Source of the DNA: Deltaproteobacteria bacterium
GTDB lineage: Bacteria; Desulfobacterota; Binatia; UTPRO1
Assembly (NCBI GenBank): GCA_020848745.1
Contig: JADLHM010000056.1
Coordinates: forward strand, 1 to 64,000
DNA length: 64,000 nt
Direction of reading: 5' to 3'
In this document: positions 1 through 64,000 of the stretch, piece after piece
How the letters are laid out: every line of letters begins with the position of its first letter
Numbering within the stretch: position 1 is the stretch's first letter
Translations under genes and position numbers: made by a program
The notes under the pieces: generated by a model
What the model was told of the DNA's origin: nothing
The model's input: the letters and a program-made list of their open reading frames with translations, nothing else
The model's database searches: none

Positions 1-120
1 AATCCGGCGCGGCTCCCGCCACTGTGAGTCGGAACGAACGCGCACGCAGGCCACTGCCCCTTCGGGTGGGAAGGCGGCGCAAGTAGGTCGCCGACGAGCC
101 AGGAGACCTAGCCCTCGAGG
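1..120 (+). ncRNA. Cobalamin riboswitch, 5' end missing
   Basis: Conserved cobalamin aptamer blocks appear in the right order: the CCCGCCACTGTGA block near 15-27, GCCACTG at 50-56, GGGAAGGC at 68-75 and the highly conserved GAGCCAGGAGACC at 96-108. The upstream strand of the aptamer lies before the window start, so this copy is partial only because of the cut. Riboswitches of this class normally lower expression of downstream genes when cobalamin is plentiful. The genes that follow (TonB-dependent receptor, BtuF, BtuC, BtuD) are the expected regulon. The aptamer is followed by about 210 bases of leader before the first gene, and the expression platform was not resolved. Confidence 0.93.
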
Positions 121-332
121 CAGCTCGTTCAACCGTCCCTCGGGAAAGTGGGGCCGGGAGCCATGACCGACGAACGAACGCACATCCACTGGACGATCGG
201 GCACGACGCCCGCTCGTCGACCGCGCGCCGGCCCGCCGCCGCGCCCCGCGCTCCGTTCTCGGCTCCGCGTTCCGCGCCCCCGTCGCGAGGGCCCAATGCG
301 ACGTCACGGGTAGTGGCGTCGAGGAGGACCTC
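121..332 (+). other. Leader between riboswitch and first gene
   Basis: This untranslated stretch must contain the expression platform of the riboswitch. It is GC-rich with several short self-complementary segments, but no clear terminator with a T-run is visible. A purine-rich GAGGAGG at 321-327 is the ribosome binding site of the gene starting at 333. Short open frames here have no support as genes. Confidence 0.5.
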
Positions 333-1688
333 ATGCGTCGCTTCTCCCTCGTCTTGTCCGCTCTCCTGGCCGTTGCGATCGCGCGCTCGGCGCCGGCGGC
401 GATCGTAGCCGATCCGGCCTACGTCGTCGGTACGATTCCGCTCCCGATCGTGAACGCGGCCGACGTCGCCGTCGTCGGCGCGTCGATCGCCATCGGGCAG
501 GGCTCGTTCGGCGCGGGTGGCCAGTCGATCATCCGACTCGACCCGAACGGGGGGGTGTTCACGATCGTCTCGAACCTGAACGCGATCGGCGCGATCGTGT
601 ACGATGCCGCGAACGATCGCCTGCTCTTCACCGACAACGCGGGCGAGCTCCCGGGCGCGACCAACGGCGACACGATCTATGCGTTGGCGGATCCGCGCTC
701 GGTCGTGTCGCCGATCGACGCCGCCACGCTGACGCTGCTGCCGAGCGGATCGATCCCGGCGGCACAGGCCGTGCTGCCCCTCCCGGGCGGCGACGTGCTC
801 GTCGGGGACGCCGCCGGGCCGGGTAGCGGGCGGGTGGTGCGGATCTCCTCCGGGGTGCCGAGCGACCTCGTCACCGGGCTCGACTACACCTCCGGCGTTT
901 CGTTGAGCCTCTCGGGCGGCGAGCTCCTGATCGGCAACGTCGACGCGTTCTTCAGCGGCAACGTCATCCGCTACTCGCTCGCCGGGGTCGCCATCGCGCC
1001 GCTTGCGACCGGGCTCAGCGGATCGTACGACCAGGCGGTCGACGCGGACGGCGACCTGCTCCTGACGGGCGGATTCACCGGCGATTTCTCGAGCTCGACC
1101 GTGATCGCCATCGCGCCGAACGGCGCCGTCGACGAGATCGCGTCGGGGTTCGGCTTCTCGAGCGGCCTCACGATCGATGGGCCGAGCCGCCAAGTGATGG
1201 TCCTCGACTTCGGCACGACCCGCATCGACACCCTGACGCCGGTCGACGCGCTGACGCCGGGGGGCGGCGGCTCCAAGGAATGTCACGTCGAGACGTTCGG
1301 CGGCGCGCCGGTCCGCTCGTCGTCCGGGAAGCCCAAGAATCGCTGGGAGTGTACCGACGGAGATCCGGCGTGCGACCGCGACGGGGTTGCGAACGGCGCC
1401 TGCGTCTTCTGGGTCGGCGCGTGCCTCGCGATCGCCGACGCGCGCGCGCCCAAGTGCGCGCCGGTCGGGATCGACGCGGTCACCGTGACCAGCAAGCGTC
1501 TCGCGACCGCCGCCGCTGCGATCGCGTCGGCCGTGTCGGCGGCGCTTCCGGCCGCCGGCCCGACGTGCAGCGGCACGACGATCGTGCCGGTCACGGCCGA
1601 CGGCAAGGGGCGGACGATCGTGTTCGACGCGTCCTGGGCGGGGAAGCGCCGCGACAAGGACGTGCTGTCGTTGCGGTGCCGGCCGTAA
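333..1688 (+). CDS. Secreted beta-propeller-like protein with Cys-rich C-terminal module
   Basis: A 451-residue exported protein, first gene after the cobalamin riboswitch. The start is set by GAGGAGG at 321-327. Residues 1-23 form a signal peptide ending near APA. Residues about 30-300 contain repeated strand-turn units such as IIRLDPNGG, AANDRLLFTD, GGDVLVGDA and GGELLIGN, as in NHL/YncE-like propellers. A Gly-rich linker leads to a roughly 140-residue C-terminal module with at least seven cysteines, including the CTDGDPACDRDG motif. I do not recognise this module as a named family. Position suggests a periplasmic or surface role in cobalamin capture, but no ligand site can be assigned. Confidence 0.75.
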   Translation: MRRFSLVLSALLAVAIARSAPAAIVADPAYVVGTIPLPIVNAADVAVVGASIAIGQGSFGAGGQSIIRLDPNGGVFTIVSNLNAIGAIVYDAANDRLLFTDNAGELPGATNGDTIYALADPRSVVSPIDAATLTLLPSGSIPAAQAVLPLPGGDVLVGDAAGPGSGRVVRISSGVPSDLVTGLDYTSGVSLSLSGGELLIGNVDAFFSGNVIRYSLAGVAIAPLATGLSGSYDQAVDADGDLLLTGGFTGDFSSSTVIAIAPNGAVDEIASGFGFSSGLTIDGPSRQVMVLDFGTTRIDTLTPVDALTPGGGGSKECHVETFGGAPVRSSSGKPKNRWECTDGDPACDRDGVANGACVFWVGACLAIADARAPKCAPVGIDAVTVTSKRLATAAAAIASAVSAALPAAGPTCSGTTIVPVTADGKGRTIVFDASWAGKRRDKDVLSLRCRP

Positions 1689-1729
1689 GCGCGGCCCGCC
1701 CGGCGATGATCCGGAGGAGGGCGAGAGCC

Positions 1730-2659
1730 ATGACGACATCGATCGCCGTCTCGGCGCGGCTGCGGAGCGGAATGGTGGGAATGGCTCTCGCTCTCGCGTG
1801 CCTCGCGCCGGCGCCGGCGGCCGCCGATCCCTGCCTCGACGACGTGGTGTCCTACACCATGGGGCAGAACGGGGGCTTCAACGCGGGTGAGGGCGGCACC
1901 GAGAACCTCCTTCCCGACGTCGTGCTCGGCGCGCCGCGCGGGCTCGGGCAGAGCGCCGGTTCGCTCGACGTGGTCTCGCTCGGGAACGGTGGCGGCATCA
2001 CGGTCGCCTTCACGGACAACCGCATCGTCGACGGTCCCGGCCCCGACGTCACGATCTTCGAGAACGCCTTCAACTCGCCGGGGCTCGGCATCTTCACCGA
2101 GGTGGCGGTGGTGGCGGCGAGCGCGGACGGTGTGACCTTCGTCGAGTTCCCGCACGGCGCGGGCGGACAGGATCTCTCCGGGATGGCGGGACGCACGCCG
2201 GTGTACGCCAACGTGGACACGAACGTGATCGATCCGCGCGATCCCGCGGTCTCGGGCGGCGACCAGTTCGACCTCGCGACGATCGGGCTCGCGAGCGCGC
2301 GCTGGCTCCGCATCACCGACCCGGGCGCCGCAATCGACGACGTCGGCAACCACTTCCCCACGCCGGGCGTCGGCAAGTCGGGATTCGACCTCGACGCGGC
2401 GATCGCGATCCATTCGGAAGGCACCTGTGCGGCGTGCTGCGACGCCGACGGCAACGGCAGCGTGAAGCCGAACGACGTCCTGCTGCTCCTCCGCGAGGTG
2501 TCCGAGTTGCCGAACGCGGTGAACCTCTGCGGGCCGGCGTCCTGCGGCGGCCGCTCGTGCGGGGACGCGAACGGCGATTGCCGGCTCGCCGCCGCCGACG
2601 TGTTGCTCTGCCTGCGCCTCGCGTCGGGGCTCACGGCGCCGTTTACGCTCTGCGAGTGA
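1730..2659 (+). CDS. Secreted surface protein with dockerin-like repeats, cobalamin operon
   Basis: A 309-residue exported protein. ATG 1730 is preferred because GGAGGAGGG lies just upstream; an in-frame ATG at 1706 would precede that site. A signal peptide covers about residues 1-32. Residues about 33-235 form one domain with motifs LPDVVLGAPRGLG, LDVVSLGNGGG and DGPGPDVTIFENAF, resembling 'cell surface protein' entries often found beside BtuB genes (from memory, not searched). Residues about 240-309 carry two dockerin-like calcium loops, DADGNGSVKPNDVLLLLR and DANGDCRLAAADVLLCLR. Its stop overlaps the GTG start of the receptor gene. It probably sits outside the cell and could dock to a cohesin-like partner encoded downstream. 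Confidence 0.75.
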   Translation: MTTSIAVSARLRSGMVGMALALACLAPAPAAADPCLDDVVSYTMGQNGGFNAGEGGTENLLPDVVLGAPRGLGQSAGSLDVVSLGNGGGITVAFTDNRIVDGPGPDVTIFENAFNSPGLGIFTEVAVVAASADGVTFVEFPHGAGGQDLSGMAGRTPVYANVDTNVIDPRDPAVSGGDQFDLATIGLASARWLRITDPGAAIDDVGNHFPTPGVGKSGFDLDAAIAIHSEGTCAACCDADGNGSVKPNDVLLLLREVSELPNAVNLCGPASCGGRSCGDANGDCRLAAADVLLCLRLASGLTAPFTLCE

Positions 2660-4728
2660 TCGCGATCCTCCATGGACGTGCGGGTCTCGCGGCCATGCTC
2701 TCCCTCTCGGCGATGATCGCCGCGACGGCCTTCGCGGAGGACCCGCTACTCGGCACGATCGAGGTACGGAGCGCGTCCGAGGCCGCGCCCGCGCCGAGGG
2801 ACGAGAGCGCCTTCGCGACGGTCGTGCCGATCGCCGACCAGCCCGCCGAGATCGACACGCTCGCCGACGTGCTCGACGAGACGGTCGGCGTGTCGGTGCG
2901 GCGCTTCGGGGGCCTCGGCGACTTCGCGACGGTCTCGATCCGCGGCAGCACGCCGGGGCAGGTCGGCGTCTTCTTCGACGGCGTCGCGCTCACGCGCGCC
3001 CGCAGCGAGACCGTGAACCTCGCCGACTTGCCGCTCGACCAGCTCGGCGCCGTCGAGGTGTACCGCGGGGTGTCGCCGCTCGCGCTCTCGGCGTCCGCGC
3101 TCGCGGGCGCGGTGAACCTCGTCTCGCGCGCCCCCGACGGCGTGCCGCGCTTCTCGCTCCTCGCGGGGGGCGGTTCGTTCGGGACGCGCAAGGCGAGCGT
3201 CGCCGGCTCGACGGTGCGCGGGCCGGTGTCGGGTTTCCTCTCCGCCACGTATCTCGGCAGCGACGGCGATTTCACGTTCGAGGACGACAACGGCACGCTC
3301 CAGAACCCCGACGACGACCGTGAGGCGAAGCGCCGCAACAATGCCTTCGATTCCGCCGAGGTGCTCGCCAAGGTGCGCTGGGCGCTCGCGTCGGGGGGCG
3401 CCGTCACCGGTCTCACGGAATTCTTCGCGAACCACCAGGGCGTGCCGGGGATCGGCGCGTTCCAGGCGGACGACGCGTCGCTCCGTGATCTCCGGAGCCT
3501 GAGCTACGTGCGCTTCGAGCGGCCCGGCCTCGCGGGGCTCCCCGTCGACCTCAGCAGCACGGGGTCCTTCGTCTTCGAGCGCGAGCGCTTCCGCGACGCC
3601 GAGGGCGAGATCGGGCTCGGCAACGTCGCGACCGACAACCGCACGTATACCGGCGCGCTCGACAACCTCCTCTCGACCCGGATCGGCCGGCATGCGCTCG
3701 AGGCGCGCGCCGACGTCGGCGGCCAGGTCTTCACGCCCGCGGACACGCTCGCCGCCGATCCGAACGGCCCCGACCAGAGTCGGATCCGCTTCGATCTCGC
3801 GGCCGGCGACACGATCGGCTTCTTCGACGACCGCCTGCTCGTGCAGCCGACGTTCCGCTGGGAGCACCTGCACGACGACTTCAGCGATCCGGGCGAGGCG
3901 TCCGGGCGGATCACGCGCGCGAGCCGGGGCGGCAGCCACGACCTGCTGACGCCGCGTCTCGGCCTGCGGTTCGACGCCGCGGATGGCGTCGCGTTCAAGG
4001 CGAACGTCGCCCGCGTCGAGCGCGCGCCGAACTTCACCGAGCTCTTCGGCAACCGCGGCTCGATCCTCGGCAACCCGAACCTCGACCCCGAGCGCGGCCT
4101 GAACGCCGACCTCGGTGTCGTGCTGACGCGCGACCGCCTCGGGTGGGCGCGGCGTCTCCGCCTCGAGGCCGTCGGCTTCGTCGCCGTCGTCGACGACCTG
4201 ATCGTGCTCGTGCAGAACTCGCAACGGACGTCGATCTTCCGGAATGTCGACCGCGCGCGCACGGTCGGCTGCGAGCTCGCCGCCGGCGCCGACGTCTCCG
4301 AGCACCTGCGGCTCGGGCTCAACTACACCTACCAGGACGCGCGCGACGAGAGCGGCATCCCGGCCCGCGACGGGAACCAGCTTCCCGGCCGGCCGCGCCA
4401 CGAGCTCTACCACCGCACCGAGTACCGGCGTGACGAAGGACGGCTGTTCTACGAGCTCGGCTTCGTCGCCGAGAACTTCCTCGACCAGGCGAACTTCCTG
4501 GTCGTGAACGCGCGCGCGATCCATACGGTCGGCGTCGAGGCCGACCTCGCGGCGCTCGGCCGCCGCTTTCGGAGGGGCGCGCTCGCGCGCATCCCGCTCC
4601 TCGTGACCTTCGAGGTCCGGAACTTCACCGACAACCAGGTCGAGGACGTCGCCGGTTATCCGCTGCCGGGACGCGCGTTCTTTGGGACGGTGCGCTGGGC
4701 GTGGGAAGGGCAGGGGCCGCGTGGCTGA
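2656..4728 (+). CDS. btuB: TonB-dependent outer-membrane receptor, BtuB-type
   Basis: This protein should bind cobalamin at the cell surface and import it through the outer membrane using TonB energy. It is 690 residues. GTG 2656 overlaps the previous stop by four bases and gives a signal peptide with a basic residue; the later ATG 2695 would lack the charged n-region. The plug domain is about residues 55-165 (TVSIRGSTPGQVGVFFDG, LGAVEVYRGVSPLALS, AGAVNLVSRAP). The rest is a 22-strand-type barrel with NFTELFGNRGSILGNPNL and a C-terminal strand rich in aromatics. The cobalamin substrate is inferred from the riboswitch and the neighbouring btuFCD, not from ligand residues. Confidence 0.9.
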   Translation: MIAILHGRAGLAAMLSLSAMIAATAFAEDPLLGTIEVRSASEAAPAPRDESAFATVVPIADQPAEIDTLADVLDETVGVSVRRFGGLGDFATVSIRGSTPGQVGVFFDGVALTRARSETVNLADLPLDQLGAVEVYRGVSPLALSASALAGAVNLVSRAPDGVPRFSLLAGGGSFGTRKASVAGSTVRGPVSGFLSATYLGSDGDFTFEDDNGTLQNPDDDREAKRRNNAFDSAEVLAKVRWALASGGAVTGLTEFFANHQGVPGIGAFQADDASLRDLRSLSYVRFERPGLAGLPVDLSSTGSFVFERERFRDAEGEIGLGNVATDNRTYTGALDNLLSTRIGRHALEARADVGGQVFTPADTLAADPNGPDQSRIRFDLAAGDTIGFFDDRLLVQPTFRWEHLHDDFSDPGEASGRITRASRGGSHDLLTPRLGLRFDAADGVAFKANVARVERAPNFTELFGNRGSILGNPNLDPERGLNADLGVVLTRDRLGWARRLRLEAVGFVAVVDDLIVLVQNSQRTSIFRNVDRARTVGCELAAGADVSEHLRLGLNYTYQDARDESGIPARDGNQLPGRPRHELYHRTEYRRDEGRLFYELGFVAENFLDQANFLVVNARAIHTVGVEADLAALGRRFRRGALARIPLLVTFEVRNFTDNQVEDVAGYPLPGRAFFGTVRWAWEGQGPRG

Positions 4729-5869
4729 CGGGTACCGGTGCGCGTGCGCCCTCCTGCTGCTCGCGGCCGCGCTCGCGGCGTGCAGCTCGGGCGGGGTCGA
4801 AGACCGCACGCCGGGCGACACGCCGCCGCCGCTCGCGGGCACGAGCGCGTTCGTCGTGACGACCGATTTCCAGACCGGCTCCTTCGCGGTCTTCCCGGTC
4901 CTCCAGCCCGACGCCGTCGCGAAGAACGTCGAGCGCATCCACTCCGACGCGGTGGCGCGCGTCCACGACGGCCTCGTGTACGTCGTGAACCGGCTCGGCG
5001 GCGACAACATCCAGGCGATCGACCCGGCGGCGGGCTACGCGACCCGCTGGCAGTGCTCGGTCGACAACGGCGCGAACCCGCACGACATCGCCTTCGCCGC
5101 GCCCGACAAGGCCTACGTGACGCGCTACGAGCGGACGACGCTCCTGATCGTCGATCCGACCACGGGGGCCGACTGCGCCCGCTTCGCGCGCGGCACGATC
5201 GACCTCGCGGCGCTCGCCGACGGCGACGGCCTTCCCGAGATGGACCAGGCCGTCGTGATCGGGGGCACGCTCTACGTGACCCTCCAGCGCCTCGACCGCC
5301 GGAACTTCTTCCGTCCGAGCGACCGCAGCACGATCGCCGTGATCGACGTCGCGACCGACAGGCTGGTCGGCGCGATCGACCTCACCGGGACGAACCCGTT
5401 CACGGAATCGGCCGGGCTCACGCCCGATCCGGCGACGGGGAAGCTCGTGCTGAACGAGGTCGGCGAGCTCGGCCGGCTCGACGACGGCGGCGTCGAGCGC
5501 GTCGACCCGACGACCATGCGCGCCGAGGGCTTCTTCGTCACCGAGCAGGACCTCGGCGGCAACGTGACCGACGTCGTGCTGATCGACGACCACCACGCCT
5601 ACGCGATCCTTCTCGACGAGACGGCGCGGAGCCGGGTCGTGCGTTTCGACCCGACGACGCGCCAGGTCATCCGGACCCTCGCGGCGGGCGACGAGTTCCT
5701 GGTCGACGTCGCGCTCGGGCCGGACCGCGCGACCCTCTACCTCACCGACCGGACCTTGAAGCGGCCCGGCGTGCGGCGCTTCGCGATCGCCGACGACGCG
5801 GAGCTGGCGCCGTCGCCGATCGACACCGGGCTCGCCCCCTTCGACGTCGTGTTCGTGACGGGACCATGA
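4721..5869 (+). CDS. YncE/BtuG-like beta-propeller lipoprotein
   Basis: A 382-residue lipoprotein. GTG 4721 overlaps the end of the receptor gene and places a lipobox, LAAC, at Cys21. The mature protein is a seven-bladed-propeller-like repeat (HDGLVYVVNRLGGDNIQ, NPHDIAFAAPDKAYVTRYE, STIAVIDVATDRLVG, GPDRATLYLTDRTLK). In Bacteroides, the propeller lipoprotein BtuG binds cobalamin at the surface on top of BtuB; the gene order here (receptor followed by propeller lipoprotein under a cobalamin riboswitch) fits the same role. Homology to BtuG is inferred from fold and context only. Other YncE-like proteins have unrelated functions. Confidence 0.78.
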   Translation: MADGYRCACALLLLAAALAACSSGGVEDRTPGDTPPPLAGTSAFVVTTDFQTGSFAVFPVLQPDAVAKNVERIHSDAVARVHDGLVYVVNRLGGDNIQAIDPAAGYATRWQCSVDNGANPHDIAFAAPDKAYVTRYERTTLLIVDPTTGADCARFARGTIDLAALADGDGLPEMDQAVVIGGTLYVTLQRLDRRNFFRPSDRSTIAVIDVATDRLVGAIDLTGTNPFTESAGLTPDPATGKLVLNEVGELGRLDDGGVERVDPTTMRAEGFFVTEQDLGGNVTDVVLIDDHHAYAILLDETARSRVVRFDPTTRQVIRTLAAGDEFLVDVALGPDRATLYLTDRTLKRPGVRRFAIADDAELAPSPIDTGLAPFDVVFVTGP

Positions 5870-5895
5870 ACGGGACCATGAGAAGGAGGGGAGGG

Positions 5896-7392
5896 ATGCG
5901 AGGCACGGAAGGGCGTGGGGCGCGGCTGCGGCGCTGGGTCGGGGTGCTCGTCGTGGCCGGTGTCGTCGCTGCGCCGCTCGCGGCGGCAGCGGGAGCCGAC
6001 CCCGTGCTCGCGTGCCGGCGGGCGATCGTGCGCGACGCCGCGAAGCTCGCGCGGGCGCGGCTCGCCGCGCTCCGCAAGTGCGAGGACGCGAAGCGCAAGG
6101 GGAAGCTTCCGGCGCTCACCGCCTGCCGCGACGAGCCGGCGATCGGCGCGGCGTTCGCGACTGCGACCGGGAAGCTCGCGGCGGTGGTCGCTCGCGCCTG
6201 CGGCGGCGCCGACGGACGCTGCGGCACCGCCGACGACCCGTCGCTCGCGGCGATCGCGTGGCCGGGCGCGTGCCCGGAGCTCGAGGGCAGCGGCTGCACG
6301 GCGGCGCTCGCGGGCTGCGGCGACGTCCCGGCTTGCGTCGCCTGCCTCGCCGACGCCGCGATCGGCCGCGGCGTCGCGCTCGCATACGCGCCGTTCGCCG
6401 CCGCCGACGCGAAGACGCAGAAGGCGGTCGTGCGCTGTCAGAAGGCGGTGGCCGGCGCCGCGACGGCGCTCGCGGCCGCCCGGCTCGCGGCCGGCGCGCG
6501 TTGCCTCGACGGCCGCCTCGCCGGCACGCATTCGGCGCCGTGCCCGCTTCCGGGCAACGGCAAGGCGGCGGCGAAGCTCGCGAAGGCGCGGGCCAAGGCG
6601 GAGGCCGCCGTCTGCAAGGCGTGCGGCGGCGTCGACAAGCGCTGCGGCGGCGGCGACGATCTCGCGCGTGAGCTCGTCGGCACCGCGCCCGCGTGTCCGG
6701 AGGTCGGTCTCTGCGACACCGCGATCGCGAGCTTCGTCGACGTGGTCGCGTGCTTCGACTGCAGCGCGGCAGCCCGCATCGATTGCGCGCTCGCGGGCGC
6801 TGCGCCGGGCGTCGCCGACTATCCGGCGGCGTGCGCCGCCGTGCCGCCGACGCCGACGCCCACCTCGACCCCGACCCCGACCGCCACGCCGAGCGCCTCG
6901 CCGACCTTCACGCCGTCGCCGACTCCGACCGCGACGCCGGTCTTCTGCCCGCGCGACGCGGCGCGCGTCTCGCGGGTGACGATCGGGCTCGTGACCGGCG
7001 GCCCGCTGCTCGGGGCCGCGAGCGCCGTGCTCGACTACGATCCCGAACGGGTGCGGCTCGACGGCGCCGGCGACGATCCCGCCGTGCGTGCCGCCGTGAC
7101 CGATCTCACCGGCGGCGCGCTGCTCGGCAGGGGCGCCCCCAACAACCAGGACCACGACGGCGACCTGGCGCCCGATCGGCTGCGCTTCACGCTGGTCGCC
7201 GCGAGCGGGGTCGCGGGCGACGTGCTGCGCGTGGCGTTCGCGCTCTGCGCGGACGCGCCGCTGCCGGCGATCGGCGACTACGCGTGCACGCTCGTTCCGG
7301 GAAGCGCGATTGCCGCGGACGCGGTGACGCCGCTGCCGAACGCCGCCTGCGTGATCGCCGTCGAGAACGTGACCCCAGGAGGAGATCCATGA
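5896..7392 (+). CDS. Secreted Cys-rich protein with Thr/Pro linker and cohesin-like domain
   Basis: A 498-residue exported protein. ATG 5896 is chosen over in-frame ATGs at 5866 and 5878 because AAGGAGG at 5883-5889 is ideally placed. After a signal peptide (about 1-34) come two related Cys-rich, Ala/Lys-rich helical units of about 120 residues; each holds a CGG(A/V)D(G/K)RCG motif and CxxC-like pairs (CVACL, CFDC). A 35-residue (Thr/Pro)-rich linker follows. The last 145 residues resemble a cohesin-type beta-sandwich (SAVLDYDPERVRLDG, RLRFTLVAASGVAGDVLRVAF). The Cys-rich units are not a family I can name. A surface scaffold role in the cobalamin operon is inference. Confidence 0.65.
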   Translation: MRGTEGRGARLRRWVGVLVVAGVVAAPLAAAAGADPVLACRRAIVRDAAKLARARLAALRKCEDAKRKGKLPALTACRDEPAIGAAFATATGKLAAVVARACGGADGRCGTADDPSLAAIAWPGACPELEGSGCTAALAGCGDVPACVACLADAAIGRGVALAYAPFAAADAKTQKAVVRCQKAVAGAATALAAARLAAGARCLDGRLAGTHSAPCPLPGNGKAAAKLAKARAKAEAAVCKACGGVDKRCGGGDDLARELVGTAPACPEVGLCDTAIASFVDVVACFDCSAAARIDCALAGAAPGVADYPAACAAVPPTPTPTSTPTPTATPSASPTFTPSPTPTATPVFCPRDAARVSRVTIGLVTGGPLLGAASAVLDYDPERVRLDGAGDDPAVRAAVTDLTGGALLGRGAPNNQDHDGDLAPDRLRFTLVAASGVAGDVLRVAFALCADAPLPAIGDYACTLVPGSAIAADAVTPLPNAACVIAVENVTPGGDP

Positions 7393-8045
7393 CGACGATG
7401 CGGACGGCGATTGCCATGACGATGCTGGTGCTCGGCGCGACGGCGGCGTCCGCCGCCGACCTCTGCGGCGACGCCGACGGCAGCGGCGCGATCAGCGTGA
7501 CCGACGGTGTGCAAACGCTGCGTGCCGCGGCCGGCCTCGGCAGCAGCTGCACGCCCGGGCGCTGCGATCTCGACGGCAGCGGCAGCGTTTCGGTGAGCGA
7601 CGGGGTGAACGTGCTGCGTGCCGCCGCGGGCCTCACGGTGAAGCTCGCGTGCCCGGGCGGAGTGCCGGCCTGCGCGAGCGCCGACGTCACGGTGACGCTC
7701 GTGACCCCGGCGCCGATCGGCGCCGCGACGCTCGATCTGGCGTATGCCGCGGAGGCGGTCGTCCTGCCCGGGAGCGGCGACGCCGCGGCCGAGCGGGTGA
7801 CGATCCTGACGGCGGCGTCGCTCCTCGCGAACGGGGCGCCGAACGACCTCGACGACCGGCTGCGCTTCACGCTCGTTGCCGGGGACGGGCTCGAGGGCGG
7901 CGCGCTCCTGCGAGTGCGCTTCGATTGTCTCGGCCCGGCGCCGAGCGCGGGTGCGTTCGCGTGCACGCTCGCCGACGTCACCGGCACTGACGGCCTCACG
8001 GAGATCGACGGTGCGACCTGCGGCGTCGCGGTCGCGACCGAATAG
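7389..8045 (+). CDS. Small secreted protein: dockerin-like repeats plus cohesin-like domain
   Basis: A 218-residue exported protein; its ATG overlaps the previous stop by four bases and follows an AGGAGGAG site. A signal peptide ends near residue 21 (ASA). Residues about 23-80 hold two dockerin-type loops with cysteines, DADGSGAISVTDGVQTLR and DLDGSGSVSVSDGVNVLR. Residues about 88-215 resemble the cohesin-like domain of the preceding gene (ATLDLAYAAEAVVLPG, DRLRFTLVAGDGLEGG, LLRVRFDC). Having both halves of a cohesin-dockerin pair in one small protein would allow chaining or bridging of surface partners. Actual binding is untested. Confidence 0.7.
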   Translation: MTTMRTAIAMTMLVLGATAASAADLCGDADGSGAISVTDGVQTLRAAAGLGSSCTPGRCDLDGSGSVSVSDGVNVLRAAAGLTVKLACPGGVPACASADVTVTLVTPAPIGAATLDLAYAAEAVVLPGSGDAAAERVTILTAASLLANGAPNDLDDRLRFTLVAGDGLEGGALLRVRFDCLGPAPSAGAFACTLADVTGTDGLTEIDGATCGVAVATE

Positions 8046-8062
8046 ATAGATAGGGAGGCGCA

Positions 8063-8986
8063 TTGGCGGCGACGGCGGACGGCTGGAGCGAGCGGATCGG
8101 AGACGACGGTCGGCGCACGCGCGTGCTCGTCGCCTTCGCGCTCTCACTCGCGTGCCACGCGCTCGTGCTCGCGCTCGCGCGCGGCTGGCGCGCTGCCGAT
8201 CCGGCGCCGGCGCGCCTGCTCGTGGTGACGGTGATGGGGCGCGGCGGCGGTGCGTCGGATCCCGGTGCGGCAGGTGCCGTGGGAGGAGCTGCCGTCGCGG
8301 ACGCCGCGAGTCCGGTCGCGCCGGCAGCGCCGGGCGCGGTCGCGGCGGCGCCGCCGGCGGCCGTTGCCGAGCGCCCGCGTCCGGCGCTGCCTCGCCGGGC
8401 CGCGCGCGTCGCGGCGCGGCCGCCGCCCCGGATCGCCGAGCGTCGCCCGGCCGCCGGCGCCGACGCGCCTCCCGGCGTGATCGACGTGAGCTCCGCCACG
8501 ACCGGCGCACCGCCCGCGGCAAGGGAGGCAGCGCCTTCCGCCGCCGATGCGGCTCTCGTCGCGACCGGTCTCGCGGCGGCCGCGCTGGGGCCGGGAGCCG
8601 CGCGCGGCGACGACCCGGCGGCGCCGGGCGGCGCGGGCGCGGCCGGCGGCGGTTCGGATCGCGGTTCGGGTCACGGTGCGGGTGGCGGGGAGGGCGAAAG
8701 GGGCGACGGCCTCCGTGCCTTCTGCGCCAGTTGTCCCATTCCCGACTATCCACCGCGCGCGCGGCGGCAGGGCTGGCAGGGCACCGTCGACGTGGCGCTC
8801 GCGATCGGCGGCGACGGCAGCGTCACCGAGGCGCGCGTCGGCCGCTCCTCGGGGTATCCCGCGCTCGACGAGGTCGCGCTCGGCGTCGCGCGCCGCAGCC
8901 GTTTCCGCGTGCCGGGGGGCGGCCGGGAGCTCCGCGGCCAGCTCCGCTACCGCTTCGTGCTCGACGCCAGCGCGGCGCGGCGGTAG
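8063..8986 (+). CDS. tonB: TonB energy transducer
   Basis: A 307-residue TonB-family protein linking proton motive force to the receptor. It starts at TTG 8063 after GGGAGG at 8053-8058, with no better in-frame start nearby. One transmembrane helix lies at about residues 22-38 (VLVAFALSLACHALVLALA). A long Ala/Pro/Gly-rich periplasm-spanning region runs to about residue 220. The C-terminal domain shows YPPRARRQGWQGTVDVALAI, GSVTEARVGRSSGYPALDE and FRVP. No exbB or exbD lies nearby, so it must use an ExbBD complex encoded elsewhere. Its place in the operon suggests it is dedicated to the BtuB-type receptor. Confidence 0.85.
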   Translation: MAATADGWSERIGDDGRRTRVLVAFALSLACHALVLALARGWRAADPAPARLLVVTVMGRGGGASDPGAAGAVGGAAVADAASPVAPAAPGAVAAAPPAAVAERPRPALPRRAARVAARPPPRIAERRPAAGADAPPGVIDVSSATTGAPPAAREAAPSAADAALVATGLAAAALGPGAARGDDPAAPGGAGAAGGGSDRGSGHGAGGGEGERGDGLRAFCASCPIPDYPPRARRQGWQGTVDVALAIGGDGSVTEARVGRSSGYPALDEVALGVARRSRFRVPGGGRELRGQLRYRFVLDASAARR

Positions 8987-8999
8987 GACCGGCGCGCCC

Positions 9000-9872
9000 A
9001 TGACCCCGCATCGCCTCGCGGCGGCCGCCGCGCTCGTGGTGTCGCTCGCGACGCGCGCAGCGGCCGTCGATCCGGCCCCGGGCGCGCCGCGTCCGTCGTC
9101 CGCCCCGCCGCCCGCGCGCATCGTCTCGCTCGCTCCCTCGGTGACCGAGACGCTCTTCGCGCTTGGCGTCGGCGCGCGGCTCGTCGCGGTGTCGGATCAT
9201 TGCGACTACCCGCCCGAGGCGGCGGCGCTGCCGCGCGTCGGCACGTTCAACGCGCCGAGCGTCGAAGCGGTGATCGCGGCGCGGCCGGATGTCGTGATCG
9301 GTCTCCCGAGCCCCGGCAACCACGAGAACGTGCTCACGATGGAGCGGCTCGGCGTGCGGGTCGAACTCGTCGATCCCGAGCGTCTCGCGGACCTTCCCGC
9401 CGTCACGCGCAGGATCGCCGCCGTCGCCGGCGTCCCGGAGGCGGGCGAGCGCCTCGTCGCCGCCATGCAGCGCGACATGGACGCCGTCCGCCGCAAGATC
9501 GCCGGCGCCCCGACGCCGCGGACGCTCATGCTGGTCGGGCGGGAGCCGCTGATCGCGGTCGGTCCCGAGAGCTTCCTCGGCGAGATGCTGGTCGCGGCGG
9601 GCGCCGTGAACGTCGCGCCCGCGCAGGGCGCGTGGCCACGCCTCAACCTCGAGGTCGTGATCGCCGCGGACCCGGAGGTGATCGTCGATTGCAGCATGGG
9701 GACGGAGGCTTCGACCGCCGCGCTCGCCTTCTGGGAACGCTTTCCGTCGCTTGCCGCCGTGCGGAACGGGCGCGTGCACCCGTTCCGCTCCTTCGAGGCG
9801 CTGCGACCGGGTCCGCGCCTCGCGCTCGCACTCGCGGAGCTCGCGCGCGTGCTCCATCCCGACCGGTTCTGA
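9000..9872 (+). CDS. btuF: Periplasmic cobalamin-binding protein
   Basis: The substrate-binding protein of the cobalamin ABC importer, 290 residues, with a signal peptide of about 21 residues ending near AAA. The class III binding-protein fold shows in RIVSLAPSVTETLFALGVG, LVAVSDHCDYPPEA, PSVEAVIAARPDVVIG and the helical backbone followed by a C-terminal lobe (LNLEVVIAADPEVIVD). The SDHCDYP motif is typical of cobalamin or siderophore binders. It lies 13 bases after tonB and one base before the permease gene. Confidence 0.88.
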   Translation: MTPHRLAAAAALVVSLATRAAAVDPAPGAPRPSSAPPPARIVSLAPSVTETLFALGVGARLVAVSDHCDYPPEAAALPRVGTFNAPSVEAVIAARPDVVIGLPSPGNHENVLTMERLGVRVELVDPERLADLPAVTRRIAAVAGVPEAGERLVAAMQRDMDAVRRKIAGAPTPRTLMLVGREPLIAVGPESFLGEMLVAAGAVNVAPAQGAWPRLNLEVVIAADPEVIVDCSMGTEASTAALAFWERFPSLAAVRNGRVHPFRSFEALRPGPRLALALAELARVLHPDRF

Positions 9873-9873
9873 C

Positions 9874-10890
9874 GTGTCGGTTCCGCATCTCACCTGGGCG
9901 CGGCTCGCGCGCGTGAACGGACTCCTGCTGGCGCTCCTCGTCGCGAGCCTCGTCGTGGCGGTGACGCTCGGCCCCGTCGCGCTCTCGTGGAGCCGCGTGT
10001 TCGCCGCCGGCGGTGGTCCGAACCCCGACGCGGTGATCCTCTTCCGGACGCGCCTCCCGCGCGTGCTGCTCGCGGCGATCGTCGGCGGCGCGCTCGGGAT
10101 CTCGGGCGCGGCGCTCCAGGCGCTGCTGCGCAATCCGCTCGCCGAGCCGCATCTGGTCGGCATCTCGAGCGGCGCCGCGCTCGCGGCGGCGCTCGCGCTC
10201 GTGACGATGCCGGTCGTGCTCGGGCAGGCGATCGTCGCGCCGGTTGCGGCCTTCGCCGGCGCGCTCGTGAGCATCTGGATCGTCGTGCGGCTCGCGTTCG
10301 TCGGCGCGCGCGTCGAGCCGACGACGCTGCTCCTCATCGGCGTCATCTACAACGCCTTTACCGGCGCCCTCCTGATGTTCCTGAACAGCATCGCCGACCT
10401 CTACCAGGTCCACGGCGTGCTCTTCTGGCTGATGGGACACCTCGGGGCGCGCGATTACCCGACGCTGGCGGCGCTCGCGCTCTACAGTCTCGCCGGCCTC
10501 GGCTTGCTGCTCCGGCACGCCCGCGACCTCGACTGTCTGAGCCTCGGCGACGAGCGGGCCGCCGAGCTCGGCGTCGACGTCGAGCGCGCGCGCCGCATGG
10601 TGTTCGTCGCGGCGGCGCTCCTGGTCGGCGCCGTCGTGTCGGTGAGCGGCCTCATCGGCTTCGTCGGGCTCGTCGTGCCGCATCTCGTGCGGCTCGTGTT
10701 CGGCGCCGACCATCGCCTGTTGCTGCCGGCGTCGTATCTCGCCGGCGCGATCTTCCTCGTGTGGGCGGACACCGTGGCGCGGACGGTGCTCGGCGTCACC
10801 GAGATCCCGGTCGGCGTGGTGACCGCGCTCTGCGGGGCTCCGGTGTTCGCGTATCTGCTGCGCCGCGAGCGCACGCTGGTGGGGTGGTGA
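9874..10890 (+). CDS. btuC: Cobalamin ABC transporter permease, FecCD family
   Basis: A 338-residue inner-membrane permease with about ten transmembrane helices. GTG 9874 follows the btuF stop directly. Family motifs are RTRLPRVLLAAIVGGALGIS, QALLRNPLAEPHLVGISSGA, the coupling-helix region LGDERAAELGVDVERAR, and GLIGFVGLVVPHLVRLVFG. Length and topology match BtuC/FecCD proteins. It pairs with the BtuF and BtuD proteins encoded on either side. Confidence 0.92.
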   Translation: MSVPHLTWARLARVNGLLLALLVASLVVAVTLGPVALSWSRVFAAGGGPNPDAVILFRTRLPRVLLAAIVGGALGISGAALQALLRNPLAEPHLVGISSGAALAAALALVTMPVVLGQAIVAPVAAFAGALVSIWIVVRLAFVGARVEPTTLLLIGVIYNAFTGALLMFLNSIADLYQVHGVLFWLMGHLGARDYPTLAALALYSLAGLGLLLRHARDLDCLSLGDERAAELGVDVERARRMVFVAAALLVGAVVSVSGLIGFVGLVVPHLVRLVFGADHRLLLPASYLAGAIFLVWADTVARTVLGVTEIPVGVVTALCGAPVFAYLLRRERTLVGW

Positions 10891-11744
10891 GCACCGCGCC
10901 GCCGGTCGCGCCGGAGGGGGGCGCCGCCGGGTCCCGCGTGCCCGCGCGGAGGGGAGCGTCCGACGTGCCCGCGCTCGCCGTCGAGCACGTCGCGTTCGCG
11001 TACGGCGCGCGCCCGGTGCTCCGCGACGTCGGCCTCGTGGTCGCGCGCGGTGCCATGGTGGCGCTCGCCGGGCCGAACGGCTCGGGGAAGTCGACGCTCC
11101 TGGCGCTCCTCGCCGGGACGCGCCGCGCCGCCGCCGGCACGATCACCATCGCCGGCCGCCCGATCGGCGAGTGGGAGCGACGCGCGCTCGCGCGCACGGT
11201 CGCCGTCGTGCCGCAGGAGACGAGCGTGACGTTCCCGTACAGCGTCGCCGAGATGGTGCTCATGGGACGCGCCCCGCACCGGCCGCCGCTCGGCCTCGAG
11301 GGCGCGCGCGACGTCGCGATCGCGGAGCGCGTGATGGGCGAGACCGGCATCTTCCACCTCGCCGGCCGCCGCATGACCGAGCTCTCGGGTGGCGAGCGGC
11401 AGCGGGTGGTCGTCGCGCGCGCGCTCGCGCAGGAGCCCGAGATCCTCCTCCTCGACGAGCCGACGACGCACCTCGACGTGCGCCACGCGATCGAGATCCT
11501 CGACCTGGTGGCCGCCGTGAACCGCACACGCGGCGTGACCGTGGTCGCCGTCCTGCACGACCTCACGAGCGCCGCGCTCTACTTCGAGCGAATCGCGTTC
11601 CTGCGCGACGGCGCGCTCGTCGCCGACGGCGCCCCCGCCGCGATCGTCACCGCCACGACCATCGCCCGCGTCTTCGACGCCGACGTGCGGGTCGACGTCG
11701 ACGCCGAGGGCATCCCGGCGATCCGTCCGCGCCGCCGGTCGTGA
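10887..11744 (+). CDS. btuD: Cobalamin ABC transporter ATPase
   Basis: The ATPase of the importer, 285 residues. GTG 10887 overlaps the permease stop by four bases and adds about 26 residues before the core; GTG 10965 would give the usual length. It has all ABC motifs: Walker A GPNGSGKST, Q-loop VVPQETS, signature LSGGERQ, Walker B ILLLDEP, D-loop THLD and H-loop VLHD. It is the last recognisable gene of the riboswitch operon; the next gene is on the opposite strand. Confidence 0.92.
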   Translation: MSTAPPVAPEGGAAGSRVPARRGASDVPALAVEHVAFAYGARPVLRDVGLVVARGAMVALAGPNGSGKSTLLALLAGTRRAAAGTITIAGRPIGEWERRALARTVAVVPQETSVTFPYSVAEMVLMGRAPHRPPLGLEGARDVAIAERVMGETGIFHLAGRRMTELSGGERQRVVVARALAQEPEILLLDEPTTHLDVRHAIEILDLVAAVNRTRGVTVVAVLHDLTSAALYFERIAFLRDGALVADGAPAAIVTATTIARVFDADVRVDVDAEGIPAIRPRRRS

Positions 11745-11766
11745 CCGGCGCCACGGCGCCGGCGCG

Positions 11767-12297
11767 TCATCCCGGGATCGGGAGGGGAATCGTCACCCGC
11801 ACCACGACGTCGGCTCGGACGCGTAGCGTCCCGAGCATCGCGCTGTACGGCCGGATGCCGAAATCCGGCTGATGGAGGCGGGCCTCGGCGACCCAGCTGG
11901 GGCTCTCGCGGTGCGCCATCACGGTGACGTCGCGGGTGTGGCCGTGGAGATCGAGCCGGCCGCGGACCGCCAGCACGTCGCCGCGCCCCGTCGCCGCTTC
12001 CGACACGAAGCGGATCTCGGGGTAGCGGCTCGCGTCGAGCACGTCGCGGACGATGGTGCCCTCGATCGTCCGCTGGTCGCTCGCGGAGAGCTCACGCGGG
12101 TCGACGACCCCGTCCCGCACCGCGCCGACCACCCGCAGCGACGTCGCGTCGAAGCGGGCCTCGACCCGCCACGCCGTCTCGTCGATCGTGATCGTGAAGG
12201 CCGTGACGCGGATCTCGAGGTCGTGCGCCACCGCCGAGAGCAGGCCCTCCTTGTACGTGAGGACCCGGCACTCGGCGGTGGTCGCGTCGACGCGCAT
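11767..12297 (-). CDS. YceI-like lipid-binding-family protein
   Basis: A 176-residue protein with the YceI lipocalin-like pattern: LSAVAHDLEIRVTAFTITID near the N-terminus, a central YPEIRFVSEA strand, LDLHGHTRDVTVMAH and the terminal FGIRPYSAMLGTLRVRADVV. YceI proteins bind isoprenoids or amphiphiles. No signal peptide is visible, so this copy is probably cytoplasmic. It is convergent with btuD and 49 bases downstream of the methyltransferase gene on the same strand. Function unknown. Confidence 0.8.
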   Translation of the reverse strand: MRVDATTAECRVLTYKEGLLSAVAHDLEIRVTAFTITIDETAWRVEARFDATSLRVVGAVRDGVVDPRELSASDQRTIEGTIVRDVLDASRYPEIRFVSEAATGRGDVLAVRGRLDLHGHTRDVTVMAHRESPSWVAEARLHQPDFGIRPYSAMLGTLRVRADVVVRVTIPLPIPG

Positions 12298-12346
12298 GCT
12301 GCGACGCCGACCATGGCGCTTCTCGCGGCGGAGGGATAGTCCCGGA

Positions 12347-13120
12347 TCACTTCACGACGACCCGGCGCGATGCCGGGACCGGCGGGGTTTTCGCCCCGAG
12401 CCGCGGGACCAGCATCGGGACGCGGCGGCGGTACTCGGCGTACGGAGCGCCGTGCAGATCTTCGAGGTCGCGTTCCTCGAAGCGGATCGCGATCAGGATG
12501 TAGGCGGTCGTCGCCGCCGCGAAGAAGAGGTGAGCGGCGGTCATCGTCGGCGTCGCCCAGAAGGCGAGGAGCCACCCGACGTAGAGAGGATGGCGAACGT
12601 GGCGGTAGGGGCCGGGCGTCGCGAAGCGCAGGTGCGTGTAGGCGCGGCCGTTCAGGAAGAGCCAGACCTGACGCAGACCGAAGAGGTCGAAGTGGTTGAT
12701 GAGGAAGGTCGTCGCGAGGACGGTCGCCCAGCCGGTCGCGAATACCACCTCCATCGCCGTGCGGGCCGCCGGGCTCTCGAGCGCCCACACCGTGCCGCCG
12801 ATCGGCCGCCATTGCCAGAAGAGGAGGAGCAGGGCGACGCTCGACGCGAGGACGTAGAGGCTCCGTTCGGCGGCGCTCGGGACGACGCGCGTGACGAGCA
12901 CCTTGAACCGTGGCCGCGCCATGACGCTGTGCTGGAGTGCGAAGATCGCCAGCAGGAGGCCGTCGACGACGAGCGCCGCCACGACGCCGTCCGTCGCCGG
13001 TCCGTCGAGCACGGTCGGGACGCCGAAGCCGCCGACGAAGCCGATCGCGTAGAGGAAGCTCACCAGGAAGAGCGCGTAGGAGACGCACCCGAAGAGGAAG
13101 ACTACCCATCGCTTGATCAT
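12347..13120 (-). CDS. mddA: Methanethiol S-methyltransferase-like membrane protein (MddA family)
   Basis: A 257-residue membrane protein of the isoprenylcysteine methyltransferase/NnrU superfamily, with five or six helices. Motifs INHFDLFGLRQVWLFLNGR, TPGPYRHVRHPLYVGWLLAF, WATPTMTAAHLFFAAATTAY and RFEERDL match my memory of MddA, which uses S-adenosylmethionine to turn methanethiol into dimethyl sulfide. The HPLYVG segment and the downstream E-E-R are expected cofactor-site elements. It faces away from an AraC regulator across a 160-base gap. The alternative is another NnrU-like methyltransferase. Confidence 0.78.
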   Translation of the reverse strand: MIKRWVVFLFGCVSYALFLVSFLYAIGFVGGFGVPTVLDGPATDGVVAALVVDGLLLAIFALQHSVMARPRFKVLVTRVVPSAAERSLYVLASSVALLLLFWQWRPIGGTVWALESPAARTAMEVVFATGWATVLATTFLINHFDLFGLRQVWLFLNGRAYTHLRFATPGPYRHVRHPLYVGWLLAFWATPTMTAAHLFFAAATTAYILIAIRFEERDLEDLHGAPYAEYRRRVPMLVPRLGAKTPPVPASRRVVVK

Positions 13121-13281
13121 GAGATGCTCCTTTCAGTGGTTGTCATGCCAACCGAGGATTCCGGCGGCGCGCGGTACCGACAAGGCGCCGCCGCGCCGGA
13201 TCTCTTGTCCGAGCGGCCGGAACTTGTCCGTGACGCCGACCTGCTTGCTCGAGCGTCGCCGGAGTGGTGGAACGGAGCCGG

Positions 13282-14238
13282 ATGGACGTCGTCGCCGACG
13301 TGTTGCGGGCGGTCCGCCTCTCGGGGCTCGTCATCTTCCACACCGAGCTCACCGCGCCGTGGGGGCTCGCCGTCCCGCCGGCTGCCGTGCTCGCCGGGCT
13401 CTTCGGCCTCGGGACGCGGCGGTTGATCCCGTTCCACGCCGTCGCGAAGGGGCGCTGCGTGTCGGTGCTCGACGGCGTCGAGGCGCTCGGCGAGGGCGAC
13501 GTCGTCATGTACCCGCACGGCGACGCCCACGTGCTCGCGAGCGACGCGGCGGTCGTGCCGACGCCGGTCGGCGGCCTGCTCCCGCCGCTCAAGCCCGAGC
13601 AGCTCGCCGTCGTCCGCTACGGCGGTGGCGGCGCGCTCACCCGCCTCGTCTGCGGCTTCGCCCATTGCGACGAGGCCGTCTTCAACCCGCTGGCGGCCTG
13701 CCTCCCGAGGGTGCTCTGCGGTCGCGGGAACGGCGGCGCCGGCGCCACGGCGCTGCACGGCTTGCTGCAGCTCGCGCTCTCCGAGGCCGCGACGCCGCGT
13801 GCCGGCACCACGACGCTCCTCACGCGCCTCACCGAACTCATGTTCGTCGAGGTGCTGCGGACGCACATAGAGGCACTACCCGCCGAACAGACCGGGTGGT
13901 TCGCGGGCCTCCGCGATCCCCTCGTTGGCCGCGCCCTGCAACACCTGCACGCCGAGCCCGCGCGCGACTGGAGCGTCGACGAGCTCGGCCGCACCGTCGG
14001 CCTGTCGCGCTCGGCGCTCGTCGACCGCTTCAACGCGCTCGTCGGCCAACCGCCGATGACCTACCTCACCCACTGGCGCATCCAGCTCGCGACCCAGCTG
14101 CTCCGCGACTCGCACGCGAGCGTCGCGACCATCGCGGAGCAGGTCGGCTACGCGAGCGAGGCCGCGTTCAATCGCGCCTTCCGCCGCGTCGTGGGGAAGC
14201 CGCCCGCGGCGTGGCGGCGCGCGGCGGCGCTCGGGTAA
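13282..14238 (+). CDS. AraC-family transcriptional regulator with cupin N-terminus
   Basis: A 318-residue regulator. ATG 13282 gives the usual MDVVADVLRAVRL opening of this subfamily; GTG 13264 or 13267 would add a few residues. The N-terminal cupin-type ligand domain covers about residues 10-190 (MYPHGDAHVL). The C-terminal double helix-turn-helix is about residues 220-315 (WSVDELGRTVGLSRSALVDR, VATIAEQVGYASEAAFNRAF, VVGKPPAAWRR). It is divergent from the mddA-like gene and may control it; the inducer is not predictable. Confidence 0.88.
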   Translation: MDVVADVLRAVRLSGLVIFHTELTAPWGLAVPPAAVLAGLFGLGTRRLIPFHAVAKGRCVSVLDGVEALGEGDVVMYPHGDAHVLASDAAVVPTPVGGLLPPLKPEQLAVVRYGGGGALTRLVCGFAHCDEAVFNPLAACLPRVLCGRGNGGAGATALHGLLQLALSEAATPRAGTTTLLTRLTELMFVEVLRTHIEALPAEQTGWFAGLRDPLVGRALQHLHAEPARDWSVDELGRTVGLSRSALVDRFNALVGQPPMTYLTHWRIQLATQLLRDSHASVATIAEQVGYASEAAFNRAFRRVVGKPPAAWRRAAALG

Positions 14239-14458
14239 ACGCCGCGGACCCGCGGCAAGGCGGACAGGATTTCCGCGCTCGGCGCCGAGTTCCGACTTGA
14301 AAGGAGATATTGTCAAAAGGTGTGGATCGTGTGAGGGGGGACTTGAGGGGAAATCGGAGCACCCCGGATTCCGTTGCTTGCATCGACGCGGCGGTGTGAG
14401 GCACGTTGAGTCTCGGTTCCCGCCCTCAGTGTCGTAACCACACGGGACAGCCGATCGG
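14239..14458. other. Intergenic gap before DUF1800 gene
   Basis: No gene is seen. The gap is less GC-rich than its surroundings, including TTGAAAGGAGATATTGTC near 14297-14314, and may hold a promoter for the DUF1800/DUF1501 pair. No convincing -10/-35 pair at standard spacing was found. Confidence 0.4.
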
Positions 14459-15925
14459 ATGCCCGACAGCACACTCCTCACCGCCGCCCAGGCTCGCCAT
14501 TTGCTGCGCCACACCGGATTCGGCGCACGTGTCGATGAGGTCGCGACCTTCGCATCGCTGACGCGGGGCGCCGCCGCCGACCGGCTTCTGGCGTTCAAGC
14601 CGCAGGGGTTCAAGCCCGGTGGTGTCGAGCCCGATATCATCCACAACAAGTGGATCAGCTTCATGGTGAGGACCAAGCAGCCGCTGCAGGAGAAGCTCGT
14701 GCTCTTCTGGCACGATCACTTCGCGACCGCCTTTTCCAAGGTGCAGGACGCGCGGCTCATGACCAAGCAGAACCAGCTGCTGCGCCGCAACTGCAAGGGC
14801 AACTTCCGCGATCTCGTGAAGGCTATCAACAAGGACCCCGCGATGATGCGGTTTCTCGATACGACGCGAAACCAGAAGGAGAGCCCGAACGAGAACTACG
14901 CCCGCGAGCTATTGGAGCTCTTCACGCTCGGTCCCAAGGACAACGCGGGCAACGACAACTACGCCCAAGCGGACATCGTCCAGATCGCTCGTGCCTTCAC
15001 TGGCTGGGAGTTCGACGCTGGCAAGGACGCCGCGCTCGCCACGTCGTTGCACGATTTCACGGCCGCGTTCCCCGCTCGCGGAGCGAAAGTGATCTTCGCG
15101 TCTACCGGAGGCTTTCTCCCACCAGGCAGCGGGCGCTCGTTCACGGTCGGCGGGGAAGGCGCGAACGAGATCGACGAGGTGATCGACATCGTTCTTCAGC
15201 ACACCGACAGCGACGGCAAGAACACTGTGGCGCGTCGGATCGCGCGCCGGCTGATCGAGTATTTCGCCCACCCGAGCCCGGATCTGTCCTTCGTAGACGA
15301 TGTCGTGGGGACGGGGCCGAGTGCCTTCGATGCGACGTGGGACATCGCCGCGCTCCTACGACGGCTATTCGTTCACGACGCGTTCTACGACACAGCGGAA
15401 CCTCTCGGCCCGACCAGCAAGCGGTCGGTCAAGTGGCCCGTCGACTACGTCGTCGGCACGCTCCGCGTGCTGCGCATGCGGCTGAAGGGCACCCAGCAGT
15501 TCGTCGACGGCGGGAGCTACGAACCGATCATGAATCAGCTCGCCAACATGGGACAGGTGCTCTTCAATCCCCCGAGCGTCTTCGGCTGGGACTGGGAAAT
15601 GAATTGGATTAGCAGCTCGACGCTCCTTGCTCGCTACGCCTTTGCCCGTGACCTCACGGCCGCGCGCGGCGGCGGCGCCAAGGGGTTCCACCCCGAGTAC
15701 TTCGTCGACTCAGCCCTGACGGACGCAGCCGCCATCGTCGACGCGGTGACCCATGTCCTCGGGATCACGGACGAGCTGACGTCACCCGAGCGCGACACCC
15801 TGGTGGCCTACCTGACCAAGGACGGCACTCTCACCCCTGATCTCACCAACTACGACTACCGCGACGAGAAGCTCAGGGGACTCTTCGCGCTCGCCCTGCA
15901 GTTGCCGGCGTACCAGCTGCACTAG
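14459..15925 (+). CDS. DUF1800 family protein
   Basis: A 488-residue protein of the DUF1800 family, whose members are usually encoded next to DUF1501 proteins, as here. Diagnostic segments are AQARHLLRHTGFGAR, LVLFWHDHFATAFSKV, NPNENY-type PNENYARELLELFTLG and IARAFTGWEF. A C-terminal region with FNPPSVFGWDWEMNWISSS is also typical. No signal peptide is evident. The biochemical role is unknown; the pair is thought to act at or outside the envelope because its partner carries a Tat signal. It lies 14 bases upstream of the DUF1501 gene. Confidence 0.88.
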   Translation: MPDSTLLTAAQARHLLRHTGFGARVDEVATFASLTRGAAADRLLAFKPQGFKPGGVEPDIIHNKWISFMVRTKQPLQEKLVLFWHDHFATAFSKVQDARLMTKQNQLLRRNCKGNFRDLVKAINKDPAMMRFLDTTRNQKESPNENYARELLELFTLGPKDNAGNDNYAQADIVQIARAFTGWEFDAGKDAALATSLHDFTAAFPARGAKVIFASTGGFLPPGSGRSFTVGGEGANEIDEVIDIVLQHTDSDGKNTVARRIARRLIEYFAHPSPDLSFVDDVVGTGPSAFDATWDIAALLRRLFVHDAFYDTAEPLGPTSKRSVKWPVDYVVGTLRVLRMRLKGTQQFVDGGSYEPIMNQLANMGQVLFNPPSVFGWDWEMNWISSSTLLARYAFARDLTAARGGGAKGFHPEYFVDSALTDAAAIVDAVTHVLGITDELTSPERDTLVAYLTKDGTLTPDLTNYDYRDEKLRGLFALALQLPAYQLH

Positions 15926-15939
15926 GACGAGGAGCCCGG

Positions 15940-17385
15940 GTGGCGATCACGCGACGACAGTTTCTCGAGCTCGCGAGCGGCGCCGCGGCCGGCAGCCTCC
16001 TCGGGCCAGGGGTGTTCGGCAGTCCGTTCGTCCGTCGCGCCTTGGCCGAGACGATCGGCGATCGCTATCTGGTGGTGCTCTTCCTCGATGGGGGCAACGA
16101 TGGTCTCAACACCGTCGTTCCCGTCGACAACGCTGGCGGGCTGCGCGCCCTCTATGACGTCGCCCGTCCGAGCCTTGGCCTGGCACCCGACGCGCTTGCG
16201 ATGACCCTGCTCGGGAGTGATCCGGGCACGGGCGAGCAGCTCGCGTTCCATCCGGGCCTGCGGGGGTTCGGTCCGGGCACGCCGGGTTTCGGAGGACTGA
16301 AAAGCCTCTACGACCTCGGCAAGGTCGCCGTCATCCAGGGCTGCGGCTATCCCGAGCACGACCTCTCGCACGAGATCTCGCGGGTCGCCTGGCAGACGGG
16401 CGATCCGCTCGGCAGCGGATCCGGGGCGGGCTGGGTCGCGCGCCACCTCGCGCTGGAGTACGCAGGCTCCGCCATCCCTGCCGTGAACATCGCCGACGCG
16501 ATCGTGGGCGAGTTCCGGCAGAGCGGGACGGGCGTGCTCACCCTGCGGAGTCTCGCCGATTTCGACTTTCCCTACGACCCGACGCACGCCGGGGACGACG
16601 TTCGGCGTCGCGACGCTTTTCTTGCACTCCATGCCGCAGCGAGCGGGTCGACGCAGCCGTTCCTGCGTGCGGTCGCCGACACCGGAACAGCCACGCTGCT
16701 CAGCAGCGAAAAGTACCCGCTCGTGGCGCAGGCGTACGACGCCGATCCGGATCGCGCCGTCTTCGCGGATCTGTACGAGGGCGTCGGACGCGACCTGGCG
16801 AGGAGCCTTCGCGAAGTTTCCAAGGTCATCTACGGCGTGAGCAACGGTCTCTATCCCGGCACCGTCGCGGCGCGCTTCTTTCAAGTGAACAACAACGGCT
16901 ACGACACGCACGCGGACCAAGGTGGCGCTGAGCCGACGGGACAACACTTTACCCTGCATGCCGAGGTCGGGGCCGCCCTCAAGATCTTCTACGATGATCT
17001 CGACGACATGGGCGTCGCGGACAAGGTCTGTGTGCTGGTGTGGAGCGAGTTCGGCCGCCGGATCCCGCAAAATGACAACGGGACCGATCACGGCTCGCAG
17101 GGGCCGATGTTCGTCATCGGTGGTGCGGTGAACGGCGGGTTATACGGCAACCATCCCAACATCAGCCCGCTCGCGCTCGACGGTGAGGGGAACACGGTCT
17201 ACTCGCAAGATGCCAACGCGTTCCGCTCGACGGATTTTCGCGACGTCTACGGCACCGTCTTCAAGCACTGGCTCAACATGCCGGCGGCAGCGATTACCGG
17301 AGTCGGCGGAATACTGCCTCCCGATGGCGGCGATCCAGCGTCCTATTGGACCGCGCCCGATCTCGACCTCGCCTTCCTCCCGTAG
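15940..17385 (+). CDS. DUF1501 family Tat-exported protein
   Basis: A 481-residue protein with a twin-arginine signal (TRRQFLELASGAAAG, residues 4-18). GTG 15940 follows GACGAGGAG at 15926-15934. Family motifs are YLVVLFLDGGNDGLNTVVPV, HPGLRGF, VIQGCGYPEHDLSHE, NGYDTHADQGG and VWSEFGRRIPQNDNGTDHGS. The last resembles the metal-site region of sulfatase-like alkaline-phosphatase folds. It is coupled with the upstream DUF1800 gene. Substrate unknown. Confidence 0.88.
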   Translation: MAITRRQFLELASGAAAGSLLGPGVFGSPFVRRALAETIGDRYLVVLFLDGGNDGLNTVVPVDNAGGLRALYDVARPSLGLAPDALAMTLLGSDPGTGEQLAFHPGLRGFGPGTPGFGGLKSLYDLGKVAVIQGCGYPEHDLSHEISRVAWQTGDPLGSGSGAGWVARHLALEYAGSAIPAVNIADAIVGEFRQSGTGVLTLRSLADFDFPYDPTHAGDDVRRRDAFLALHAAASGSTQPFLRAVADTGTATLLSSEKYPLVAQAYDADPDRAVFADLYEGVGRDLARSLREVSKVIYGVSNGLYPGTVAARFFQVNNNGYDTHADQGGAEPTGQHFTLHAEVGAALKIFYDDLDDMGVADKVCVLVWSEFGRRIPQNDNGTDHGSQGPMFVIGGAVNGGLYGNHPNISPLALDGEGNTVYSQDANAFRSTDFRDVYGTVFKHWLNMPAAAITGVGGILPPDGGDPASYWTAPDLDLAFLP

Positions 17386-17452
17386 CTGCCACGGGGTGGT
17401 TCTTTGCCATCCCGCCGCCTTTTGTCCGAATCCGATGTTCAGCCGCGTGCAC

Positions 17453-18127
17453 CGTCTTCCAGCTTTCGGCGCTTTCGCGGTAGCCATCCTCGACGGCGAT
17501 CAGCTCCTTCGTGCCGTCGGCCCGCGCGCCGATCATCACGAGCGTGCAGAGGCGGTCGTCTTCCAGGCGGACGTTGAAGTGGACGCCATCGACCCAGACG
17601 TACACGTAGTCGCAGTCGGCGAGGCTCCGCTGCTGGAAGGCGCGGTACTCCGTCTCCCATTCGTTGGTGAGCCGCGCGATGTTCGTGGCGGACAACCCGG
17701 CGGCATCGTCCCCGAGCAGCGCCGCGAGCGCCTCGCGGAAGTCGCCCGTGGAGAGGCCGCGCAAGTAGAGCACCGCCAACACCTCGGCGACCTTCGGGGA
17801 ACGGCGCATGTACGGCGGCAGGATGCGGCTCGTGAAGCGGCGCCGTTCACCATGGTAATCGGTCCGCCGGTCGTTCACACGGGGCGCGCTCACGGGGATC
17901 GTCCCAGCTCCGAGCGTGATCTTTCGGGTACGACCCTTGCCGTTCCGGACCACCAAGGCGTGGCCCTCGTCGTCGCGTTCGTCGCGGTGCGCGTCCAGAT
18001 AGGCGGCGACCTCGGTCTCCAGCGCCGCCACGAGCATCCGCCGGGCTCCCTCGCGGGCAATCTCGTCGAGCAGGGATCGCCCGTCCACCTCGTCATGCGC
18101 CGACTCGCTTCCCGCGACCCTCAGCAT
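17453..18127 (-). pseudogene. IS256-family transposase remnant, C-terminal half missing
   Basis: About 225 codons of a mutator/IS256 transposase. The start at 18127 has a good site, GGAAGGAGG, just upstream on the minus strand. Recognisable parts are SAPRVNDRRTDY, SRILPPYMRRSPKVAEVLA, LYLRGLSTGDFREALAALLG, VYVWVDGVHFNVR and GTKELIAVEDGYRESAESW. Homology stops near 17453, where an intact protein would continue for about 170 residues including the third catalytic acidic residue. It should be inactive. No terminal repeats were found, so the element boundaries are lost. Confidence 0.85.
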
Positions 18128-18289
18128 GGATGCCGCCTCCTTCCCGCCGCGTGCGAGAGAGCGGCGGCCGGTCAGGTGGGAAGATCCGCCGCCGGGGTCA
18201 AGGGCTCCACGATCCACAACTTCCGGGCATATCTCACTTGAAAGTCTCTGCCTTACTATGATTGTTTTTGGGTAAGGAGCTAGGCGCGC

Positions 18290-18532
18290 ATGATCGTGAA
18301 GATCACCAGCAAGCGGCAAGTCACCTTTCCGGCCCGCGTCCTGAAGGCGTTGGGGGTCGGCCCCGGCGACCGTTTGGAGCTCGAAGAGGCGGCTCAGGGC
18401 TTCGTGCTGCGAGCACGCCGTATCGACCCGTCGCGGTTGGCGCCGCTCCGTTCGAAGCTGCGCACCCGAAGGCCCCCATTCGATCTGAAGACGTTCCGCG
18501 AGGAGAAGCGTGACCCCGCACTTCGGGATTGA
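18290..18532 (+). CDS. AbrB/SpoVT-type antitoxin
   Basis: An 80-residue protein with an AbrB-like swapped-hairpin DNA-binding domain at its N-terminus (VKITSKRQVTFPARVLKALG, VGPGDRLELEE). ATG 18290 follows TAAGGAG. The toxin gene begins inside its last 23 bases, so the two are translated together. The antitoxin normally binds the toxin and represses its own operon. Confidence 0.85.
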   Translation: MIVKITSKRQVTFPARVLKALGVGPGDRLELEEAAQGFVLRARRIDPSRLAPLRSKLRTRRPPFDLKTFREEKRDPALRD

Positions 18533-18908
18533 TACCTCGATTCTCGTGCGGTTGCTGACGGGTGATCCACCGAAGGCCTTCGAGCGCTGTGTTCGGGTGC
18601 TCATGCGGCTCATCGAGCAAGAGGAAGCAGAGATCGTTGCTTCGAATCAGGTCATCGGAGAGGCGTACGTCGCACTCCAGCATCACTACGGAGTCTCGAA
18701 GGGCGATGCGCGGCTCGCACTAGAGACCGTCCTACGCAGCGGTATGGTCGCGCCGTTGAACGGTGCCGAAGTGTTCGCCGCCCTCAGAACGCAGGGCGGC
18801 TGCGGCCTCGTCGATCGTCTGATCGCCGACGACTATCAGCGTCGAGACGTCGAGACGCTGACGGTCGATGCTCGGATGGCTCGCTTGCTGCACGCCCGCA
18901 GGCTGTAA
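18510..18908 (+). CDS. PIN-domain toxin (VapC-like)
   Basis: A 132-residue PIN-domain protein, probably an RNase that cuts a structured RNA. Acidic active-site residues appear in FGIDTSILVRLLTG (Asp near residue 8), VIGEAYVAL (Glu), and IADDYQRR / TVDARMARL near the C-terminus. GTG 18510 overlaps the antitoxin gene and follows GAGGAGAAG. Confidence 0.85.
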   Translation: MTPHFGIDTSILVRLLTGDPPKAFERCVRVLMRLIEQEEAEIVASNQVIGEAYVALQHHYGVSKGDARLALETVLRSGMVAPLNGAEVFAALRTQGGCGLVDRLIADDYQRRDVETLTVDARMARLLHARRL

Positions 18909-19071
18909 GCGCGCGGGCGCGCACGCTCGGCACGGAGCGCCGGTCGCTCGCGACGGCGCTCGGCGCGTGCGCCGCACTCGATCCTCCGGCCGTCCGCATC
19001 CGGTAGCGTCCAACCGGCGGCCTGGCCGCGGCTGCCCCCCTCGTGCTACAGCCGCGCCCGGGGGGTGGTGC

Positions 19072-20139
19072 ATGGCGCAGGTTCCGGCGACCGTCGCGGG
19101 CGGAGCGAACGTCACGCGGCTGATCTGGCTCGGGGTGGTCGTGGCGGCCTTCGGGGTCGCCTACAGCTCGTGCACGACCTACGTCGCGCCGAACGAGGTC
19201 GGCATCCTCGAGAGCCGGCTCGTCGGGCCGACGGGCATTCGCGAGAAGATGTACCCGGGCGGACGGCTCTATTTCCTGATGATCGGGCAGACGATGCACC
19301 GCTTCCCGACCGATCTGCAGGTGCTCGAGCTCACGAGCTACCGTGACGAGTCGAACGCGCGCAACGCGCGGGTCGAGGCGCCGGTCGAGGTCAACACGTC
19401 CGACGGCTCGAAGGTCGTCCTCGACGTGACCGTGCTCTACCGCATCGAGGACCCGTTCTCGGTGATGCAGCAAGCGGGGCCGGGCCGCCTCTTCGAGTCG
19501 ACGGCCGTCATCCCGAAGACGATCGCCGCCCTCAAGAAGAACCTCGGCGAGATGGTGGCGGAGGATTTCTACAACGTGAAGGTGCGCTCGCAGCGGGCCG
19601 AGAAGGCGCTCGCGCAGGTGCACATGGAGCTCAAGGAGAAGGGCATCGCCGTCGACCATGTGCTTCTGCGCCAGTACTACTACAACCACGACTACCAGCA
19701 GCAGATCGAGGAGAAGAAGGTCCAGGACCAGCTGAAGTTCACGCGCGCGTCCGAGGCCGAAGCGGCAAAGGAGCTCGCGAAGAAGCAGGAGATCGAAGCG
19801 ACCGGCCGCGCCAAGGTCGAGGTCGAGACCCAGCGCGGCAACGCCGAGGTGACCAAGATCCAGGCCGAGGCCGACGCCTATCGGCGCAAGCGGGTCGCCG
19901 ACGCCGACCTCCTGGTGCAGCTCGCCAACGCGCAGGGCGCGGAGCTCGAGAACCGCGCCTATCAGGGCGGCGGCTCCGAGAACCTGGTCGGCATGAAGAT
20001 GGCGGAGGTGCTGGAGGGCGTCGAGACGGTGCTGGTGCCGTCGGGAGGGAAGGGCGGCATGAACCCGCTCGATCTGAACCAGGCGCTCCGGCTCTTCGAC
20101 GTCGCGCCGGAGGCCGGCGCGCAGGGGGTGAAGCCGTGA
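19072..20139 (+). CDS. SPFH/band 7 (prohibitin-like) protein 1
   Basis: A 355-residue membrane-anchored SPFH protein. The N-terminal helix (LIWLGVVVAAFGVAYSS) is followed by Cys34, which could be lipidated although Tyr at -3 makes a poor lipobox. The SPFH domain spans about residues 40-230 (VAPNEVGILESRLVGPTGIR, VLDVTVLYRIEDP, KVRSQRAEKALAQVHMEL). A charged coiled-coil (about 230-310) and a Gly-rich tail follow. These proteins form large ring assemblies in membrane microdomains and often modulate proteases. Its stop overlaps the next SPFH gene. Confidence 0.85.
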   Translation: MAQVPATVAGGANVTRLIWLGVVVAAFGVAYSSCTTYVAPNEVGILESRLVGPTGIREKMYPGGRLYFLMIGQTMHRFPTDLQVLELTSYRDESNARNARVEAPVEVNTSDGSKVVLDVTVLYRIEDPFSVMQQAGPGRLFESTAVIPKTIAALKKNLGEMVAEDFYNVKVRSQRAEKALAQVHMELKEKGIAVDHVLLRQYYYNHDYQQQIEEKKVQDQLKFTRASEAEAAKELAKKQEIEATGRAKVEVETQRGNAEVTKIQAEADAYRRKRVADADLLVQLANAQGAELENRAYQGGGSENLVGMKMAEVLEGVETVLVPSGGKGGMNPLDLNQALRLFDVAPEAGAQGVKP

Positions 20140-21197
20140 GCGGCCGCACGCACGGTACGGACGCGGGCGTCGCGCGCGCTCCGGCCACGTGCCGGCGGCA
20201 GGGCGCTTCCCCCCGGGCGCGGGCGCTGGCGCTCGGCGTGGTCGCGCTCGTCGCGAGCGGCTGCTACCGCTCGACGGGCTCGACCGAGGTCGGCATCAAG
20301 ATCGGCAAGCTCTTCGGCGCCGACGAGGTCGTGGCGCCGGGCCGTACGGTGATCGTCATCCCGGTCGTCCACGACTGGTACGTCTTCGACACCAAGACGC
20401 AGACGGTCCAGATGAAGGAGCAGGGCAAGGGCAGCGGGGAAGACGACGCCCTCGACTTCAAGACCCGCGACGGCAACGACGTGAGCGTCGACGTGACGGT
20501 GCTCTATCACGTCGATCCGGTGAAGGCGCCGCACGTCCTGCGGCACGTCGCCTATGACGTCGACGAGGTGCGGACCGTGCTCGTGCGCCCGCTCGCGCGC
20601 TCGATCCCGCGCGACTCGCTGAACGAGCTCTCGTCCGAGGAGTTCTACGATTCCGACCTCCGCGCCGCGAAAGAAGAACAAGCCCTCGCCAATCTCAGGC
20701 GCGCGCTCGAGCCGTACGGGCTCATCTGCGAGCGGGTGGTCCTCGGCAACTATCGCTTCCACAAGAACTACCAGGCGGCCATCGACCAGAAGAAGGTCGC
20801 CGACCAGACCGTCAACAAGAACCGCTCCGCCGCCGAAGCGGCGGTGAAGGAGTGGGAGCGCGAGCTCGAGACGACCAAAGGGCTGGTGGGGCAGCTGCTC
20901 GCGACCGAGCGCGGCAAGGCACAGCAAGTGACGTTGCAGACCGATGCCTACTACGAGGCGAAGAAGCTCGAGGCCGAGGCCATCGTCGCCGAGAAGGCCG
21001 CGAAAGCACAGGGCATCACCAAGATGAAGGAGGCGATGGCCGGGGCCGGCGGCCGGACGATGGTGAAGCTCCGCATCGCCGACGCGCTCAAGGGGAAGCG
21101 CATCGTCCAGTTCCCGACCTCGGACTCGGCGATCAACCTCCAGCAGACCGACGTGAACCGTTTCCTCGAATCGGCGGGGATGCGTCCGGGGCAGTAG
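20136..21197 (+). CDS. SPFH/band 7 (prohibitin-like) protein 2
   Basis: A 353-residue SPFH protein; GTG 20136 overlaps the upstream stop by four bases. A signal segment ends in VASGC, a probable but imperfect lipobox. SPFH motifs include STEVGIKIGKLFG, VSVDVTVLYHVDP and LNELSSEEFYDSDLR. An Ala/Glu/Lys coiled-coil is at about residues 220-310. It is homologous to the preceding protein but diverged, suggesting a hetero-oligomeric ring like the HflK/HflC or prohibitin pair. No protease gene is adjacent. Confidence 0.85.
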   Translation: MSGRTHGTDAGVARAPATCRRQGASPRARALALGVVALVASGCYRSTGSTEVGIKIGKLFGADEVVAPGRTVIVIPVVHDWYVFDTKTQTVQMKEQGKGSGEDDALDFKTRDGNDVSVDVTVLYHVDPVKAPHVLRHVAYDVDEVRTVLVRPLARSIPRDSLNELSSEEFYDSDLRAAKEEQALANLRRALEPYGLICERVVLGNYRFHKNYQAAIDQKKVADQTVNKNRSAAEAAVKEWERELETTKGLVGQLLATERGKAQQVTLQTDAYYEAKKLEAEAIVAEKAAKAQGITKMKEAMAGAGGRTMVKLRIADALKGKRIVQFPTSDSAINLQQTDVNRFLESAGMRPGQ

Positions 21198-21317
21198 GGC
21201 ACGTCGGCGAGGACGGGGCGCGCATCGGCGGGCCGCGGCCGCCGCCGCGTGAAAGTTCCGTGACGCGGCGCATTCCGGCTTCACGGCCCACCGGCGTTCC
21301 TGTAGGCATCTGGAGCC

Positions 21318-21992
21318 ATGGACGCCGTCGACCGCCTCTGTCTCGGACGCATGCAGAACCCCGTCCGCGGCTTTCTGCACGGGTCGGCGGCGATGCTTTC
21401 GATGGCCGGTGGCGCGGTCCTGTGGCGCGCCTCCGAGGGCGACGTCGCGATGCGGCTGGCGCTCCTCGTCTTCGCGGCGAGCCTCGTCGGGCTCTACACC
21501 GTGAGCAGCCTCTACCATTCGTTTCCGTGGCGGGCGGAGTGGAAGCGGCGCATGCAGCGGCTCGACCATTCGATGATCTACGTGCTCGTCGCCGGCACCT
21601 ACACGCCGATCGCGCTCGCCATCCTCGACGGGTGGCTGCTCGCGGCGGCGCTCGCGGCGACCTGGGGCATCACGATCGTCGGCGTTGCGCAGAAGGTCTT
21701 CTGGCCGCAGGTGCCGCACGGTGTGTCGATTACGCTGCAGATCGTCCAGGGCTGGCTCGCGCTCCCCTTCATCGGCGAGGTCGCCCGGACGCTGCCGCCG
21801 GGCGCCCTCTGGCTCGTGGTGCTCGGCGGCCTCTCGTACACCGTGGGCGCGGTTTTCTTCGTGACGCGCCGGCCGCGCCTCTGGCCGCACGTGTTCTCGT
21901 ACCACGAGGTCTTCCACGTCTGCGTCGTCGCCGGGAGCGCGCTCCACTACGCGGCGATCCTCGGCTACGTGGCGCGCTTTCCGGGCGCGTGA
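21318..21992 (+). CDS. Hemolysin III/PAQR-family membrane protein
   Basis: A 224-residue protein with seven predicted transmembrane helices. Family signatures are VSSLYHSFPW, RLDHSMIYVLVAGTYTPI and YHEVFHVCVVAGSALHY; the Ser, Asp and three His residues of the family's metal site are all present. Bacterial members are called hemolysin III, but physiological roles in lipid or membrane homeostasis are more likely. Confidence 0.9.
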   Translation: MDAVDRLCLGRMQNPVRGFLHGSAAMLSMAGGAVLWRASEGDVAMRLALLVFAASLVGLYTVSSLYHSFPWRAEWKRRMQRLDHSMIYVLVAGTYTPIALAILDGWLLAAALAATWGITIVGVAQKVFWPQVPHGVSITLQIVQGWLALPFIGEVARTLPPGALWLVVLGGLSYTVGAVFFVTRRPRLWPHVFSYHEVFHVCVVAGSALHYAAILGYVARFPGA

Positions 21993-22078
21993 GCCGTCGT
22001 CGGCGCGGACGTGCGGCGGCGGTGCCGGGTGCGAGTAGCGGCTGACCGGAAGGTGCTGGCCGTGCTAGACCTCCGGCC

Positions 22079-22651
22079 GTGAAGCCCGCCCGCAAGCCGG
22101 CCCGCTACGACGACCTCCTCGACGTTCCCGACACCAAGGTCGGGGAGATCATCGACGGCGAGCTGATCGTGTCGCCGCGGCCGGCGTCGCCTCACGCGCG
22201 CGCGGCGTCCGTGATGGGCGGGGACCTGAGCGGGGCGTTCGACCGGCCCCCGGGCGATCGGGGAAATCCGGGGGGATGGTGGCTCCTGGACGAGCCGGAG
22301 CTGCATTTCGGAGACGACGTGCTCGTGCCCGACCAGGCGGGCTGGCGCCGCGAGCGCATGCCGAAGCTGCCGAACGTCGCGGCCTTCACCGAGGCTCCCG
22401 ACTGGGTCTGCGAAGTGATTTCGCCGAGCACGGGCAGGATCGACCGTGGCCACAAGATGCGCGTCTACGCGCGCGAGGGCGTCGGGCACCTCTGGCTCGT
22501 CGATCCCTTGCTCCGCTCGATCGAGGTCTATCGCCTGCGCGACGGCGGGTGGGTGATCGCCACCGTCCACGCGGGTGACGCGCCGGCGCGCCTCGCGCCC
22601 TTCGACGCGATCGAGCTCGACGTCTCCCGCTGGTGGCTCGAGACCGCGTGA
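22079..22651 (+). CDS. Uma2 family (DUF820) nuclease-like protein
   Basis: A 190-residue protein with the PD-(D/E)XK-like Uma2 fold: YDDLLDVPDTKVGEIIDGEL, a central VLVPDQAGW, PDWVCEVISPST and RVYAREGVGHLWLVDP, where the E and the Y-A-x-x-G-V motif are typical. The catalytic pattern D…E-x-[IV] looks intact. The function of these widespread proteins is unknown. Starts at GTG 22079 with no strong ribosome binding site. Confidence 0.85.
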   Translation: MKPARKPARYDDLLDVPDTKVGEIIDGELIVSPRPASPHARAASVMGGDLSGAFDRPPGDRGNPGGWWLLDEPELHFGDDVLVPDQAGWRRERMPKLPNVAAFTEAPDWVCEVISPSTGRIDRGHKMRVYAREGVGHLWLVDPLLRSIEVYRLRDGGWVIATVHAGDAPARLAPFDAIELDVSRWWLETA

Positions 22652-23019
22652 GCACGGCTCGAGCCCTTTTCCTCGCCGCCGCCCTTTCGTGCGTGAGCGG
22701 AGCGGCGGCCGCCTTCCGGTGCGCCGGCGGCGTCGCGTGGGCCGAGCCGCGCGCCTACGGCTCGCTCAGCCGCGACGAGCAGGCGCTCTGCGACCAGTAC
22801 GCGATCCAGGCGGAGCGCATCGCGCGCGGTCGCGAGGCCGGGTTCTCGGTGTACTCGCCGTTGAACGCGCTCCGCGACGCGTGCGGCGAGCACCCCTCGG
22901 ACGAGAAGGTCTGCAAGGGATTCCCGCCGCTCGCGCGCACGATCCATCGCGAGAAATGGACCGCCGCCGAGGCCGGAGCGAAGGTCCGCGGCGACTGCCT
23001 GCGCTGGATCTATCCCTGA
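22648..23019 (+). CDS. Small secreted protein of unknown function
   Basis: A 123-residue protein. GTG 22648 overlaps the previous stop by four bases and begins directly with a signal peptide ending near AAA. The mature part has five cysteines (one each in FRCAGG, LCDQY, DACGE, KVCKG and GDCLR) and is charged. I do not recognise a family. It lies immediately upstream of the nuo genes but reads as a separate unit. Confidence 0.65.
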   Translation: MSTARALFLAAALSCVSGAAAAFRCAGGVAWAEPRAYGSLSRDEQALCDQYAIQAERIARGREAGFSVYSPLNALRDACGEHPSDEKVCKGFPPLARTIHREKWTAAEAGAKVRGDCLRWIYP

Positions 23020-23059
23020 GTTGCCTCGTCGGCGGGTCTCTTGTTAGATCGCGCGAGCC

Positions 23060-23482
23060 GTGTACTTCCACTTCGCGAACGTCCTCGTCTTCCTCGCGCT
23101 CGGCTTCGTCCTCGCGGCGATGATGCTCGGACTCGGGTGGCTCGTACGCCCGCAGAACCCCGGAGCGGCGAAGCTCTCGAGCTACGAGTGCGGCGAGCCG
23201 GCGACCGGTAGCGCCTGGATCAACTTCAACATCCGCTTCTATCTCGTGGCGCTCGTGTTCGTGGTCTTCGACGTGGAGCTGGCGTTCATGTACCCCGTCA
23301 TGGCCGTCTTCAAGCGCTGGGTCGCCGACGGGCGCGGTCTCGCGGCGCTCGGCGAGATTCTCCTCTTCGTCGGGGTCCTCGCGGTCGGTCTCGTCTACGT
23401 CTGGGCCAAGCGCGACCTCGAGTGGGTGAAGGGGTCGCCCGCCGAGCCGGGCTCCGGCACGGACTTCCGGCGCGCGGCTTGA
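23060..23482 (+). CDS. nuoA: NADH-quinone oxidoreductase subunit A
   Basis: A 140-residue membrane subunit of complex I with three transmembrane helices. The motifs SSYECGEPATGSAWINFNIRF and FVVFDVELAFMYP are diagnostic. GTG start at 23060. It opens the cluster nuoABCD. Confidence 0.93.
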   Translation: MYFHFANVLVFLALGFVLAAMMLGLGWLVRPQNPGAAKLSSYECGEPATGSAWINFNIRFYLVALVFVVFDVELAFMYPVMAVFKRWVADGRGLAALGEILLFVGVLAVGLVYVWAKRDLEWVKGSPAEPGSGTDFRRAA

Positions 23483-23500
23483 GCAGGTAAGGATCGACCG

Positions 23501-24001
23501 ATGTCGCTGATGAACACGATGCCCGAGTTCATGGTCACGACGCAGGTCGACGCCATGCTCAACTGGACCCGGAAATCGTCGCTCTGGTACATGCTCTTCG
23601 GGCTCGCCTGTTGCGCGATCGAGCTGATGCAGACGGGTGGCCCGCGCGCCGACCTCGACCGCTTCGGCGCCGTGCCGCGCGCGACCCCGCGGCAATCGGA
23701 TCTCATGATCATCGCCGGCACGCTCACCTTGAAGATGGCGCTCCGCACGAAGCTCCTCTACGACCAGATGCCCGATCCGAAGTACGTCATCTCGATGGGC
23801 AGCTGCTCGAATTGCGGCGGCCTCTTCCAGCTCGCGTACTCCGTGTGCGACGGCGTGGACAAGGTGTTGCCGGTCGATGTCTACGTGCCGGGCTGCCCGC
23901 CGCGCCCCGAGGCTCTCACGCAGGGCATCCTGCTCCTGCAGGAGAAGATGATGGGCGAGAAGTGGCTCGTCCGCGGCGAAGCCCTCGGGACCCGGGCCTG
24001 A
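23501..24001 (+). CDS. nuoB: NADH-quinone oxidoreductase subunit B
   Basis: A 166-residue peripheral subunit holding the terminal [4Fe-4S] cluster N2. The ligands lie in [21 protein letters not shown] and [11 protein letters not shown]. It lies 18 bases after nuoA, with TAAGGA near 23488 as ribosome binding site. Confidence 0.95.
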
Positions 24002-24012
24002 ATCCGAGCGTC

Positions 24013-24501
24013 GTGGACGCGACCGCGATACACGAGGCGCTCGTCGCCTGCTTTCCGGGCGCCATCGGGGGGCTCGAGACGGCCGGCGACCCCGCGGTGC
24101 GGGTGCGACCGGCCGACGTCCTCGCCGTTGCGACCCACCTCAAGGCCGATCCGGCCCTCGCGTTCGACTGCCTCTCGAACCAGAGCGGCGTCGATCAGCC
24201 CAAGCGCGACCAGATCGAGATCGTGTACCACCTCTTTTCGTACGCGCACGGCCACGCGCTCGCGATGAAAGTCGGGGTGCCGCGCGACAACCCGCGGCTC
24301 GCCACGGTCTCGACGGTCTGGCGCGCGGCGATCTGGCAGGAGCGCGAGATCTTCGACCTCCTCGGCGTCGACTTCCTCGGCCATCCCGACCTCCGCCGCA
24401 TCCTGCTGCCGGAGGACTGGGTGGGCCACCCGCTCCGCAAGGACTACGTCGAGCCGACCGAGTACCACGGCATCAGCACCAAGCGGGAGAGCCTCCTGTG
24501 A
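24013..24501 (+). CDS. nuoC: NADH-quinone oxidoreductase subunit C
   Basis: A 162-residue peripheral-arm subunit. GTG 24013 lies 11 bases after nuoB. The family signature is [20 protein letters not shown] followed by [17 protein letters not shown]. It is separate from nuoD here, whereas some proteobacteria carry a fused nuoCD. Confidence 0.93.
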
Positions 24502-25655
24502 GCACCGGGATCGGCGGCGTCGAGGTCGACGTCGAGCGTGAGGGCGTCGCGACCGAGGAGATGACGCTCAACATGGGGCCGCAGCACCCGAGCACGCACG
24601 GCGTGCTGCGCTTCGTGGTGAAGGCCGACGGCGAGGTGATGCGGCAGGCGATCCCCGACGTCGGGTACCTGCACCGCTCGATCGAGAAGATCGCGGAGAA
24701 AGTCGGCTACCACGGCTTCATGCCGTACACCGATCGCGTCGACTACGTCGCCGCCATGGCGTGCAACCAGGGCTGGGCGATGGTGTGCGAGAAGCTCGCC
24801 GGCATCGAGGTGCCGAAGCGCGGCGAGTACTGCCGCGTGATTGCGGTCGAGCTGAACCGCATCGCGAGCCACCTCGTCGCGGTCGGCACGATGGGCATGG
24901 ACATCGGCGCCTTCACGCCGTTCACTCACGCGCTCCGCGAGCGCGAGCACATCAACAACCTGCTCGAAGAGCTGTGCGGCGCGCGCCTCACGTTCACCTA
25001 CATGCGGATCGGCGGCGTCGCCTACGATTTGCCGCCGGGCTGGGCCGCGAAGCTCACGCGCTTCCTCGACCGCTTCGAGCCGCTGATCGAGGAGTACAAC
25101 GACCTCATCTCCTTCAACAAGATCTACGTCGAGCGGCTCGTGCACGTGGCGGTGATCTCGCGCGAGGATGCGATCGACTACAACCTCACGGGTCCGAACC
25201 TGCGCGGGTCGGGCGTGCGCTTCGACGTCCGGAAGGATCTGCCGTACGCGATCTACCCGGAGCTCGACTTCGACGTGCCGGTCGGCACCGGTGAGCGCGG
25301 CACGCTCGGCGACTGCTTCGACCGTTACATGGTCCGCATCCGCGAGATGCAGGAGGCGTGTCGCATGCTGCGCCAGTGCCTCGACCGGATGCCCGAGGGG
25401 CCCGTGCTCGGGAAGGTGCCGCGCAAGTTCAAGCCGCCCGCGGGCGATGCGTACGTGCGCGTCGAGGGCGCGCGCGGCGACATGGGCTGGTACTGCGTGA
25501 GCGACGGCACCGACTACCCGTACCGATTGAAGATCCGGACGGGCTCGTTCTCGGCGATGGCGATCGTCGACCACGTGAGTCGGGGCCTCATGATCGCCGA
25601 CCTGGTCGCGGTGATCGCGAGCTTCGACGTGGTGGCGCCGGAGGTGGACCGCTAG
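24498..25655 (+). CDS. nuoD: NADH-quinone oxidoreductase subunit D
   Basis: The 385-residue 49-kDa-type subunit forming the quinone site with NuoB. GTG 24498 overlaps nuoC by four bases. Signatures: [55 protein letters not shown] and [20 protein letters not shown]. Confidence 0.95.
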
Positions 25656-25656
25656 G

Positions 25657-25697
25657 GCCGTCTCGGGTGCGCGCAGCGTGCCCTCCTACGAGACGCC
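25657..25697. terminator. Hairpin after nuoD
   Basis: An inverted repeat with arms GTCTCG at 25660-25665 and CGAGAC at 25689-25694 lies just after the nuoD stop. It has no T-run, so an intrinsic terminator is only possible, not shown. Confidence 0.3.
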
Positions 25698-25759
25698 CTC
25701 CCCGTCGTCGACGTCGGGCTCGGCGGCGGTGCTCATTTATTTGGTTGATGGCATTGCGA

Positions 25760-26170
25760 TCAGACGCTCGGATCGAGCACCCGAAGGTCCGTGAAGTAGT
25801 CGCGGTAGAAGCCGCGGTCGCGGGTGAGGAGAGCGTCGCATTGGAGGATCGCATGGGCTCCGACGAGAAAGTCGGGCACGACGCGGAGACGGTCGGCACG
25901 GTTCCGGCCGCGCTGCATCTGCCAGAGCGTTCCTGCGAGGGTGGCGCTCGCAGGCGAGACGGGATCGAACTGGACCCCGAGCGTGGTGAGCGCGTCGGCG
26001 AACGACCGGTCGTCGCCAAAGGCGGCGCGGACTTCGCTCCACACGATGTCGCACGCGACGAGAGCGCCGCGCCGATAGACGTCGCGGAGCGCTTCGCGTG
26101 ACCGTTCGCCGAACACGGGATCGGCGGCGAGGACGTCGAGGAGAACCGAGGTGTCGATGGCGGTCTTCAT
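25760..26170 (-). CDS. PIN-domain toxin (VapC-like), antisense within nuo cluster
   Basis: A 136-residue PIN-domain protein. Active-site acids appear in TAIDTSVLLDVLAADP (Asp near residue 6), CDIVWSEVRAAF (Glu), VVPDFLVGAHAI and LLTRDRGFYRDYF (Asp). Its start overlaps the antitoxin stop by four bases. The pair points against the nuo genes and splits nuoD from nuoH. Confidence 0.9.
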   Translation of the reverse strand: MKTAIDTSVLLDVLAADPVFGERSREALRDVYRRGALVACDIVWSEVRAAFGDDRSFADALTTLGVQFDPVSPASATLAGTLWQMQRGRNRADRLRVVPDFLVGAHAILQCDALLTRDRGFYRDYFTDLRVLDPSV

Positions 26171-26427
26171 CGTCGCCGCGCTCGACGCTTCGCAATGCGC
26201 GCCGGCCGCGGCCCCCGCAGCTCGTCGACCAGCGCGTCGACGCTCTTGGGAAGGGTGAGCGTCCCGAAGACGCGATCGACGGGTTCCCGCGTCTGGCGGT
26301 CCTTCCGCAGCACCACTTCACCTTCGCGGACCAGGAATTCGACGGCGGTGCCGGACACGAGGCCGAACCGCTCGCGGATCTCGGCGGGCACGGTGACCTG
26401 TCCTTTGGGGGATATCCTACTCCGCAT
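26167..26427 (-). CDS. AbrB-type antitoxin, antisense within nuo cluster
   Basis: An 86-residue protein with an AbrB swapped-hairpin domain at the N-terminus (SRISPKGQVTVPAEIRERFG) and a basic, Arg-rich tail (RPARIAKRRARRR). It is the first gene of the toxin-antitoxin unit and probably represses the operon by binding the palindromes directly upstream. Confidence 0.9.
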   Translation of the reverse strand: MRSRISPKGQVTVPAEIRERFGLVSGTAVEFLVREGEVVLRKDRQTREPVDRVFGTLTLPKSVDALVDELRGPRPARIAKRRARRR

Positions 26428-26467
26428 GGTAAACCGCTTTACGTATTACCGATTGAGTAGTCAATCG
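26428..26467 (-). promoter_or_regulatory. Palindromic operator/promoter region of the toxin-antitoxin unit
   Basis: Just upstream of the antitoxin start the DNA turns AT-richer and holds two inverted repeats: GGTAA at 26428-26432 with TTACC at 26446-26450, and CGATTGA at 26450-26456 with TCAATCG at 26461-26467 (perfect, four-base loop). Such palindromes are usual for AbrB-type autoregulation. Binding is inferred. Confidence 0.5.
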
Positions 26468-26527
26468 CAGGTTCCGGGCCCTGCGCGCGGTTGACGCACG
26501 CGGTCGCGCGGCTATGCTCCGCGCCCG

Positions 26528-27730
26528 ATGCGGGATCTCGTGCTGCGCCTCACCGACGTCGCGGGGCCGCTCCGCTTCGCGCCCTACGAGCTGGTGGCGC
26601 TGGTCGCCATGCTGCTCTTCGGCGCGGTCGTGGTGTTCGGGTTCGTGCTGCCGGTCGCCGGCATCACGAGCTGGCTCGAGCGCCGGGTGTGGGCGCGCAT
26701 CCAGTCGCGCGTCGGGCCGAACCGCGTCGGACCGCAGGGTTTCCTCCAGTGGCTCGCCGACGGCCTCAAGAACCTCCTGAAGGAAGACATCATCCCGAGC
26801 GCGGCCGATCCGTGGCTCTTCGCGGTCGCGCCGTATCTCGTGGTGATCGGCTTCGTCGCGACCTTCGCGGTCGTGCCGTTCGGCGACGTGCTCGTGATCG
26901 CCGACCTGAACATCGGCATCCTCTACATCACCGCCGTGACGGGTCTCGTCGTGGTCGGCGTGCTCATGGCCGGCTGGGCGTCCAACAACAAATGGTCGCT
27001 CCTCGGCGGCATCCGCTCCGCGGCGCAGATCGTGAGCTACGAGATCCCGTCCGGCCTCTCGATCTTTCCGGTCGTGCTGCTCACGGGGACGCTCAGCATG
27101 CAGGAGATCATCCGCGCGCAGGGCTGGGCGCCGTGGCAGTGGTTCCTGTTCGCGAATCCGTTCACCTTCGTTGCCTTCTTTCTCTTCTTCGTGGCGGCGC
27201 TGGCGGAGGGGAACCGCACGCCCTTCGACCTCCCGGAGGCCGAGTCCGAGCTCGTCGCCGGCTTCTGCACCGAGTACAGCGGCATGCGGTATCTGCTCTT
27301 CTTCCTCGCCGAGTGGGGGAACCTCTACGTGATTGGCGCCATCGTCGCGACGCTCTTCCTCGGGGGCTGGCAGGTGCCGCCGGTGACGGAGCACCCGGTC
27401 GCGCTCGCGCTGCTGCAGCTCGCGACGTTCTTCGCCAAGGCCTACTTCTTCGTCTTCGTCGCCATGTGGGTGCGCGCGACGCTGCCGCGCGTCCGCGTCG
27501 ATCAACTCATGGTCATCTGCTGGAAGTACATGGTGCCGATCGCGCTCGTGAACGTCGTCGGAACGGCGATCTGGATGGTGGTCGTGCCCGCGAGCCTCGG
27601 CCGGGTGGTGGCGATCGCCATGACGGTCGGGGGTGCGGGGCTGGTCGTCCTCTTCGTGCGCCGCGTGCGGTTCCACCTCCGACGCGCGCGTCTCGAGCCG
27701 GCGGACTACTATTACAGCCCGTTCATCTAG
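26528..27730 (+). CDS. nuoH: NADH-quinone oxidoreductase subunit H
   Basis: A 400-residue membrane subunit with about eight helices that connects the quinone site to the proton-pumping arm. Signatures: WLERRVWARIQSRVGPNRVG, LLKEDIIPSAADP, GWASNNKWSLLGGIRSAAQI, YEIPSGLSI, EGNRTPFDLPEAESELVAGF and EYSGMRYLLFFLAEW. Its stop codon lies inside the left arm of an inverted-repeat element. Confidence 0.95.
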   Translation: MRDLVLRLTDVAGPLRFAPYELVALVAMLLFGAVVVFGFVLPVAGITSWLERRVWARIQSRVGPNRVGPQGFLQWLADGLKNLLKEDIIPSAADPWLFAVAPYLVVIGFVATFAVVPFGDVLVIADLNIGILYITAVTGLVVVGVLMAGWASNNKWSLLGGIRSAAQIVSYEIPSGLSIFPVVLLTGTLSMQEIIRAQGWAPWQWFLFANPFTFVAFFLFFVAALAEGNRTPFDLPEAESELVAGFCTEYSGMRYLLFFLAEWGNLYVIGAIVATLFLGGWQVPPVTEHPVALALLQLATFFAKAYFFVFVAMWVRATLPRVRVDQLMVICWKYMVPIALVNVVGTAIWMVVVPASLGRVVAIAMTVGGAGLVVLFVRRVRFHLRRARLEPADYYYSPFI

Positions 27731-27910
27731 CCCGCATTTCTCACCAGGTCCCTGCTGCGAGCGTCAATCGCACGCCACCTCGGACCGTACTCGCGCCTCG
27801 CTCCTCAACGGACTGTCCAGTCCGCCTGCGTCGCTCGGCGCTCCGTTCGGCCCGATCTGGCGCACGCTTGACGCTCTCGCGACGTGGACCCGGTGAGAAA
27901 TGCGGGCTAG
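27727..27910. repeat. Inverted-repeat element, type A (MITE-like)
   Basis: A 184-base element bounded by arms at 27727-27751 and 27886-27910 that match over 24 of 25 bases as inverted repeats (outermost bases CTAGCCCGCATTTCTC). The similarity extends inward with a small gap. No coding capacity. It starts inside the nuoH stop codon and lies between convergent nuoH and the TerC gene. A single left-arm copy occurs at 54633-54658. No target duplication was found. Confidence 0.8.
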
Positions 27911-27911
27911 A

Positions 27912-27973
27912 GCAGGTTGCTGAAGGGCGATCTGCTTCGTTGCCTCGCATCTCATCCTTTGTGAGCAACCTGC
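27912..27973. repeat. Hairpin next to type A element
   Basis: Perfect 10-base arms, GCAGGTTGCT at 27912-27921 and AGCAACCTGC at 27964-27973, flank a 42-base spacer. It may be a separate small palindromic repeat or a bidirectional terminator between the convergent genes. Confidence 0.5.
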
Positions 27974-28118
27974 CAGGGGTGCCTCGTGCGCATGGTGGGG
28001 CGTCGTTTCGCTCGCCCCATCATTTCAGACCGAGCGGGTCAGGTCCTCCGCGCGCCGTGGCGATCGTCGTACCGTCGCGGATGCCCGGCCGGCGCCGCCG
28101 GTCGCCGCACCGAGCCGG
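27974..28118. other. Gap between hairpin and TerC gene end
   Basis: No gene, repeat arm or terminator is recognisable here; the sequence is GC-rich and unremarkable. Confidence 0.4.
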
Positions 28119-28859
28119 TCAGTACGGCTCGTGCAGCTTCACCGGCGGTTCGTGCGCGGCGCGCATACGGAGGTTCAGCATCTCGACGAACACCGAGAAC
28201 GCCATCGCGAAGTAGACGTAGCCCTTCGGGAAGTGCTGGTCGAAGCCCTCCGCGATCAGCGTGACGCCGATGAGCAGCAGGAAGCTCAGCGCCAGCATCT
28301 TGATCGTCGGGTGGCGCTCGACGAACGCGCTGATCGAGCCCGCGAACACCATCATGAACGCGACGGCGGAGACGACCGCGGCGATCATGATCGCGATCTC
28401 ATCGACCATACCGACCGCCGTGATGACCGAATCGAGCGAGAACACGATGTCGAGCAGCATGATCTGCACGAGCGCGCTCCCGTAGGAGGGGTGCGTCGCC
28501 TTCCCGGCGTGTCCCGCATCGCCCTCGAGCTTCTGATGGATCTCATGGGTGCTCTTGGCGAGGAGGAAGAGGCCGCCGACGAGCAGGATCAGATCGCGGC
28601 CGGAAATGTCGTTCCGGAGCACCGTGAAGAGCGGCGCCGTGAGTCGGATGATCCACGACAGCGACAAGAGCAGCAGGATGCGCGTGATCATCGCGAGCGA
28701 GAGGCCGATGAGCCGCGCGCTCCGTTGCTGCGCCGGCGGCAGCTTTCCGGCCAGGATGGAGATGAAGATGATGTTGTCGATGCCGAGGACGATCTCGAGC
28801 GACGTCAACGTGACGAAGGCGATCCAGCTCTCGGGGCTCGCGAGGAAGTCGAGGGTCAT
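28119..28859 (-). CDS. TerC-family integral membrane protein
   Basis: A 246-residue protein with seven or so helices. The TerC signatures are EIVLGIDNIIFISILAGKLP and MLLDIVFSLDSVITAVGMV, each with conserved acidic residues within a membrane helix. Members include Alx-like and tellurite-resistance-associated proteins, and several act in manganese efflux. Substrate is not assigned. Convergent with nuoH. Confidence 0.9.
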   Translation of the reverse strand: MTLDFLASPESWIAFVTLTSLEIVLGIDNIIFISILAGKLPPAQQRSARLIGLSLAMITRILLLLSLSWIIRLTAPLFTVLRNDISGRDLILLVGGLFLLAKSTHEIHQKLEGDAGHAGKATHPSYGSALVQIMLLDIVFSLDSVITAVGMVDEIAIMIAAVVSAVAFMMVFAGSISAFVERHPTIKMLALSFLLLIGVTLIAEGFDQHFPKGYVYFAMAFSVFVEMLNLRMRAAHEPPVKLHEPY

Positions 28860-28919
28860 GGGGCAGGCTCTCTACGCGCCGTCCCTGCCGCGGGCAAACG
28901 GGGGCGGGCGCGGGCGTCG

Positions 28920-29555
28920 TCAGTTGCCGTACTTCACGCCGCAGCCATACGGCGCGGTCGACGCGGTCGAGACGGGCTTGCCGGCGCTCGCCTCCTCGTG
29001 GGCCGCGCGCACGTAGTTCTTGGCGGTGGCCGCGTCGGCGGCATCGGCCGACGGGTTGTCGTCGATCGCGCCCGCGTAGACGAGCACGCCCTTGTCGTCG
29101 ATCACGAACATGTGCGGCGTCGTCTTGGCGCCGTACGCGCGTCCGACGATGCCTTCGGGGTCGAAGAGGACCGTCGTCGGCGCGGCGTGCTTGGCGGCGA
29201 GGTACTGCTTTTCCTCGGCCGCCGTCACGTAGCCCTGCTTGCCGGGCGCCGACGAGATGATCGAGAGCCATACGGCGCCCTTGCCGGTCAGCTCCTTCTG
29301 GAGGCGCTGCATGTTGCCGCTGTCGTAGTGCTTCTTCACGAAGGGGCAGCCCCGGTTGTGCCACTCGAGGACGACGTACCTGCCTTTGAACTCCGAGAGG
29401 GTGCGCGTCTTGCCGTCGAGGTCGGTCGCGCTGAAGGCCGGTGCGGGCTCGCCGACCTTCGGGGCCCCGGCGCCGGCGGCGCCGGCCCCGGCCAGCCACA
29501 TGGCCGCCGCGAGCGCCGCGACCAGCGGGGTCCGCTTCCGGACGGACGTCTTCAT
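28920..29555 (-). CDS. Exported redoxin/AhpC-type protein
   Basis: A 211-residue protein with a signal peptide (about 1-29), started at 29555 after GAGGAGGAG. The thioredoxin-fold domain has ATDLDGKTRTLSEFKGRYVV and the peroxidatic-type motif HNRGCPFVKKHYD in place of CxxC. A second Cys lies in the C-terminal PYGCGVKY motif, a pattern seen in exported redoxins. Its start overlaps the DsbD stop by four bases, so the reductase probably keeps it reduced. Confidence 0.85.
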   Translation of the reverse strand: MKTSVRKRTPLVAALAAAMWLAGAGAAGAGAPKVGEPAPAFSATDLDGKTRTLSEFKGRYVVLEWHNRGCPFVKKHYDSGNMQRLQKELTGKGAVWLSIISSAPGKQGYVTAAEEKQYLAAKHAAPTTVLFDPEGIVGRAYGAKTTPHMFVIDDKGVLVYAGAIDDNPSADAADAATAKNYVRAAHEEASAGKPVSTASTAPYGCGVKYGN

Positions 29556-31660
29556 GTGCTCCTCCTCGGCGGCATCGGTTCGAGCTTTTCGAGCTCGGCG
29601 ATGACGATCGTGGGTGTCAAGATCTGCGGCAGGATGCGCGGCGGATCGCTTTCGCGGCCGCTGTACAGGACGTAGAGCGGGACGCCGTCGCGCCCGAACT
29701 CCTGGAGCGCGCGGGTGATCGCGGCGTCGGGGCGCGTCCAGTCGGCGCGGACGGCGACCACGCCGAGTTGCTTCATCTTGGCGATCACCTCGGCGGTCTC
29801 GAGCGCGACCTTCTTGTTCACCTGACAGGTGACGCACCAGGCGGCGGTGAAGTCGACGAAGACCGGACGGCCCTGGGCGCGGAGCTCGGCGATGCGCGCG
29901 GTCGAGAAGGGCTCCCACGCGAAGTCGGCGGCGCCGGGCGTCGCCGGCGCCGGCGCGTCGAGCGTCCGGATCGTGACGGCGAGCGCCAGCGCGCTCACGA
30001 CGGCGGCGGCGGCGATCAGGCGTCCGCCGGCACCGCGCCAGTGCGCGCTGACCCAGGCCGCGAAGCCGACCAGCACGAGCCCCATCAGGATCGCGCCGAC
30101 CGCGGGCGGTCCCGCCTGGAAGCTCGCCACCCACACGAGCCACACGACGGTCGCGAGCAGCGGAAAGGCGAGGAGCTGCTTCAGCGTCTGCATCCACGCG
30201 CCCGGGCGTGGCAGGCGCGACGCGAGGGCGGGGACCCAGGTCACGAGCACGTAGGGGAAGGCGAGGCCGAGCCCGAGGCTCGTGAAGACCGCGAACGCGA
30301 CCACGGCGGGCTGGCCGAGCGCGTAGCCGACCGCGGTGCCCATGAAGGGCGCCGTGCACGGAGTCGCGACGACGGTTGCGAGCACGCCCGTGAAGAACGC
30401 GGCGCGATCCCCCCCGCCGGCGGTCAGGTGCTGGCCGACGCCCATGATCGAGCCGCCGACCGAGACCACGTCGAGCAGCACGAGCGCCATCCAGAAGAAG
30501 AGCATCGCGAGCGCCGCGATGACGGCCGGATGCTGGAGCTGGAAGCCCCAGCCGAGCTCGGCGCCGCCGGCGCGCGCCGCGATGAGAACGCCCGCGAGCA
30601 GCCAGAACGACGCGACGATGCCCGCCAGGTAGACGATGCCGTGCCGGCGGACGCGCCGGCGCTCCTCGCCGCCGAGCCCGACGAGCGCCAGGGCCTTGAT
30701 CGCCAGCACCGGGAACACGCACGGCATGAGGTTCAGGAGGAGGCCGCCCGCGAAGGCGAGCGCGAGCGGCGTCGCCGAGAGCGGCGCGATCGGCGGCCCG
30801 ACGGGGGCGTCGATGCCGTACGCGCGGTCGCCGACGCGGAGCACGCCGGTGAGCCTCGTCGGCGCGGCGGCGCGCGGGGTGAGGGCGAGCGCGAAGCCGT
30901 CGGCGCGCTGCGTGAACGGCTGCGGCGCCGACGCGTCGAGGGCGCCGCGCTCGGCCGCGAAGAAGAAGGGGGTCGTCCCGAGCGCGACCGACGCGCCGTC
31001 GACTTCGAGCGTAACGTGCTCGCGGTCGATCCTCGCGGCAACGCGCCAGCTCGCGGGCGGCTTTTCCGGAAGCGCGCGCGCCGCGAACAGCCGCGCCATC
31101 TCGGGCGCGACCGCCGCGCCCTCGCCGACCGGCAGCGTCAGCGCGAGCGTGGCGCCTCCCGGGATGCACTCGTCGTCGTTGCAGACGAGCCACTTCGCCT
31201 GCGCGCGCAGCGGTAGCGGCGCGCCGGCGGCGACGTCGCGCGCGACCGCGACCGGCGCCGCGAGCAGCACCTCGCCCGGGTAGCCGAAGGCCGCCAGCGG
31301 ACCGACCGGGATGCGCTCGGGCGTCGGCCACTCGAGGGCGCCCGCCGTGAGCCCGGCCGGCAGCATCCACTCGATGCGCGGCGGTTCGCCGGAGTCGCCG
31401 GGGTTCCGCCAGTAGACGTGCCAGCCCTTCTCGGGCACGAAGCGCACCCCGAGCCGGAAGGTGCCGCCCGGCGCCGCGGCCGCGACGTCGCTCACGAGCT
31501 CGACGTCGAGGTGCTTCGCCGACACCATGACGGCCGTGGCGGGGCGGATCGGCGCGAGAAGGAGGAGGGCCGAAGCCGCCGCCGTCAGCACCCGCCCGCG
31601 GGTCGGCGCTCGGCCGTGCGGCGAGCGCTCGTCACGGAGGACGCGACGCATGGCCCTCAT
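29552..31660 (-). CDS. DsbD/ScsB-type transmembrane thiol reductase
   Basis: A 702-residue protein passing electrons from cytoplasmic thioredoxin to the periplasm. After an export signal (about 1-47), the N-terminal domain carries Cys pair CNDDEC. The central eight-helix domain has the two membrane cysteines in NLMPCVFPVLAIKAL and VATPCTAPFMGTAVG. The C-terminal thioredoxin domain has FTAAWCVTCQVNKK. The start at 31660 or the in-frame ATG at 31651 are both possible; no strong ribosome site is seen. It is coupled to the redoxin gene downstream. Confidence 0.9.
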   Translation of the reverse strand: MRAMRRVLRDERSPHGRAPTRGRVLTAAASALLLLAPIRPATAVMVSAKHLDVELVSDVAAAAPGGTFRLGVRFVPEKGWHVYWRNPGDSGEPPRIEWMLPAGLTAGALEWPTPERIPVGPLAAFGYPGEVLLAAPVAVARDVAAGAPLPLRAQAKWLVCNDDECIPGGATLALTLPVGEGAAVAPEMARLFAARALPEKPPASWRVAARIDREHVTLEVDGASVALGTTPFFFAAERGALDASAPQPFTQRADGFALALTPRAAAPTRLTGVLRVGDRAYGIDAPVGPPIAPLSATPLALAFAGGLLLNLMPCVFPVLAIKALALVGLGGEERRRVRRHGIVYLAGIVASFWLLAGVLIAARAGGAELGWGFQLQHPAVIAALAMLFFWMALVLLDVVSVGGSIMGVGQHLTAGGGDRAAFFTGVLATVVATPCTAPFMGTAVGYALGQPAVVAFAVFTSLGLGLAFPYVLVTWVPALASRLPRPGAWMQTLKQLLAFPLLATVVWLVWVASFQAGPPAVGAILMGLVLVGFAAWVSAHWRGAGGRLIAAAAVVSALALAVTIRTLDAPAPATPGAADFAWEPFSTARIAELRAQGRPVFVDFTAAWCVTCQVNKKVALETAEVIAKMKQLGVVAVRADWTRPDAAITRALQEFGRDGVPLYVLYSGRESDPPRILPQILTPTIVIAELEKLEPMPPRRST

Positions 31661-31697
31661 CAGTAACGAAACGCCGGCCGTCGTCCAGTCCCCCTCG

Positions 31698-31892
31698 CCG
31701 GGGGGTAGTGGGTCAGTTCGATGGGGGCGACGCGGGACGAAGCCGATCCGTCTTCGTCGCCGGCCCGGCGCGCCCGAACTCGCTCGCTCCGCTCGCTCGA
31801 ACAGCGGGCGCGCTGATCGGGCCGGCTCCTCGCCGGATACCTCGGCTCTCGTCCCGACGTCGCCCCCATCGAACTGACCCACTACCCCCCGG
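31698..31892. repeat. Inverted-repeat element, type B (perfect 35-base arms)
   Basis: A 195-base element whose arms at 31698-31732 and 31858-31892 are perfect inverted repeats, with imperfect pairing continuing inward. The interior is GC-rich, with CGCTCGCTCCGCTCGCTCG near its centre. No open frame is credible. It sits upstream of the DsbD gene and downstream of the permease gene, both on the minus strand, so it may end or shape transcripts. No target duplication is evident. Confidence 0.85.
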
Positions 31893-31955
31893 GGCGCGCT
31901 CGTCTCGTGTGCGTCGGCCCGGGGGCGACGATGCGGGGCGAACCATCCGGCGTCG

Positions 31956-33032
31956 CTATGCCGCCCCGCGATAGAACGCCGACGATTTGTACTGCTGGAT
32001 CGCGAACCGGGCGACGACGCCGATCGCCGCGCACGCCGGGACGGATGCCAGTATGCCTGCGAAGCCGAAGAGCGCCGCGCCGGCGAAGAACGCGAACAAC
32101 ACCCAGAGCGGGTGGACGCCGATGCGGTCGCCGACCACGCGCGGCGTGACGATGTAGTCGGACACGAGGTTGCCGACGACGAAGATGGCCCCGACCAGCA
32201 CCACGCGGGTCCAGTCGGGCCAGAACTGGACGAGCGCCATGCCGACCGAAACGCCGAAACCGACCGTCGCGCCCAGATAGGGAACGAACGAGAGCGCGCC
32301 GGCGACGATGCCGATCAGCAGGCCGAAGTCGAGCCCGGCCAACGACAGCGCCGCACCGTAGAAGACGGCGAGTCCCGCGGACACGAGCGCCGCTCCGCGG
32401 GCAAAGCCGGCGAGCACGCGATCCATCTCCCGCGCCTGGGCGCGGATGGTGTCGGCGTAGTCGCGCGGCAACCAGCCGTCGATGTGCGCGAGGATCCGCG
32501 GCCAATCACGCAGCAGGTAGAAGGCGACGAGCGGCGTCACCGCGAGGAGACCGAGCAGATTGACGAGGGCGATGCCGCGCCCGAGGAGTGTCGCCGCCCA
32601 CATGGCCAGCATCTCCTCCACCCGGTGCTCCGCCTGCACGAGGATGGACGGCACCTCGCCGCGCGGCCCGACGCCGACGACCCGGAGGAAGCGCTCCGCG
32701 ACGGCCGTGGTGCTCTGGGAGATCGCCGTCAGGATCTCCGGCGCGCGCGCGAGCAGCGCCCTGGCTTGCTCGATCAACACCGGGCCGAAGACCAGCAGCG
32801 TCGCGAGCCCGACCGCGAGCGAGACGCCGACCAGCAGCCCCGCGGCCATGCCGCGGGAGAGCCCGCGACGCGCGAACCACACGACCACCGGGTCGACGAC
32901 GTAAGCGATCGCCATGCCGAGCAGGAACGGCAACAGAATGTCGCCGAAGATCCACAGCAGCGCCGCGAAGCTCGCCAGGATGGCGAACCAGACGGCGACG
33001 TCACGGCGGACGGCGGGACGAGCGACGACCAT
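31956..33032 (-). CDS. AI-2E family transporter (PerM-like permease)
   Basis: A 358-residue membrane protein with about eight helices. Family features are an N-terminal pair of helices with LGMAIAYVVDPVVVWFARRG, a long amphipathic central section, VTPLVAFYLLRDWPRILAHI, and the C-terminal GIVAGALSFVPYLGATVGFG and GDRIGVHPLWVLFAFFAGA. Members export diverse solutes or autoinducer; the substrate here is unknown. Confidence 0.88.
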   Translation of the reverse strand: MVVARPAVRRDVAVWFAILASFAALLWIFGDILLPFLLGMAIAYVVDPVVVWFARRGLSRGMAAGLLVGVSLAVGLATLLVFGPVLIEQARALLARAPEILTAISQSTTAVAERFLRVVGVGPRGEVPSILVQAEHRVEEMLAMWAATLLGRGIALVNLLGLLAVTPLVAFYLLRDWPRILAHIDGWLPRDYADTIRAQAREMDRVLAGFARGAALVSAGLAVFYGAALSLAGLDFGLLIGIVAGALSFVPYLGATVGFGVSVGMALVQFWPDWTRVVLVGAIFVVGNLVSDYIVTPRVVGDRIGVHPLWVLFAFFAGAALFGFAGILASVPACAAIGVVARFAIQQYKSSAFYRGAA

Positions 33033-33089
33033 GGGCGAACCGGAGCATACCGCATTGCGGCCGTTTCCTCTGCGCCGCGCAATGGTGCT

Positions 33090-33869
33090 ATGCGCGCCGG
33101 CGTGAACACGCTCGGCTTCTTCCACGGCTTCCTGCTCGCCATGACCGCCCTCGCCGTCGTGGTGTTCACCGCGCTGTTCTTCATCGACGCGGGCTACGGG
33201 CAATACCTCGATCGCAAGTGGGGGAAAGCGATCGACAATCGCCTCGGCTGGGTGCTGATGGAAGTTCCGGTCGTGATCGTGTTCGCCCTCTACTGGTGGC
33301 TGTCCTCCCGGAGGTTCGCGCCGACCCCGCTCGCGTTTTTCGTGCTCTTCAACCTGCACTACCTGCAGCGGACGTTCGTGTTCCCGCTGCTGATTCGCGG
33401 CCGTGACACGATGCCGTTGTCGATCATTCTCTTCGGGATGATCTTCAATACCGCCAACGCCTACATGCAGGGAGTCTGGATCTTCTGGCTCGCTCCGGAG
33501 GATCGCTACACGGCGGCCTGGCTCGGGACGCCGCAGTTCCTCGCCGGGCTCGCGATCTTCCTCGCCGGGTTCGCGATCAATCTCCACTCCGACCACGTCA
33601 TCCGGACGCTGCGCGCGCCCGGCGACACGACCTTCCACATCCCGCGCGGCGGCCTCTTCGAGTACGTGACCGCGGCCAACTATTTCGGCGAGCTCGTCGA
33701 GTGGGTCGGGTGGGCGGTGATGACGCTCTCCTGGTCCGGCCTGGTGTTCGCGCTCTGGACCTTCGCGAACCTGGGTCCGCGCGCGCACCGCCATCACGTG
33801 TGGTATCGCGCGACGTTCGGCGACGCCTACCCGCCGGCGCGCCGGCGCATGATCCCGTTCGTGTACTGA
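33090..33869 (+). CDS. Steroid 5-alpha-reductase-like membrane protein
   Basis: A 259-residue protein with six or seven helices, matching the whole 3-oxo-5-alpha-steroid 4-dehydrogenase family. The C-terminal motifs are most telling: HIPRGGLFEYVTAANYFGEL, EWVGWAVMTLSW, ANLGPRAHRHHVWYRATFGD and RMIPFVY, which line up with the NADPH- and steroid-binding end of eukaryotic SRD5A enzymes. An upstream NLHYLQRTFVFP segment also fits. ATG 33090 has no clear ribosome site; GTG 33102 is an alternative. The natural substrate in a bacterium is unknown. Confidence 0.88.
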   Translation: MRAGVNTLGFFHGFLLAMTALAVVVFTALFFIDAGYGQYLDRKWGKAIDNRLGWVLMEVPVVIVFALYWWLSSRRFAPTPLAFFVLFNLHYLQRTFVFPLLIRGRDTMPLSIILFGMIFNTANAYMQGVWIFWLAPEDRYTAAWLGTPQFLAGLAIFLAGFAINLHSDHVIRTLRAPGDTTFHIPRGGLFEYVTAANYFGELVEWVGWAVMTLSWSGLVFALWTFANLGPRAHRHHVWYRATFGDAYPPARRRMIPFVY

Positions 33870-33951
33870 AGCGGCCGCCGAGGGCGGCGACGGCCGGCAT
33901 CGCCGCCGCTGGTTGCCCGGGCTCGGGTCTCGGGTTAGCTAGGTTCTTCCG

Positions 33952-34566
33952 GTGAGCGGCTACTTCGCGAACATTCGAGAGACCGTCACCTCGATCTTCG
34001 AGGGCATGGCGGTGACGTTCTCGCACTTCGTGCGCCGGCCTTTCACCGTGCAGTATCCGGACCGGGTGCCGATCCGGGTGCAGGACACGCTGCCGTTCCG
34101 CTACCGCGGCATCCTCGCGGTCGACCTCGAGATCTGCACCGGGTGTCTGGCGTGCGAACGCGCCTGTCCGATCGACTGCATCGTGATCGACGCGCCGAAG
34201 GACAAAGAGACGCGGCAGATGATCCTGAAGCGTTTCGACATCGACATCGCGAAGTGCATGTACTGCGGTCTCTGCAGCGAGGTCTGCCCGACGGGGTCGA
34301 TCCATCACACGTCGGAGTTCGAGGGCGCCGACTACACGTTGAAGAGCATGCTGCGGCGCTACGTGCCGGAGCCGGTGGCGGCCTACAAGCCGAAGAAGGG
34401 TCCCGAGACCGATCCCATCCTCGGCCCGATCCTCGAGCGCGGCATGACCTACGTCGAGGATTTCGCGCCGCCGACCGCGGCCCCGGCGCCCGCGAGCGCC
34501 GCCGCGACGTCGGCCGCGGCGGAAGCGAAGCCAACCGCGCCGGCCGCGCCCGCGACCGACGACTAG
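33952..34566 (+). CDS. nuoI: NADH-quinone oxidoreductase subunit I
   Basis: A 204-residue ferredoxin-like subunit with two [4Fe-4S] motifs, CTGCLACERACPIDC and CMYCGLCSEVCPTG, and an Ala/Pro-rich tail of about 35 residues not found in short homologs. GTG start at 33952. It is about 6 kb away from nuoH, with which it is normally adjacent. Confidence 0.93.
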   Translation: MSGYFANIRETVTSIFEGMAVTFSHFVRRPFTVQYPDRVPIRVQDTLPFRYRGILAVDLEICTGCLACERACPIDCIVIDAPKDKETRQMILKRFDIDIAKCMYCGLCSEVCPTGSIHHTSEFEGADYTLKSMLRRYVPEPVAAYKPKKGPETDPILGPILERGMTYVEDFAPPTAAPAPASAAATSAAAEAKPTAPAAPATDD

Positions 34567-34596
34567 CCGCTCCGGAACGCGACGTCGGCGATACGC

Positions 34597-37500
34597 ATGG
34601 CTCTCCGCGCGCTGCTCGTCGCCAATCGGGGAGAGATCGCGATCCGCGTGCTGCGCGCGGCGGCGGACCTCGGGCTCCGTACGGTCGCGGTGCACGGCGA
34701 GGACGACGCCGCGTCGCTGCACGCGCGCATGGCGGACGAGGCGCGCCCGCTGCCGGGCGCGGGGCCGGCGGCGTATCTCGACGTCGAGGCGGTCGTCGCG
34801 GCGGCGCGGACGACCGGGTGCGACGCCGTCCACCCGGGCTACGGGTTCCTCGCCGAGCGCGCCGACTTCGCGACGCGCGCGGCCGAGGCGGGTCTCGTCT
34901 TCGTGGGGCCGTCTCCCGAGACCCTCGCGATCTTCGGCGACAAGGCGCGGGCGCGGGCGCTCGCCGCCGCGCACGACGTGCCGCTCCTCGCCGGCACGAG
35001 CGGGCCGACCTCGCGCGGCGAGGCGGCGGCGTTCCTCGCCGCCGCCGGCGGCGCGCCGATCGCGCTGAAGGCGATCGCGGGCGGCGGTGGCCGGGGGATG
35101 CGCATCGTGCGCGACGCGGCGGCGCTCGCCGAGGCGTGGGAGCGCTGCCGCTCCGAGGCGACCGCCGCCTTCGGGAACGGCGACCTCTACGCCGAGCGCT
35201 GGCTCGCGCGAGCCCGCCACATCGAGGTGCAGGTCGTCGGCGACGGCAGCGGCGCGGTCGCGGCGCTCGGGGAGCGCGAGTGCTCGTTGCAGCGCCGTCA
35301 TCAGAAGCTCGTCGAGATCGCGCCGAGCCCGGGCCTCGCGCCGGCGCTCCGCGCCCGGCTCGTCGCGGCCGCGCTCCGCATGGCGGCGGCGGTGCGCTAC
35401 GCGAGCCTCGGCACCTTCGAGTTCCTGGTCGATGCCGCAGGCGGCGCCGACACGGCCTTCTACTTCCTCGAGGCGAACCCGCGCCTCCAGGTCGAGCACA
35501 CCGTGACCGAGGTCGTGACCGGCGTCGACCTGGTCGCGACGCAGCTCCGCCTCGCCGGAGGCGCGACGCTCGCCGACGTCGGGCTCGCGAGCGGCGACGG
35601 TCCGGCGCCGCGCGGTCACGCGATCGAGCTCCGCATCAACATGGAGACGATGCGCGCCGACGCGGACGCGGTGCCGGGCGGCGGAACGATCACCGCCTAC
35701 GAGCCGGCGTCGGGGCCGGGGGTGCGCGTCGACGGCTGCGGCTACGCCGGGTACACGACCAATCCGCGCTTCGACTCGCTGCTCGCGAAGCTCGTCGTGC
35801 ACGCGCCGACGGGCGGCTTGCCGACGCTCCTCGCGCGCGCGGCGCGCGCGCTCGCCGAGTGCCGCATCGAGGGCGTGCCGACGAACCTCGATTTCCTGCA
35901 CGCGCTCGTGACGCACCCCGACGTCGTCGCCGACCGGGTCGACACCGGATTCGTCGGCCGCTACGCGCCCGATCTCGTTGCCGCGGCGGCGGCGCGCGTG
36001 CGGCGGCGCCCGCAGGCGTCCGGGGCCGAGGCCGCGCCGCTCGCGGGAGCGCGCGTCGACCGGGGCGACCCGCTGGCGGTGCTCGCGCACGGGAAGAGCG
36101 GCGGTCGGCGCGCGGGCGCGACGGCCCGGGCCGACGCGGACGCGACGCTCGGCGACGACGCGCTCGCGGTCCGTGCCCACATGCAGGGCACGGTCGTGAG
36201 CGTCGACGTGGCGGAGGGCGACACGGTGGCGGCCGGGGACACGCTCCTCGTGATGGAAGCAATGAAGATGGAGCACGTCGTCGCGGCCGAGCGCGCCGGC
36301 GTCGTTCGCCGCCTCGCGGTCGCGGCGGGCGACACCGTCTTCGAAGGGCACCTGCTGGTGTTGCTGGCACCCACCGACGCCGGCGGCCGGGCGAGCGAGG
36401 CGGGCGACGACCTCGACCTCGAGCACGTGCGTGCCGACCTCGCCGAGGCGTTCGAGCGACACGCGGTCGGACTCGATGCCGCCCGCCCCGAAGCGGTCGC
36501 GCGCCGGCGCGCCGCCGGCCAGCGGACGGCGCGCGAGAACGTCGGCGATCTCTGCGACCCGGGGAGCTTCGTCGAGTACGGCGCGCTGGTGATCGCGGCG
36601 CAGCGCCAGCGCCGCTCGGTCGAGGATCTGATCGCGAAGACGCCCGCCGACGGGCTGGTCGCCGGGATCGGCACGGTAAACGCCGCGACCGCGCGGGACC
36701 GCGCTTCCTGCGTCGTGCTCGCCTACGACTACACCGTGCTCGCCGGGACCCAGGGCGCGCAGAACCACCGCAAGAAGGACCGCATGCTCGAGGTCGCCGC
36801 GCGCGAGCGCCTGCCGGTCGTGCTCTTCAGCGAGGGCGGCGGCGGCCGTCCCGGCGACACCGACGCCCTCGGCATCGCCGGCCTCGACGTGCCGACGTTC
36901 CAGGCGTTCGCGCGCCTCTCGGGGCTGGTGCCGCTCGTCGGCATCAACTCCGGCTTCTGCTTCGCGGGCAACGCCGCGCTCCTCGGCTGCTGCGACGTCG
37001 TGATCGCGACGGCGGGCTCCAACATCGGCATGGGCGGTCCCGCGATGGTCGAGGGCGGCGGGCTCGGCGTTTTCCGGCCCGAGGAGATCGGGCCGATGGC
37101 GGTGCAGTCGGGGAACGGCGTCGTCGACGTCGCGGTCGCCGACGAGGCCGAGGCGGTGCGGGTCGCGAAGCGATATCTCGGATTCTTCCAGGGGCCGCTC
37201 GCCGAGTGGTCGTCGGCCGATCAGCGCCGTTTGCGCGCGCTCGTCCCGGAGAATCGGCTCCGCGTCTACGACGTGCGGAAGGTCGTGACGACGCTCGCCG
37301 ACGCGGGCTCGGTCCTCGAGCTGCGGCGCCCGTTCGGTCGCGGCATGGTGACGGCGCTCGCGCGTATCGAAGGCCGTCCGGTCGGGATCGTCGCCAACGA
37401 TCCGACCCATCTGGCCGGCGCGATCGACGCCGACGGCGCCGACAAGGCTGCGCGCTTCCTCCAGCTCTGCGACGCCTTCGATGTGCCGGTCGTCTTTCTC

Positions 37501-37980
37501 TGCGACACGCCCGGCATCATGGTCGGGCCGGAGATCGAGAAGCGCGCCCTCGTCCGACATGCCGCGCGCCTCTTCCTCGTCGGCGCGAGCCTGACGACGC
37601 CGTTCTGCACGATCGTGCTCCGCAAGGGCTACGGCCTCGGCGCGATGGCGATGGCGGGGGGCAGCTTCAAGGCCGGGCTCTTCACGATGGCATGGCCGAC
37701 CGGCGAGTTCGGCGGCATGGGGCTCGAGGGGGCGGTGAAGCTCGGGTTCCGCAAGGAGCTCGCCGCGCTCACCGACCCGGCCGAGCGCCGGGCGCTCTAC
37801 GACGGGATGGTCGAGCGTCTCTACCGCCACGGCAAGGGCGTGAGCGCCGCGTCGCACTTCGAGATCGACGACGTGATCGACCCCGCTGACACCCGCCGCG
37901 TGATCGCATCCGCTTTCGCCGCCACCCCCGCCGCGCCTCCGCGCCACGACAAGAAACGCCCCTGCATCGACGCCTGGTGA
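34597..37980 (+). CDS. Single-chain biotin-dependent acyl-CoA carboxylase
   Basis: A 1127-residue polypeptide with all parts of an acyl-CoA carboxylase. Biotin carboxylase is at about residues 1-450 (VANRGEIAIRVLRAA, AIAGGGGRGMRIV, EANPRLQVEHTVTE). The biotin carrier domain is about 520-595, with EAMKMEH and the biotinylated Lys557. The carboxyltransferase occupies about 610-1120 (LCDTPGIMVGPEIEK, LRKGYGLGAMAMAGGS, WPTGEFGGMGLEGAVKLG). This order matches the single-chain long-chain acyl-CoA carboxylases described in mycobacteria and Rhodopseudomonas. Substrate chain length is not deducible. It lies 30 bases after nuoI. Confidence 0.92.
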   Translation: MALRALLVANRGEIAIRVLRAAADLGLRTVAVHGEDDAASLHARMADEARPLPGAGPAAYLDVEAVVAAARTTGCDAVHPGYGFLAERADFATRAAEAGLVFVGPSPETLAIFGDKARARALAAAHDVPLLAGTSGPTSRGEAAAFLAAAGGAPIALKAIAGGGGRGMRIVRDAAALAEAWERCRSEATAAFGNGDLYAERWLARARHIEVQVVGDGSGAVAALGERECSLQRRHQKLVEIAPSPGLAPALRARLVAAALRMAAAVRYASLGTFEFLVDAAGGADTAFYFLEANPRLQVEHTVTEVVTGVDLVATQLRLAGGATLADVGLASGDGPAPRGHAIELRINMETMRADADAVPGGGTITAYEPASGPGVRVDGCGYAGYTTNPRFDSLLAKLVVHAPTGGLPTLLARAARALAECRIEGVPTNLDFLHALVTHPDVVADRVDTGFVGRYAPDLVAAAAARVRRRPQASGAEAAPLAGARVDRGDPLAVLAHGKSGGRRAGATARADADATLGDDALAVRAHMQGTVVSVDVAEGDTVAAGDTLLVMEAMKMEHVVAAERAGVVRRLAVAAGDTVFEGHLLVLLAPTDAGGRASEAGDDLDLEHVRADLAEAFERHAVGLDAARPEAVARRRAAGQRTARENVGDLCDPGSFVEYGALVIAAQRQRRSVEDLIAKTPADGLVAGIGTVNAATARDRASCVVLAYDYTVLAGTQGAQNHRKKDRMLEVAARERLPVVLFSEGGGGRPGDTDALGIAGLDVPTFQAFARLSGLVPLVGINSGFCFAGNAALLGCCDVVIATAGSNIGMGGPAMVEGGGLGVFRPEEIGPMAVQSGNGVVDVAVADEAEAVRVAKRYLGFFQGPLAEWSSADQRRLRALVPENRLRVYDVRKVVTTLADAGSVLELRRPFGRGMVTALARIEGRPVGIVANDPTHLAGAIDADGADKAARFLQLCDAFDVPVVFLCDTPGIMVGPEIEKRALVRHAARLFLVGASLTTPFCTIVLRKGYGLGAMAMAGGSFKAGLFTMAWPTGEFGGMGLEGAVKLGFRKELAALTDPAERRALYDGMVERLYRHGKGVSAASHFEIDDVIDPADTRRVIASAFAATPAAPPRHDKKRPCIDAW

Positions 37981-38064
37981 CGCACGCGCCCCGCCACCGA
38001 CGCTCGCGAGCGAAGCCGAAGCCGAGCGCCCCGGAGCGCCGGATCGGCAACCGGAAGCGCGGTG

Positions 38065-38206
38065 GCAGCAGGCGGGCGGGTCGGGGGTGCCTCCTACGGT
38101 CGCGGGTTCCTGACACCCAGCGCATGAAGCCCGCCGCAGCCACGCCGTGTTTCGGTCAAGCGAGCTGCCGCTCCCCGGAGCCACCCCCGACCCACCCGCC
38201 TGCTGC
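38065..38206. repeat. Inverted-repeat element, type C, copy 1
   Basis: A 142-base element with arms at 38065-38090 and 38181-38206 matching over 24 of 26 bases. Its interior, read in the opposite direction, is closely similar to copy 2 (shared core GCGCTGGGTGTCAGGAAC). It has no coding capacity. Confidence 0.8.
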
Positions 38207-38310
38207 AGCCATCGGGTTCGATGCCGACCGCGTTCGGAGCGCAGCTACCCGCGCAGCGACGTGAGCGGCGCGTCCGCGAGCGCATCCGTCGAGCCGTGTG
38301 TGAGCCGAAT
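38207..38310. other. Spacer between the two type C elements
   Basis: No gene or regulatory signal is recognisable in these 104 bases. Confidence 0.4.
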
Positions 38311-38450
38311 CGCCGGCGGGTGGGTCCGGGATCGCTCCGGGGAGCGGCACCTCGCGTAGTGCGCAGGACGGAGAGGCTCCGGCGGGCTTTATGCGCTGGG
38401 TGTCAGGAACCCAGCGACCGTAGGAGCGATCCCGGACCCACCCGCCGGCG
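38311..38450. repeat. Inverted-repeat element, type C, copy 2
   Basis: A 140-base element with perfect 28-base inverted arms at 38311-38338 and 38423-38450. It is the same family as copy 1 but in opposite orientation; the terminal bases differ between copies while each copy keeps its arms self-complementary, indicating selection for pairing or recent arm conversion. Confidence 0.85.
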
Positions 38451-38608
38451 ACACCGCACGAAAGACGGTTTGCGGCAGCTGGCCGCGGGGCCGTTTGCGG
38501 CCGCCGGACGGTTTTGTTACTCCCTCCCGACCTCTGGCCGGCGACGCGGCAACCAGCCGTCGTCGTTGACGAAACGGTCGCCACTCTCACTCGGGGGAAA
38601 CCAACGCG
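38451..38608. other. Gap upstream of nuoJ
   Basis: No gene is seen. It probably contains the promoter for nuoJKLMN, because the type C elements separate this block from the carboxylase gene. The only clear signal is the GGGGGA ribosome site near 38593. Confidence 0.4.
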
Positions 38609-39109
38609 TTGTCGTTGTCCGTCGCTCTCTTCTACGCCTTCGCCGCGTTTACCGTGATCTGCGCGGCCGGCGTCGCGTTCTCCCGCAACATCGTCTACTC
38701 GGCCTTCGCCCTCCTCGGCACGCTCTTCGGCGTCGCCGCTCTCTACGTCTTCCTGGCGGCGGACTTCGTCGCCGGCGCCCAGTTCCTCATCTACATCGGC
38801 GGCGTCCTGGTGCTGATCCTCTTCGCCGTGATGCTGACGCATCGGATCGCCGACGTCGCGGTGTCGAACCGGGCGGCCGGGCGGCCGGCGGCGCTCGTCG
38901 CGGTCGGGCTCGCGGCCGCGGTGCTCGGGCGCGCCGTCTTCAAGACGCGCTGGCCGGTCGCGGACGCGCTTGCGGACGCGCCGACGACGCACGCGATCGG
39001 CAACGGCTTCCTCGGGCCGTACGTGCTGCCGTTCGAGCTCGCGTCGTTCGTGCTGCTCGCGGTGCTGGTCGGCGCGATCGTGGTGTCGCGCAAAGAGCTG
39101 CGGAGCTGA
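38609..39109 (+). CDS. nuoJ: NADH-quinone oxidoreductase subunit J
   Basis: A 166-residue membrane subunit with five helices. Signatures are SRNIVYSAFALLGTLFGVAA and DFVAGAQFLIYIGGVLVLIL. TTG 38609 is used as start; another TTG two codons later is equally possible. Confidence 0.92.
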   Translation: MSLSVALFYAFAAFTVICAAGVAFSRNIVYSAFALLGTLFGVAALYVFLAADFVAGAQFLIYIGGVLVLILFAVMLTHRIADVAVSNRAAGRPAALVAVGLAAAVLGRAVFKTRWPVADALADAPTTHAIGNGFLGPYVLPFELASFVLLAVLVGAIVVSRKELRS

Positions 39110-39116
39110 GGGGGCG

Positions 39117-39428
39117 ATGCCGGGGGTTCCGCTGCAGCACGTCCTTCTCGTCGGCCTGGTCCTCTTCGCGCTCGGACTCTACACCGTGCTCACCCGGCGC
39201 AACGCGATCGGCATCCTGATGGGCATCGAGCTGCTGCTCAACGCCGCCAACGTCAACTACGTCGCCTTCGCGCGCTACTCGGGTGCGCCCACCGACGGCC
39301 AGATCTTCGCGATCTTCGTCATCATGCTCGCGGCGGCGGAGGCGGCGGTCGGCCTCGCGATCGTGCTCGGCATCTACCGCAACTTCGAGAGCATCGACGT
39401 CGACGCGACGCGCTTGCTCAGGCACTGA
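39117..39428 (+). CDS. nuoK: NADH-quinone oxidoreductase subunit K
   Basis: A 103-residue membrane subunit with three helices and the conserved carboxylates in the membrane (LMGIELLLNAANVNYVAF, IMLAAAEAAVGLAIVL). Its stop overlaps the nuoL start by one base. Confidence 0.95.
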   Translation: MPGVPLQHVLLVGLVLFALGLYTVLTRRNAIGILMGIELLLNAANVNYVAFARYSGAPTDGQIFAIFVIMLAAAEAAVGLAIVLGIYRNFESIDVDATRLLRH

Positions 39429-41482
39429 TGGATCCGATCGCCGCCACGTCGCTTCGTTGGATCCCGCTGCTGCCGCTCCTGGGCGCGATCGTGAACGGCC
39501 TCGCCGGCAAGGCGATCCAGCGCCGGATGGGGAAGGGTGCCGTCGCGGCGATCGCGGTCGCGCCGGTGGTCGCGGCGTTTGCGCTGTCGCTGGCGGTGTT
39601 CGTCCGGTTGCTCGGGCTCGAGCCGGAACGCCGCGCGCTGCTCGACGTCGTATGGCGTTGGCTCGCCGTCGGCTCGCTGCGCGTCGACGTCGCGCTCCTC
39701 GCCGACCCGCTCTCGACGACGCTGCTCCTGGTCGTGACCGGGATCGGCGGGCTCATCCATCTCTACTCGACCGCCTACATGCGGGACGACGACGCGTACT
39801 GGCGCTTCTTCGCGTACCTGAACCTCTTCACCTTCGCGATGCTCGTGCTGGTGCTCGCCGACAACCTGTTGCTGATGTTCGTCGGCTGGGAAGGCGTCGG
39901 ATTCTGCTCGTGGGCGCTGATCGGCTTCTGGTGGCGCGAGCCGGTGAACACGACCGCCGGCAACAAGGCCTTCATCGTGAACCGCATCGGTGACGCCGCC
40001 TTCGTCCTTGGCGTCTTCACGCTCTTCTGGGCGCTCGCCGCGGCGGGGCACGGCACCGTCGTCTTCCGCGAAGTCCAGCAGCACCTGGCGAGCCTCGATG
40101 GCCGCATGCTCTGGGGCGCGCCGGTCGCGACGCTCGTCACGCTGCTGCTCTTCGTCGGCGCGACCGGCAAGTCGGCGCAGATTCCCCTGCACGTCTGGCT
40201 GCCGGACGCGATGCAGGGCCCGACGCCGGTCTCGGCGTTGATTCACGCCGCGACGATGGTGACGGCGGGCGTGTACATGATCGCGCGGTTGCATTTCTTG
40301 TACGCTCTGGCGCCGACCACGCTCGCGGTCGTCGCCGGCATCGGCGCCGCGACCGCGCTCGGCGCCGCGACGATCGGCCTCGTGCAGGACGACATCAAAC
40401 GCGTGCTCGCGTACTCGACGGTGAGCCAGCTCGGCTACATGTTCCTGGCGCTCGGCGTCGGCGCCTGGACGGCCGGCGTCTTCCATCTCGTCACGCACGC
40501 GTTCTTCAAGGCGTGCCTCTTCCTCGGCGCCGGCTCGGTGATCCACGCGCTCCACCACGAGCAGGACATGCGAAAGATGGGGGCGCTCCGGACCACGTTG
40601 CCCGTCACGTTCTGGACGTTCCTGATCGCGGCGCTGGCGCTCGCCGGCACGCCGCTCACGGCGGGCTTCTTCTCGAAGGACGAGATCCTCTGGCGGGTCT
40701 GGTCGAGCCTGCACGGGAGCGCGCTCCTCTGGACGGTCGGGGTGCTCGGGGCCGGGCTCACCGCCTGCTACGCCTGCCGGCAGGTGGTGCTCGTCTTCTT
40801 CGGCGCGTCGCGCGTCGACCACCATCACGCCCCGCACGTGCGCGAGTCGCCGGCCGCCATGACGGGGCCGCTCGCGCTGCTCGCCGCGGGGTCGCTCCTG
40901 GTCGGGTTCCTCGGTGTTCCGGAGGGCATGGGCGGAGCGAACCGCTTCGCGGCGTGGCTCGCGCCGGTCTTCGCGGGGGGGCACGTCGAAGGGGCGCATA
41001 CCGCGCACGCCGCCCACGCCGCGAGCCTCGAGTGGACGCTCATGGCGGTGTCGGTCGCGGCCGCGGCCGGCGGAGCGCTCGTGGCCTATCTGGTCTACCA
41101 GCGCCGGTGGGTGTCGGCGGACGCGGTCGCCGCCGTCGCGGGCGGCGCGCCGTACCGGATCGTCCTGCACAAGTACTGGCTCGACGAGATCTATTGGACG
41201 GCCTTCGGCCTCGGGGTGCTCCGGCTTGCGCGCCTCGGCGCGTGGTTCGACGCCCGCATCATCGACGGGATCGTCGACGGCAGCGCGACGATCACGCGGG
41301 CGATCGCCCGGCTCGAGGGCCGGTTCGACGCGCGGGTCGTCGACGGTCTCGTCAACGGCCTCGCCGAGGCGACCTGGGCGCTCGGCGGGCGCCTCCGGCG
41401 TCTGCAGACCGGGAACATCAACGCGTATCTGTACGTCGTCGTCGGCACGATCGCGCTCGTGCTGATCGCGCGTCTGCTCTAG
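39428..41482 (+). CDS. nuoL: NADH-quinone oxidoreductase subunit L
   Basis: A 684-residue antiporter-like proton-pumping subunit with about 16 helices and the lateral C-terminal helix. Signatures: FVGWEGVGFCSWALIGFWW, QIPLHVWLPDAMQGPTPVSA, LIHAATMVTAGVYMIAR and DDIKRVLAYSTVSQLGYM. Confidence 0.95.
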   Translation: MDPIAATSLRWIPLLPLLGAIVNGLAGKAIQRRMGKGAVAAIAVAPVVAAFALSLAVFVRLLGLEPERRALLDVVWRWLAVGSLRVDVALLADPLSTTLLLVVTGIGGLIHLYSTAYMRDDDAYWRFFAYLNLFTFAMLVLVLADNLLLMFVGWEGVGFCSWALIGFWWREPVNTTAGNKAFIVNRIGDAAFVLGVFTLFWALAAAGHGTVVFREVQQHLASLDGRMLWGAPVATLVTLLLFVGATGKSAQIPLHVWLPDAMQGPTPVSALIHAATMVTAGVYMIARLHFLYALAPTTLAVVAGIGAATALGAATIGLVQDDIKRVLAYSTVSQLGYMFLALGVGAWTAGVFHLVTHAFFKACLFLGAGSVIHALHHEQDMRKMGALRTTLPVTFWTFLIAALALAGTPLTAGFFSKDEILWRVWSSLHGSALLWTVGVLGAGLTACYACRQVVLVFFGASRVDHHHAPHVRESPAAMTGPLALLAAGSLLVGFLGVPEGMGGANRFAAWLAPVFAGGHVEGAHTAHAAHAASLEWTLMAVSVAAAAGGALVAYLVYQRRWVSADAVAAVAGGAPYRIVLHKYWLDEIYWTAFGLGVLRLARLGAWFDARIIDGIVDGSATITRAIARLEGRFDARVVDGLVNGLAEATWALGGRLRRLQTGNINAYLYVVVGTIALVLIARLL

Positions 41483-41494
41483 GAGCCTCACGGC

Positions 41495-42991
41495 ATGGAT
41501 CACGTCCTCACCTGGATGACCTTCCTCCCCCTCCTCGGCGCCGGGGTGGTACTGTGCCTGCCGTCGGGGAGTCCGGGGCTCGTGAAGCGGGCGGCGTTCC
41601 TGTTCACGCTGCCGACGTTCGCGCTCGGCGTCTGGCTCTTCGCGGCCTTCGACCGCACGACGACCGCCTATCAGTACGTCGACCGCGTCCCGTGGATCGC
41701 CTCCTACGCGATCGACTACTTCGTCGGCGTCGACGGCATCTCGATCACCATGGTGCTGCTGACGGCGCTCCTCTGCCCGCTGTGCGTGCTCGCGAGCTTC
41801 GGCATCGACAAGGGCGTGAAGGGATACTTCGCGCTCTTCCTCATGCTCGAGACCGGCATGATGGGCGTCTTCGTCGCCCTCGACTTCTTCCTCTTCTACG
41901 TCTTCTGGGAGGTGATGCTGCTGCCGATGTACTTTCTCATCGGCATCTGGGGCGGGCCGCGCCGCGAGTACGCCGCGATCAAGTTCTTCCTCTACACGTT
42001 CGCGGGCAGCGTGCTCCTGTTGATCGCGATGCTGGTCCTGTACTTCGGCGCGACGCCGCACACCTTCGCGATTCCGGAGCTCATGCAGCGGAGCGCGGTC
42101 TTCGACCCGCGCACCCAGCAGCTCCTCTGGCTCGCGCTGTTCGTCGCGTTCGCGATCAAGATCCCGGCGTTCCCGTTCCACACCTGGCTGCCCGACGCCC
42201 ACGTCGAGGCGCCGACGGCGATCTCGGTGATCCTCGCCGGCGTGCTCCTCAAGATGGGCACCTACGGTCTTCTGCGAATCAACTACGGCATCCTGCCGGC
42301 GGCGACGCTCGACCTCGCGTTCTGGGCACTCGCCGGGCTCGGCACCTTCAACATCGTCTACGGCGCGCTCTGCGCGCTCGCGCAGACGGACCTGAAGAAG
42401 CTCGTCGCCTACTCGTCGATCAGCCACATGGGCTACGTGATGCTCGGCATGGCGGCGTTCACGCCCCAGGGCATCAACGGCGCGGTGCTGCAGATGTTCA
42501 ACCACGGCACCATCACGGCGATGCTCTTCCTCCTGGTCGGGGTGATCTACGACCGGGCGCATCACCGCGAGATCGCCGGCTTCGGCGGCCTCGCGGGCGT
42601 GATGCCGGTCTACACGGGCATGACCGCGCTCGCTTTCTTCGCGGCGATGGGGCTGCCCGGGCTCTCGGCGTTCATTTCCGAGGTGCTGGTGCTGCTCGGC
42701 GCCTGGCAGCGCCATCCCGGGCTCACGATCGTGGCCGCGAGCGCCATCGTGCTGACCGCGGGATATCTCCTCTGGACGCTGCAACGGGTGTGGCTCGGCC
42801 GCCTCGACGAACGGTACGCCGGCTTTCCCGACGTCGACGCGCGCGAGCTCGCGACGCTGGTTCCGCTGGCCGCGATCGTGCTCGTGCTCGGGGTGTACCC
42901 CCACGCCGTGCTGGATCTGATCGGCGCGTCGCTCGGGCACCTGAACGAACTCGTCGGGGCGGGCGCGGCGACCGGCGTGGCGCTGCGCTGA
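41495..42991 (+). CDS. nuoM: NADH-quinone oxidoreductase subunit M
   Basis: A 498-residue antiporter-like subunit with about 14 helices. Signatures: FFLFYVFWEVMLLPMYFLIG, FPFHTWLPDAHVEAPTAISV and TDLKKLVAYSSISHMGYVML. It lies 12 bases after nuoL. Confidence 0.95.
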   Translation: MDHVLTWMTFLPLLGAGVVLCLPSGSPGLVKRAAFLFTLPTFALGVWLFAAFDRTTTAYQYVDRVPWIASYAIDYFVGVDGISITMVLLTALLCPLCVLASFGIDKGVKGYFALFLMLETGMMGVFVALDFFLFYVFWEVMLLPMYFLIGIWGGPRREYAAIKFFLYTFAGSVLLLIAMLVLYFGATPHTFAIPELMQRSAVFDPRTQQLLWLALFVAFAIKIPAFPFHTWLPDAHVEAPTAISVILAGVLLKMGTYGLLRINYGILPAATLDLAFWALAGLGTFNIVYGALCALAQTDLKKLVAYSSISHMGYVMLGMAAFTPQGINGAVLQMFNHGTITAMLFLLVGVIYDRAHHREIAGFGGLAGVMPVYTGMTALAFFAAMGLPGLSAFISEVLVLLGAWQRHPGLTIVAASAIVLTAGYLLWTLQRVWLGRLDERYAGFPDVDARELATLVPLAAIVLVLGVYPHAVLDLIGASLGHLNELVGAGAATGVALR

Positions 42992-42998
42992 GGCGACG

Positions 42999-44516
42999 GT
43001 GGACCTCGGCAACGCCGCGAGCATCGCGTACAGCGCCCCCGAGCTGATCCTGATCGCCGCCGCGATCGGCATCGTCGCGGCCGACCTCGTCGTGCGCGCG
43101 AAGGAGCAGCTCGGGGCGGCCGCGCTACTGGCCTGCGCCGCGTCGCTGGTCGCGGCGATCGGCCTCCGGATGCCGTTCAGCGAGCGCTGGCTCGTGCAGG
43201 GGCTCCTGCACGGCGGCGAGGGCTGGCTCTGGTCGCGGATGCTGGTCGTCGACGACTTCGCGGTCTTCTTCAAGCTCGTGTTCGCGTTCGCCGCGTTCGT
43301 GACGATCTGGATGTCGCTCGGGTCGGCGGAGGTGCAGGACGGCGACGAGGGCGAGTACTACGCGCTTGTCCTCGCTTCGACGGTCGGCCTCTTCTACATG
43401 GCGGCGGCCGCGAACCTCTTGACGGCCTACCTCTCGCTCGAGCTCGTGAGCCTGACCTCGTACGTGCTCACCGGCTACCGGCGGCACGACCGCCGCTCGG
43501 GCGAGGCGGCGCTCAAGTACCTCATCTACGGCGGCGTCGCGTCGGCCCTCATGATCTACGGCATGAGCTGGCTCTACGGGCTCGCCGGCAGTCTCGAGTA
43601 CCTGAAGATCCACGACGCGCTCACCCACGGCGCCGCCGACCCGCTGACGGTCTTCGTCGCCGTCGTGCTGGTGCTCGCCGGCTTCGGCTTCAAGATCGCC
43701 GCGGTGCCGTTCCACATGTGGGCGCCCGACGTGTACCAGGGGGCGCCGATCCCCGTGACGGCGTTCCTGTCGGTCGGCTCGAAGGCGGCGGGCTTCGCGA
43801 TCATGATCCGGCTCTTCTACCCGGGGCTTTCGGAGCCGGGCGAGGCCGGCGCGTGGACCGCCCTCGCCGACGTCGATTGGCCGACGCTCATGCTGGTCGT
43901 CTGCATGGCGACCATGACGCTCGGGAACCTCGCGGCGCTCGGGCAGCAGAACGTGAAGCGTCTCCTCGCGTATTCGAGCATCGCCCACGCCGGCTACCTG
44001 CTCATGGGCTTCGTCGTCCTGAACGACACGGGGCTCCGCGCGATGCTCTTCTACCTCGTGACGTACTATCTGATGAACCTCGGCGCGTTCGTGGTGGTGA
44101 TGGTGGTCGCCAACGCGACCGGGCGCGAGGACGTCGACGGCTATCGCGGGCTCGCCTGGCGCGGCGGCGCGGTGCCCGCGGTGGCGATGGCGATCTTCCT
44201 TTTCTCGCTCGCCGGGATCCCGCCGCTCGCGGGCTTCGTCGGCAAGTTCTACCTCTTCGCGGCGGTCGTGGAACAGCGCCTCTATCTCCTGGCGCTGGTC
44301 GGCTTCGCGAACACCCTCGTCGCGCTCTACTACTACGTGCGCATCGTGCGCACGATGTTCCTCGACCAGCCGCGCGGCGACGAGGGCGTCGTCGCGCTCG
44401 GCGCGCACGACGCGTTCCTCCTCTGCTTCCTGGTGATCCCGACGATCGCGCTCGGCATCTACTGGGCGCCGGCGATCGCCCTCGCCGAGCGCTCCGTCCG
44501 CTTCTTCCTCGGCTGA
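42999..44516 (+). CDS. nuoN: NADH-quinone oxidoreductase subunit N
   Basis: A 505-residue antiporter-like subunit, last gene of the complex I cluster. Signatures: LSLELVSLTSYVLTGYRRHD, VPFHMWAPDVYQGAPIPVTA and QQNVKRLLAYSSIAHAGYLL. GTG start seven bases after nuoM. Confidence 0.95.
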   Translation: MDLGNAASIAYSAPELILIAAAIGIVAADLVVRAKEQLGAAALLACAASLVAAIGLRMPFSERWLVQGLLHGGEGWLWSRMLVVDDFAVFFKLVFAFAAFVTIWMSLGSAEVQDGDEGEYYALVLASTVGLFYMAAAANLLTAYLSLELVSLTSYVLTGYRRHDRRSGEAALKYLIYGGVASALMIYGMSWLYGLAGSLEYLKIHDALTHGAADPLTVFVAVVLVLAGFGFKIAAVPFHMWAPDVYQGAPIPVTAFLSVGSKAAGFAIMIRLFYPGLSEPGEAGAWTALADVDWPTLMLVVCMATMTLGNLAALGQQNVKRLLAYSSIAHAGYLLMGFVVLNDTGLRAMLFYLVTYYLMNLGAFVVVMVVANATGREDVDGYRGLAWRGGAVPAVAMAIFLFSLAGIPPLAGFVGKFYLFAAVVEQRLYLLALVGFANTLVALYYYVRIVRTMFLDQPRGDEGVVALGAHDAFLLCFLVIPTIALGIYWAPAIALAERSVRFFLG

Positions 44517-44735
44517 CCGCCGCCATCGGCGCGGGGGCGCCGGCGCTACTGCTCGCCCCACCAGCGCCGCGCGTCGAGCGCGAGCGCGGCGCGTGTCTCG
44601 GGATGGCTGCTCGGAGGGCGCGGGGCGCACACGCCATGGCGTCGCCCCGTGCGCCTTCCGGCGGCGGCGACGCACGCACCCTGGATTGTCGCTCTCGCCG
44701 CGGCCGTGCTATGGCTCCGCCGCTCCCTCCAAGCC

Positions 44736-45923
44736 ATGTCTCGACGTCCCCTCGTCATCGTGGTCGTGTCGCTCGCGGTCGCTGGCGCGCTCTTCGTGCT
44801 CCTCGGACGCCGCGCGCCCGCGCCGCCCCCGCTACCGGTCGCGAAGGCGACCGATACCCCGGAGTCGGTGGCCGAGGTGCAGCCGTCGCCGGGGCCCGAA
44901 CGCGAGGTCGTGCGCACCGAGACGTATTTCGAGCCCGTCGACGACAGCAAGCTCACGGCCGAGCAGGCGGGCGCGGCCGCGGCGCGCTATCGCAAGGCGG
45001 CGCGCTTCCCGCGCACCTCCCGTCCGCTCGAGGACGGGCTCGACCCGATCGCGCGGTCGCGGTCGCCGCAGGTCGACTACGACGGCGACGAGAAGCACCC
45101 CGAGCCGCGCCTGCTCGCGTACCCCTCGATCACGAGCTTCGAGGCGCCGGGCGACGTCGTCATCTACGCCGAGGTCGTCGAGCTCCGCATGGCGGAGGCC
45201 TACGACGAGCACGGGCGGGCGGGCCGTGAGACGCTCCGCCAGTTCCGTACGGGGGCGCGCGCGATGCGCGGCGTGCTGCAGACGATGGACGGGGCGATGG
45301 TGTCGCCGCTCGCCTTCCACGACGACGGCACCCACGGCGACGCGCAGGCGGACGACGACTTCTGGACCGCCACCTACACGCCGGATCCCGACAAGCCGAA
45401 CGACTTCCGCGGGCAGTATCAGGTCGTGGTGCAGGCCGAGAGCCTCAAGGGCGACACGCTGAACGCGACGACGGCCTTCGTCTACAGCGTGCAGCTCGCG
45501 CACCTCACCGGCCAGTACCGCGACGCGATCGTCGACGGCAACCTCCAGATCGAGGCCGAGATCGAGGTCGAGGACGCGGGCAGGTTCCGGGTCGAGGGGA
45601 CGCTCGTGACGACCGTCGACGCGAAGATGATCGGCTACGCCTACGCCGACGCCGATCTCGAACCCGGACGCCACTGGGTGCCGCTCGTCTACTACGGGCT
45701 CATCTTCCACGACATGCGGGCGCCGGGTCCGTACTCGCTCTTCTCGGTGATGCTCTCGACGCTGGGCGGCGCGGTGCCGCAGGAAAGCGACGTCGTGCCG
45801 AACGCGTACACGACCAGGGCGTACGCGGTCGACGACTTCGGCGACGCGCCCTTCAACGACCCGGAGTACGTGCGGAAAGCCGACTACTACGACGGCATCC
45901 GCCGCACGAAGGGCGGCAAGTAG
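44736..45923 (+). CDS. Membrane-anchored surface protein, choice-of-anchor X-like
   Basis: A 395-residue protein. ATG 44736 gives an N-terminal single helix (VIVVVSLAVAGALFVLL) after a basic residue pair; GTG 44649 would add 29 residues with a second hydrophobic stretch. The exported part includes FHDDGTHGDAQADDDFWT, an immunoglobulin-like motif found in 'choice-of-anchor X' proteins (from memory). A second repeat-like strand region ends in a charged tail. Function unknown. The 219 bases between it and nuoN contain no convincing gene. Confidence 0.65.
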   Translation: MSRRPLVIVVVSLAVAGALFVLLGRRAPAPPPLPVAKATDTPESVAEVQPSPGPEREVVRTETYFEPVDDSKLTAEQAGAAAARYRKAARFPRTSRPLEDGLDPIARSRSPQVDYDGDEKHPEPRLLAYPSITSFEAPGDVVIYAEVVELRMAEAYDEHGRAGRETLRQFRTGARAMRGVLQTMDGAMVSPLAFHDDGTHGDAQADDDFWTATYTPDPDKPNDFRGQYQVVVQAESLKGDTLNATTAFVYSVQLAHLTGQYRDAIVDGNLQIEAEIEVEDAGRFRVEGTLVTTVDAKMIGYAYADADLEPGRHWVPLVYYGLIFHDMRAPGPYSLFSVMLSTLGGAVPQESDVVPNAYTTRAYAVDDFGDAPFNDPEYVRKADYYDGIRRTKGGK

Positions 45924-45973
45924 TCCCGGGGGGCGGTCGCCAAGAGGCGGCGGGCAGGCTACATCGTCCGGCC

Positions 45974-46942
45974 ATGAACGATTTTCGTGGGAAGCTCGCC
46001 GTCATCACGGGGGGCGGTACGGGCATGGGGCGCGAGCTCGCGCGCCAGCTCGCCGCCGAGGGGTGTCATCTCGCGCTCTGCGACGTGTCGGTCGCGACGA
46101 TGACCGAGACGAAGGCGCTCTGCGAAGCCGAGGCGCCGGCCGGGACGCGCGTCAGCATCCAGTGCTGCGACGTCTCCGCCGAGGAGCAGGTGCTCGCGTT
46201 CCGCGCCGCCGTCCAGGCGGCGCACGCGACCGACCGCATCCAGCTACTCTTCAACAACGCCGGCATCGGCGGCGGCGGCAGCATGATCGCCGACGATCGC
46301 GCCGAGTGGGACAAGACCTTCGGCGTTTGCTGGGGCGGCGTCTACTTCTGCACCCGCGCGTTCCTGCCCATGCTGATCGCCAGCGACGAGGCCGTGATCG
46401 TCAACACGAGCAGCGTGAACGGTTTCTGGGCCTGCCTCGGGCCGCGCACCGCGCACACCGCCTACAGCGCCGCGAAGTTCGCCGTGAAGGGCTTTTCCGA
46501 GGCGCTCATCACGGATCTCCGGCTGCACGCCCCGCACGTGAAGGTCTCCGTCGTCATGCCGGGCCATATCGGGACGTCGATCGTGATGAACACCAACCGG
46601 GTGCTCCGCAACGGCGACATCGGGTCGATGTCGGCGGAAGACGTCGCGCGCCTGCGCGGCATGCTGAGCCTGCGCGGCCTCCCCGTGGATGCCATGAGCG
46701 ACGACGAGCTCCGCGCCGCCATGGAGCAGATCGCGATCATGTTCCGCGACCACGCGCCGACGACCGCCGCGCGCGCGGCGACGATCATCCTCGACGGCGT
46801 GCGCGCGGGGGAGTGGCGCATTCTCGTCGGCGAGGACGCGGTGGCGCTCGACCGCGCGGTCCGCGCCGAACCGGCGATCGCGTACGAGGAGCGGTTCGCG
46901 CAGGCGCTCCAAGCCGAAGGGCACATGCGGCTGATCGGCTGA
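45974..46942 (+). CDS. Short-chain dehydrogenase/reductase
   Basis: A 322-residue SDR with cofactor motif TGGGTGMGRELARQLA, the NNAGIGGGG loop and catalytic YSAAK with Ser in NTSSVNGF. Cys-Asp at the end of the second strand (LALCDVS) suggests NAD preference. About 40 residues beyond the core resemble an SDR subgroup with a C-terminal extension. Substrate unknown. Confidence 0.88.
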   Translation: MNDFRGKLAVITGGGTGMGRELARQLAAEGCHLALCDVSVATMTETKALCEAEAPAGTRVSIQCCDVSAEEQVLAFRAAVQAAHATDRIQLLFNNAGIGGGGSMIADDRAEWDKTFGVCWGGVYFCTRAFLPMLIASDEAVIVNTSSVNGFWACLGPRTAHTAYSAAKFAVKGFSEALITDLRLHAPHVKVSVVMPGHIGTSIVMNTNRVLRNGDIGSMSAEDVARLRGMLSLRGLPVDAMSDDELRAAMEQIAIMFRDHAPTTAARAATIILDGVRAGEWRILVGEDAVALDRAVRAEPAIAYEERFAQALQAEGHMRLIG

Positions 46943-46982
46943 TGACGACGCCGGCGGGCGGACGGTCCTTCGCGCCTCCGCG

Positions 46983-48449
46983 CTAACGACGCGCTGGCGG
47001 CGCGACGCTGACGCGCGTGAGGGCGCGTCCGCGCCGGATCACCCACGCGATGCGCGGGCGGCCGTTCGCGGTCTCGAACTCGGGGCCCCACAGGACCTCG
47101 TCGAAGGTGCCGACGCGGTGCGCGCCGATGCCGAGCGTGCCGCGTCCGCCCTCGACGCGCTGGGCTTGCCACGCCACCGTCGCGCCGTCGTCGGAGACGC
47201 GCGGCCGCCAGGTGGCGGAGAAGGCGGCGGCGCGCACCGTGCCGTCGACGTAGATCGCCCACGGGCGCGGGGTCGGCGCGCCGCCGAGCGTCGCGCCGTA
47301 GGTGACGTGCGTCCCGTCCCGTGACAGGGCGACGCCCCAGATCTCCTGATACGGGCCGTAGCGCTTGCCGTCGTGCACGACGAACGAGGTCGTGAGGTTC
47401 GCTTCGTCGCGGAGCCGACATGCGTACGCCGTATGCATGCCGTCGGCGCTGATCTCGGGCGCCTGGCGGCTCCAGGGCTCGCTGCAGGTGAGGTCGTCGA
47501 GCGGGCCGCCGTCCTTCGCGATCCGCCAGAGGCGCGCGTGCTCCGAGTCGCCGGCGGCGCGTTCCCACCAGACGATGGTCGCCGCGTCCTCGGCCGCCCG
47601 CAGCGACCCGGGTGCGATCACCGTTCCGAACCGGCACGCCTCGTCGACCAGCTCGGCACGGTTGATGTCGTAGGCCGCCAGGCGCGTCTCGTCGCGGTAG
47701 ACGCTCCAGCCGTCGCGGTCGCGCGTCAGCAGCAGCAGCGCGCCGCCGGCGAGCCAGCGGAGCGTGTGGCGTGCCGGGAGGTCGGGACGCGTCGCCCGCT
47801 CCATCGCGGCGCGCGCGCAGGGCGCCGTCGGCGGCTCGAAGGTGCGGACGGGCCGTCCGTCGACGAAGAGCCGCACGCCCTCCGCGTCCGCGCCGAGCCA
47901 CGCCACGCGTCCGTCGGGGCGAAAGGCCGGTAGTCCGACGTCGCGCCAGCGCCCGGCGTCGCGACCGTCGAGGAAGAGCGTGAAGTCGCCGACCTCGCCG
48001 CTCGTGGTGCCCGAGACGCCGATGGCTCCCCAGTGCCCGCCGTCGTCCGCAAAGGCGAAGGCCCCGGCGGCGACGGCCTCGGTCGGGATCGCGCGCCCGT
48101 CGGCGACGATCCCGACGCGCTGCGTCCCCTCGGCCTCGTCGACGGTCCAATAGAAGAGGCGATGCGTCCGGGGCGCGAACGCGACGCGAGGGCATCGCGT
48201 ATGCGGCTCGCCCGCGCCGTCGCGGGTGACGACGCGCTCGCCCGCGGGGGTCTGGTCGACGAACGCGAACGTGCGGCCGTCGTCGGCGACGAGGATGCTG
48301 CCGTCCTTGTACGTGGCCGGTAGGCGGGTGAGCGTCGTCTTCTCGAAGGCGGGCTCGCGCGTCAGGCAGCCGGCGGCACACAGGCTCAGCGTCGCGAGCG
48401 CGAGTCGGAGGCGACGCGGCGTCCGCGGCGGGAGGACGGTCGGGTGCAT
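46983..48449 (-). CDS. WD40/TolB-like beta-propeller lipoprotein
   Basis: A 488-residue lipoprotein with lipobox CAAGC and Cys near residue 28. The mature protein is made of repeated strands such as VADDGRTFAFVDQ, PEISADGMHTAYACR, LSRDGTHVTYGA and PRVSDDGATVAWQAQ, the WD40-like/TolB pattern. No catalytic motif is seen. Confidence 0.75.
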   Translation of the reverse strand: MHPTVLPPRTPRRLRLALATLSLCAAGCLTREPAFEKTTLTRLPATYKDGSILVADDGRTFAFVDQTPAGERVVTRDGAGEPHTRCPRVAFAPRTHRLFYWTVDEAEGTQRVGIVADGRAIPTEAVAAGAFAFADDGGHWGAIGVSGTTSGEVGDFTLFLDGRDAGRWRDVGLPAFRPDGRVAWLGADAEGVRLFVDGRPVRTFEPPTAPCARAAMERATRPDLPARHTLRWLAGGALLLLTRDRDGWSVYRDETRLAAYDINRAELVDEACRFGTVIAPGSLRAAEDAATIVWWERAAGDSEHARLWRIAKDGGPLDDLTCSEPWSRQAPEISADGMHTAYACRLRDEANLTTSFVVHDGKRYGPYQEIWGVALSRDGTHVTYGATLGGAPTPRPWAIYVDGTVRAAAFSATWRPRVSDDGATVAWQAQRVEGGRGTLGIGAHRVGTFDEVLWGPEFETANGRPRIAWVIRRGRALTRVSVAPPARR

Positions 48450-48679
48450 GCGATCGCTCGGGATGAATCATCGGGCGCGGAAGGCGTCAAGGCGATCGGT
48501 CCGCCGCGCGCGCCGCCGGGCGCGACCGTGCGCGCGAGGGCGCAGGCGTCAGCCGCCGGGGAGTGACGCCGGGATGCCCGGGAAGTCCGCCGGGGGGCCG
48601 GGGCGGGCTCCGGCGATGCGGGGGTCTTCCGTCGATCTTCGTTGACGCCCGGACCGTTGGTCGTGGTAGACCGAGCGCG

Positions 48680-49597
48680 ATGTCCGGCTCCCAGGCGGCC
48701 CGGCGAGATGTCTCGCGGCCGCCGCGCTTGACCACCCCGACCGTCGTCGCTTCGGGCCTCTCCGTCGCCCCGCACCCGCGTGCGCGCGCCGAGCGCGATG
48801 GCGCGCTCCGCGCGTTGACCTGGGCGGTCGCGGCCTCGACGCTGCATCGCGTCCGCCGCGGGGAGGGCGCGCTCCTCGCCATCAACCTCTCGCTGATCAC
48901 GTGGCACGGCGACGCGGCGGCGATGCGCGGCGTCTGGCAGGCCCTGGTGTCGGTCCTGGCGATTCTCGTGATGTACGCGTTCAACGATCTCTACGACGCG
49001 CCCGTCGACTGGAACAATCCGAAGAAGGACCGCGCGCTGATCCGCGCCTGGATCGAGCACCGGCGCGCCGGTGTGGTCGCGACGCTCTGCCTGAAGCTCG
49101 TGACGCTCGCGATCGCGTCGGCGACGCTCGGGGCGGGGCCCACCGTCGCGGCGGCCGCCGTGATGGCGGTGAACCTCGTGTACTCGACGCGGCTCAAGGG
49201 CGTACCGGTCGCCGACATCGTCGCGGTCTGGGCGTGGGGCTCGCTCTACGCGGCGATCGTCGATCCATCGTTCGCGGTCGTCTTCCTCGTCGGTGTGATG
49301 ACGGGCATCTGCCACCTCTTCCAGACGCTCGACGACCGCGCGCCCGACGCTGCGAACGGGATCGCCACGACCGCCGTGCGGTCGCCGACGTTGTCGCGGA
49401 GCGTGCTGGCGGCCCTCGTGCTCGTGCTCTTCGGCTCGCTTCACGGCCTGCTCGGCGTCGCCGCCGCCTGCACGGCGGTCGCGCCGCTCGTGATCTCCGC
49501 GGCGGTCGCCGACGCGGGGGCGGGCTGGCTCCTCACCAAGGCCTACTTTGCCGTCGTCTGGCTCGCGTTCCTCGGAACCACCCGTGCGGCTGGGTGA
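48680..49597 (+). CDS. UbiA-type polyprenyltransferase
   Basis: A 305-residue membrane protein with about eight helices. The two Asp-rich motifs expected for prenyl diphosphate binding are FNDLYDAPVDWNNPKKDRAL and LDDRAPDAANG, with VYSTRLKG between them. The acceptor is not predictable. The first 50 residues are an unusual hydrophilic leader, so a start further in is possible. It overlaps the radical SAM gene by 14 bases. Confidence 0.85.
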   Translation: MSGSQAARRDVSRPPRLTTPTVVASGLSVAPHPRARAERDGALRALTWAVAASTLHRVRRGEGALLAINLSLITWHGDAAAMRGVWQALVSVLAILVMYAFNDLYDAPVDWNNPKKDRALIRAWIEHRRAGVVATLCLKLVTLAIASATLGAGPTVAAAAVMAVNLVYSTRLKGVPVADIVAVWAWGSLYAAIVDPSFAVVFLVGVMTGICHLFQTLDDRAPDAANGIATTAVRSPTLSRSVLAALVLVLFGSLHGLLGVAAACTAVAPLVISAAVADAGAGWLLTKAYFAVVWLAFLGTTRAAG

Positions 49598-50591
49598 GAA
49601 GTTCGCGCTCGGGTACGCGTACGGCACGAGCCTCCTCGCGTACCTGGTGGACGGCGCGCCGCGGCCGTTCTCGGCCACCTGGGCGGTGACGAACCGCTGC
49701 AACCTGCGCTGCGGCTACTGCAACTGTCCCTTCATCGACCCGAGCCACCTCGACTTGCCGCGGGTGGCGATCATGTTCGAGCGCCTGAAGGCGATGGGCG
49801 TCCGCCGCCTCGGCCTCGCGGGCGGCGAGCCGATGATGCGGAGGGACATCGGCGAGATCATCGGGATGGCGAAGGACCACGGCTTCTGGGTGAGCGTCAA
49901 CTCGAACCTCACCCTCTACGCGCGCCACCCCGAGCGCCTGCACCTCGCCGACCTCGTCTACACGAGCCTCGACGGCGAGCGCGGGGCGCACGAGGGCGCG
50001 CGCGGCGAGGGCTCCTACGAGGGCGTGCTCGCCGGCGTCGCCGATCTCGTGCGAATCGGGAAGCCGGTGATCGCGATCTGCGTCGTCACCGAGCACAGCC
50101 TCGACCAGGCCGACGCGATCCTGCGGCGCGCCGAGTCGATGGGCTTCCGCGTCCACTTCCAGCCCCAGTGCACCGAGACCGACATCGTGCGCGGCCGGGT
50201 GCCGGCGTCGGTCGCCAACGAGGAGTTCCGCGCCTTCTGGCGGAGATTGCTCGAGGAGAAGCGCCGCGGGCGTCCGATCGTGAGCTCGACGGCGTTCCTC
50301 GAGTACCTCGCCGGCTGGGCCGACTTCGCGGTGTCGGCGGTGGACGCGCCGGGCGGACGCTGCGCCGCCGGCCACGGTTTCTTCTACGTCGATCCCCTCG
50401 GGCGCGCGTATCCGTGCGCCTACACGAAGGGCAAGACGGCCCCGGTCGATCTGCTGGCGGCCGCCTGGCGGACGGCATGGGACCGCGCCACGCCCTGCAA
50501 TCGCTGCATCGTCGGGCCGATGCTCGAGTTCAATCTGCTCTTCCAGCGCCCGTTCGCGGCCGCCGTCGAAAGCGCCCGGACCTATGCGTAG
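49584..50591 (+). CDS. Radical SAM protein with SPASM-like C-terminal cluster motif
   Basis: A 335-residue protein. GTG 49584 is preferred as it begins the conserved region. The radical SAM cluster motif is CNLRCGYCNC, preceded by TWAVTNR, and the glycine-rich LGLAGGEPMMR binds S-adenosylmethionine. A second Cys set near the C-terminus (RCAAGHGFFYVDPLGRAYPC, CNRC) resembles the SPASM auxiliary-cluster arrangement of peptide- or lipid-modifying enzymes. It overlaps UbiA upstream and the TMTC-like gene downstream by eight bases. Substrate unknown. Confidence 0.85.
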   Translation: MRLGEKFALGYAYGTSLLAYLVDGAPRPFSATWAVTNRCNLRCGYCNCPFIDPSHLDLPRVAIMFERLKAMGVRRLGLAGGEPMMRRDIGEIIGMAKDHGFWVSVNSNLTLYARHPERLHLADLVYTSLDGERGAHEGARGEGSYEGVLAGVADLVRIGKPVIAICVVTEHSLDQADAILRRAESMGFRVHFQPQCTETDIVRGRVPASVANEEFRAFWRRLLEEKRRGRPIVSSTAFLEYLAGWADFAVSAVDAPGGRCAAGHGFFYVDPLGRAYPCAYTKGKTAPVDLLAAAWRTAWDRATPCNRCIVGPMLEFNLLFQRPFAAAVESARTYA

Positions 50592-52884
50592 CGGCTGCAG
50601 AGCCGCGCAAGGGTCCGCGGGGTCCGGGGCGGCGACGCCGGTCGCCGCGCGGCTCGTGGCCGGGAGCGCGACGTTCGTCCTGATGCTCGCCGTCACGCTG
50701 GCGGTCTACGCCCGGGCGCTCCATGCCCCCTTCGTCTTCGACGACCGGCCGGCGATCGTCGAGAATCCGTCGATCCGCCGCCTCGTCCCGCCGATCGGCG
50801 ACGCGACGCTCCGCGGCCCGCTCAATCCGCCGCCGCTGGCGCCGACGGCGCGCCGTCCGTTCTCGAACCTCTCGCTGGCGCTCGACTACCACTGGTGGGG
50901 GCTCGACCCGGCGGGTTTTCGCCGCACGGCTCTCGTGCTGCACGCGCTCACCGCGACGGTGCTGGCGCTCCTCGTGCGCGGCACCGTGCTCCTTCCGTAC
51001 TTCGGCGGCGCGTTCGCGGGCGCGGCCGACGTCCTCGGAATCGCCGTCGCGCTCGTCTGGCTCGTACACCCGCTCGGCAGCGAGACGGTCGTCTATCTGA
51101 CGCAGCGAACGGAGCTGATCGCGGCGCTCGCGTACCTCGCGACCCTCTGGTGCGCGCTTCGCCACTGGACGGCGCCGACGCCGGCACGCGCGACGACCTG
51201 GGGTGTCGCGGCCGTCGCCGCGTGCATTGCCGGCATGGCGTCGAAGGAGATCGTCGCGTCGCTGCCGGTCGCGGTGTGGCTCTACGAGCGGACCTTCGTC
51301 GGCGGCGCGCGGCGTGCGACGCGTCTGTACGCCGGGCTCGCGCTCGGCTGGGTCGTGCTGTTCGCCTTGAACGTCGGCGGGGCGAGCGGATTCAGCGACG
51401 CCAAGCACGACGTTTCGCCGCTCGTCTGGTGGATGACGCAGGCGAAGGTCCTGTTCCTCTACCTGAAGCTCGTCGTCTGGCCGTGGCCGCTCACGATTCA
51501 CTACGCGCCGGCCTACCTCGGGAGCGCGGCGGCGTGGCCGTGGCTGCTCGCGTGCGCGGCGCTCGCGGCGGGAACGGCGGCGCTCGTACGTCGGCGGCCC
51601 GCGGCGCGTTTCGCCGTCGTCGCGATCGCGCTCGTGCTGGCTCCGACGATGCTCGTTCCGATCGTGAAGATGATGGCGGCGGAGCGCCGGATGTACCTTC
51701 CGCTCGCCGGCCTCGTGACGCTCGCGGTGGTCGGAGGCTGCGCGGTGCTCGCCCGTGGCGGGAGGCGCCTGCGGCCCGGACCCGTGCTCGCCGCCGCGAC
51801 CGCGCTCGCCCTCGTGCTCGCCGTCGTCACCGTCCGGCGCCTCGTCGCCTACGAGTCGGCGGTGACGCTCTGGGCCGACGCCGTTCACACCCAGCCGACC
51901 GACGCCATGGCGCATTACAACCTCGGCGTCGCGCTCTTCGAGGCCGGCCGGCCGGACGCGCAGTCGATGGCGCGCTTCGAGGAGGCGCTCCGGCTCGATC
52001 CCGGGCACGCGGGGGCGCTCGACAACCTCGGACTCGTACTGTTCCGCCAGCGCCGGTACGACGACGCGCGCGGCCTCTTCGAGCGCGCGCTCGCCGCCGA
52101 CCCGGAGAATGCCGTCGCCGCGAACAACCTCGGCGCCCTCGAGCTCGAGCTCCTCCGACCGGCCGCGGCGCTTGCGCCCCTCGAGCGGGCGCTCGCGAGC
52201 GAGCCCGACCTGCCGAAAGCGGTCGTGCACCGGAACCTCGGGAAGGCGCTCGTCGGCGTCGGCCGCGCCGATGACGGGCTCGCGCACCTCGAGCGGGCCG
52301 TGCGCCTCGATCCGGCCGATGCCGAGGCGCACAACGGCCGCGGCGCCGCGCTCATGGCACTCGGACGAGCGGCCGACGCCGTGCCGTCCTTCGCGGCCGC
52401 ACTCCGCCTCGCACCCGACGATGCGGGGATCGAGAACAACCTCGCGACCGCGCTCCTCCAGAGCGGCCACGTCGACGAGGCCGTCGGCCACCTCGAACGC
52501 GTGCTCGCGCGCGCTCCCGCGAACCTCGGCGCCCGCAACAACTACGGGACGGCGCTCCGTACGCTCGGGCGCACGGCGGACGCGATCACGCAGTTCACCG
52601 GGGTGCTCGCGCGCGACTCCGCGCACGCGACCGCCCACTACAACCTCGGAAGCGCGCTCCTCGACAGCGGGCGCCCCGGGGAAGCGATCGAGCATCTCGA
52701 GGAGGCGCGCCGGCTCGGGCTCGACGATCCGCAGGTCCGTTTCCGCACGGCGATCGCGTACGTCCACGCCGGCCGCCGCCGCGACGGCGTCGCGACCGCG
52801 CGCGGCGCGCTCGCCGACGCGCGCGCGCGCGGTGCGACCGTCCTCGGCGACGACATCGAGCGCTGGCTCAGCGCGTATCAGTGA
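50584..52884 (+). CDS. TMTC-like GT-C membrane protein with TPR tail (copy 1)
   Basis: A 766-residue protein: about 10 transmembrane helices (residues 20-420), then roughly nine tetratricopeptide repeats (about 425-760). The first exported loop has FVFDDRPAIVENP, the acidic motif of TMTC/DUF1736 proteins. WLVHPLGSETVVYLTQRTEL and YLKLVVWPWPLTIHYAPAYL match other copies here. Eukaryotic TMTC1-4 with this architecture are O-mannosyltransferases. The role is inferred from that. It is the third gene of a coupled set with UbiA and radical SAM genes. Its last 17 bases overlap the convergent sulfatase-like gene. Confidence 0.8.
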   Translation: MRSGCRAAQGSAGSGAATPVAARLVAGSATFVLMLAVTLAVYARALHAPFVFDDRPAIVENPSIRRLVPPIGDATLRGPLNPPPLAPTARRPFSNLSLALDYHWWGLDPAGFRRTALVLHALTATVLALLVRGTVLLPYFGGAFAGAADVLGIAVALVWLVHPLGSETVVYLTQRTELIAALAYLATLWCALRHWTAPTPARATTWGVAAVAACIAGMASKEIVASLPVAVWLYERTFVGGARRATRLYAGLALGWVVLFALNVGGASGFSDAKHDVSPLVWWMTQAKVLFLYLKLVVWPWPLTIHYAPAYLGSAAAWPWLLACAALAAGTAALVRRRPAARFAVVAIALVLAPTMLVPIVKMMAAERRMYLPLAGLVTLAVVGGCAVLARGGRRLRPGPVLAAATALALVLAVVTVRRLVAYESAVTLWADAVHTQPTDAMAHYNLGVALFEAGRPDAQSMARFEEALRLDPGHAGALDNLGLVLFRQRRYDDARGLFERALAADPENAVAANNLGALELELLRPAAALAPLERALASEPDLPKAVVHRNLGKALVGVGRADDGLAHLERAVRLDPADAEAHNGRGAALMALGRAADAVPSFAAALRLAPDDAGIENNLATALLQSGHVDEAVGHLERVLARAPANLGARNNYGTALRTLGRTADAITQFTGVLARDSAHATAHYNLGSALLDSGRPGEAIEHLEEARRLGLDDPQVRFRTAIAYVHAGRRRDGVATARGALADARARGATVLGDDIERWLSAYQ

Positions 52885-54622
52885 CGTCCGCGGGGGCGGA
52901 GCCGCCCGGCGGCGGCAGGACGAGGTCGGGCTCCGGGAACGCGGGCCCGCCGCCGCGCTCGATGTACCCGAGGCTCTCGAGCCTGCTGCGGACGTTGCGG
53001 GGGAGCGTCGAGGTCCGGTGCTCTGCGGCGCGGCGCGCGAGCACCGTGTCGTACTCCCGCCGGAAGGCCGCGAGGGCGGCGCGCGCGGCTGGCTCGTCGA
53101 AGTCGGCCGAGTAGCCGGCGAGGGGCTCGTCGGGCGCGCGCGCGAGGTCGATCCAGCGAACGGTCTCGCGCGCGTATTGCGCCGCGGCCTCGCGTCCGAG
53201 GATCGCCGCGACGTCGGTGGCGAGCCCGGCCTGGAACTGCGGCCAGCTCCGCCGGCGCAGGATCTTGATCGGGCCCTGCCGGAAGCCATCCTGCACGACG
53301 ACCTGGCGGAGCGCGACCGGAGCGCCGGCGTCGACGCGCACCTCGCCGCCGAACATCATGACCGTGCGCAGGAGGAGCGGCCGATCGACCCGGCCCTTCC
53401 GCAGCGCCGCGAGGAAGCTCGCGGCCCCGTCCACCGTCGGCGCGGGCGGGAGCCCGAGGATCTCGAGGACGGTCGGGAGGAGGTCGGTCAGGGACACCGG
53501 GCCGTCGACCGTCGCGCCGGCGGGCAATACGCCGGGCAAACGCAGCACCATCGGGATCCGCACGACTTCCTCGTAGAGCGTGCGGCGGTGCCCGAGCCCG
53601 GCGTGCTCGAAGAACTCCTCGCCGTGGTCCGACACGACGACGACGAGCGTCGTCGCCGCCATGCCGGTGCGGTCGAGCGCTCGCAGGATCGTGCCGAGGT
53701 GGTCGTCGACCCAGCCGACCTCGCCCTCGTAGAGCGCGTAGGCGTGCTGCAGGTCGCGCTCGCCGATCGTGCGCAAGAGCGCGCCGGGCTCGTTCGGGTC
53801 GGGTGTGCCGACCGCGGGTCCGCCCATGCAGTTCTTGCCGTCGAAGGTGCCGCCGTAGTCGGGGTCGAAGCGGCGATTCCAGGGCGGCGGCGGGACGTAG
53901 TCGCAGTGCGCGTCGAAGAAGTGCGCGAAGAGGAACCACGGACGGCCCTCGCGCGCGAGCGCGTCGAGCTCGGCGACGGCCGCGGCGGCGACCTCGGCCG
54001 ACGTTACTACCGTCTGCGAGCGGTCGTTCAGCGCGCGCTCCGCCTCGGCCTGGCGCCGTTTCGCGTCATCGTAGCGCGTCCAGTCGGCGGCGGCCGCGGC
54101 TTCTTCGCTCGCGCGGCGGAGCGCCGCGACGTGCTCCGCCGCCGCGTTCGCCTCGCCGCCGTAGACGGCCGTGTAGGTGGCGAACCCACGCCCGAACCCC
54201 CAGTGCGGATCGAGGAAGGGCGCCGAGTAGATGCCGGCGGTGCGGTAGCCGTGATCCGCCAGGATCTCGGCCATCGTCGCGATTGCCGGATCGAGCACGC
54301 CGCTCTCCGACTCGACCCCGTGCGCGAGCGGCGCCATGCCGGTGAACATCGAGAGATGCGACGGCAGCGTCCACGAGCTCGACGAGTACGCGTCCGCCAT
54401 GCGGACGCCTTCGCGCGCCAACCGGTCGAGCGCCGGGCTCGTGGAGGCGTCGGGTGCGAAGCGCGGCCGGTGGCCGTACGTGCCGAGGACGTCCTGGCGG
54501 ACGGTGTCGAGCGAGACGAAGAGCACGTTGTAGGGCTGGCGCGCCTGAGGCGGCGTCCGCTGGCAGGCGAGCGGCGTCGCGACGAGGACGGCCAGCGCGA
54601 CGGCGCGGAGGCGGAGCGACAT
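52868..54622 (-). CDS. Sulfatase-like lipoprotein, Thr nucleophile
   Basis: A 584-residue lipoprotein (LACQ, Cys20) of the alkaline-phosphatase superfamily. N-terminal metal site VLFVSLDTVRQDVLGTYG; the nucleophile loop reads SSWTLPSHLSMFTG, so the formylglycine position is Thr and the downstream Arg is His; second metal site VVVSDHGEEFFEHAGLGH. Those differences argue against a classical formylglycine sulfatase and toward a Thr-based phospho- or sulfo-transferase or esterase. A C-terminal extension of about 150 residues is present. It lies downstream of the TMTC-like copy 2 gene on the same strand. Confidence 0.82.
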   Translation of the reverse strand: MSLRLRAVALAVLVATPLACQRTPPQARQPYNVLFVSLDTVRQDVLGTYGHRPRFAPDASTSPALDRLAREGVRMADAYSSSSWTLPSHLSMFTGMAPLAHGVESESGVLDPAIATMAEILADHGYRTAGIYSAPFLDPHWGFGRGFATYTAVYGGEANAAAEHVAALRRASEEAAAAADWTRYDDAKRRQAEAERALNDRSQTVVTSAEVAAAAVAELDALAREGRPWFLFAHFFDAHCDYVPPPPWNRRFDPDYGGTFDGKNCMGGPAVGTPDPNEPGALLRTIGERDLQHAYALYEGEVGWVDDHLGTILRALDRTGMAATTLVVVVSDHGEEFFEHAGLGHRRTLYEEVVRIPMVLRLPGVLPAGATVDGPVSLTDLLPTVLEILGLPPAPTVDGAASFLAALRKGRVDRPLLLRTVMMFGGEVRVDAGAPVALRQVVVQDGFRQGPIKILRRRSWPQFQAGLATDVAAILGREAAAQYARETVRWIDLARAPDEPLAGYSADFDEPAARAALAAFRREYDTVLARRAAEHRTSTLPRNVRSRLESLGYIERGGGPAFPEPDLVLPPPGGSAPADVTDTR

Positions 54623-54632
54623 GGCGGCGCTC

Positions 54633-54658
54633 CTAGCCCGCATTTCCTGCCAGGTCCA
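54633..54658. repeat. Solo arm of type A repeat
   Basis: CTAGCCCGCATTTC at 54633-54646 followed by CCAGGTCC matches the left arm of the type A element at 27727-27751 with one short difference. No partner arm is found nearby. It lies in the 75-base gap between two minus-strand genes. Confidence 0.6.
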
Positions 54659-54697
54659 CGCCGCTCGCGGCGCGCGCCTCGGTGCGCGGCGCGCGCT

Positions 54698-56737
54698 TCA
54701 CGACCCGCCGTCCGCGCCGGCAGCGCGGCGGCGCGCCAGGAGCTCGTCGAGCGCCGCGCGGATCTCGGCGAAGTCGGGCGCCAGACGGAGCGCTTCGCGA
54801 TAGGCGGCGATCGCCTCGTCCGTGCGGCCGCGACTCGCGAGCAACGCCGCCTGGTTGGCGTGCGCGCGCGGCTCGCCGGGCGCCAGGCGGACGGCCGCGG
54901 CGTAGTGGGCGAGAGCCTCGTCGCCGCGTCCGAGCCCTTCGAGGGCGACCGCGAGGTTGTTGTGGGCGGCGGTGAGGCCCGGCTCGATCGCGAGCGCGCG
55001 CTCGTAGGCGGCGACGGCGTCGGTGAGCGCGTCGGGCGTGCCCTTGGCGGCGAGCGCCCAGCCGAGGTTGTTCCACGCCCGCGCGTAGAGCGGATCGCGG
55101 TCGAGGGCGCGGCGGTACCAGCCGATCGCTTCGTCGAGCTCGCCGCGCTCCGCGAGCAGGAGCCCGAGGTCGTAGGCGGCGAGCGCCGAGTCGGGGTCGA
55201 GGCGGACGGCCTCCCGGTACTCGGCCTCGGCGGCGTCGAGGCGGCCCGTTCGCGCGAGCGCGTTCCCGAGGTTGAGCCGCGACTTCGCGAAGTCCGGCTG
55301 GAGCGCCACGGCCCGCTCGAAGTGCGCCATCGCCTCGGCGTGGCGGCCGAGCGCGTCGAGGGCGATGCCGAGGTTGCCGTGCGCGAGGTAGTTGCCGGGG
55401 TCGACGGCGAGCGCGTGCGTGAAGAGGCTCGCGCTGTCGCGCCAGTGGGCGAGCTGCCGCGCCGTCGCGACGAGACAGGCGGCGAGCGCGAGCGCGCCCG
55501 CCGCGGTGGCGAGCGCGGCGGGAACGCGTACGCGGCGCGCGCCGGCGCCGGATGCGGGCGGGCGCGCGGGCTGGTCGATGACGGGCGCGCTCGCGAGCTG
55601 GTCGATGACGAGCGCTCTCGCGCTCCAGGCGATCATCACGAAGAGGCCGATCGACGGGAGGTACGTGAAGCGGTCGGCCATGGCCTGGTCGCCATGGCGT
55701 ACGAGGCCGATCACGGGGACCAGCGTACCGAGGTACCAGAGCCAGCCGACCAGGAGGTACGGCGCGCGCCGCGCGGCGCGTCCGACCAGGATCGTCACGG
55801 CGGCGAGCAGCGCCGCCGCCGCGAGCGCGGTCCAGGCGGAGAGGTTCTCGCGCGCCGGGTAGAAGACGGCGAGGTCGCTCGGCCAGAGGGTCTTCCGGAG
55901 GTAGGCCACGTAGGAGACGAGCGCGTTGCCGACGCGATAGGCGAGGGGCGCCGTCGCGAGCGTCGTGAGAGCGCCCGCGCTCCGCTGCGCGACGACGGTC
56001 GCGGCGCTCACCGCGGCGGCGAAGGCGAAGAGCGGCAATTTCTCGCGGACGAGCGCGAGCCATGTCGCCGGCGCGCCGCCGGTCGCCGGTACGCGCGCGA
56101 GCGGCCAGACGTCGAGCAGCAGGAGCACGAACGGCAGGGTGACCAGCATCGGCTTCGCGAGGAGCCCGAGCGCGAAGACGGCCGCGACCGCGAGCCAGCG
56201 GCCCCACGTCGGGCGGCGCGCGTAGCCGACGTACGCCGCGAGCGTCAGCATCCAGAAGAGGCCGGAGAGGACGTCCTTTCGTTCCGACACCCACGCGACC
56301 GATTCGACGTGCAGCGGGTGCCACGCGAAGGCCGCGGCGACGAAGGCGCTCGGCCAGCGGGCGCCCGTCGCCGATCGCAGCACGAGGAAGAGGACGACCG
56401 TCGCGAGCGCGTGCAGGACGACGTTCACGAGGAGGTGCGTCCCGGCATCGAGGCCGAAGAGCTGCACGTCGAGGAGGTGCGTCAGGCTGGTGAGGGGGTG
56501 CCAGGTCGCCTGGTGGACGCCCGTGAGCGCCCAGGCGACGCCGGTGCGCGTGAGCCCCGCGCGCACCCGCGGGTTCTCGGTCACGTACTCGTTGTCGTCG
56601 TAGTTGAGGAACGCGTGGTGGCGGACGGGCGCGTAGAGGGCGAGCGTGACGAGAAGGAGCGCGGCCGCGACGGCGAGGTCGGCGGCGCGCACGGGAGGGC
56701 TGCTGTCGTCGCTGGTATGCGCGCGCGTCGGGGTCAC
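54698..56737 (-). CDS. TMTC-like GT-C membrane protein with TPR tail (copy 2)
   Basis: A 679-residue protein; GTG at 56737 overlaps the stop of copy 3 by four bases, so the two are translationally coupled. Acidic motif FLNYDDNEYVTENP, then HPLHVESVAWVSERKDVLSG, LRKTLWPSDLAVFYP and DRFTYLPSIGLF. About 10 helices fill residues 15-430, followed by about six TPR units (GNLGIALDALGRHAEAMAHF and similar). The O-glycosyltransferase role is inferred from TMTC family resemblance. Confidence 0.85.
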   Translation of the reverse strand: MTPTRAHTSDDSSPPVRAADLAVAAALLLVTLALYAPVRHHAFLNYDDNEYVTENPRVRAGLTRTGVAWALTGVHQATWHPLTSLTHLLDVQLFGLDAGTHLLVNVVLHALATVVLFLVLRSATGARWPSAFVAAAFAWHPLHVESVAWVSERKDVLSGLFWMLTLAAYVGYARRPTWGRWLAVAAVFALGLLAKPMLVTLPFVLLLLDVWPLARVPATGGAPATWLALVREKLPLFAFAAAVSAATVVAQRSAGALTTLATAPLAYRVGNALVSYVAYLRKTLWPSDLAVFYPARENLSAWTALAAAALLAAVTILVGRAARRAPYLLVGWLWYLGTLVPVIGLVRHGDQAMADRFTYLPSIGLFVMIAWSARALVIDQLASAPVIDQPARPPASGAGARRVRVPAALATAAGALALAACLVATARQLAHWRDSASLFTHALAVDPGNYLAHGNLGIALDALGRHAEAMAHFERAVALQPDFAKSRLNLGNALARTGRLDAAEAEYREAVRLDPDSALAAYDLGLLLAERGELDEAIGWYRRALDRDPLYARAWNNLGWALAAKGTPDALTDAVAAYERALAIEPGLTAAHNNLAVALEGLGRGDEALAHYAAAVRLAPGEPRAHANQAALLASRGRTDEAIAAYREALRLAPDFAEIRAALDELLARRRAAGADGGS

Positions 56738-58908
56738 GGCGTCGCGGCCGGGCGAGAGGCGTCGCCGCGGGCGCGTTCCGCGGCGGCGAGGTTGCTCCGC
56801 GCCTCGGCGTGATCCGGCGCGAGAGAGCGCGCGCGCCGGAACTCGGCGATGGCGGCGTCGAGGTCGCCGCGCCGGGCGAACGCGATGCCGAGGTCGTTGT
56901 GGAGGTCGGCGGAATCGGGCTCGAGCTCGAGCGCGCGCGCGTAGACGCCGATCGCCTCGTCGACGCGGCCGGCGCCCGCGAGCGCGGCCGCGAGCTCGTG
57001 CTGCGTCCGGACGTGCGCCGGCCGCAGGCGCGCGGCGGTCGCGAGGCGCTCGATCGCGTCGTCCCACGCGCCGCGCGCGGCGAGCTGCGCGCCGAGCCCG
57101 CGCGCCCAATCCGCCTGTTCGGGGTCGAGACGGAGCGCGTCGCGATAGTGCGCGATCGCCTCGTCGTTCCGCCCGAGCCGCGTGAGGACGGCGGCGAGGT
57201 TCGCGTGCGCCGTCGCGTAGCGCGGGTCGGCGGCGAGCGCGGCCTCGTAGTGGCGGACCGCTTCGTCGAGGGCGCCCTGCTGCGCGCGGACGTTCGCCAG
57301 GTTGTTCTGGGCGTCGGCGTAGCCCGGGTCGAGCGCGACGGCGCGCCGATAGTGCGCGACCGCTTCGTCGAGGCGGCCGTCGCGCGCAAGCGCGTTGGCG
57401 AGATTGTTCCGGGCGGACGGTGATTCCGGCGCGAGCGCGACGGCGCGCTCGAGGTGGGCGCGGGCTTCCGCGCCGCGCCCGAGCGCGGCGAGCACGATGC
57501 CGAGGTCGCCCTCGATCTCGGCGTCGTCGGGCTCGAGGCGGAGCGCCGACGCGAGCATCGCCGCCGCCTCCTCCGAGCGCCCCTCTTGGTGGAGCCACAT
57601 GCCGAGGTTGATCGGCGCGATCGCGGCGCGCGGGTTCTTCGCCATGACGTCCCGCCAGAGCGTCTCGGGGTCGTGGAACGTCTCCGCGCGGCGCCACGTC
57701 AGGCCGGCGAGGAGCGCGAGCAGCGGGACGGCCGCGAGCGCGGACGCCGCGCCGAGGCGCGCGGCATGCGTCGCCGCGAGCGCCGCGACGGGGGCGATCA
57801 GGAAGAGGCTCGCGAGATACTGATAATGGTCGGCGACGAAGGTGTACCGCATCGGGTACACGTCGACGAAGCCGAGGGCGGGGGCGAGCGTCACGGCGAA
57901 GCTGGCGAGCGCGGCCGCCGGCCCGCGTCCGATCCGAGCGCGGGCGGCCCAGGCGCCACCGGCGACGGCGACCGCCGCGAGCGGGAGGAGCCACTGCCGG
58001 AGCGCCGTCGCGTCGATCGCCCACCGCGGGTAGACGAACGCGAGCGGGTGCGGCCAGGCGAGCGTCGCCGCGTAGAACCCGAGCGCGCGGCCGGCGATGA
58101 GCACCCGCTCCGCGAGCGAGAGGTCCCAGGCGGCGCCGCGCGCGCCGACGTGCGTCCGCTCCATCCAGACGGTGACGAGCGCAAGCGCGAGGCCGAGCGC
58201 GAGGAGGGGCACCACGGCTCGGAGGTGGCTCCCCTCGATCCGGCCGCGCCGCCACCAGAGCAGCAGGAGGAGGATCACCGGCAGCGTGCACGTCACCGTC
58301 TTCGCGAGGAGGGCGGCGACGAAGGCGACGACGACGAACGTGCGGCGGCGCCGCCGCGCGGCCGCGTCGGCATCGGACGCGGACGGCGCGTCGGCGAGGG
58401 CGAGCGCGGCGAGGAGCGCCGCGAGATAGCCGGCACCGGAGAGGACGTTCTTCCGCTCGGTGATCCACGCGACCGATTCCACGTGGACGGGATGGACTGC
58501 GAAGACGGCCGCCGCGAGCCAGGCGCCCGGGAGGCCGAGCGCGGCGAGCACGCGCCACGCGAGCACGGCGTTCAACGCGTGCAGCGCGACGTTGGTGACG
58601 TGGTAGCCCGTCGGCGCGTCGCCGAAGAGCCGATGCTCGATCCAGAAGGTCGTGAAGGTGAGCGGGTAGTACTGCGGCGTCGCGCCGGGCTCCAGCCAGA
58701 TGCGGACGAGGCCGGTGAGGTCGTCCAGCGCCGCGTTGTCGGTCACGTAGTCGTCGTCGTCCCAGATGAAGCCGGCGCGGAACGCCGGACCGTAGGCGAC
58801 GATGGTCAACAGCACCAGGGCGAGACCGGCCGACGCCGGGAACCAACGAAAGGTTTCGGAACCGACTGCGCTGGCGGAGCGAACGACGGAGGAACCCCGG
58901 CGAGCCAT
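56734..58908 (-). CDS. TMTC-like GT-C membrane protein with TPR tail (copy 3)
   Basis: A 724-residue protein. ATG at 58908 gives a short basic N-terminus before the first helix. Acidic motif FIWDDDDYVTDNAALDD, then HPVHVESVAWITERKNVLSG, LAWPHPLAFVYPRW and VADHYQYLASLFL. About nine TPRs (NLANALARDGRLDEAVAHYR and similar) fill residues 420-715. It is the first gene of a coupled pair with copy 2 and divergent from the PMT-like gene. Confidence 0.85.
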   Translation of the reverse strand: MARRGSSVVRSASAVGSETFRWFPASAGLALVLLTIVAYGPAFRAGFIWDDDDYVTDNAALDDLTGLVRIWLEPGATPQYYPLTFTTFWIEHRLFGDAPTGYHVTNVALHALNAVLAWRVLAALGLPGAWLAAAVFAVHPVHVESVAWITERKNVLSGAGYLAALLAALALADAPSASDADAAARRRRRTFVVVAFVAALLAKTVTCTLPVILLLLLWWRRGRIEGSHLRAVVPLLALGLALALVTVWMERTHVGARGAAWDLSLAERVLIAGRALGFYAATLAWPHPLAFVYPRWAIDATALRQWLLPLAAVAVAGGAWAARARIGRGPAAALASFAVTLAPALGFVDVYPMRYTFVADHYQYLASLFLIAPVAALAATHAARLGAASALAAVPLLALLAGLTWRRAETFHDPETLWRDVMAKNPRAAIAPINLGMWLHQEGRSEEAAAMLASALRLEPDDAEIEGDLGIVLAALGRGAEARAHLERAVALAPESPSARNNLANALARDGRLDEAVAHYRRAVALDPGYADAQNNLANVRAQQGALDEAVRHYEAALAADPRYATAHANLAAVLTRLGRNDEAIAHYRDALRLDPEQADWARGLGAQLAARGAWDDAIERLATAARLRPAHVRTQHELAAALAGAGRVDEAIGVYARALELEPDSADLHNDLGIAFARRGDLDAAIAEFRRARSLAPDHAEARSNLAAAERARGDASRPAATP

Positions 58909-59010
58909 TGCTTCGACCGTGCTTAGCCCGCCCGAGCGCGCGACTGCAACGCGGACCCGGCGGCCGAGCCGACCCGGTGCCGGCGTTGACAGCCGGACCG
59001 CCGACACACG

Positions 59011-60693
59011 ATGCTCGCGCCGTTCATGGTCGCGGAGGACGACGTTCCGGTCCCGCCGACCCCGCGCTGGTTCCGGTGGGCGTCGCTCGTGGTCCTGCTG
59101 CTCGCGACCATCGTTCGCCTCGGCTACCTCGCGGACCTCCGGGCGACGCCCTGGTGGGGGCATCTGGTCGTCGATCCCGAGTACTACGACGCGTGGGCCC
59201 GAAAGATCGCCGCCGGCGACTGGCTCGGCACGCGCGCCTTCTACATGGACCCGCTCTATCCGTACGTGCTCGCGGCTCTCTACGGGGTCGCGGGGCGCGA
59301 CCTCCTGCTCGCGCGGCTGCTGAACGTGGCGTGTAGTGTCGGCGCGTGCGCCGCGACGATGCTTCTCGGACGCCGGGTCGGCGGCCCCCTGGTCGGCATC
59401 CTCGCCGGACTCGGGCTCGCGTTCTACGAGCCCGACGTCTTCCACACCGGCGAGATCGACAAGACGTCGCTTTCGATGCTGCTGGTGGCGGGATTCCTCT
59501 GGCTCTTCGCCGCGCGCGGGGTGGGCGGGGCGCGGACGCTCGCCGCCGGGCTCGCCCTCGGCCTCGCCGTCCTGACGCGCGCCAACCTGCTCGTCTTCCT
59601 GCCGCTCGGCGCGCTCGTTCTGGCGCGCGCCGGAACATCGCGGTCGGACGGGATCGGGAAGGCGATGCTCTTCGCCGCCGGCTTCGCGCTCGCGCTCGCG
59701 CCCGTCACCTGGCGAAACCATCGCGTCGCGGGCGAGTGGACCCTCGCCACCACGCAGGGTGGTCAGAACTTCTACACCGGAAACAATCCGGCCAATCCCT
59801 ACGGCGCCTACGGCGTGGTGCCGTTCGTACGCGCCAACCCGCATTTCGAGGAGGAGGACTTCCGTCACGAGGCGGAGACGCGTGCGGGGCGCTCGCTCAC
59901 CCCACGCGAGGTGTCGGCGTTCTGGTACCGCGCCGCGCTCGCGCACGCGGCGGACGATCCGACGTTCGCGCTCCGGGCCGTGGCGCGGAAGGCCGTGCTC
60001 TTCTGGAACGACTTCGAGATTTCCGACAGTCAGGACCAATATCTGCTCGAGCGTGACTCGGCGGTGCTGCGCTCGCCGCTTCTCGGCTTCGGTGCGATCC
60101 TGCCGCTCGCCGTGCTCGGTGCGATCGCCGGGCTCGGTCGTCGTGGCCGGGGACGGCCGGCCGCCGACCGATCCGCGGTCGCTCTGCTCGCGGGCTTCGT
60201 GCTCGTGTACGCGGCGAGCGTGGTCGCCTTCTTCATCTTCGCGCGCTATCGCATCCAGGTGGTGCCGGCGCTCTTGCCGCTCGCCGCGCTCGGGACCGTC
60301 GAGATCGCGGCGTGCGTGGCGTGGCGCGAGTGGCGGCGCTTCGGGCTGGCCGTTGCCGTTCTCGGGGCGGGGGCGGCCCTCGCGTTCCAGCACGTCGGGA
60401 TCTTCGCGCGCGACCACCCGGTGGCGGTGGAGTTGCGGCTCCGCCATCTGGCCGACGGCTACCTCGGCGTCGGCGACGCCGAACGCGCGATCGCGGCGCT
60501 CGTCGAGGCGGTGCCGCATTGCCCGCATGGCTGTCCGTGGGCGCTCAAGGATCTCTACGAGGCCTACGCCGAGACGGGCCGCGCCGCGCAGGGCGAGGCA
60601 TACTTCGCGCGTTTCGTGCGCGAGCATCCCGAGCAACGCGATGCGCCGCAGTATCTCGCCGACCTGCGTGTCCGCGCCGCCGCATCGAAGTGA
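59011..60693 (+). CDS. PMT/ArnT-like GT-C glycosyltransferase with TPR-like tail
   Basis: A 560-residue membrane protein with about 10 helices. The first exported loop has an acidic VVDPEYYDAWARKI segment and YMDPLYPYVLAALYG, matching PMT/ArnT-type transferases (dolichyl- or undecaprenyl-phosphate-sugar dependent). A soluble C-terminal stretch of about 90 residues has TPR-like units (YLGVGDAERAIAALVEAVPH). It differs from the TMTC copies around it. Acceptor unknown. Confidence 0.75.
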   Translation: MLAPFMVAEDDVPVPPTPRWFRWASLVVLLLATIVRLGYLADLRATPWWGHLVVDPEYYDAWARKIAAGDWLGTRAFYMDPLYPYVLAALYGVAGRDLLLARLLNVACSVGACAATMLLGRRVGGPLVGILAGLGLAFYEPDVFHTGEIDKTSLSMLLVAGFLWLFAARGVGGARTLAAGLALGLAVLTRANLLVFLPLGALVLARAGTSRSDGIGKAMLFAAGFALALAPVTWRNHRVAGEWTLATTQGGQNFYTGNNPANPYGAYGVVPFVRANPHFEEEDFRHEAETRAGRSLTPREVSAFWYRAALAHAADDPTFALRAVARKAVLFWNDFEISDSQDQYLLERDSAVLRSPLLGFGAILPLAVLGAIAGLGRRGRGRPAADRSAVALLAGFVLVYAASVVAFFIFARYRIQVVPALLPLAALGTVEIAACVAWREWRRFGLAVAVLGAGAALAFQHVGIFARDHPVAVELRLRHLADGYLGVGDAERAIAALVEAVPHCPHGCPWALKDLYEAYAETGRAAQGEAYFARFVREHPEQRDAPQYLADLRVRAAASK

Positions 60694-60789
60694 CCCCGGC
60701 GATCGTGCCGGACGGCGACGGCGTACGGTGGCGCCTGCCGGATCGCCGCCAGGCTCGTTCGCTTCGCGCCGCGCCCGACGGTGCGGACG

Positions 60790-62394
60790 TCACCGCGGGT
60801 CGGCGGCGAGCCGCGCTCGCGCGGCGGCGAGATTGCCCGCCACCATGGCGCGTGCCGGCCAATCCGGCGGTGCCAGCGCGAGCGCCCGTTCGTAGTCCGC
60901 GGCGGCGCCGGCGAGGTCGCCGAGGGCCTGCCGGGCCCAACCGCGGTTGTTGTAGGCGTCCGGTTCGTTCGGGCGGAGCGCGATGACCGTCGCATAGTCG
61001 CGCTCGGCGGCGGCGAAATCACCGCGCGCGTGCCTGGCGCTCCCGCGATCGAAGTAGGCGAGCGGCCAGCGCGGGTTGCAGCGGATCGCCGCGTCGTAGT
61101 CGGCGATGGCGGCGTCGTGATCCGCGCGAGCGAAGCCGCGATTCGTGTAGGCGATCCAGTTGCAGGGATCGAGCGCGAGGACGTGGTTCCAGAGCGTGGT
61201 CGAGTCATGCCAGACGCGGGTCTGGCGGAAGGTGAGCGCGCTCAGGAGGAGGACGGACGCGAGGCTCGCGGCGACGACCGGCCGGGCGCGACCCCAGGTG
61301 CGCGCGAGGCCCGCGGTCGCGAGGGCGGTCCAGGGAAGGCACGCGAGGTAGCTGTAGCGGTCGGCGACGAGCTGCGGTCCCGTCTGCGCGAGGCCGAGGA
61401 CCGGCGCGACGATCACGACGTAGACGGCCCAGGTCGCGAGGAGCCAGGGCCGGCGTCGCCGCTGGCGGAGGGCGAGCACGGTCATCGCGGCGACGGCCAG
61501 GAGGGCGAGGACGAAGCGCGGCGCCATCGGATCGAGCCGGGCAGGGAGAAGGTGGGCCGGCTGGAGCCCGAACGGCCAGAGGCTCTGCGCGACGTAGAAG
61601 CAGAGGCCGTAGGCGGCTTGCGCGACCCGCGCCGCGAGCGGGTACTCGGCGAGGGAACGCATCTCCGGGACGCTTCGCTGTGCCGCGAAGGCGGCGGCCG
61701 CCGCGACCGCCGCGAGCAGCGCGAACGGGATCTTCTCGCGGAGCGCCCGGCGGCGGAGCGGATACCAGTCGAGGATCAACAGGACGGCGGGAAAGGTGAT
61801 GGCCCAGGCCTTGGCCGCGAGCGAGAGCGCGAGCGCGACGAGTGCGCCCGCCCGTCCGGCGCGGCGACGTCCCGGAGGCGGCTGCGCGCTCCGGAGGTAG
61901 AGGAGGAGCGCCGCGAGCCAGAAGCAGGCGGAGAGCACGTCGCGGCGCTCGGTCGCCCACGCGACCGACTCGACCCGCAACGGGTGGACCGCGAACCAGA
62001 GCGCGCCGATCGCCGCCGGCCACGGAAGGATCCGCTCCGAAGCGATCGCGACCTTCGCGAGCAGCCGGCGCAGCAGCAGCCAGACGAGTACGGCGTTCAC
62101 GGCGTGCAGCAGGAGGTTTCCGAGGTGGTAGCCGCGCGGGTCCATTCCCCAGAGGGCGTGGTCGAGCGCGAACGAGAGCCACGTGAGCGGCTGCCAGTGC
62201 CCGCCACGGGTCGTCGTCAGCATCCACCATGCGTGCGCCCACGAGAGGCCGCGGTAATACGGGTTGTCGGTGAGGTTGAGGTCGTCGTCCCAGTTGACGA
62301 AGTCGTTCGCGAGCGTCGGCGCGAAGCTCGCCGCCACGACGAGCACGACGGCCGCCGCCGGCGGCCAGGAAGCGCGGGGGCGTGCGTCGGTCAC
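60790..62394 (-). CDS. TMTC-like GT-C membrane protein with TPR tail (copy 4)
   Basis: A 534-residue protein from GTG 62394; TTG 62430 would add 12 residues. Acidic motif DFVNWDDDLNLTDNPYYRG, then HPLRVESVAWATERRDVLSA, VAQSLWPFGLQPAHLLPARL and VADRYSYLACLPW. Fewer TPRs than in the other copies (about three, residues 425-520). Convergent with the PMT-like gene. Confidence 0.83.
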   Translation of the reverse strand: MTDARPRASWPPAAAVVLVVAASFAPTLANDFVNWDDDLNLTDNPYYRGLSWAHAWWMLTTTRGGHWQPLTWLSFALDHALWGMDPRGYHLGNLLLHAVNAVLVWLLLRRLLAKVAIASERILPWPAAIGALWFAVHPLRVESVAWATERRDVLSACFWLAALLLYLRSAQPPPGRRRAGRAGALVALALSLAAKAWAITFPAVLLILDWYPLRRRALREKIPFALLAAVAAAAAFAAQRSVPEMRSLAEYPLAARVAQAAYGLCFYVAQSLWPFGLQPAHLLPARLDPMAPRFVLALLAVAAMTVLALRQRRRRPWLLATWAVYVVIVAPVLGLAQTGPQLVADRYSYLACLPWTALATAGLARTWGRARPVVAASLASVLLLSALTFRQTRVWHDSTTLWNHVLALDPCNWIAYTNRGFARADHDAAIADYDAAIRCNPRWPLAYFDRGSARHARGDFAAAERDYATVIALRPNEPDAYNNRGWARQALGDLAGAAADYERALALAPPDWPARAMVAGNLAAARARLAADPR

Positions 62395-62473
62395 GCGCGC
62401 TCGGCTGTCATGAAGGCGGGCGGCGGACAAGTCCGCAAGGCGCGCGCGGCGCCCGCCGTGGCGCGAAGCGGTG

Positions 62474-63559
62474 TCAGCGTCCGGCCGGGACCAGGTCCCA
62501 CGCGGCGAGCTCGCCGTCGTTGTCGGCGACGAGGAGCGTCGGACCCACTCCCCAGGCCAGCGCGGTGATGCTGGCCTGGTGCCACGCGAAGGTGTGGCGG
62601 ACGACGGCTCCGGGGAGCGCGATCACGCGGACGACATTCTGGTCGTCGGAGGCGGCCGCGATGCGCTCGTCGGCCGCGAGCGCGAAACGCGCGATCGGCG
62701 CCCCGAGCGCGAGATCCTTGACGAGTGTGCCGGTCGTGGCCTCGAAGAGGCGAGCGTGTCCGTCTCGGGCGGCCACCACGAGGAATCTCTCCGCGAAGCC
62801 GACGCCCGTGATCTCCTGCGTCGAAGGCGCGAGCACCCGCGGCTTTGCCGTGCGCTTCCCGAAATCGACGATTGCCACCGTGCCGACCTCGGTTCCGACC
62901 GCGGCCCGCCGACCGCTGCGGTCGAAGGCGAGCTTCACCGCCCGGCCTGCGACCGACAGGGTGTGTTCGACCTTGCCGGTCGCCGCGTCGAGGAGCCGCG
63001 CCTTGCCGTCAGCCGCGCTCGCGACGAGGAGGTGCGTGCCGTCGGGTGACCAGACGACGTCGTTCACCATCCCTGTGCCCTCGGGACCCTCGAAGTCGCC
63101 GAGGATGTTGCCGCTCGCCACGTCGTACCGGATCAGGCGGTCCTCGACCGCGAAAAGGGTCGTCGCGCCGTCGGGGGCGACGACGAGCGCCTGCGGGCCC
63201 TCGCGTTCGCCGCCGGCCGGCGCGTGCTCCTCGGCCGGGATCGGCGCGAAGTGGTGGCCGAAGGCGACCGCGGGGAGTGTCCAGGCGGTCGGCTCGATGT
63301 CGAGGAGGGCGATCAGAAGGGTCTCGCCGTCCGGGCTCGCGGTCATGGCCGTCGTGCCGCGCCGGAAGGAGACGACGCAGCGGGGCGCCGCTCCGTCCGG
63401 TCCGTGACGCTCGGGCCGAACGCAGCGCGGGTGCGTGGGCTCGCCCGTCTGCGTGCGGAAGGGCCCCGTCGGCGGCGGGTCGGGGGTCCGGGCCGAGTGC
63501 CGGACGCAGGCCGACGCGAGGGCGAGGACGAGGGCGCACAGGGCGGCTCGGCGCGGCAT
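62474..63559 (-). CDS. WD40-like propeller lipoprotein
   Basis: A 361-residue protein with lipobox ALASAC, Cys18. WD40-type repeats are visible (DVVWSPDGTHLLVASAADGK, LLDAATGKVEHTLSV, LFEATTGTLVKDLALG, ALAWGVGPTLLVADNDGELA). No enzyme motif is seen. It is 79 bases upstream of TMTC-like copy 4 on the same strand and may share its transcript. Confidence 0.78.
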   Translation of the reverse strand: MPRRAALCALVLALASACVRHSARTPDPPPTGPFRTQTGEPTHPRCVRPERHGPDGAAPRCVVSFRRGTTAMTASPDGETLLIALLDIEPTAWTLPAVAFGHHFAPIPAEEHAPAGGEREGPQALVVAPDGATTLFAVEDRLIRYDVASGNILGDFEGPEGTGMVNDVVWSPDGTHLLVASAADGKARLLDAATGKVEHTLSVAGRAVKLAFDRSGRRAAVGTEVGTVAIVDFGKRTAKPRVLAPSTQEITGVGFAERFLVVAARDGHARLFEATTGTLVKDLALGAPIARFALAADERIAAASDDQNVVRVIALPGAVVRHTFAWHQASITALAWGVGPTLLVADNDGELAAWDLVPAGR

Positions 63560-63672
63560 CGGCGACGTCTACACCGATGCACTTTTCTCTTCCAAGGCGT
63601 GCGACGGGACCGCTATGGTGCGGCGCCGACGTCCAACCCGGCCCCTCGAGCGGGGGCCCCACCGGAGCTGCC

Positions 63673-64000
63673 GTGAATCTGACCCGAACGCTGATCGTGT
63701 CCGTGCTGCTGGCCGCCGTGGCGGCGCCCGGCGCGGCGCAGACCCTGACCCGCGGGCCGCTCATCCAGAATCCCGCCGCGCTCACCACGACCATGACGAT
63801 CGTCTGGTGGACCGACGTCACCGGCGACAGCACGGTCGAGTACGGCACGACGCCCGCGCTCGGCACGTCGGTCAACGTGGGACAGGCCGCGAGCTGCGAG
63901 ATCGGCGCCGCCGGCACCTGTCACGCCGTGCCGCTCACCGGCCTGCTCCCGAACACGCGCTACTACTATCGCCTTCTGACCAATGGCACCCAGGTCCTCG
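63673..64000 (+). CDS. Purple-acid-phosphatase-like secreted protein, cut by window end
   Basis: The first 109 codons of an exported protein starting at GTG 63673. A signal peptide ends near AQ, residue 23. The rest matches the fibronectin-III-like N-terminal domain of purple acid phosphatases and related metallophosphoesterases (LTRGPLIQNP, TMTIVWWTDVTGDSTVEYG, LTGLLPNTRYYYRL). The catalytic domain would lie beyond the window, so enzyme activity cannot be judged. Confidence 0.75.
   Translation, partial: MNLTRTLIVSVLLAAVAAPGAAQTLTRGPLIQNPAALTTTMTIVWWTDVTGDSTVEYGTTPALGTSVNVGQAASCEIGAAGTCHAVPLTGLLPNTRYYYRLLTNGTQVL

What the first reader, a model, noticed from the sequence alone, without database searches (positions are those of the whole stretch)
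1..11744. Riboswitch-controlled cobalamin uptake operon with secreted cohesin- and dockerin-like modules
The sequence shows a cobalamin riboswitch, BtuB-type receptor, TonB, BtuF, BtuC and BtuD. Interleaved with them are four extra exported proteins: two propellers and two proteins with a cohesin-like domain, plus dockerin-like loops in two proteins. Established: propeller lipoprotein BtuG captures cobalamin on BtuB in Bacteroides; cohesin-dockerin pairs join secreted proteins. Inference: a docked surface complex captures cobalamin in this lineage. I know of no described operon of this kind.
Basis: partly seen in the sequence, partly recalled or inferred. Interest (0 to 1): 0.82.

Follow-up and report, generated by a model that had tools for sequence, protein, structure and literature searches.

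The report
Vitamin B12 uptake operon with cohesin-dockerin modules
An uncultured bacterium of the class Binatia carries a vitamin B12 import operon whose exported B12-capture proteins bear the plug-and-socket domains best known from cellulose-degrading cellulosomes, suggesting that it clips its vitamin traps to the cell surface; the parts are confirmed, the clipping itself is not yet shown.

Summary
Confirmed. Window 1-11744 is a one-strand cobalamin operon: a cobalamin riboswitch cut by the contig end (69 bits), propeller (333), exported protein P2 (1730), BtuB-like receptor, propeller lipoprotein (4721), two exported proteins (5866, 7389), TonB, BtuF, BtuC, BtuD. The lipoprotein is BtuG-like: its nine best PDB matches are BtuG-type propellers. 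P2 is probably BtuH-like: Foldseek finds BtuB1-BtuG1, and in other phyla P2 is fused to a propeller beside BtuB, as in BtuG1. PropA and P2 sit behind cobalamin riboswitches in 14 of 15 Binatia loci tested. The cohesin call holds: the predicted fold matches almost only cohesins. The dockerin call holds at profile level; P2's C-terminus in one relative passes Pfam's cut-off. Across 98 Binatia genomes, 29 of 30 with the dockerin have a cohesin-like domain, against 13 of 68 without; dockerin-cohesin dyads like the 7389 protein recur. Cohesins inside the B12 operon occur in only two families, and P2's tail is swapped elsewhere. B12 binding and cohesin-dockerin binding are untested; no complex could be modelled. 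Best reading: BtuBG/BtuH-type surface capture, with dockerin-cohesin pairing replacing lipid or T9SS anchors. New variant of a known kind.

The parts
1..130 (+). cobalamin riboswitch, 3' two thirds of the aptamer (model positions 60-189)
   Evidence: Rfam RF00174, 69.1 bits; rest of the aptamer on contig C28, exact 126-base overlap
333..1688 (+). PropA: exported NHL-like beta-propeller with a C-terminal Cys-rich module
   Evidence: profile A3 matches propellers (PknD NHL domain, 5.5e-7); weak ScyD/ScyE match; directly behind the riboswitch in Binatia loci
1730..2659 (+). P2: exported protein, BtuH-like beta-sandwich (about 1820-2416) plus C-terminal dockerin-like pair of loops (about 2396-2638)
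   Evidence: Foldseek rank 2 is BtuB1-BtuG1 8blw_B; weak sequence match to the 8blw_B H domain, E 0.24; dockerin profile hits
2656..4728 (+). BtuB-type TonB-dependent receptor
   Evidence: Pfam plug and barrel; TIGR01779 113 bits; phmmer to E. coli BtuB about 1e-12
4721..5869 (+). PropB: BtuG-like beta-propeller lipoprotein (lipobox LAAC)
   Evidence: profile A4: nine best PDB matches are BtuG-type propellers, best E 0.0029
5866..7392 (+). P5: exported protein, Cys-rich N-terminal part, Pro/Thr linker, C-terminal cohesin-like domain at 6913-7389
7389..8045 (+). P6: exported dockerin (7464-7634) - cohesin (7647-8042) dyad
   Evidence: AF2 and Foldseek
8063..8986 (+). TonB
   Evidence: PF03544 2.1e-15
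9000..9872 (+). BtuF-like binding protein
   Evidence: PF01497; NF002894 8.8e-30, below the equivalog cut-off
9874..10890 (+). BtuC-like permease
   Evidence: PF01032 6.4e-91
10887..11744 (+). BtuD-like ATPase
   Evidence: PF00005 6.5e-33

Best explanation
A B12-repressed operon for cobamide capture and import. When B12 is scarce the riboswitch lets the cell make a BtuB-type receptor with a BtuG-like lipoprotein lid (PropB), a BtuH-like B12-binding exported protein (P2) and a second propeller (PropA), plus TonB and BtuFCD to complete import. In this lineage P2 has no lipid anchor. Its C-terminal dockerin would plug into a cohesin, on P5, on the dockerin-cohesin adaptor P6, or on cohesin lipoproteins encoded elsewhere, so that the B12-binding proteins stay near the receptor and hand B12 to BtuG/BtuB. 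Shown: gene order, riboswitch, families, folds, conservation. Inferred: B12 binding by PropA, P2 and PropB; dockerin-cohesin pairing; location outside the cell.
For: Riboswitch in 14 of 15 Binatia loci tested, including PropA-P2 pairs with no btuB nearby, and in 9 of 13 P2 loci of other phyla. PropB's nine best PDB hits are BtuG-type propellers. P2 model: 8blw_B (BtuB1-BtuG1) is rank 2 of 350,542 chains, and P2 is fused behind a propeller next to BtuB in L132, L116 and L142, the architecture of BtuG1 (PMC10404256). A BtuB-type receptor is found in 39 of 80 P2 loci across phyla, next to P2 in 25. Cohesin fold; dockerin. Dockerin and cohesin co-occur: 29 of 30 dockerin genomes have a cohesin-like domain against 13 of 68 others; 19 of 19 genomes with strong dockerin matches have the second cohesin-like family against 1 of 79 others. 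A cohesin-like lipoprotein gene stands next to a dockerin gene in the same genome. Dyads like P6 recur in other families. T9SS-type sorting tails take the dockerin's place in L132 and L160.
Against: No binding data. The BtuH link at sequence level is weak (E 0.24; no hit with the wider profile), and the top fold hit is an F5/8-type domain. The window's cohesins do not reach Pfam PF00963. The P2 tail is an Ig-like domain in families f4, f10 and f16 and thrombospondin-type repeats in f8, so docking is not a constant part of the system. Cohesins inside the B12 operon occur only in families f1 and f6. Co-occurrence follows family lines and is partly a result of fused dyads.
Confidence: 0.55

Rival explanations
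1. The dockerin-cohesin pair is real but general: it builds an extracellular protein network or adhesive layer, and the B12 proteins are only some of its many clients rather than forming a dedicated B12 complex.
For: 16 dockerins in the genome, mostly outside the operon, and at least three further cohesin-like proteins elsewhere; cohesin/dockerin proteins are proposed as adhesins in syntrophic sulfate reducers and ANME (PMC10553843); a second TonB-receptor locus uses the same modules.
Against: The two close-profile cohesins of the genome are both in the B12 operon, and the operon-linked cohesin moves between different proteins at the same place in relatives, which suggests a local role.
Confidence: 0.22
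2. An ordinary BtuB-BtuG(-BtuH) cobamide uptake operon in which the dockerin- and cohesin-like domains are end domains (folding, spacing or general cell-surface sorting) that do not pair with each other.
For: The P2 C-terminal module is exchanged freely between lineages (dockerin, Ig-like, thrombospondin type 3). Dockerin-like domains sit on diverse exported proteins of the same genome. The window's cohesins have extra conserved cysteines.
Against: Near-perfect presence/absence agreement of dockerin and cohesin-like domains over 98 genomes, also outside the seed genomes; a cohesin gene adjacent to a dockerin gene; both folds in one operon and in one protein.
Confidence: 0.2
3. The operon imports some other ligand and only resembles a B12 system.
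For: No NCBIfam equivalog cut-off is reached by BtuB, BtuF, BtuC or BtuD; the best NCBIfam hit of the receptor is a siderophore receptor.
Against: Cobalamin riboswitches throughout; PropB best hits are BtuG; E. coli BtuB is among the best solved relatives of the receptor.
Confidence: 0.03

Closest known systems
Bacteroides BtuBG / BtuH cobamide uptake loci (PMC10404256, PMC8941943, PMC6143338, PMC12751083)
   Same: Cobalamin riboswitch, BtuB, propeller lipoprotein BtuG beside BtuB, extra exported B12-binding proteins, BtuFCD; BtuG1 is a propeller fused to an H domain, the architecture seen with P2 in L116, L132 and L142
   Different: Here the BtuH-like domain is a separate, non-lipidated protein with a dockerin, there is a second propeller (PropA), and cohesin-bearing proteins P5 and P6 are in the operon; BtuH has PKD domains and a lipid anchor instead
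Non-cellulosomal cohesins and dockerins (Archaeoglobus fulgidus cohesin 2xdh; Peer et al. 2009, PMID 19025568, seen here only in a reference list)
   Same: Divergent cohesin fold and short calcium-loop dockerins on exported proteins outside cellulosomes
   Different: Placed in a riboswitch-controlled vitamin operon and next to TonB receptors; dockerin-cohesin dyads; conserved cysteines in the cohesin
Cellulosome scaffoldin systems
   Same: Dockerin and cohesin modules on exported proteins; calcium-loop duplication
   Different: No scaffoldin, no glycoside hydrolase, no carbohydrate-binding module in the operon
DUF4465 / BtuJ B12-binding proteins (PMC13398666)
   Same: Exported beta-sandwich B12 scavengers linked to BtuB and propellers
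   Different: No DUF4465 match in the operon

Membership tests
Cobalamin riboswitch-controlled BtuBFCD uptake | cobalamin riboswitch upstream | tested here: met
   RF00174 69.1 bits, completed on C28
Cobalamin riboswitch-controlled BtuBFCD uptake | BtuB-type TonB receptor plus TonB, BtuF, FecCD permease and ATPase | tested here: met
   Pfam domains above cut-off; BtuB relatives in PDB. NCBIfam equivalog cut-offs are not reached
BtuG | beta-propeller lipoprotein next to BtuB, related in sequence to BtuG | tested here: met
   lipobox LAAC, gene order, nine best PDB hits BtuG-type propellers with best E 0.0029
BtuG | binds cobamide and caps BtuB | not testable with these tools
   needs protein
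BtuH | H-domain fold and sequence | tested here: inconclusive
   8blw_B rank 2 by fold but low TM-score and an F5/8 domain first; sequence E 0.24 only, no hit with the wider profile; fusion architecture agrees
BtuH | high-affinity B12 binding | not testable with these tools
   needs protein
Cohesin (PF00963) | cohesin fold | tested here: met
   Foldseek prob 1.00, nearly all top 20 are cohesins; 2xdh best PDB profile hit
Cohesin (PF00963) | Pfam cut-off reached by the window's domains | tested here: not met
   own genome 0 over cut-off; one relative domain (G011:C2:135.4-135.9 kb) is hit by both PF00963 above cut-off and profile A2. I therefore call it cohesin-like, not a Pfam cohesin
Cohesin (PF00963) | binds a dockerin | not testable with these tools
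   no complex prediction on hand
Dockerin type I (PF00404) | two calcium-loop plus helix repeats | tested here: met
   alignment A5; PDB dockerins among the best hits
Dockerin type I (PF00404) | Pfam cut-off | tested here: inconclusive
   window proteins not listed; the P2 homolog in L061 passes (30.6 bits over 22.9)
Cellulosome | multi-cohesin scaffoldin with dockerin-bearing glycoside hydrolases | tested here: not met
   none in the operon

The most novel reading that the evidence does not exclude
Binatia use a class-wide cohesin-dockerin system, with lipoprotein cohesins as anchors and dockerin-cohesin dyads as adaptors, to assemble nutrient-capture complexes around TonB-dependent receptors, of which the B12 operon is one case and an Oar-type receptor locus another.
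Probability: 0.4. Interest if true: 0.85.

Novelty: new variant of a known kind. Interest (0 to 1): 0.7.

Why it matters
Cohesin-dockerin pairs are known above all from cellulose degradation. Their use to hold vitamin-capture proteins at a TonB receptor would be a new way to build an outer-membrane uptake complex, would explain how non-lipidated BtuH-like proteins stay at the surface outside Bacteroides, and offers a directly testable pair of small proteins. It also extends BtuG-like, and probably BtuH-like, B12 capture well beyond Bacteroidota.

Tried and rejected
Pfam and NCBIfam alone gave nothing above cut-off for the extra exported proteins. The wider P2 profile A6 found no PDB chain, so the BtuH link rests on the fold hit, the weak A1 hit and the fusion. 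A first co-occurrence test with only cohesin profile A2 was moderate and showed dockerin-rich families with no cohesin; it looked like evidence against pairing until a second cohesin-like family (A8) was found next to a dockerin gene and filled exactly those families. A8 is linked to A2 by hhalign (96%), but its own best PDB hit is a titin Ig domain, so its cohesin nature is less certain. The A2 search reported only two cohesins in the genome, an undercount because it missed divergent copies. The P0006 model gave no confident dockerin fold or interface. No cellulosome-type enzymes were seen in the operon.
Full report
OBSERVATION. The window opens inside a cobalamin riboswitch (1-130, model 60-189, 69.1 bits). 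The missing 5' part is on contig C28 of the same genome, which overlaps the window's first 126 bases exactly, an assembly break. Ten genes follow on the + strand up to 11744, closely spaced or overlapping: PropA 333, P2 1730, BtuB ~2656, PropB 4721, P5 5866, P6 7389, TonB 8063, BtuF 9000, BtuC 9874, BtuD 10887. Receptor, TonB, binding protein, permease and ATPase are clear by Pfam, though none of BtuB, BtuF, BtuC and BtuD reaches an NCBIfam equivalog cut-off. The extra exported proteins have no Pfam family above cut-off.

LINEAGE. I place the genome in class Binatia; the naming of the class from these titles is an inference.

CONSERVATION. P2 was found in 42 of 145 related genomes. Around it, PropA stands next to P2 in most loci, and BtuB and PropB often follow. 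P5 and P6 as such occur only in the genus and near family, but a cohesin-like C-terminal domain of the same type is attached to other proteins at the same operon position in families f1 and f6: to PropB (L050, L202), to P2 itself (L053, L055, L056), or to further exported proteins (L052, L054). A cobalamin riboswitch lies upstream in 14 of 15 Binatia loci tested (the one exception, L054, starts inside PropA), including isolated PropA-P2 pairs such as L056, L057, L060, L063 and L075. Regulation therefore ties PropA and P2 to B12 independently of btuB.

BEYOND THE CLASS. A collection scan with P2 gave 80 loci, among them Myxococcota, Planctomycetes, WOR-3, KSB1, Zixibacteria, Ignavibacteria, Sumerlaeota and Bacteroidetes. 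A BtuB-type receptor is in 39 of them and next to P2 in 25; a BtuG-like propeller is in 21. Nine of 13 such loci tested have a cobalamin riboswitch. In L116, L132 and L142 one protein next to BtuB joins an N-terminal propeller to the P2 domain and a sorting-like tail. This is the layout of Bacteroides BtuG1, whose C-terminal extension is a BtuH domain (PMC10404256). The P2 profile's only B12-related PDB hit is that very extension (8blw_B residues 438-498, E 0.24), and the AF2 model of P2 (N-domain pLDDT above 90 over most of its length) finds 8blw_B at rank 2, E 6e-4. Each line is weak alone; together they make a BtuH-like role likely. PropB's nine best PDB hits are BtuG-type propellers.

COHESIN AND DOCKERIN. 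The cohesin-like domains of P5 and P6 and their relatives form one family with four invariant positions, three of them cysteines. The profile's best PDB hit is the Archaeoglobus cohesin 2xdh (E 0.016). The P6 model, built on only three sequences, has a cohesin part with pLDDT mostly 67-88 and matches almost only cohesins among the top 20. Pfam's cohesin model does not pass in this genome but passes in several relatives, once on a domain also found by profile A2. The dockerin-like domain has two DxDGxG-type loops with helices. Its profile finds PDB dockerins, it occurs 16 times in this genome on diverse exported proteins, and it also hits the P2 C-terminus. The P2 homolog of L061 passes Pfam Dockerin_1.

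DO THEY PAIR? Over 98 genomes, cohesin profile A2 and dockerin profile A5 alone agree only moderately (15 genomes with both, 15 dockerin only, 12 cohesin only). Reading the neighbourhood of a dockerin gene in this genome showed a lipoprotein with a divergent cohesin-like domain (C30:33-569, beside a dockerin gene). Its family (A8) is related to A2 (hhalign 96%) and is present in 19 of 19 genomes with strong dockerin matches and in 1 of 79 others; leaving out the eight genomes that seeded A8, 11 of 11. With either cohesin family, 29 of 30 dockerin genomes have one, against 13 of 68 without. By families of the class, strong dockerin versus A8 gives 5 of 5 against 1 of 11 (p 0.001). Dockerin-cohesin dyads in one frame, 9-81 bases apart, occur in several families as in P6. 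This supports a working pair, with the caution that genomes are related and dyads make the two domains co-occur by fusion.

MECHANISM. I read the operon as a BtuBG/BtuH-type capture system in which attachment of the non-lipidated P2 is by dockerin-cohesin pairing, where Bacteroides BtuH uses a lipid anchor and the P2 homologs in L132 and L160 carry T9SS-type sorting tails. P6 could link a dockerin partner to another cohesin. Cohesin-like lipoproteins exist elsewhere in the genome (C30, C72). Binding, location and B12 affinity are not shown.

LIMITS. No complex prediction was on hand; genomes are metagenome-assembled; gene starts of P5 and PropB are uncertain; the automatic gene caller used for neighbourhoods is home-made; searches for prior descriptions found no paper joining these terms in the held library, which omits most subscription papers.

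Noticed in passing
L198-L212 (e.g. L198:1957-14825, L201:2157-13337, L204:12-10353): A second locus type in several Binatia families: an Oar-type (CarboxypepD_reg) TonB receptor of about 930 aa, often with TonB-like genes, and several exported proteins with C-terminal cohesin-like domains plus a dockerin-bearing exported protein; substrate unknown.
   Followed up: partly
L223:33-569 and 703-1602 (G000:C30); L239:8807-9610; L240:8538-9308: Three further cohesin-like proteins in the same genome, two of them with lipoprotein-like signals and Pro/Thr linkers, one beside a dockerin gene.
   Followed up: partly
L220:8344-12486 (G000:C105): Dockerin-like domains on an imelysin-like protein and a di-haem oxidoreductase in a cluster with an ApbE-like and a Fur-like gene (names from reading the sequences, not from a family search); the same modules may serve metal uptake.
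   Followed up: no
window 1-126: Exact 126-base overlap with the end of contig C28; the genus-mate G001 contig is cut at the same point of the riboswitch, so the assembly break is inside the aptamer.
   Followed up: yes
L215:14278-17157 (G011:C2): Repeated near-identical cohesin units in a possible scaffoldin-like protein of another Binatia family.
   Followed up: no
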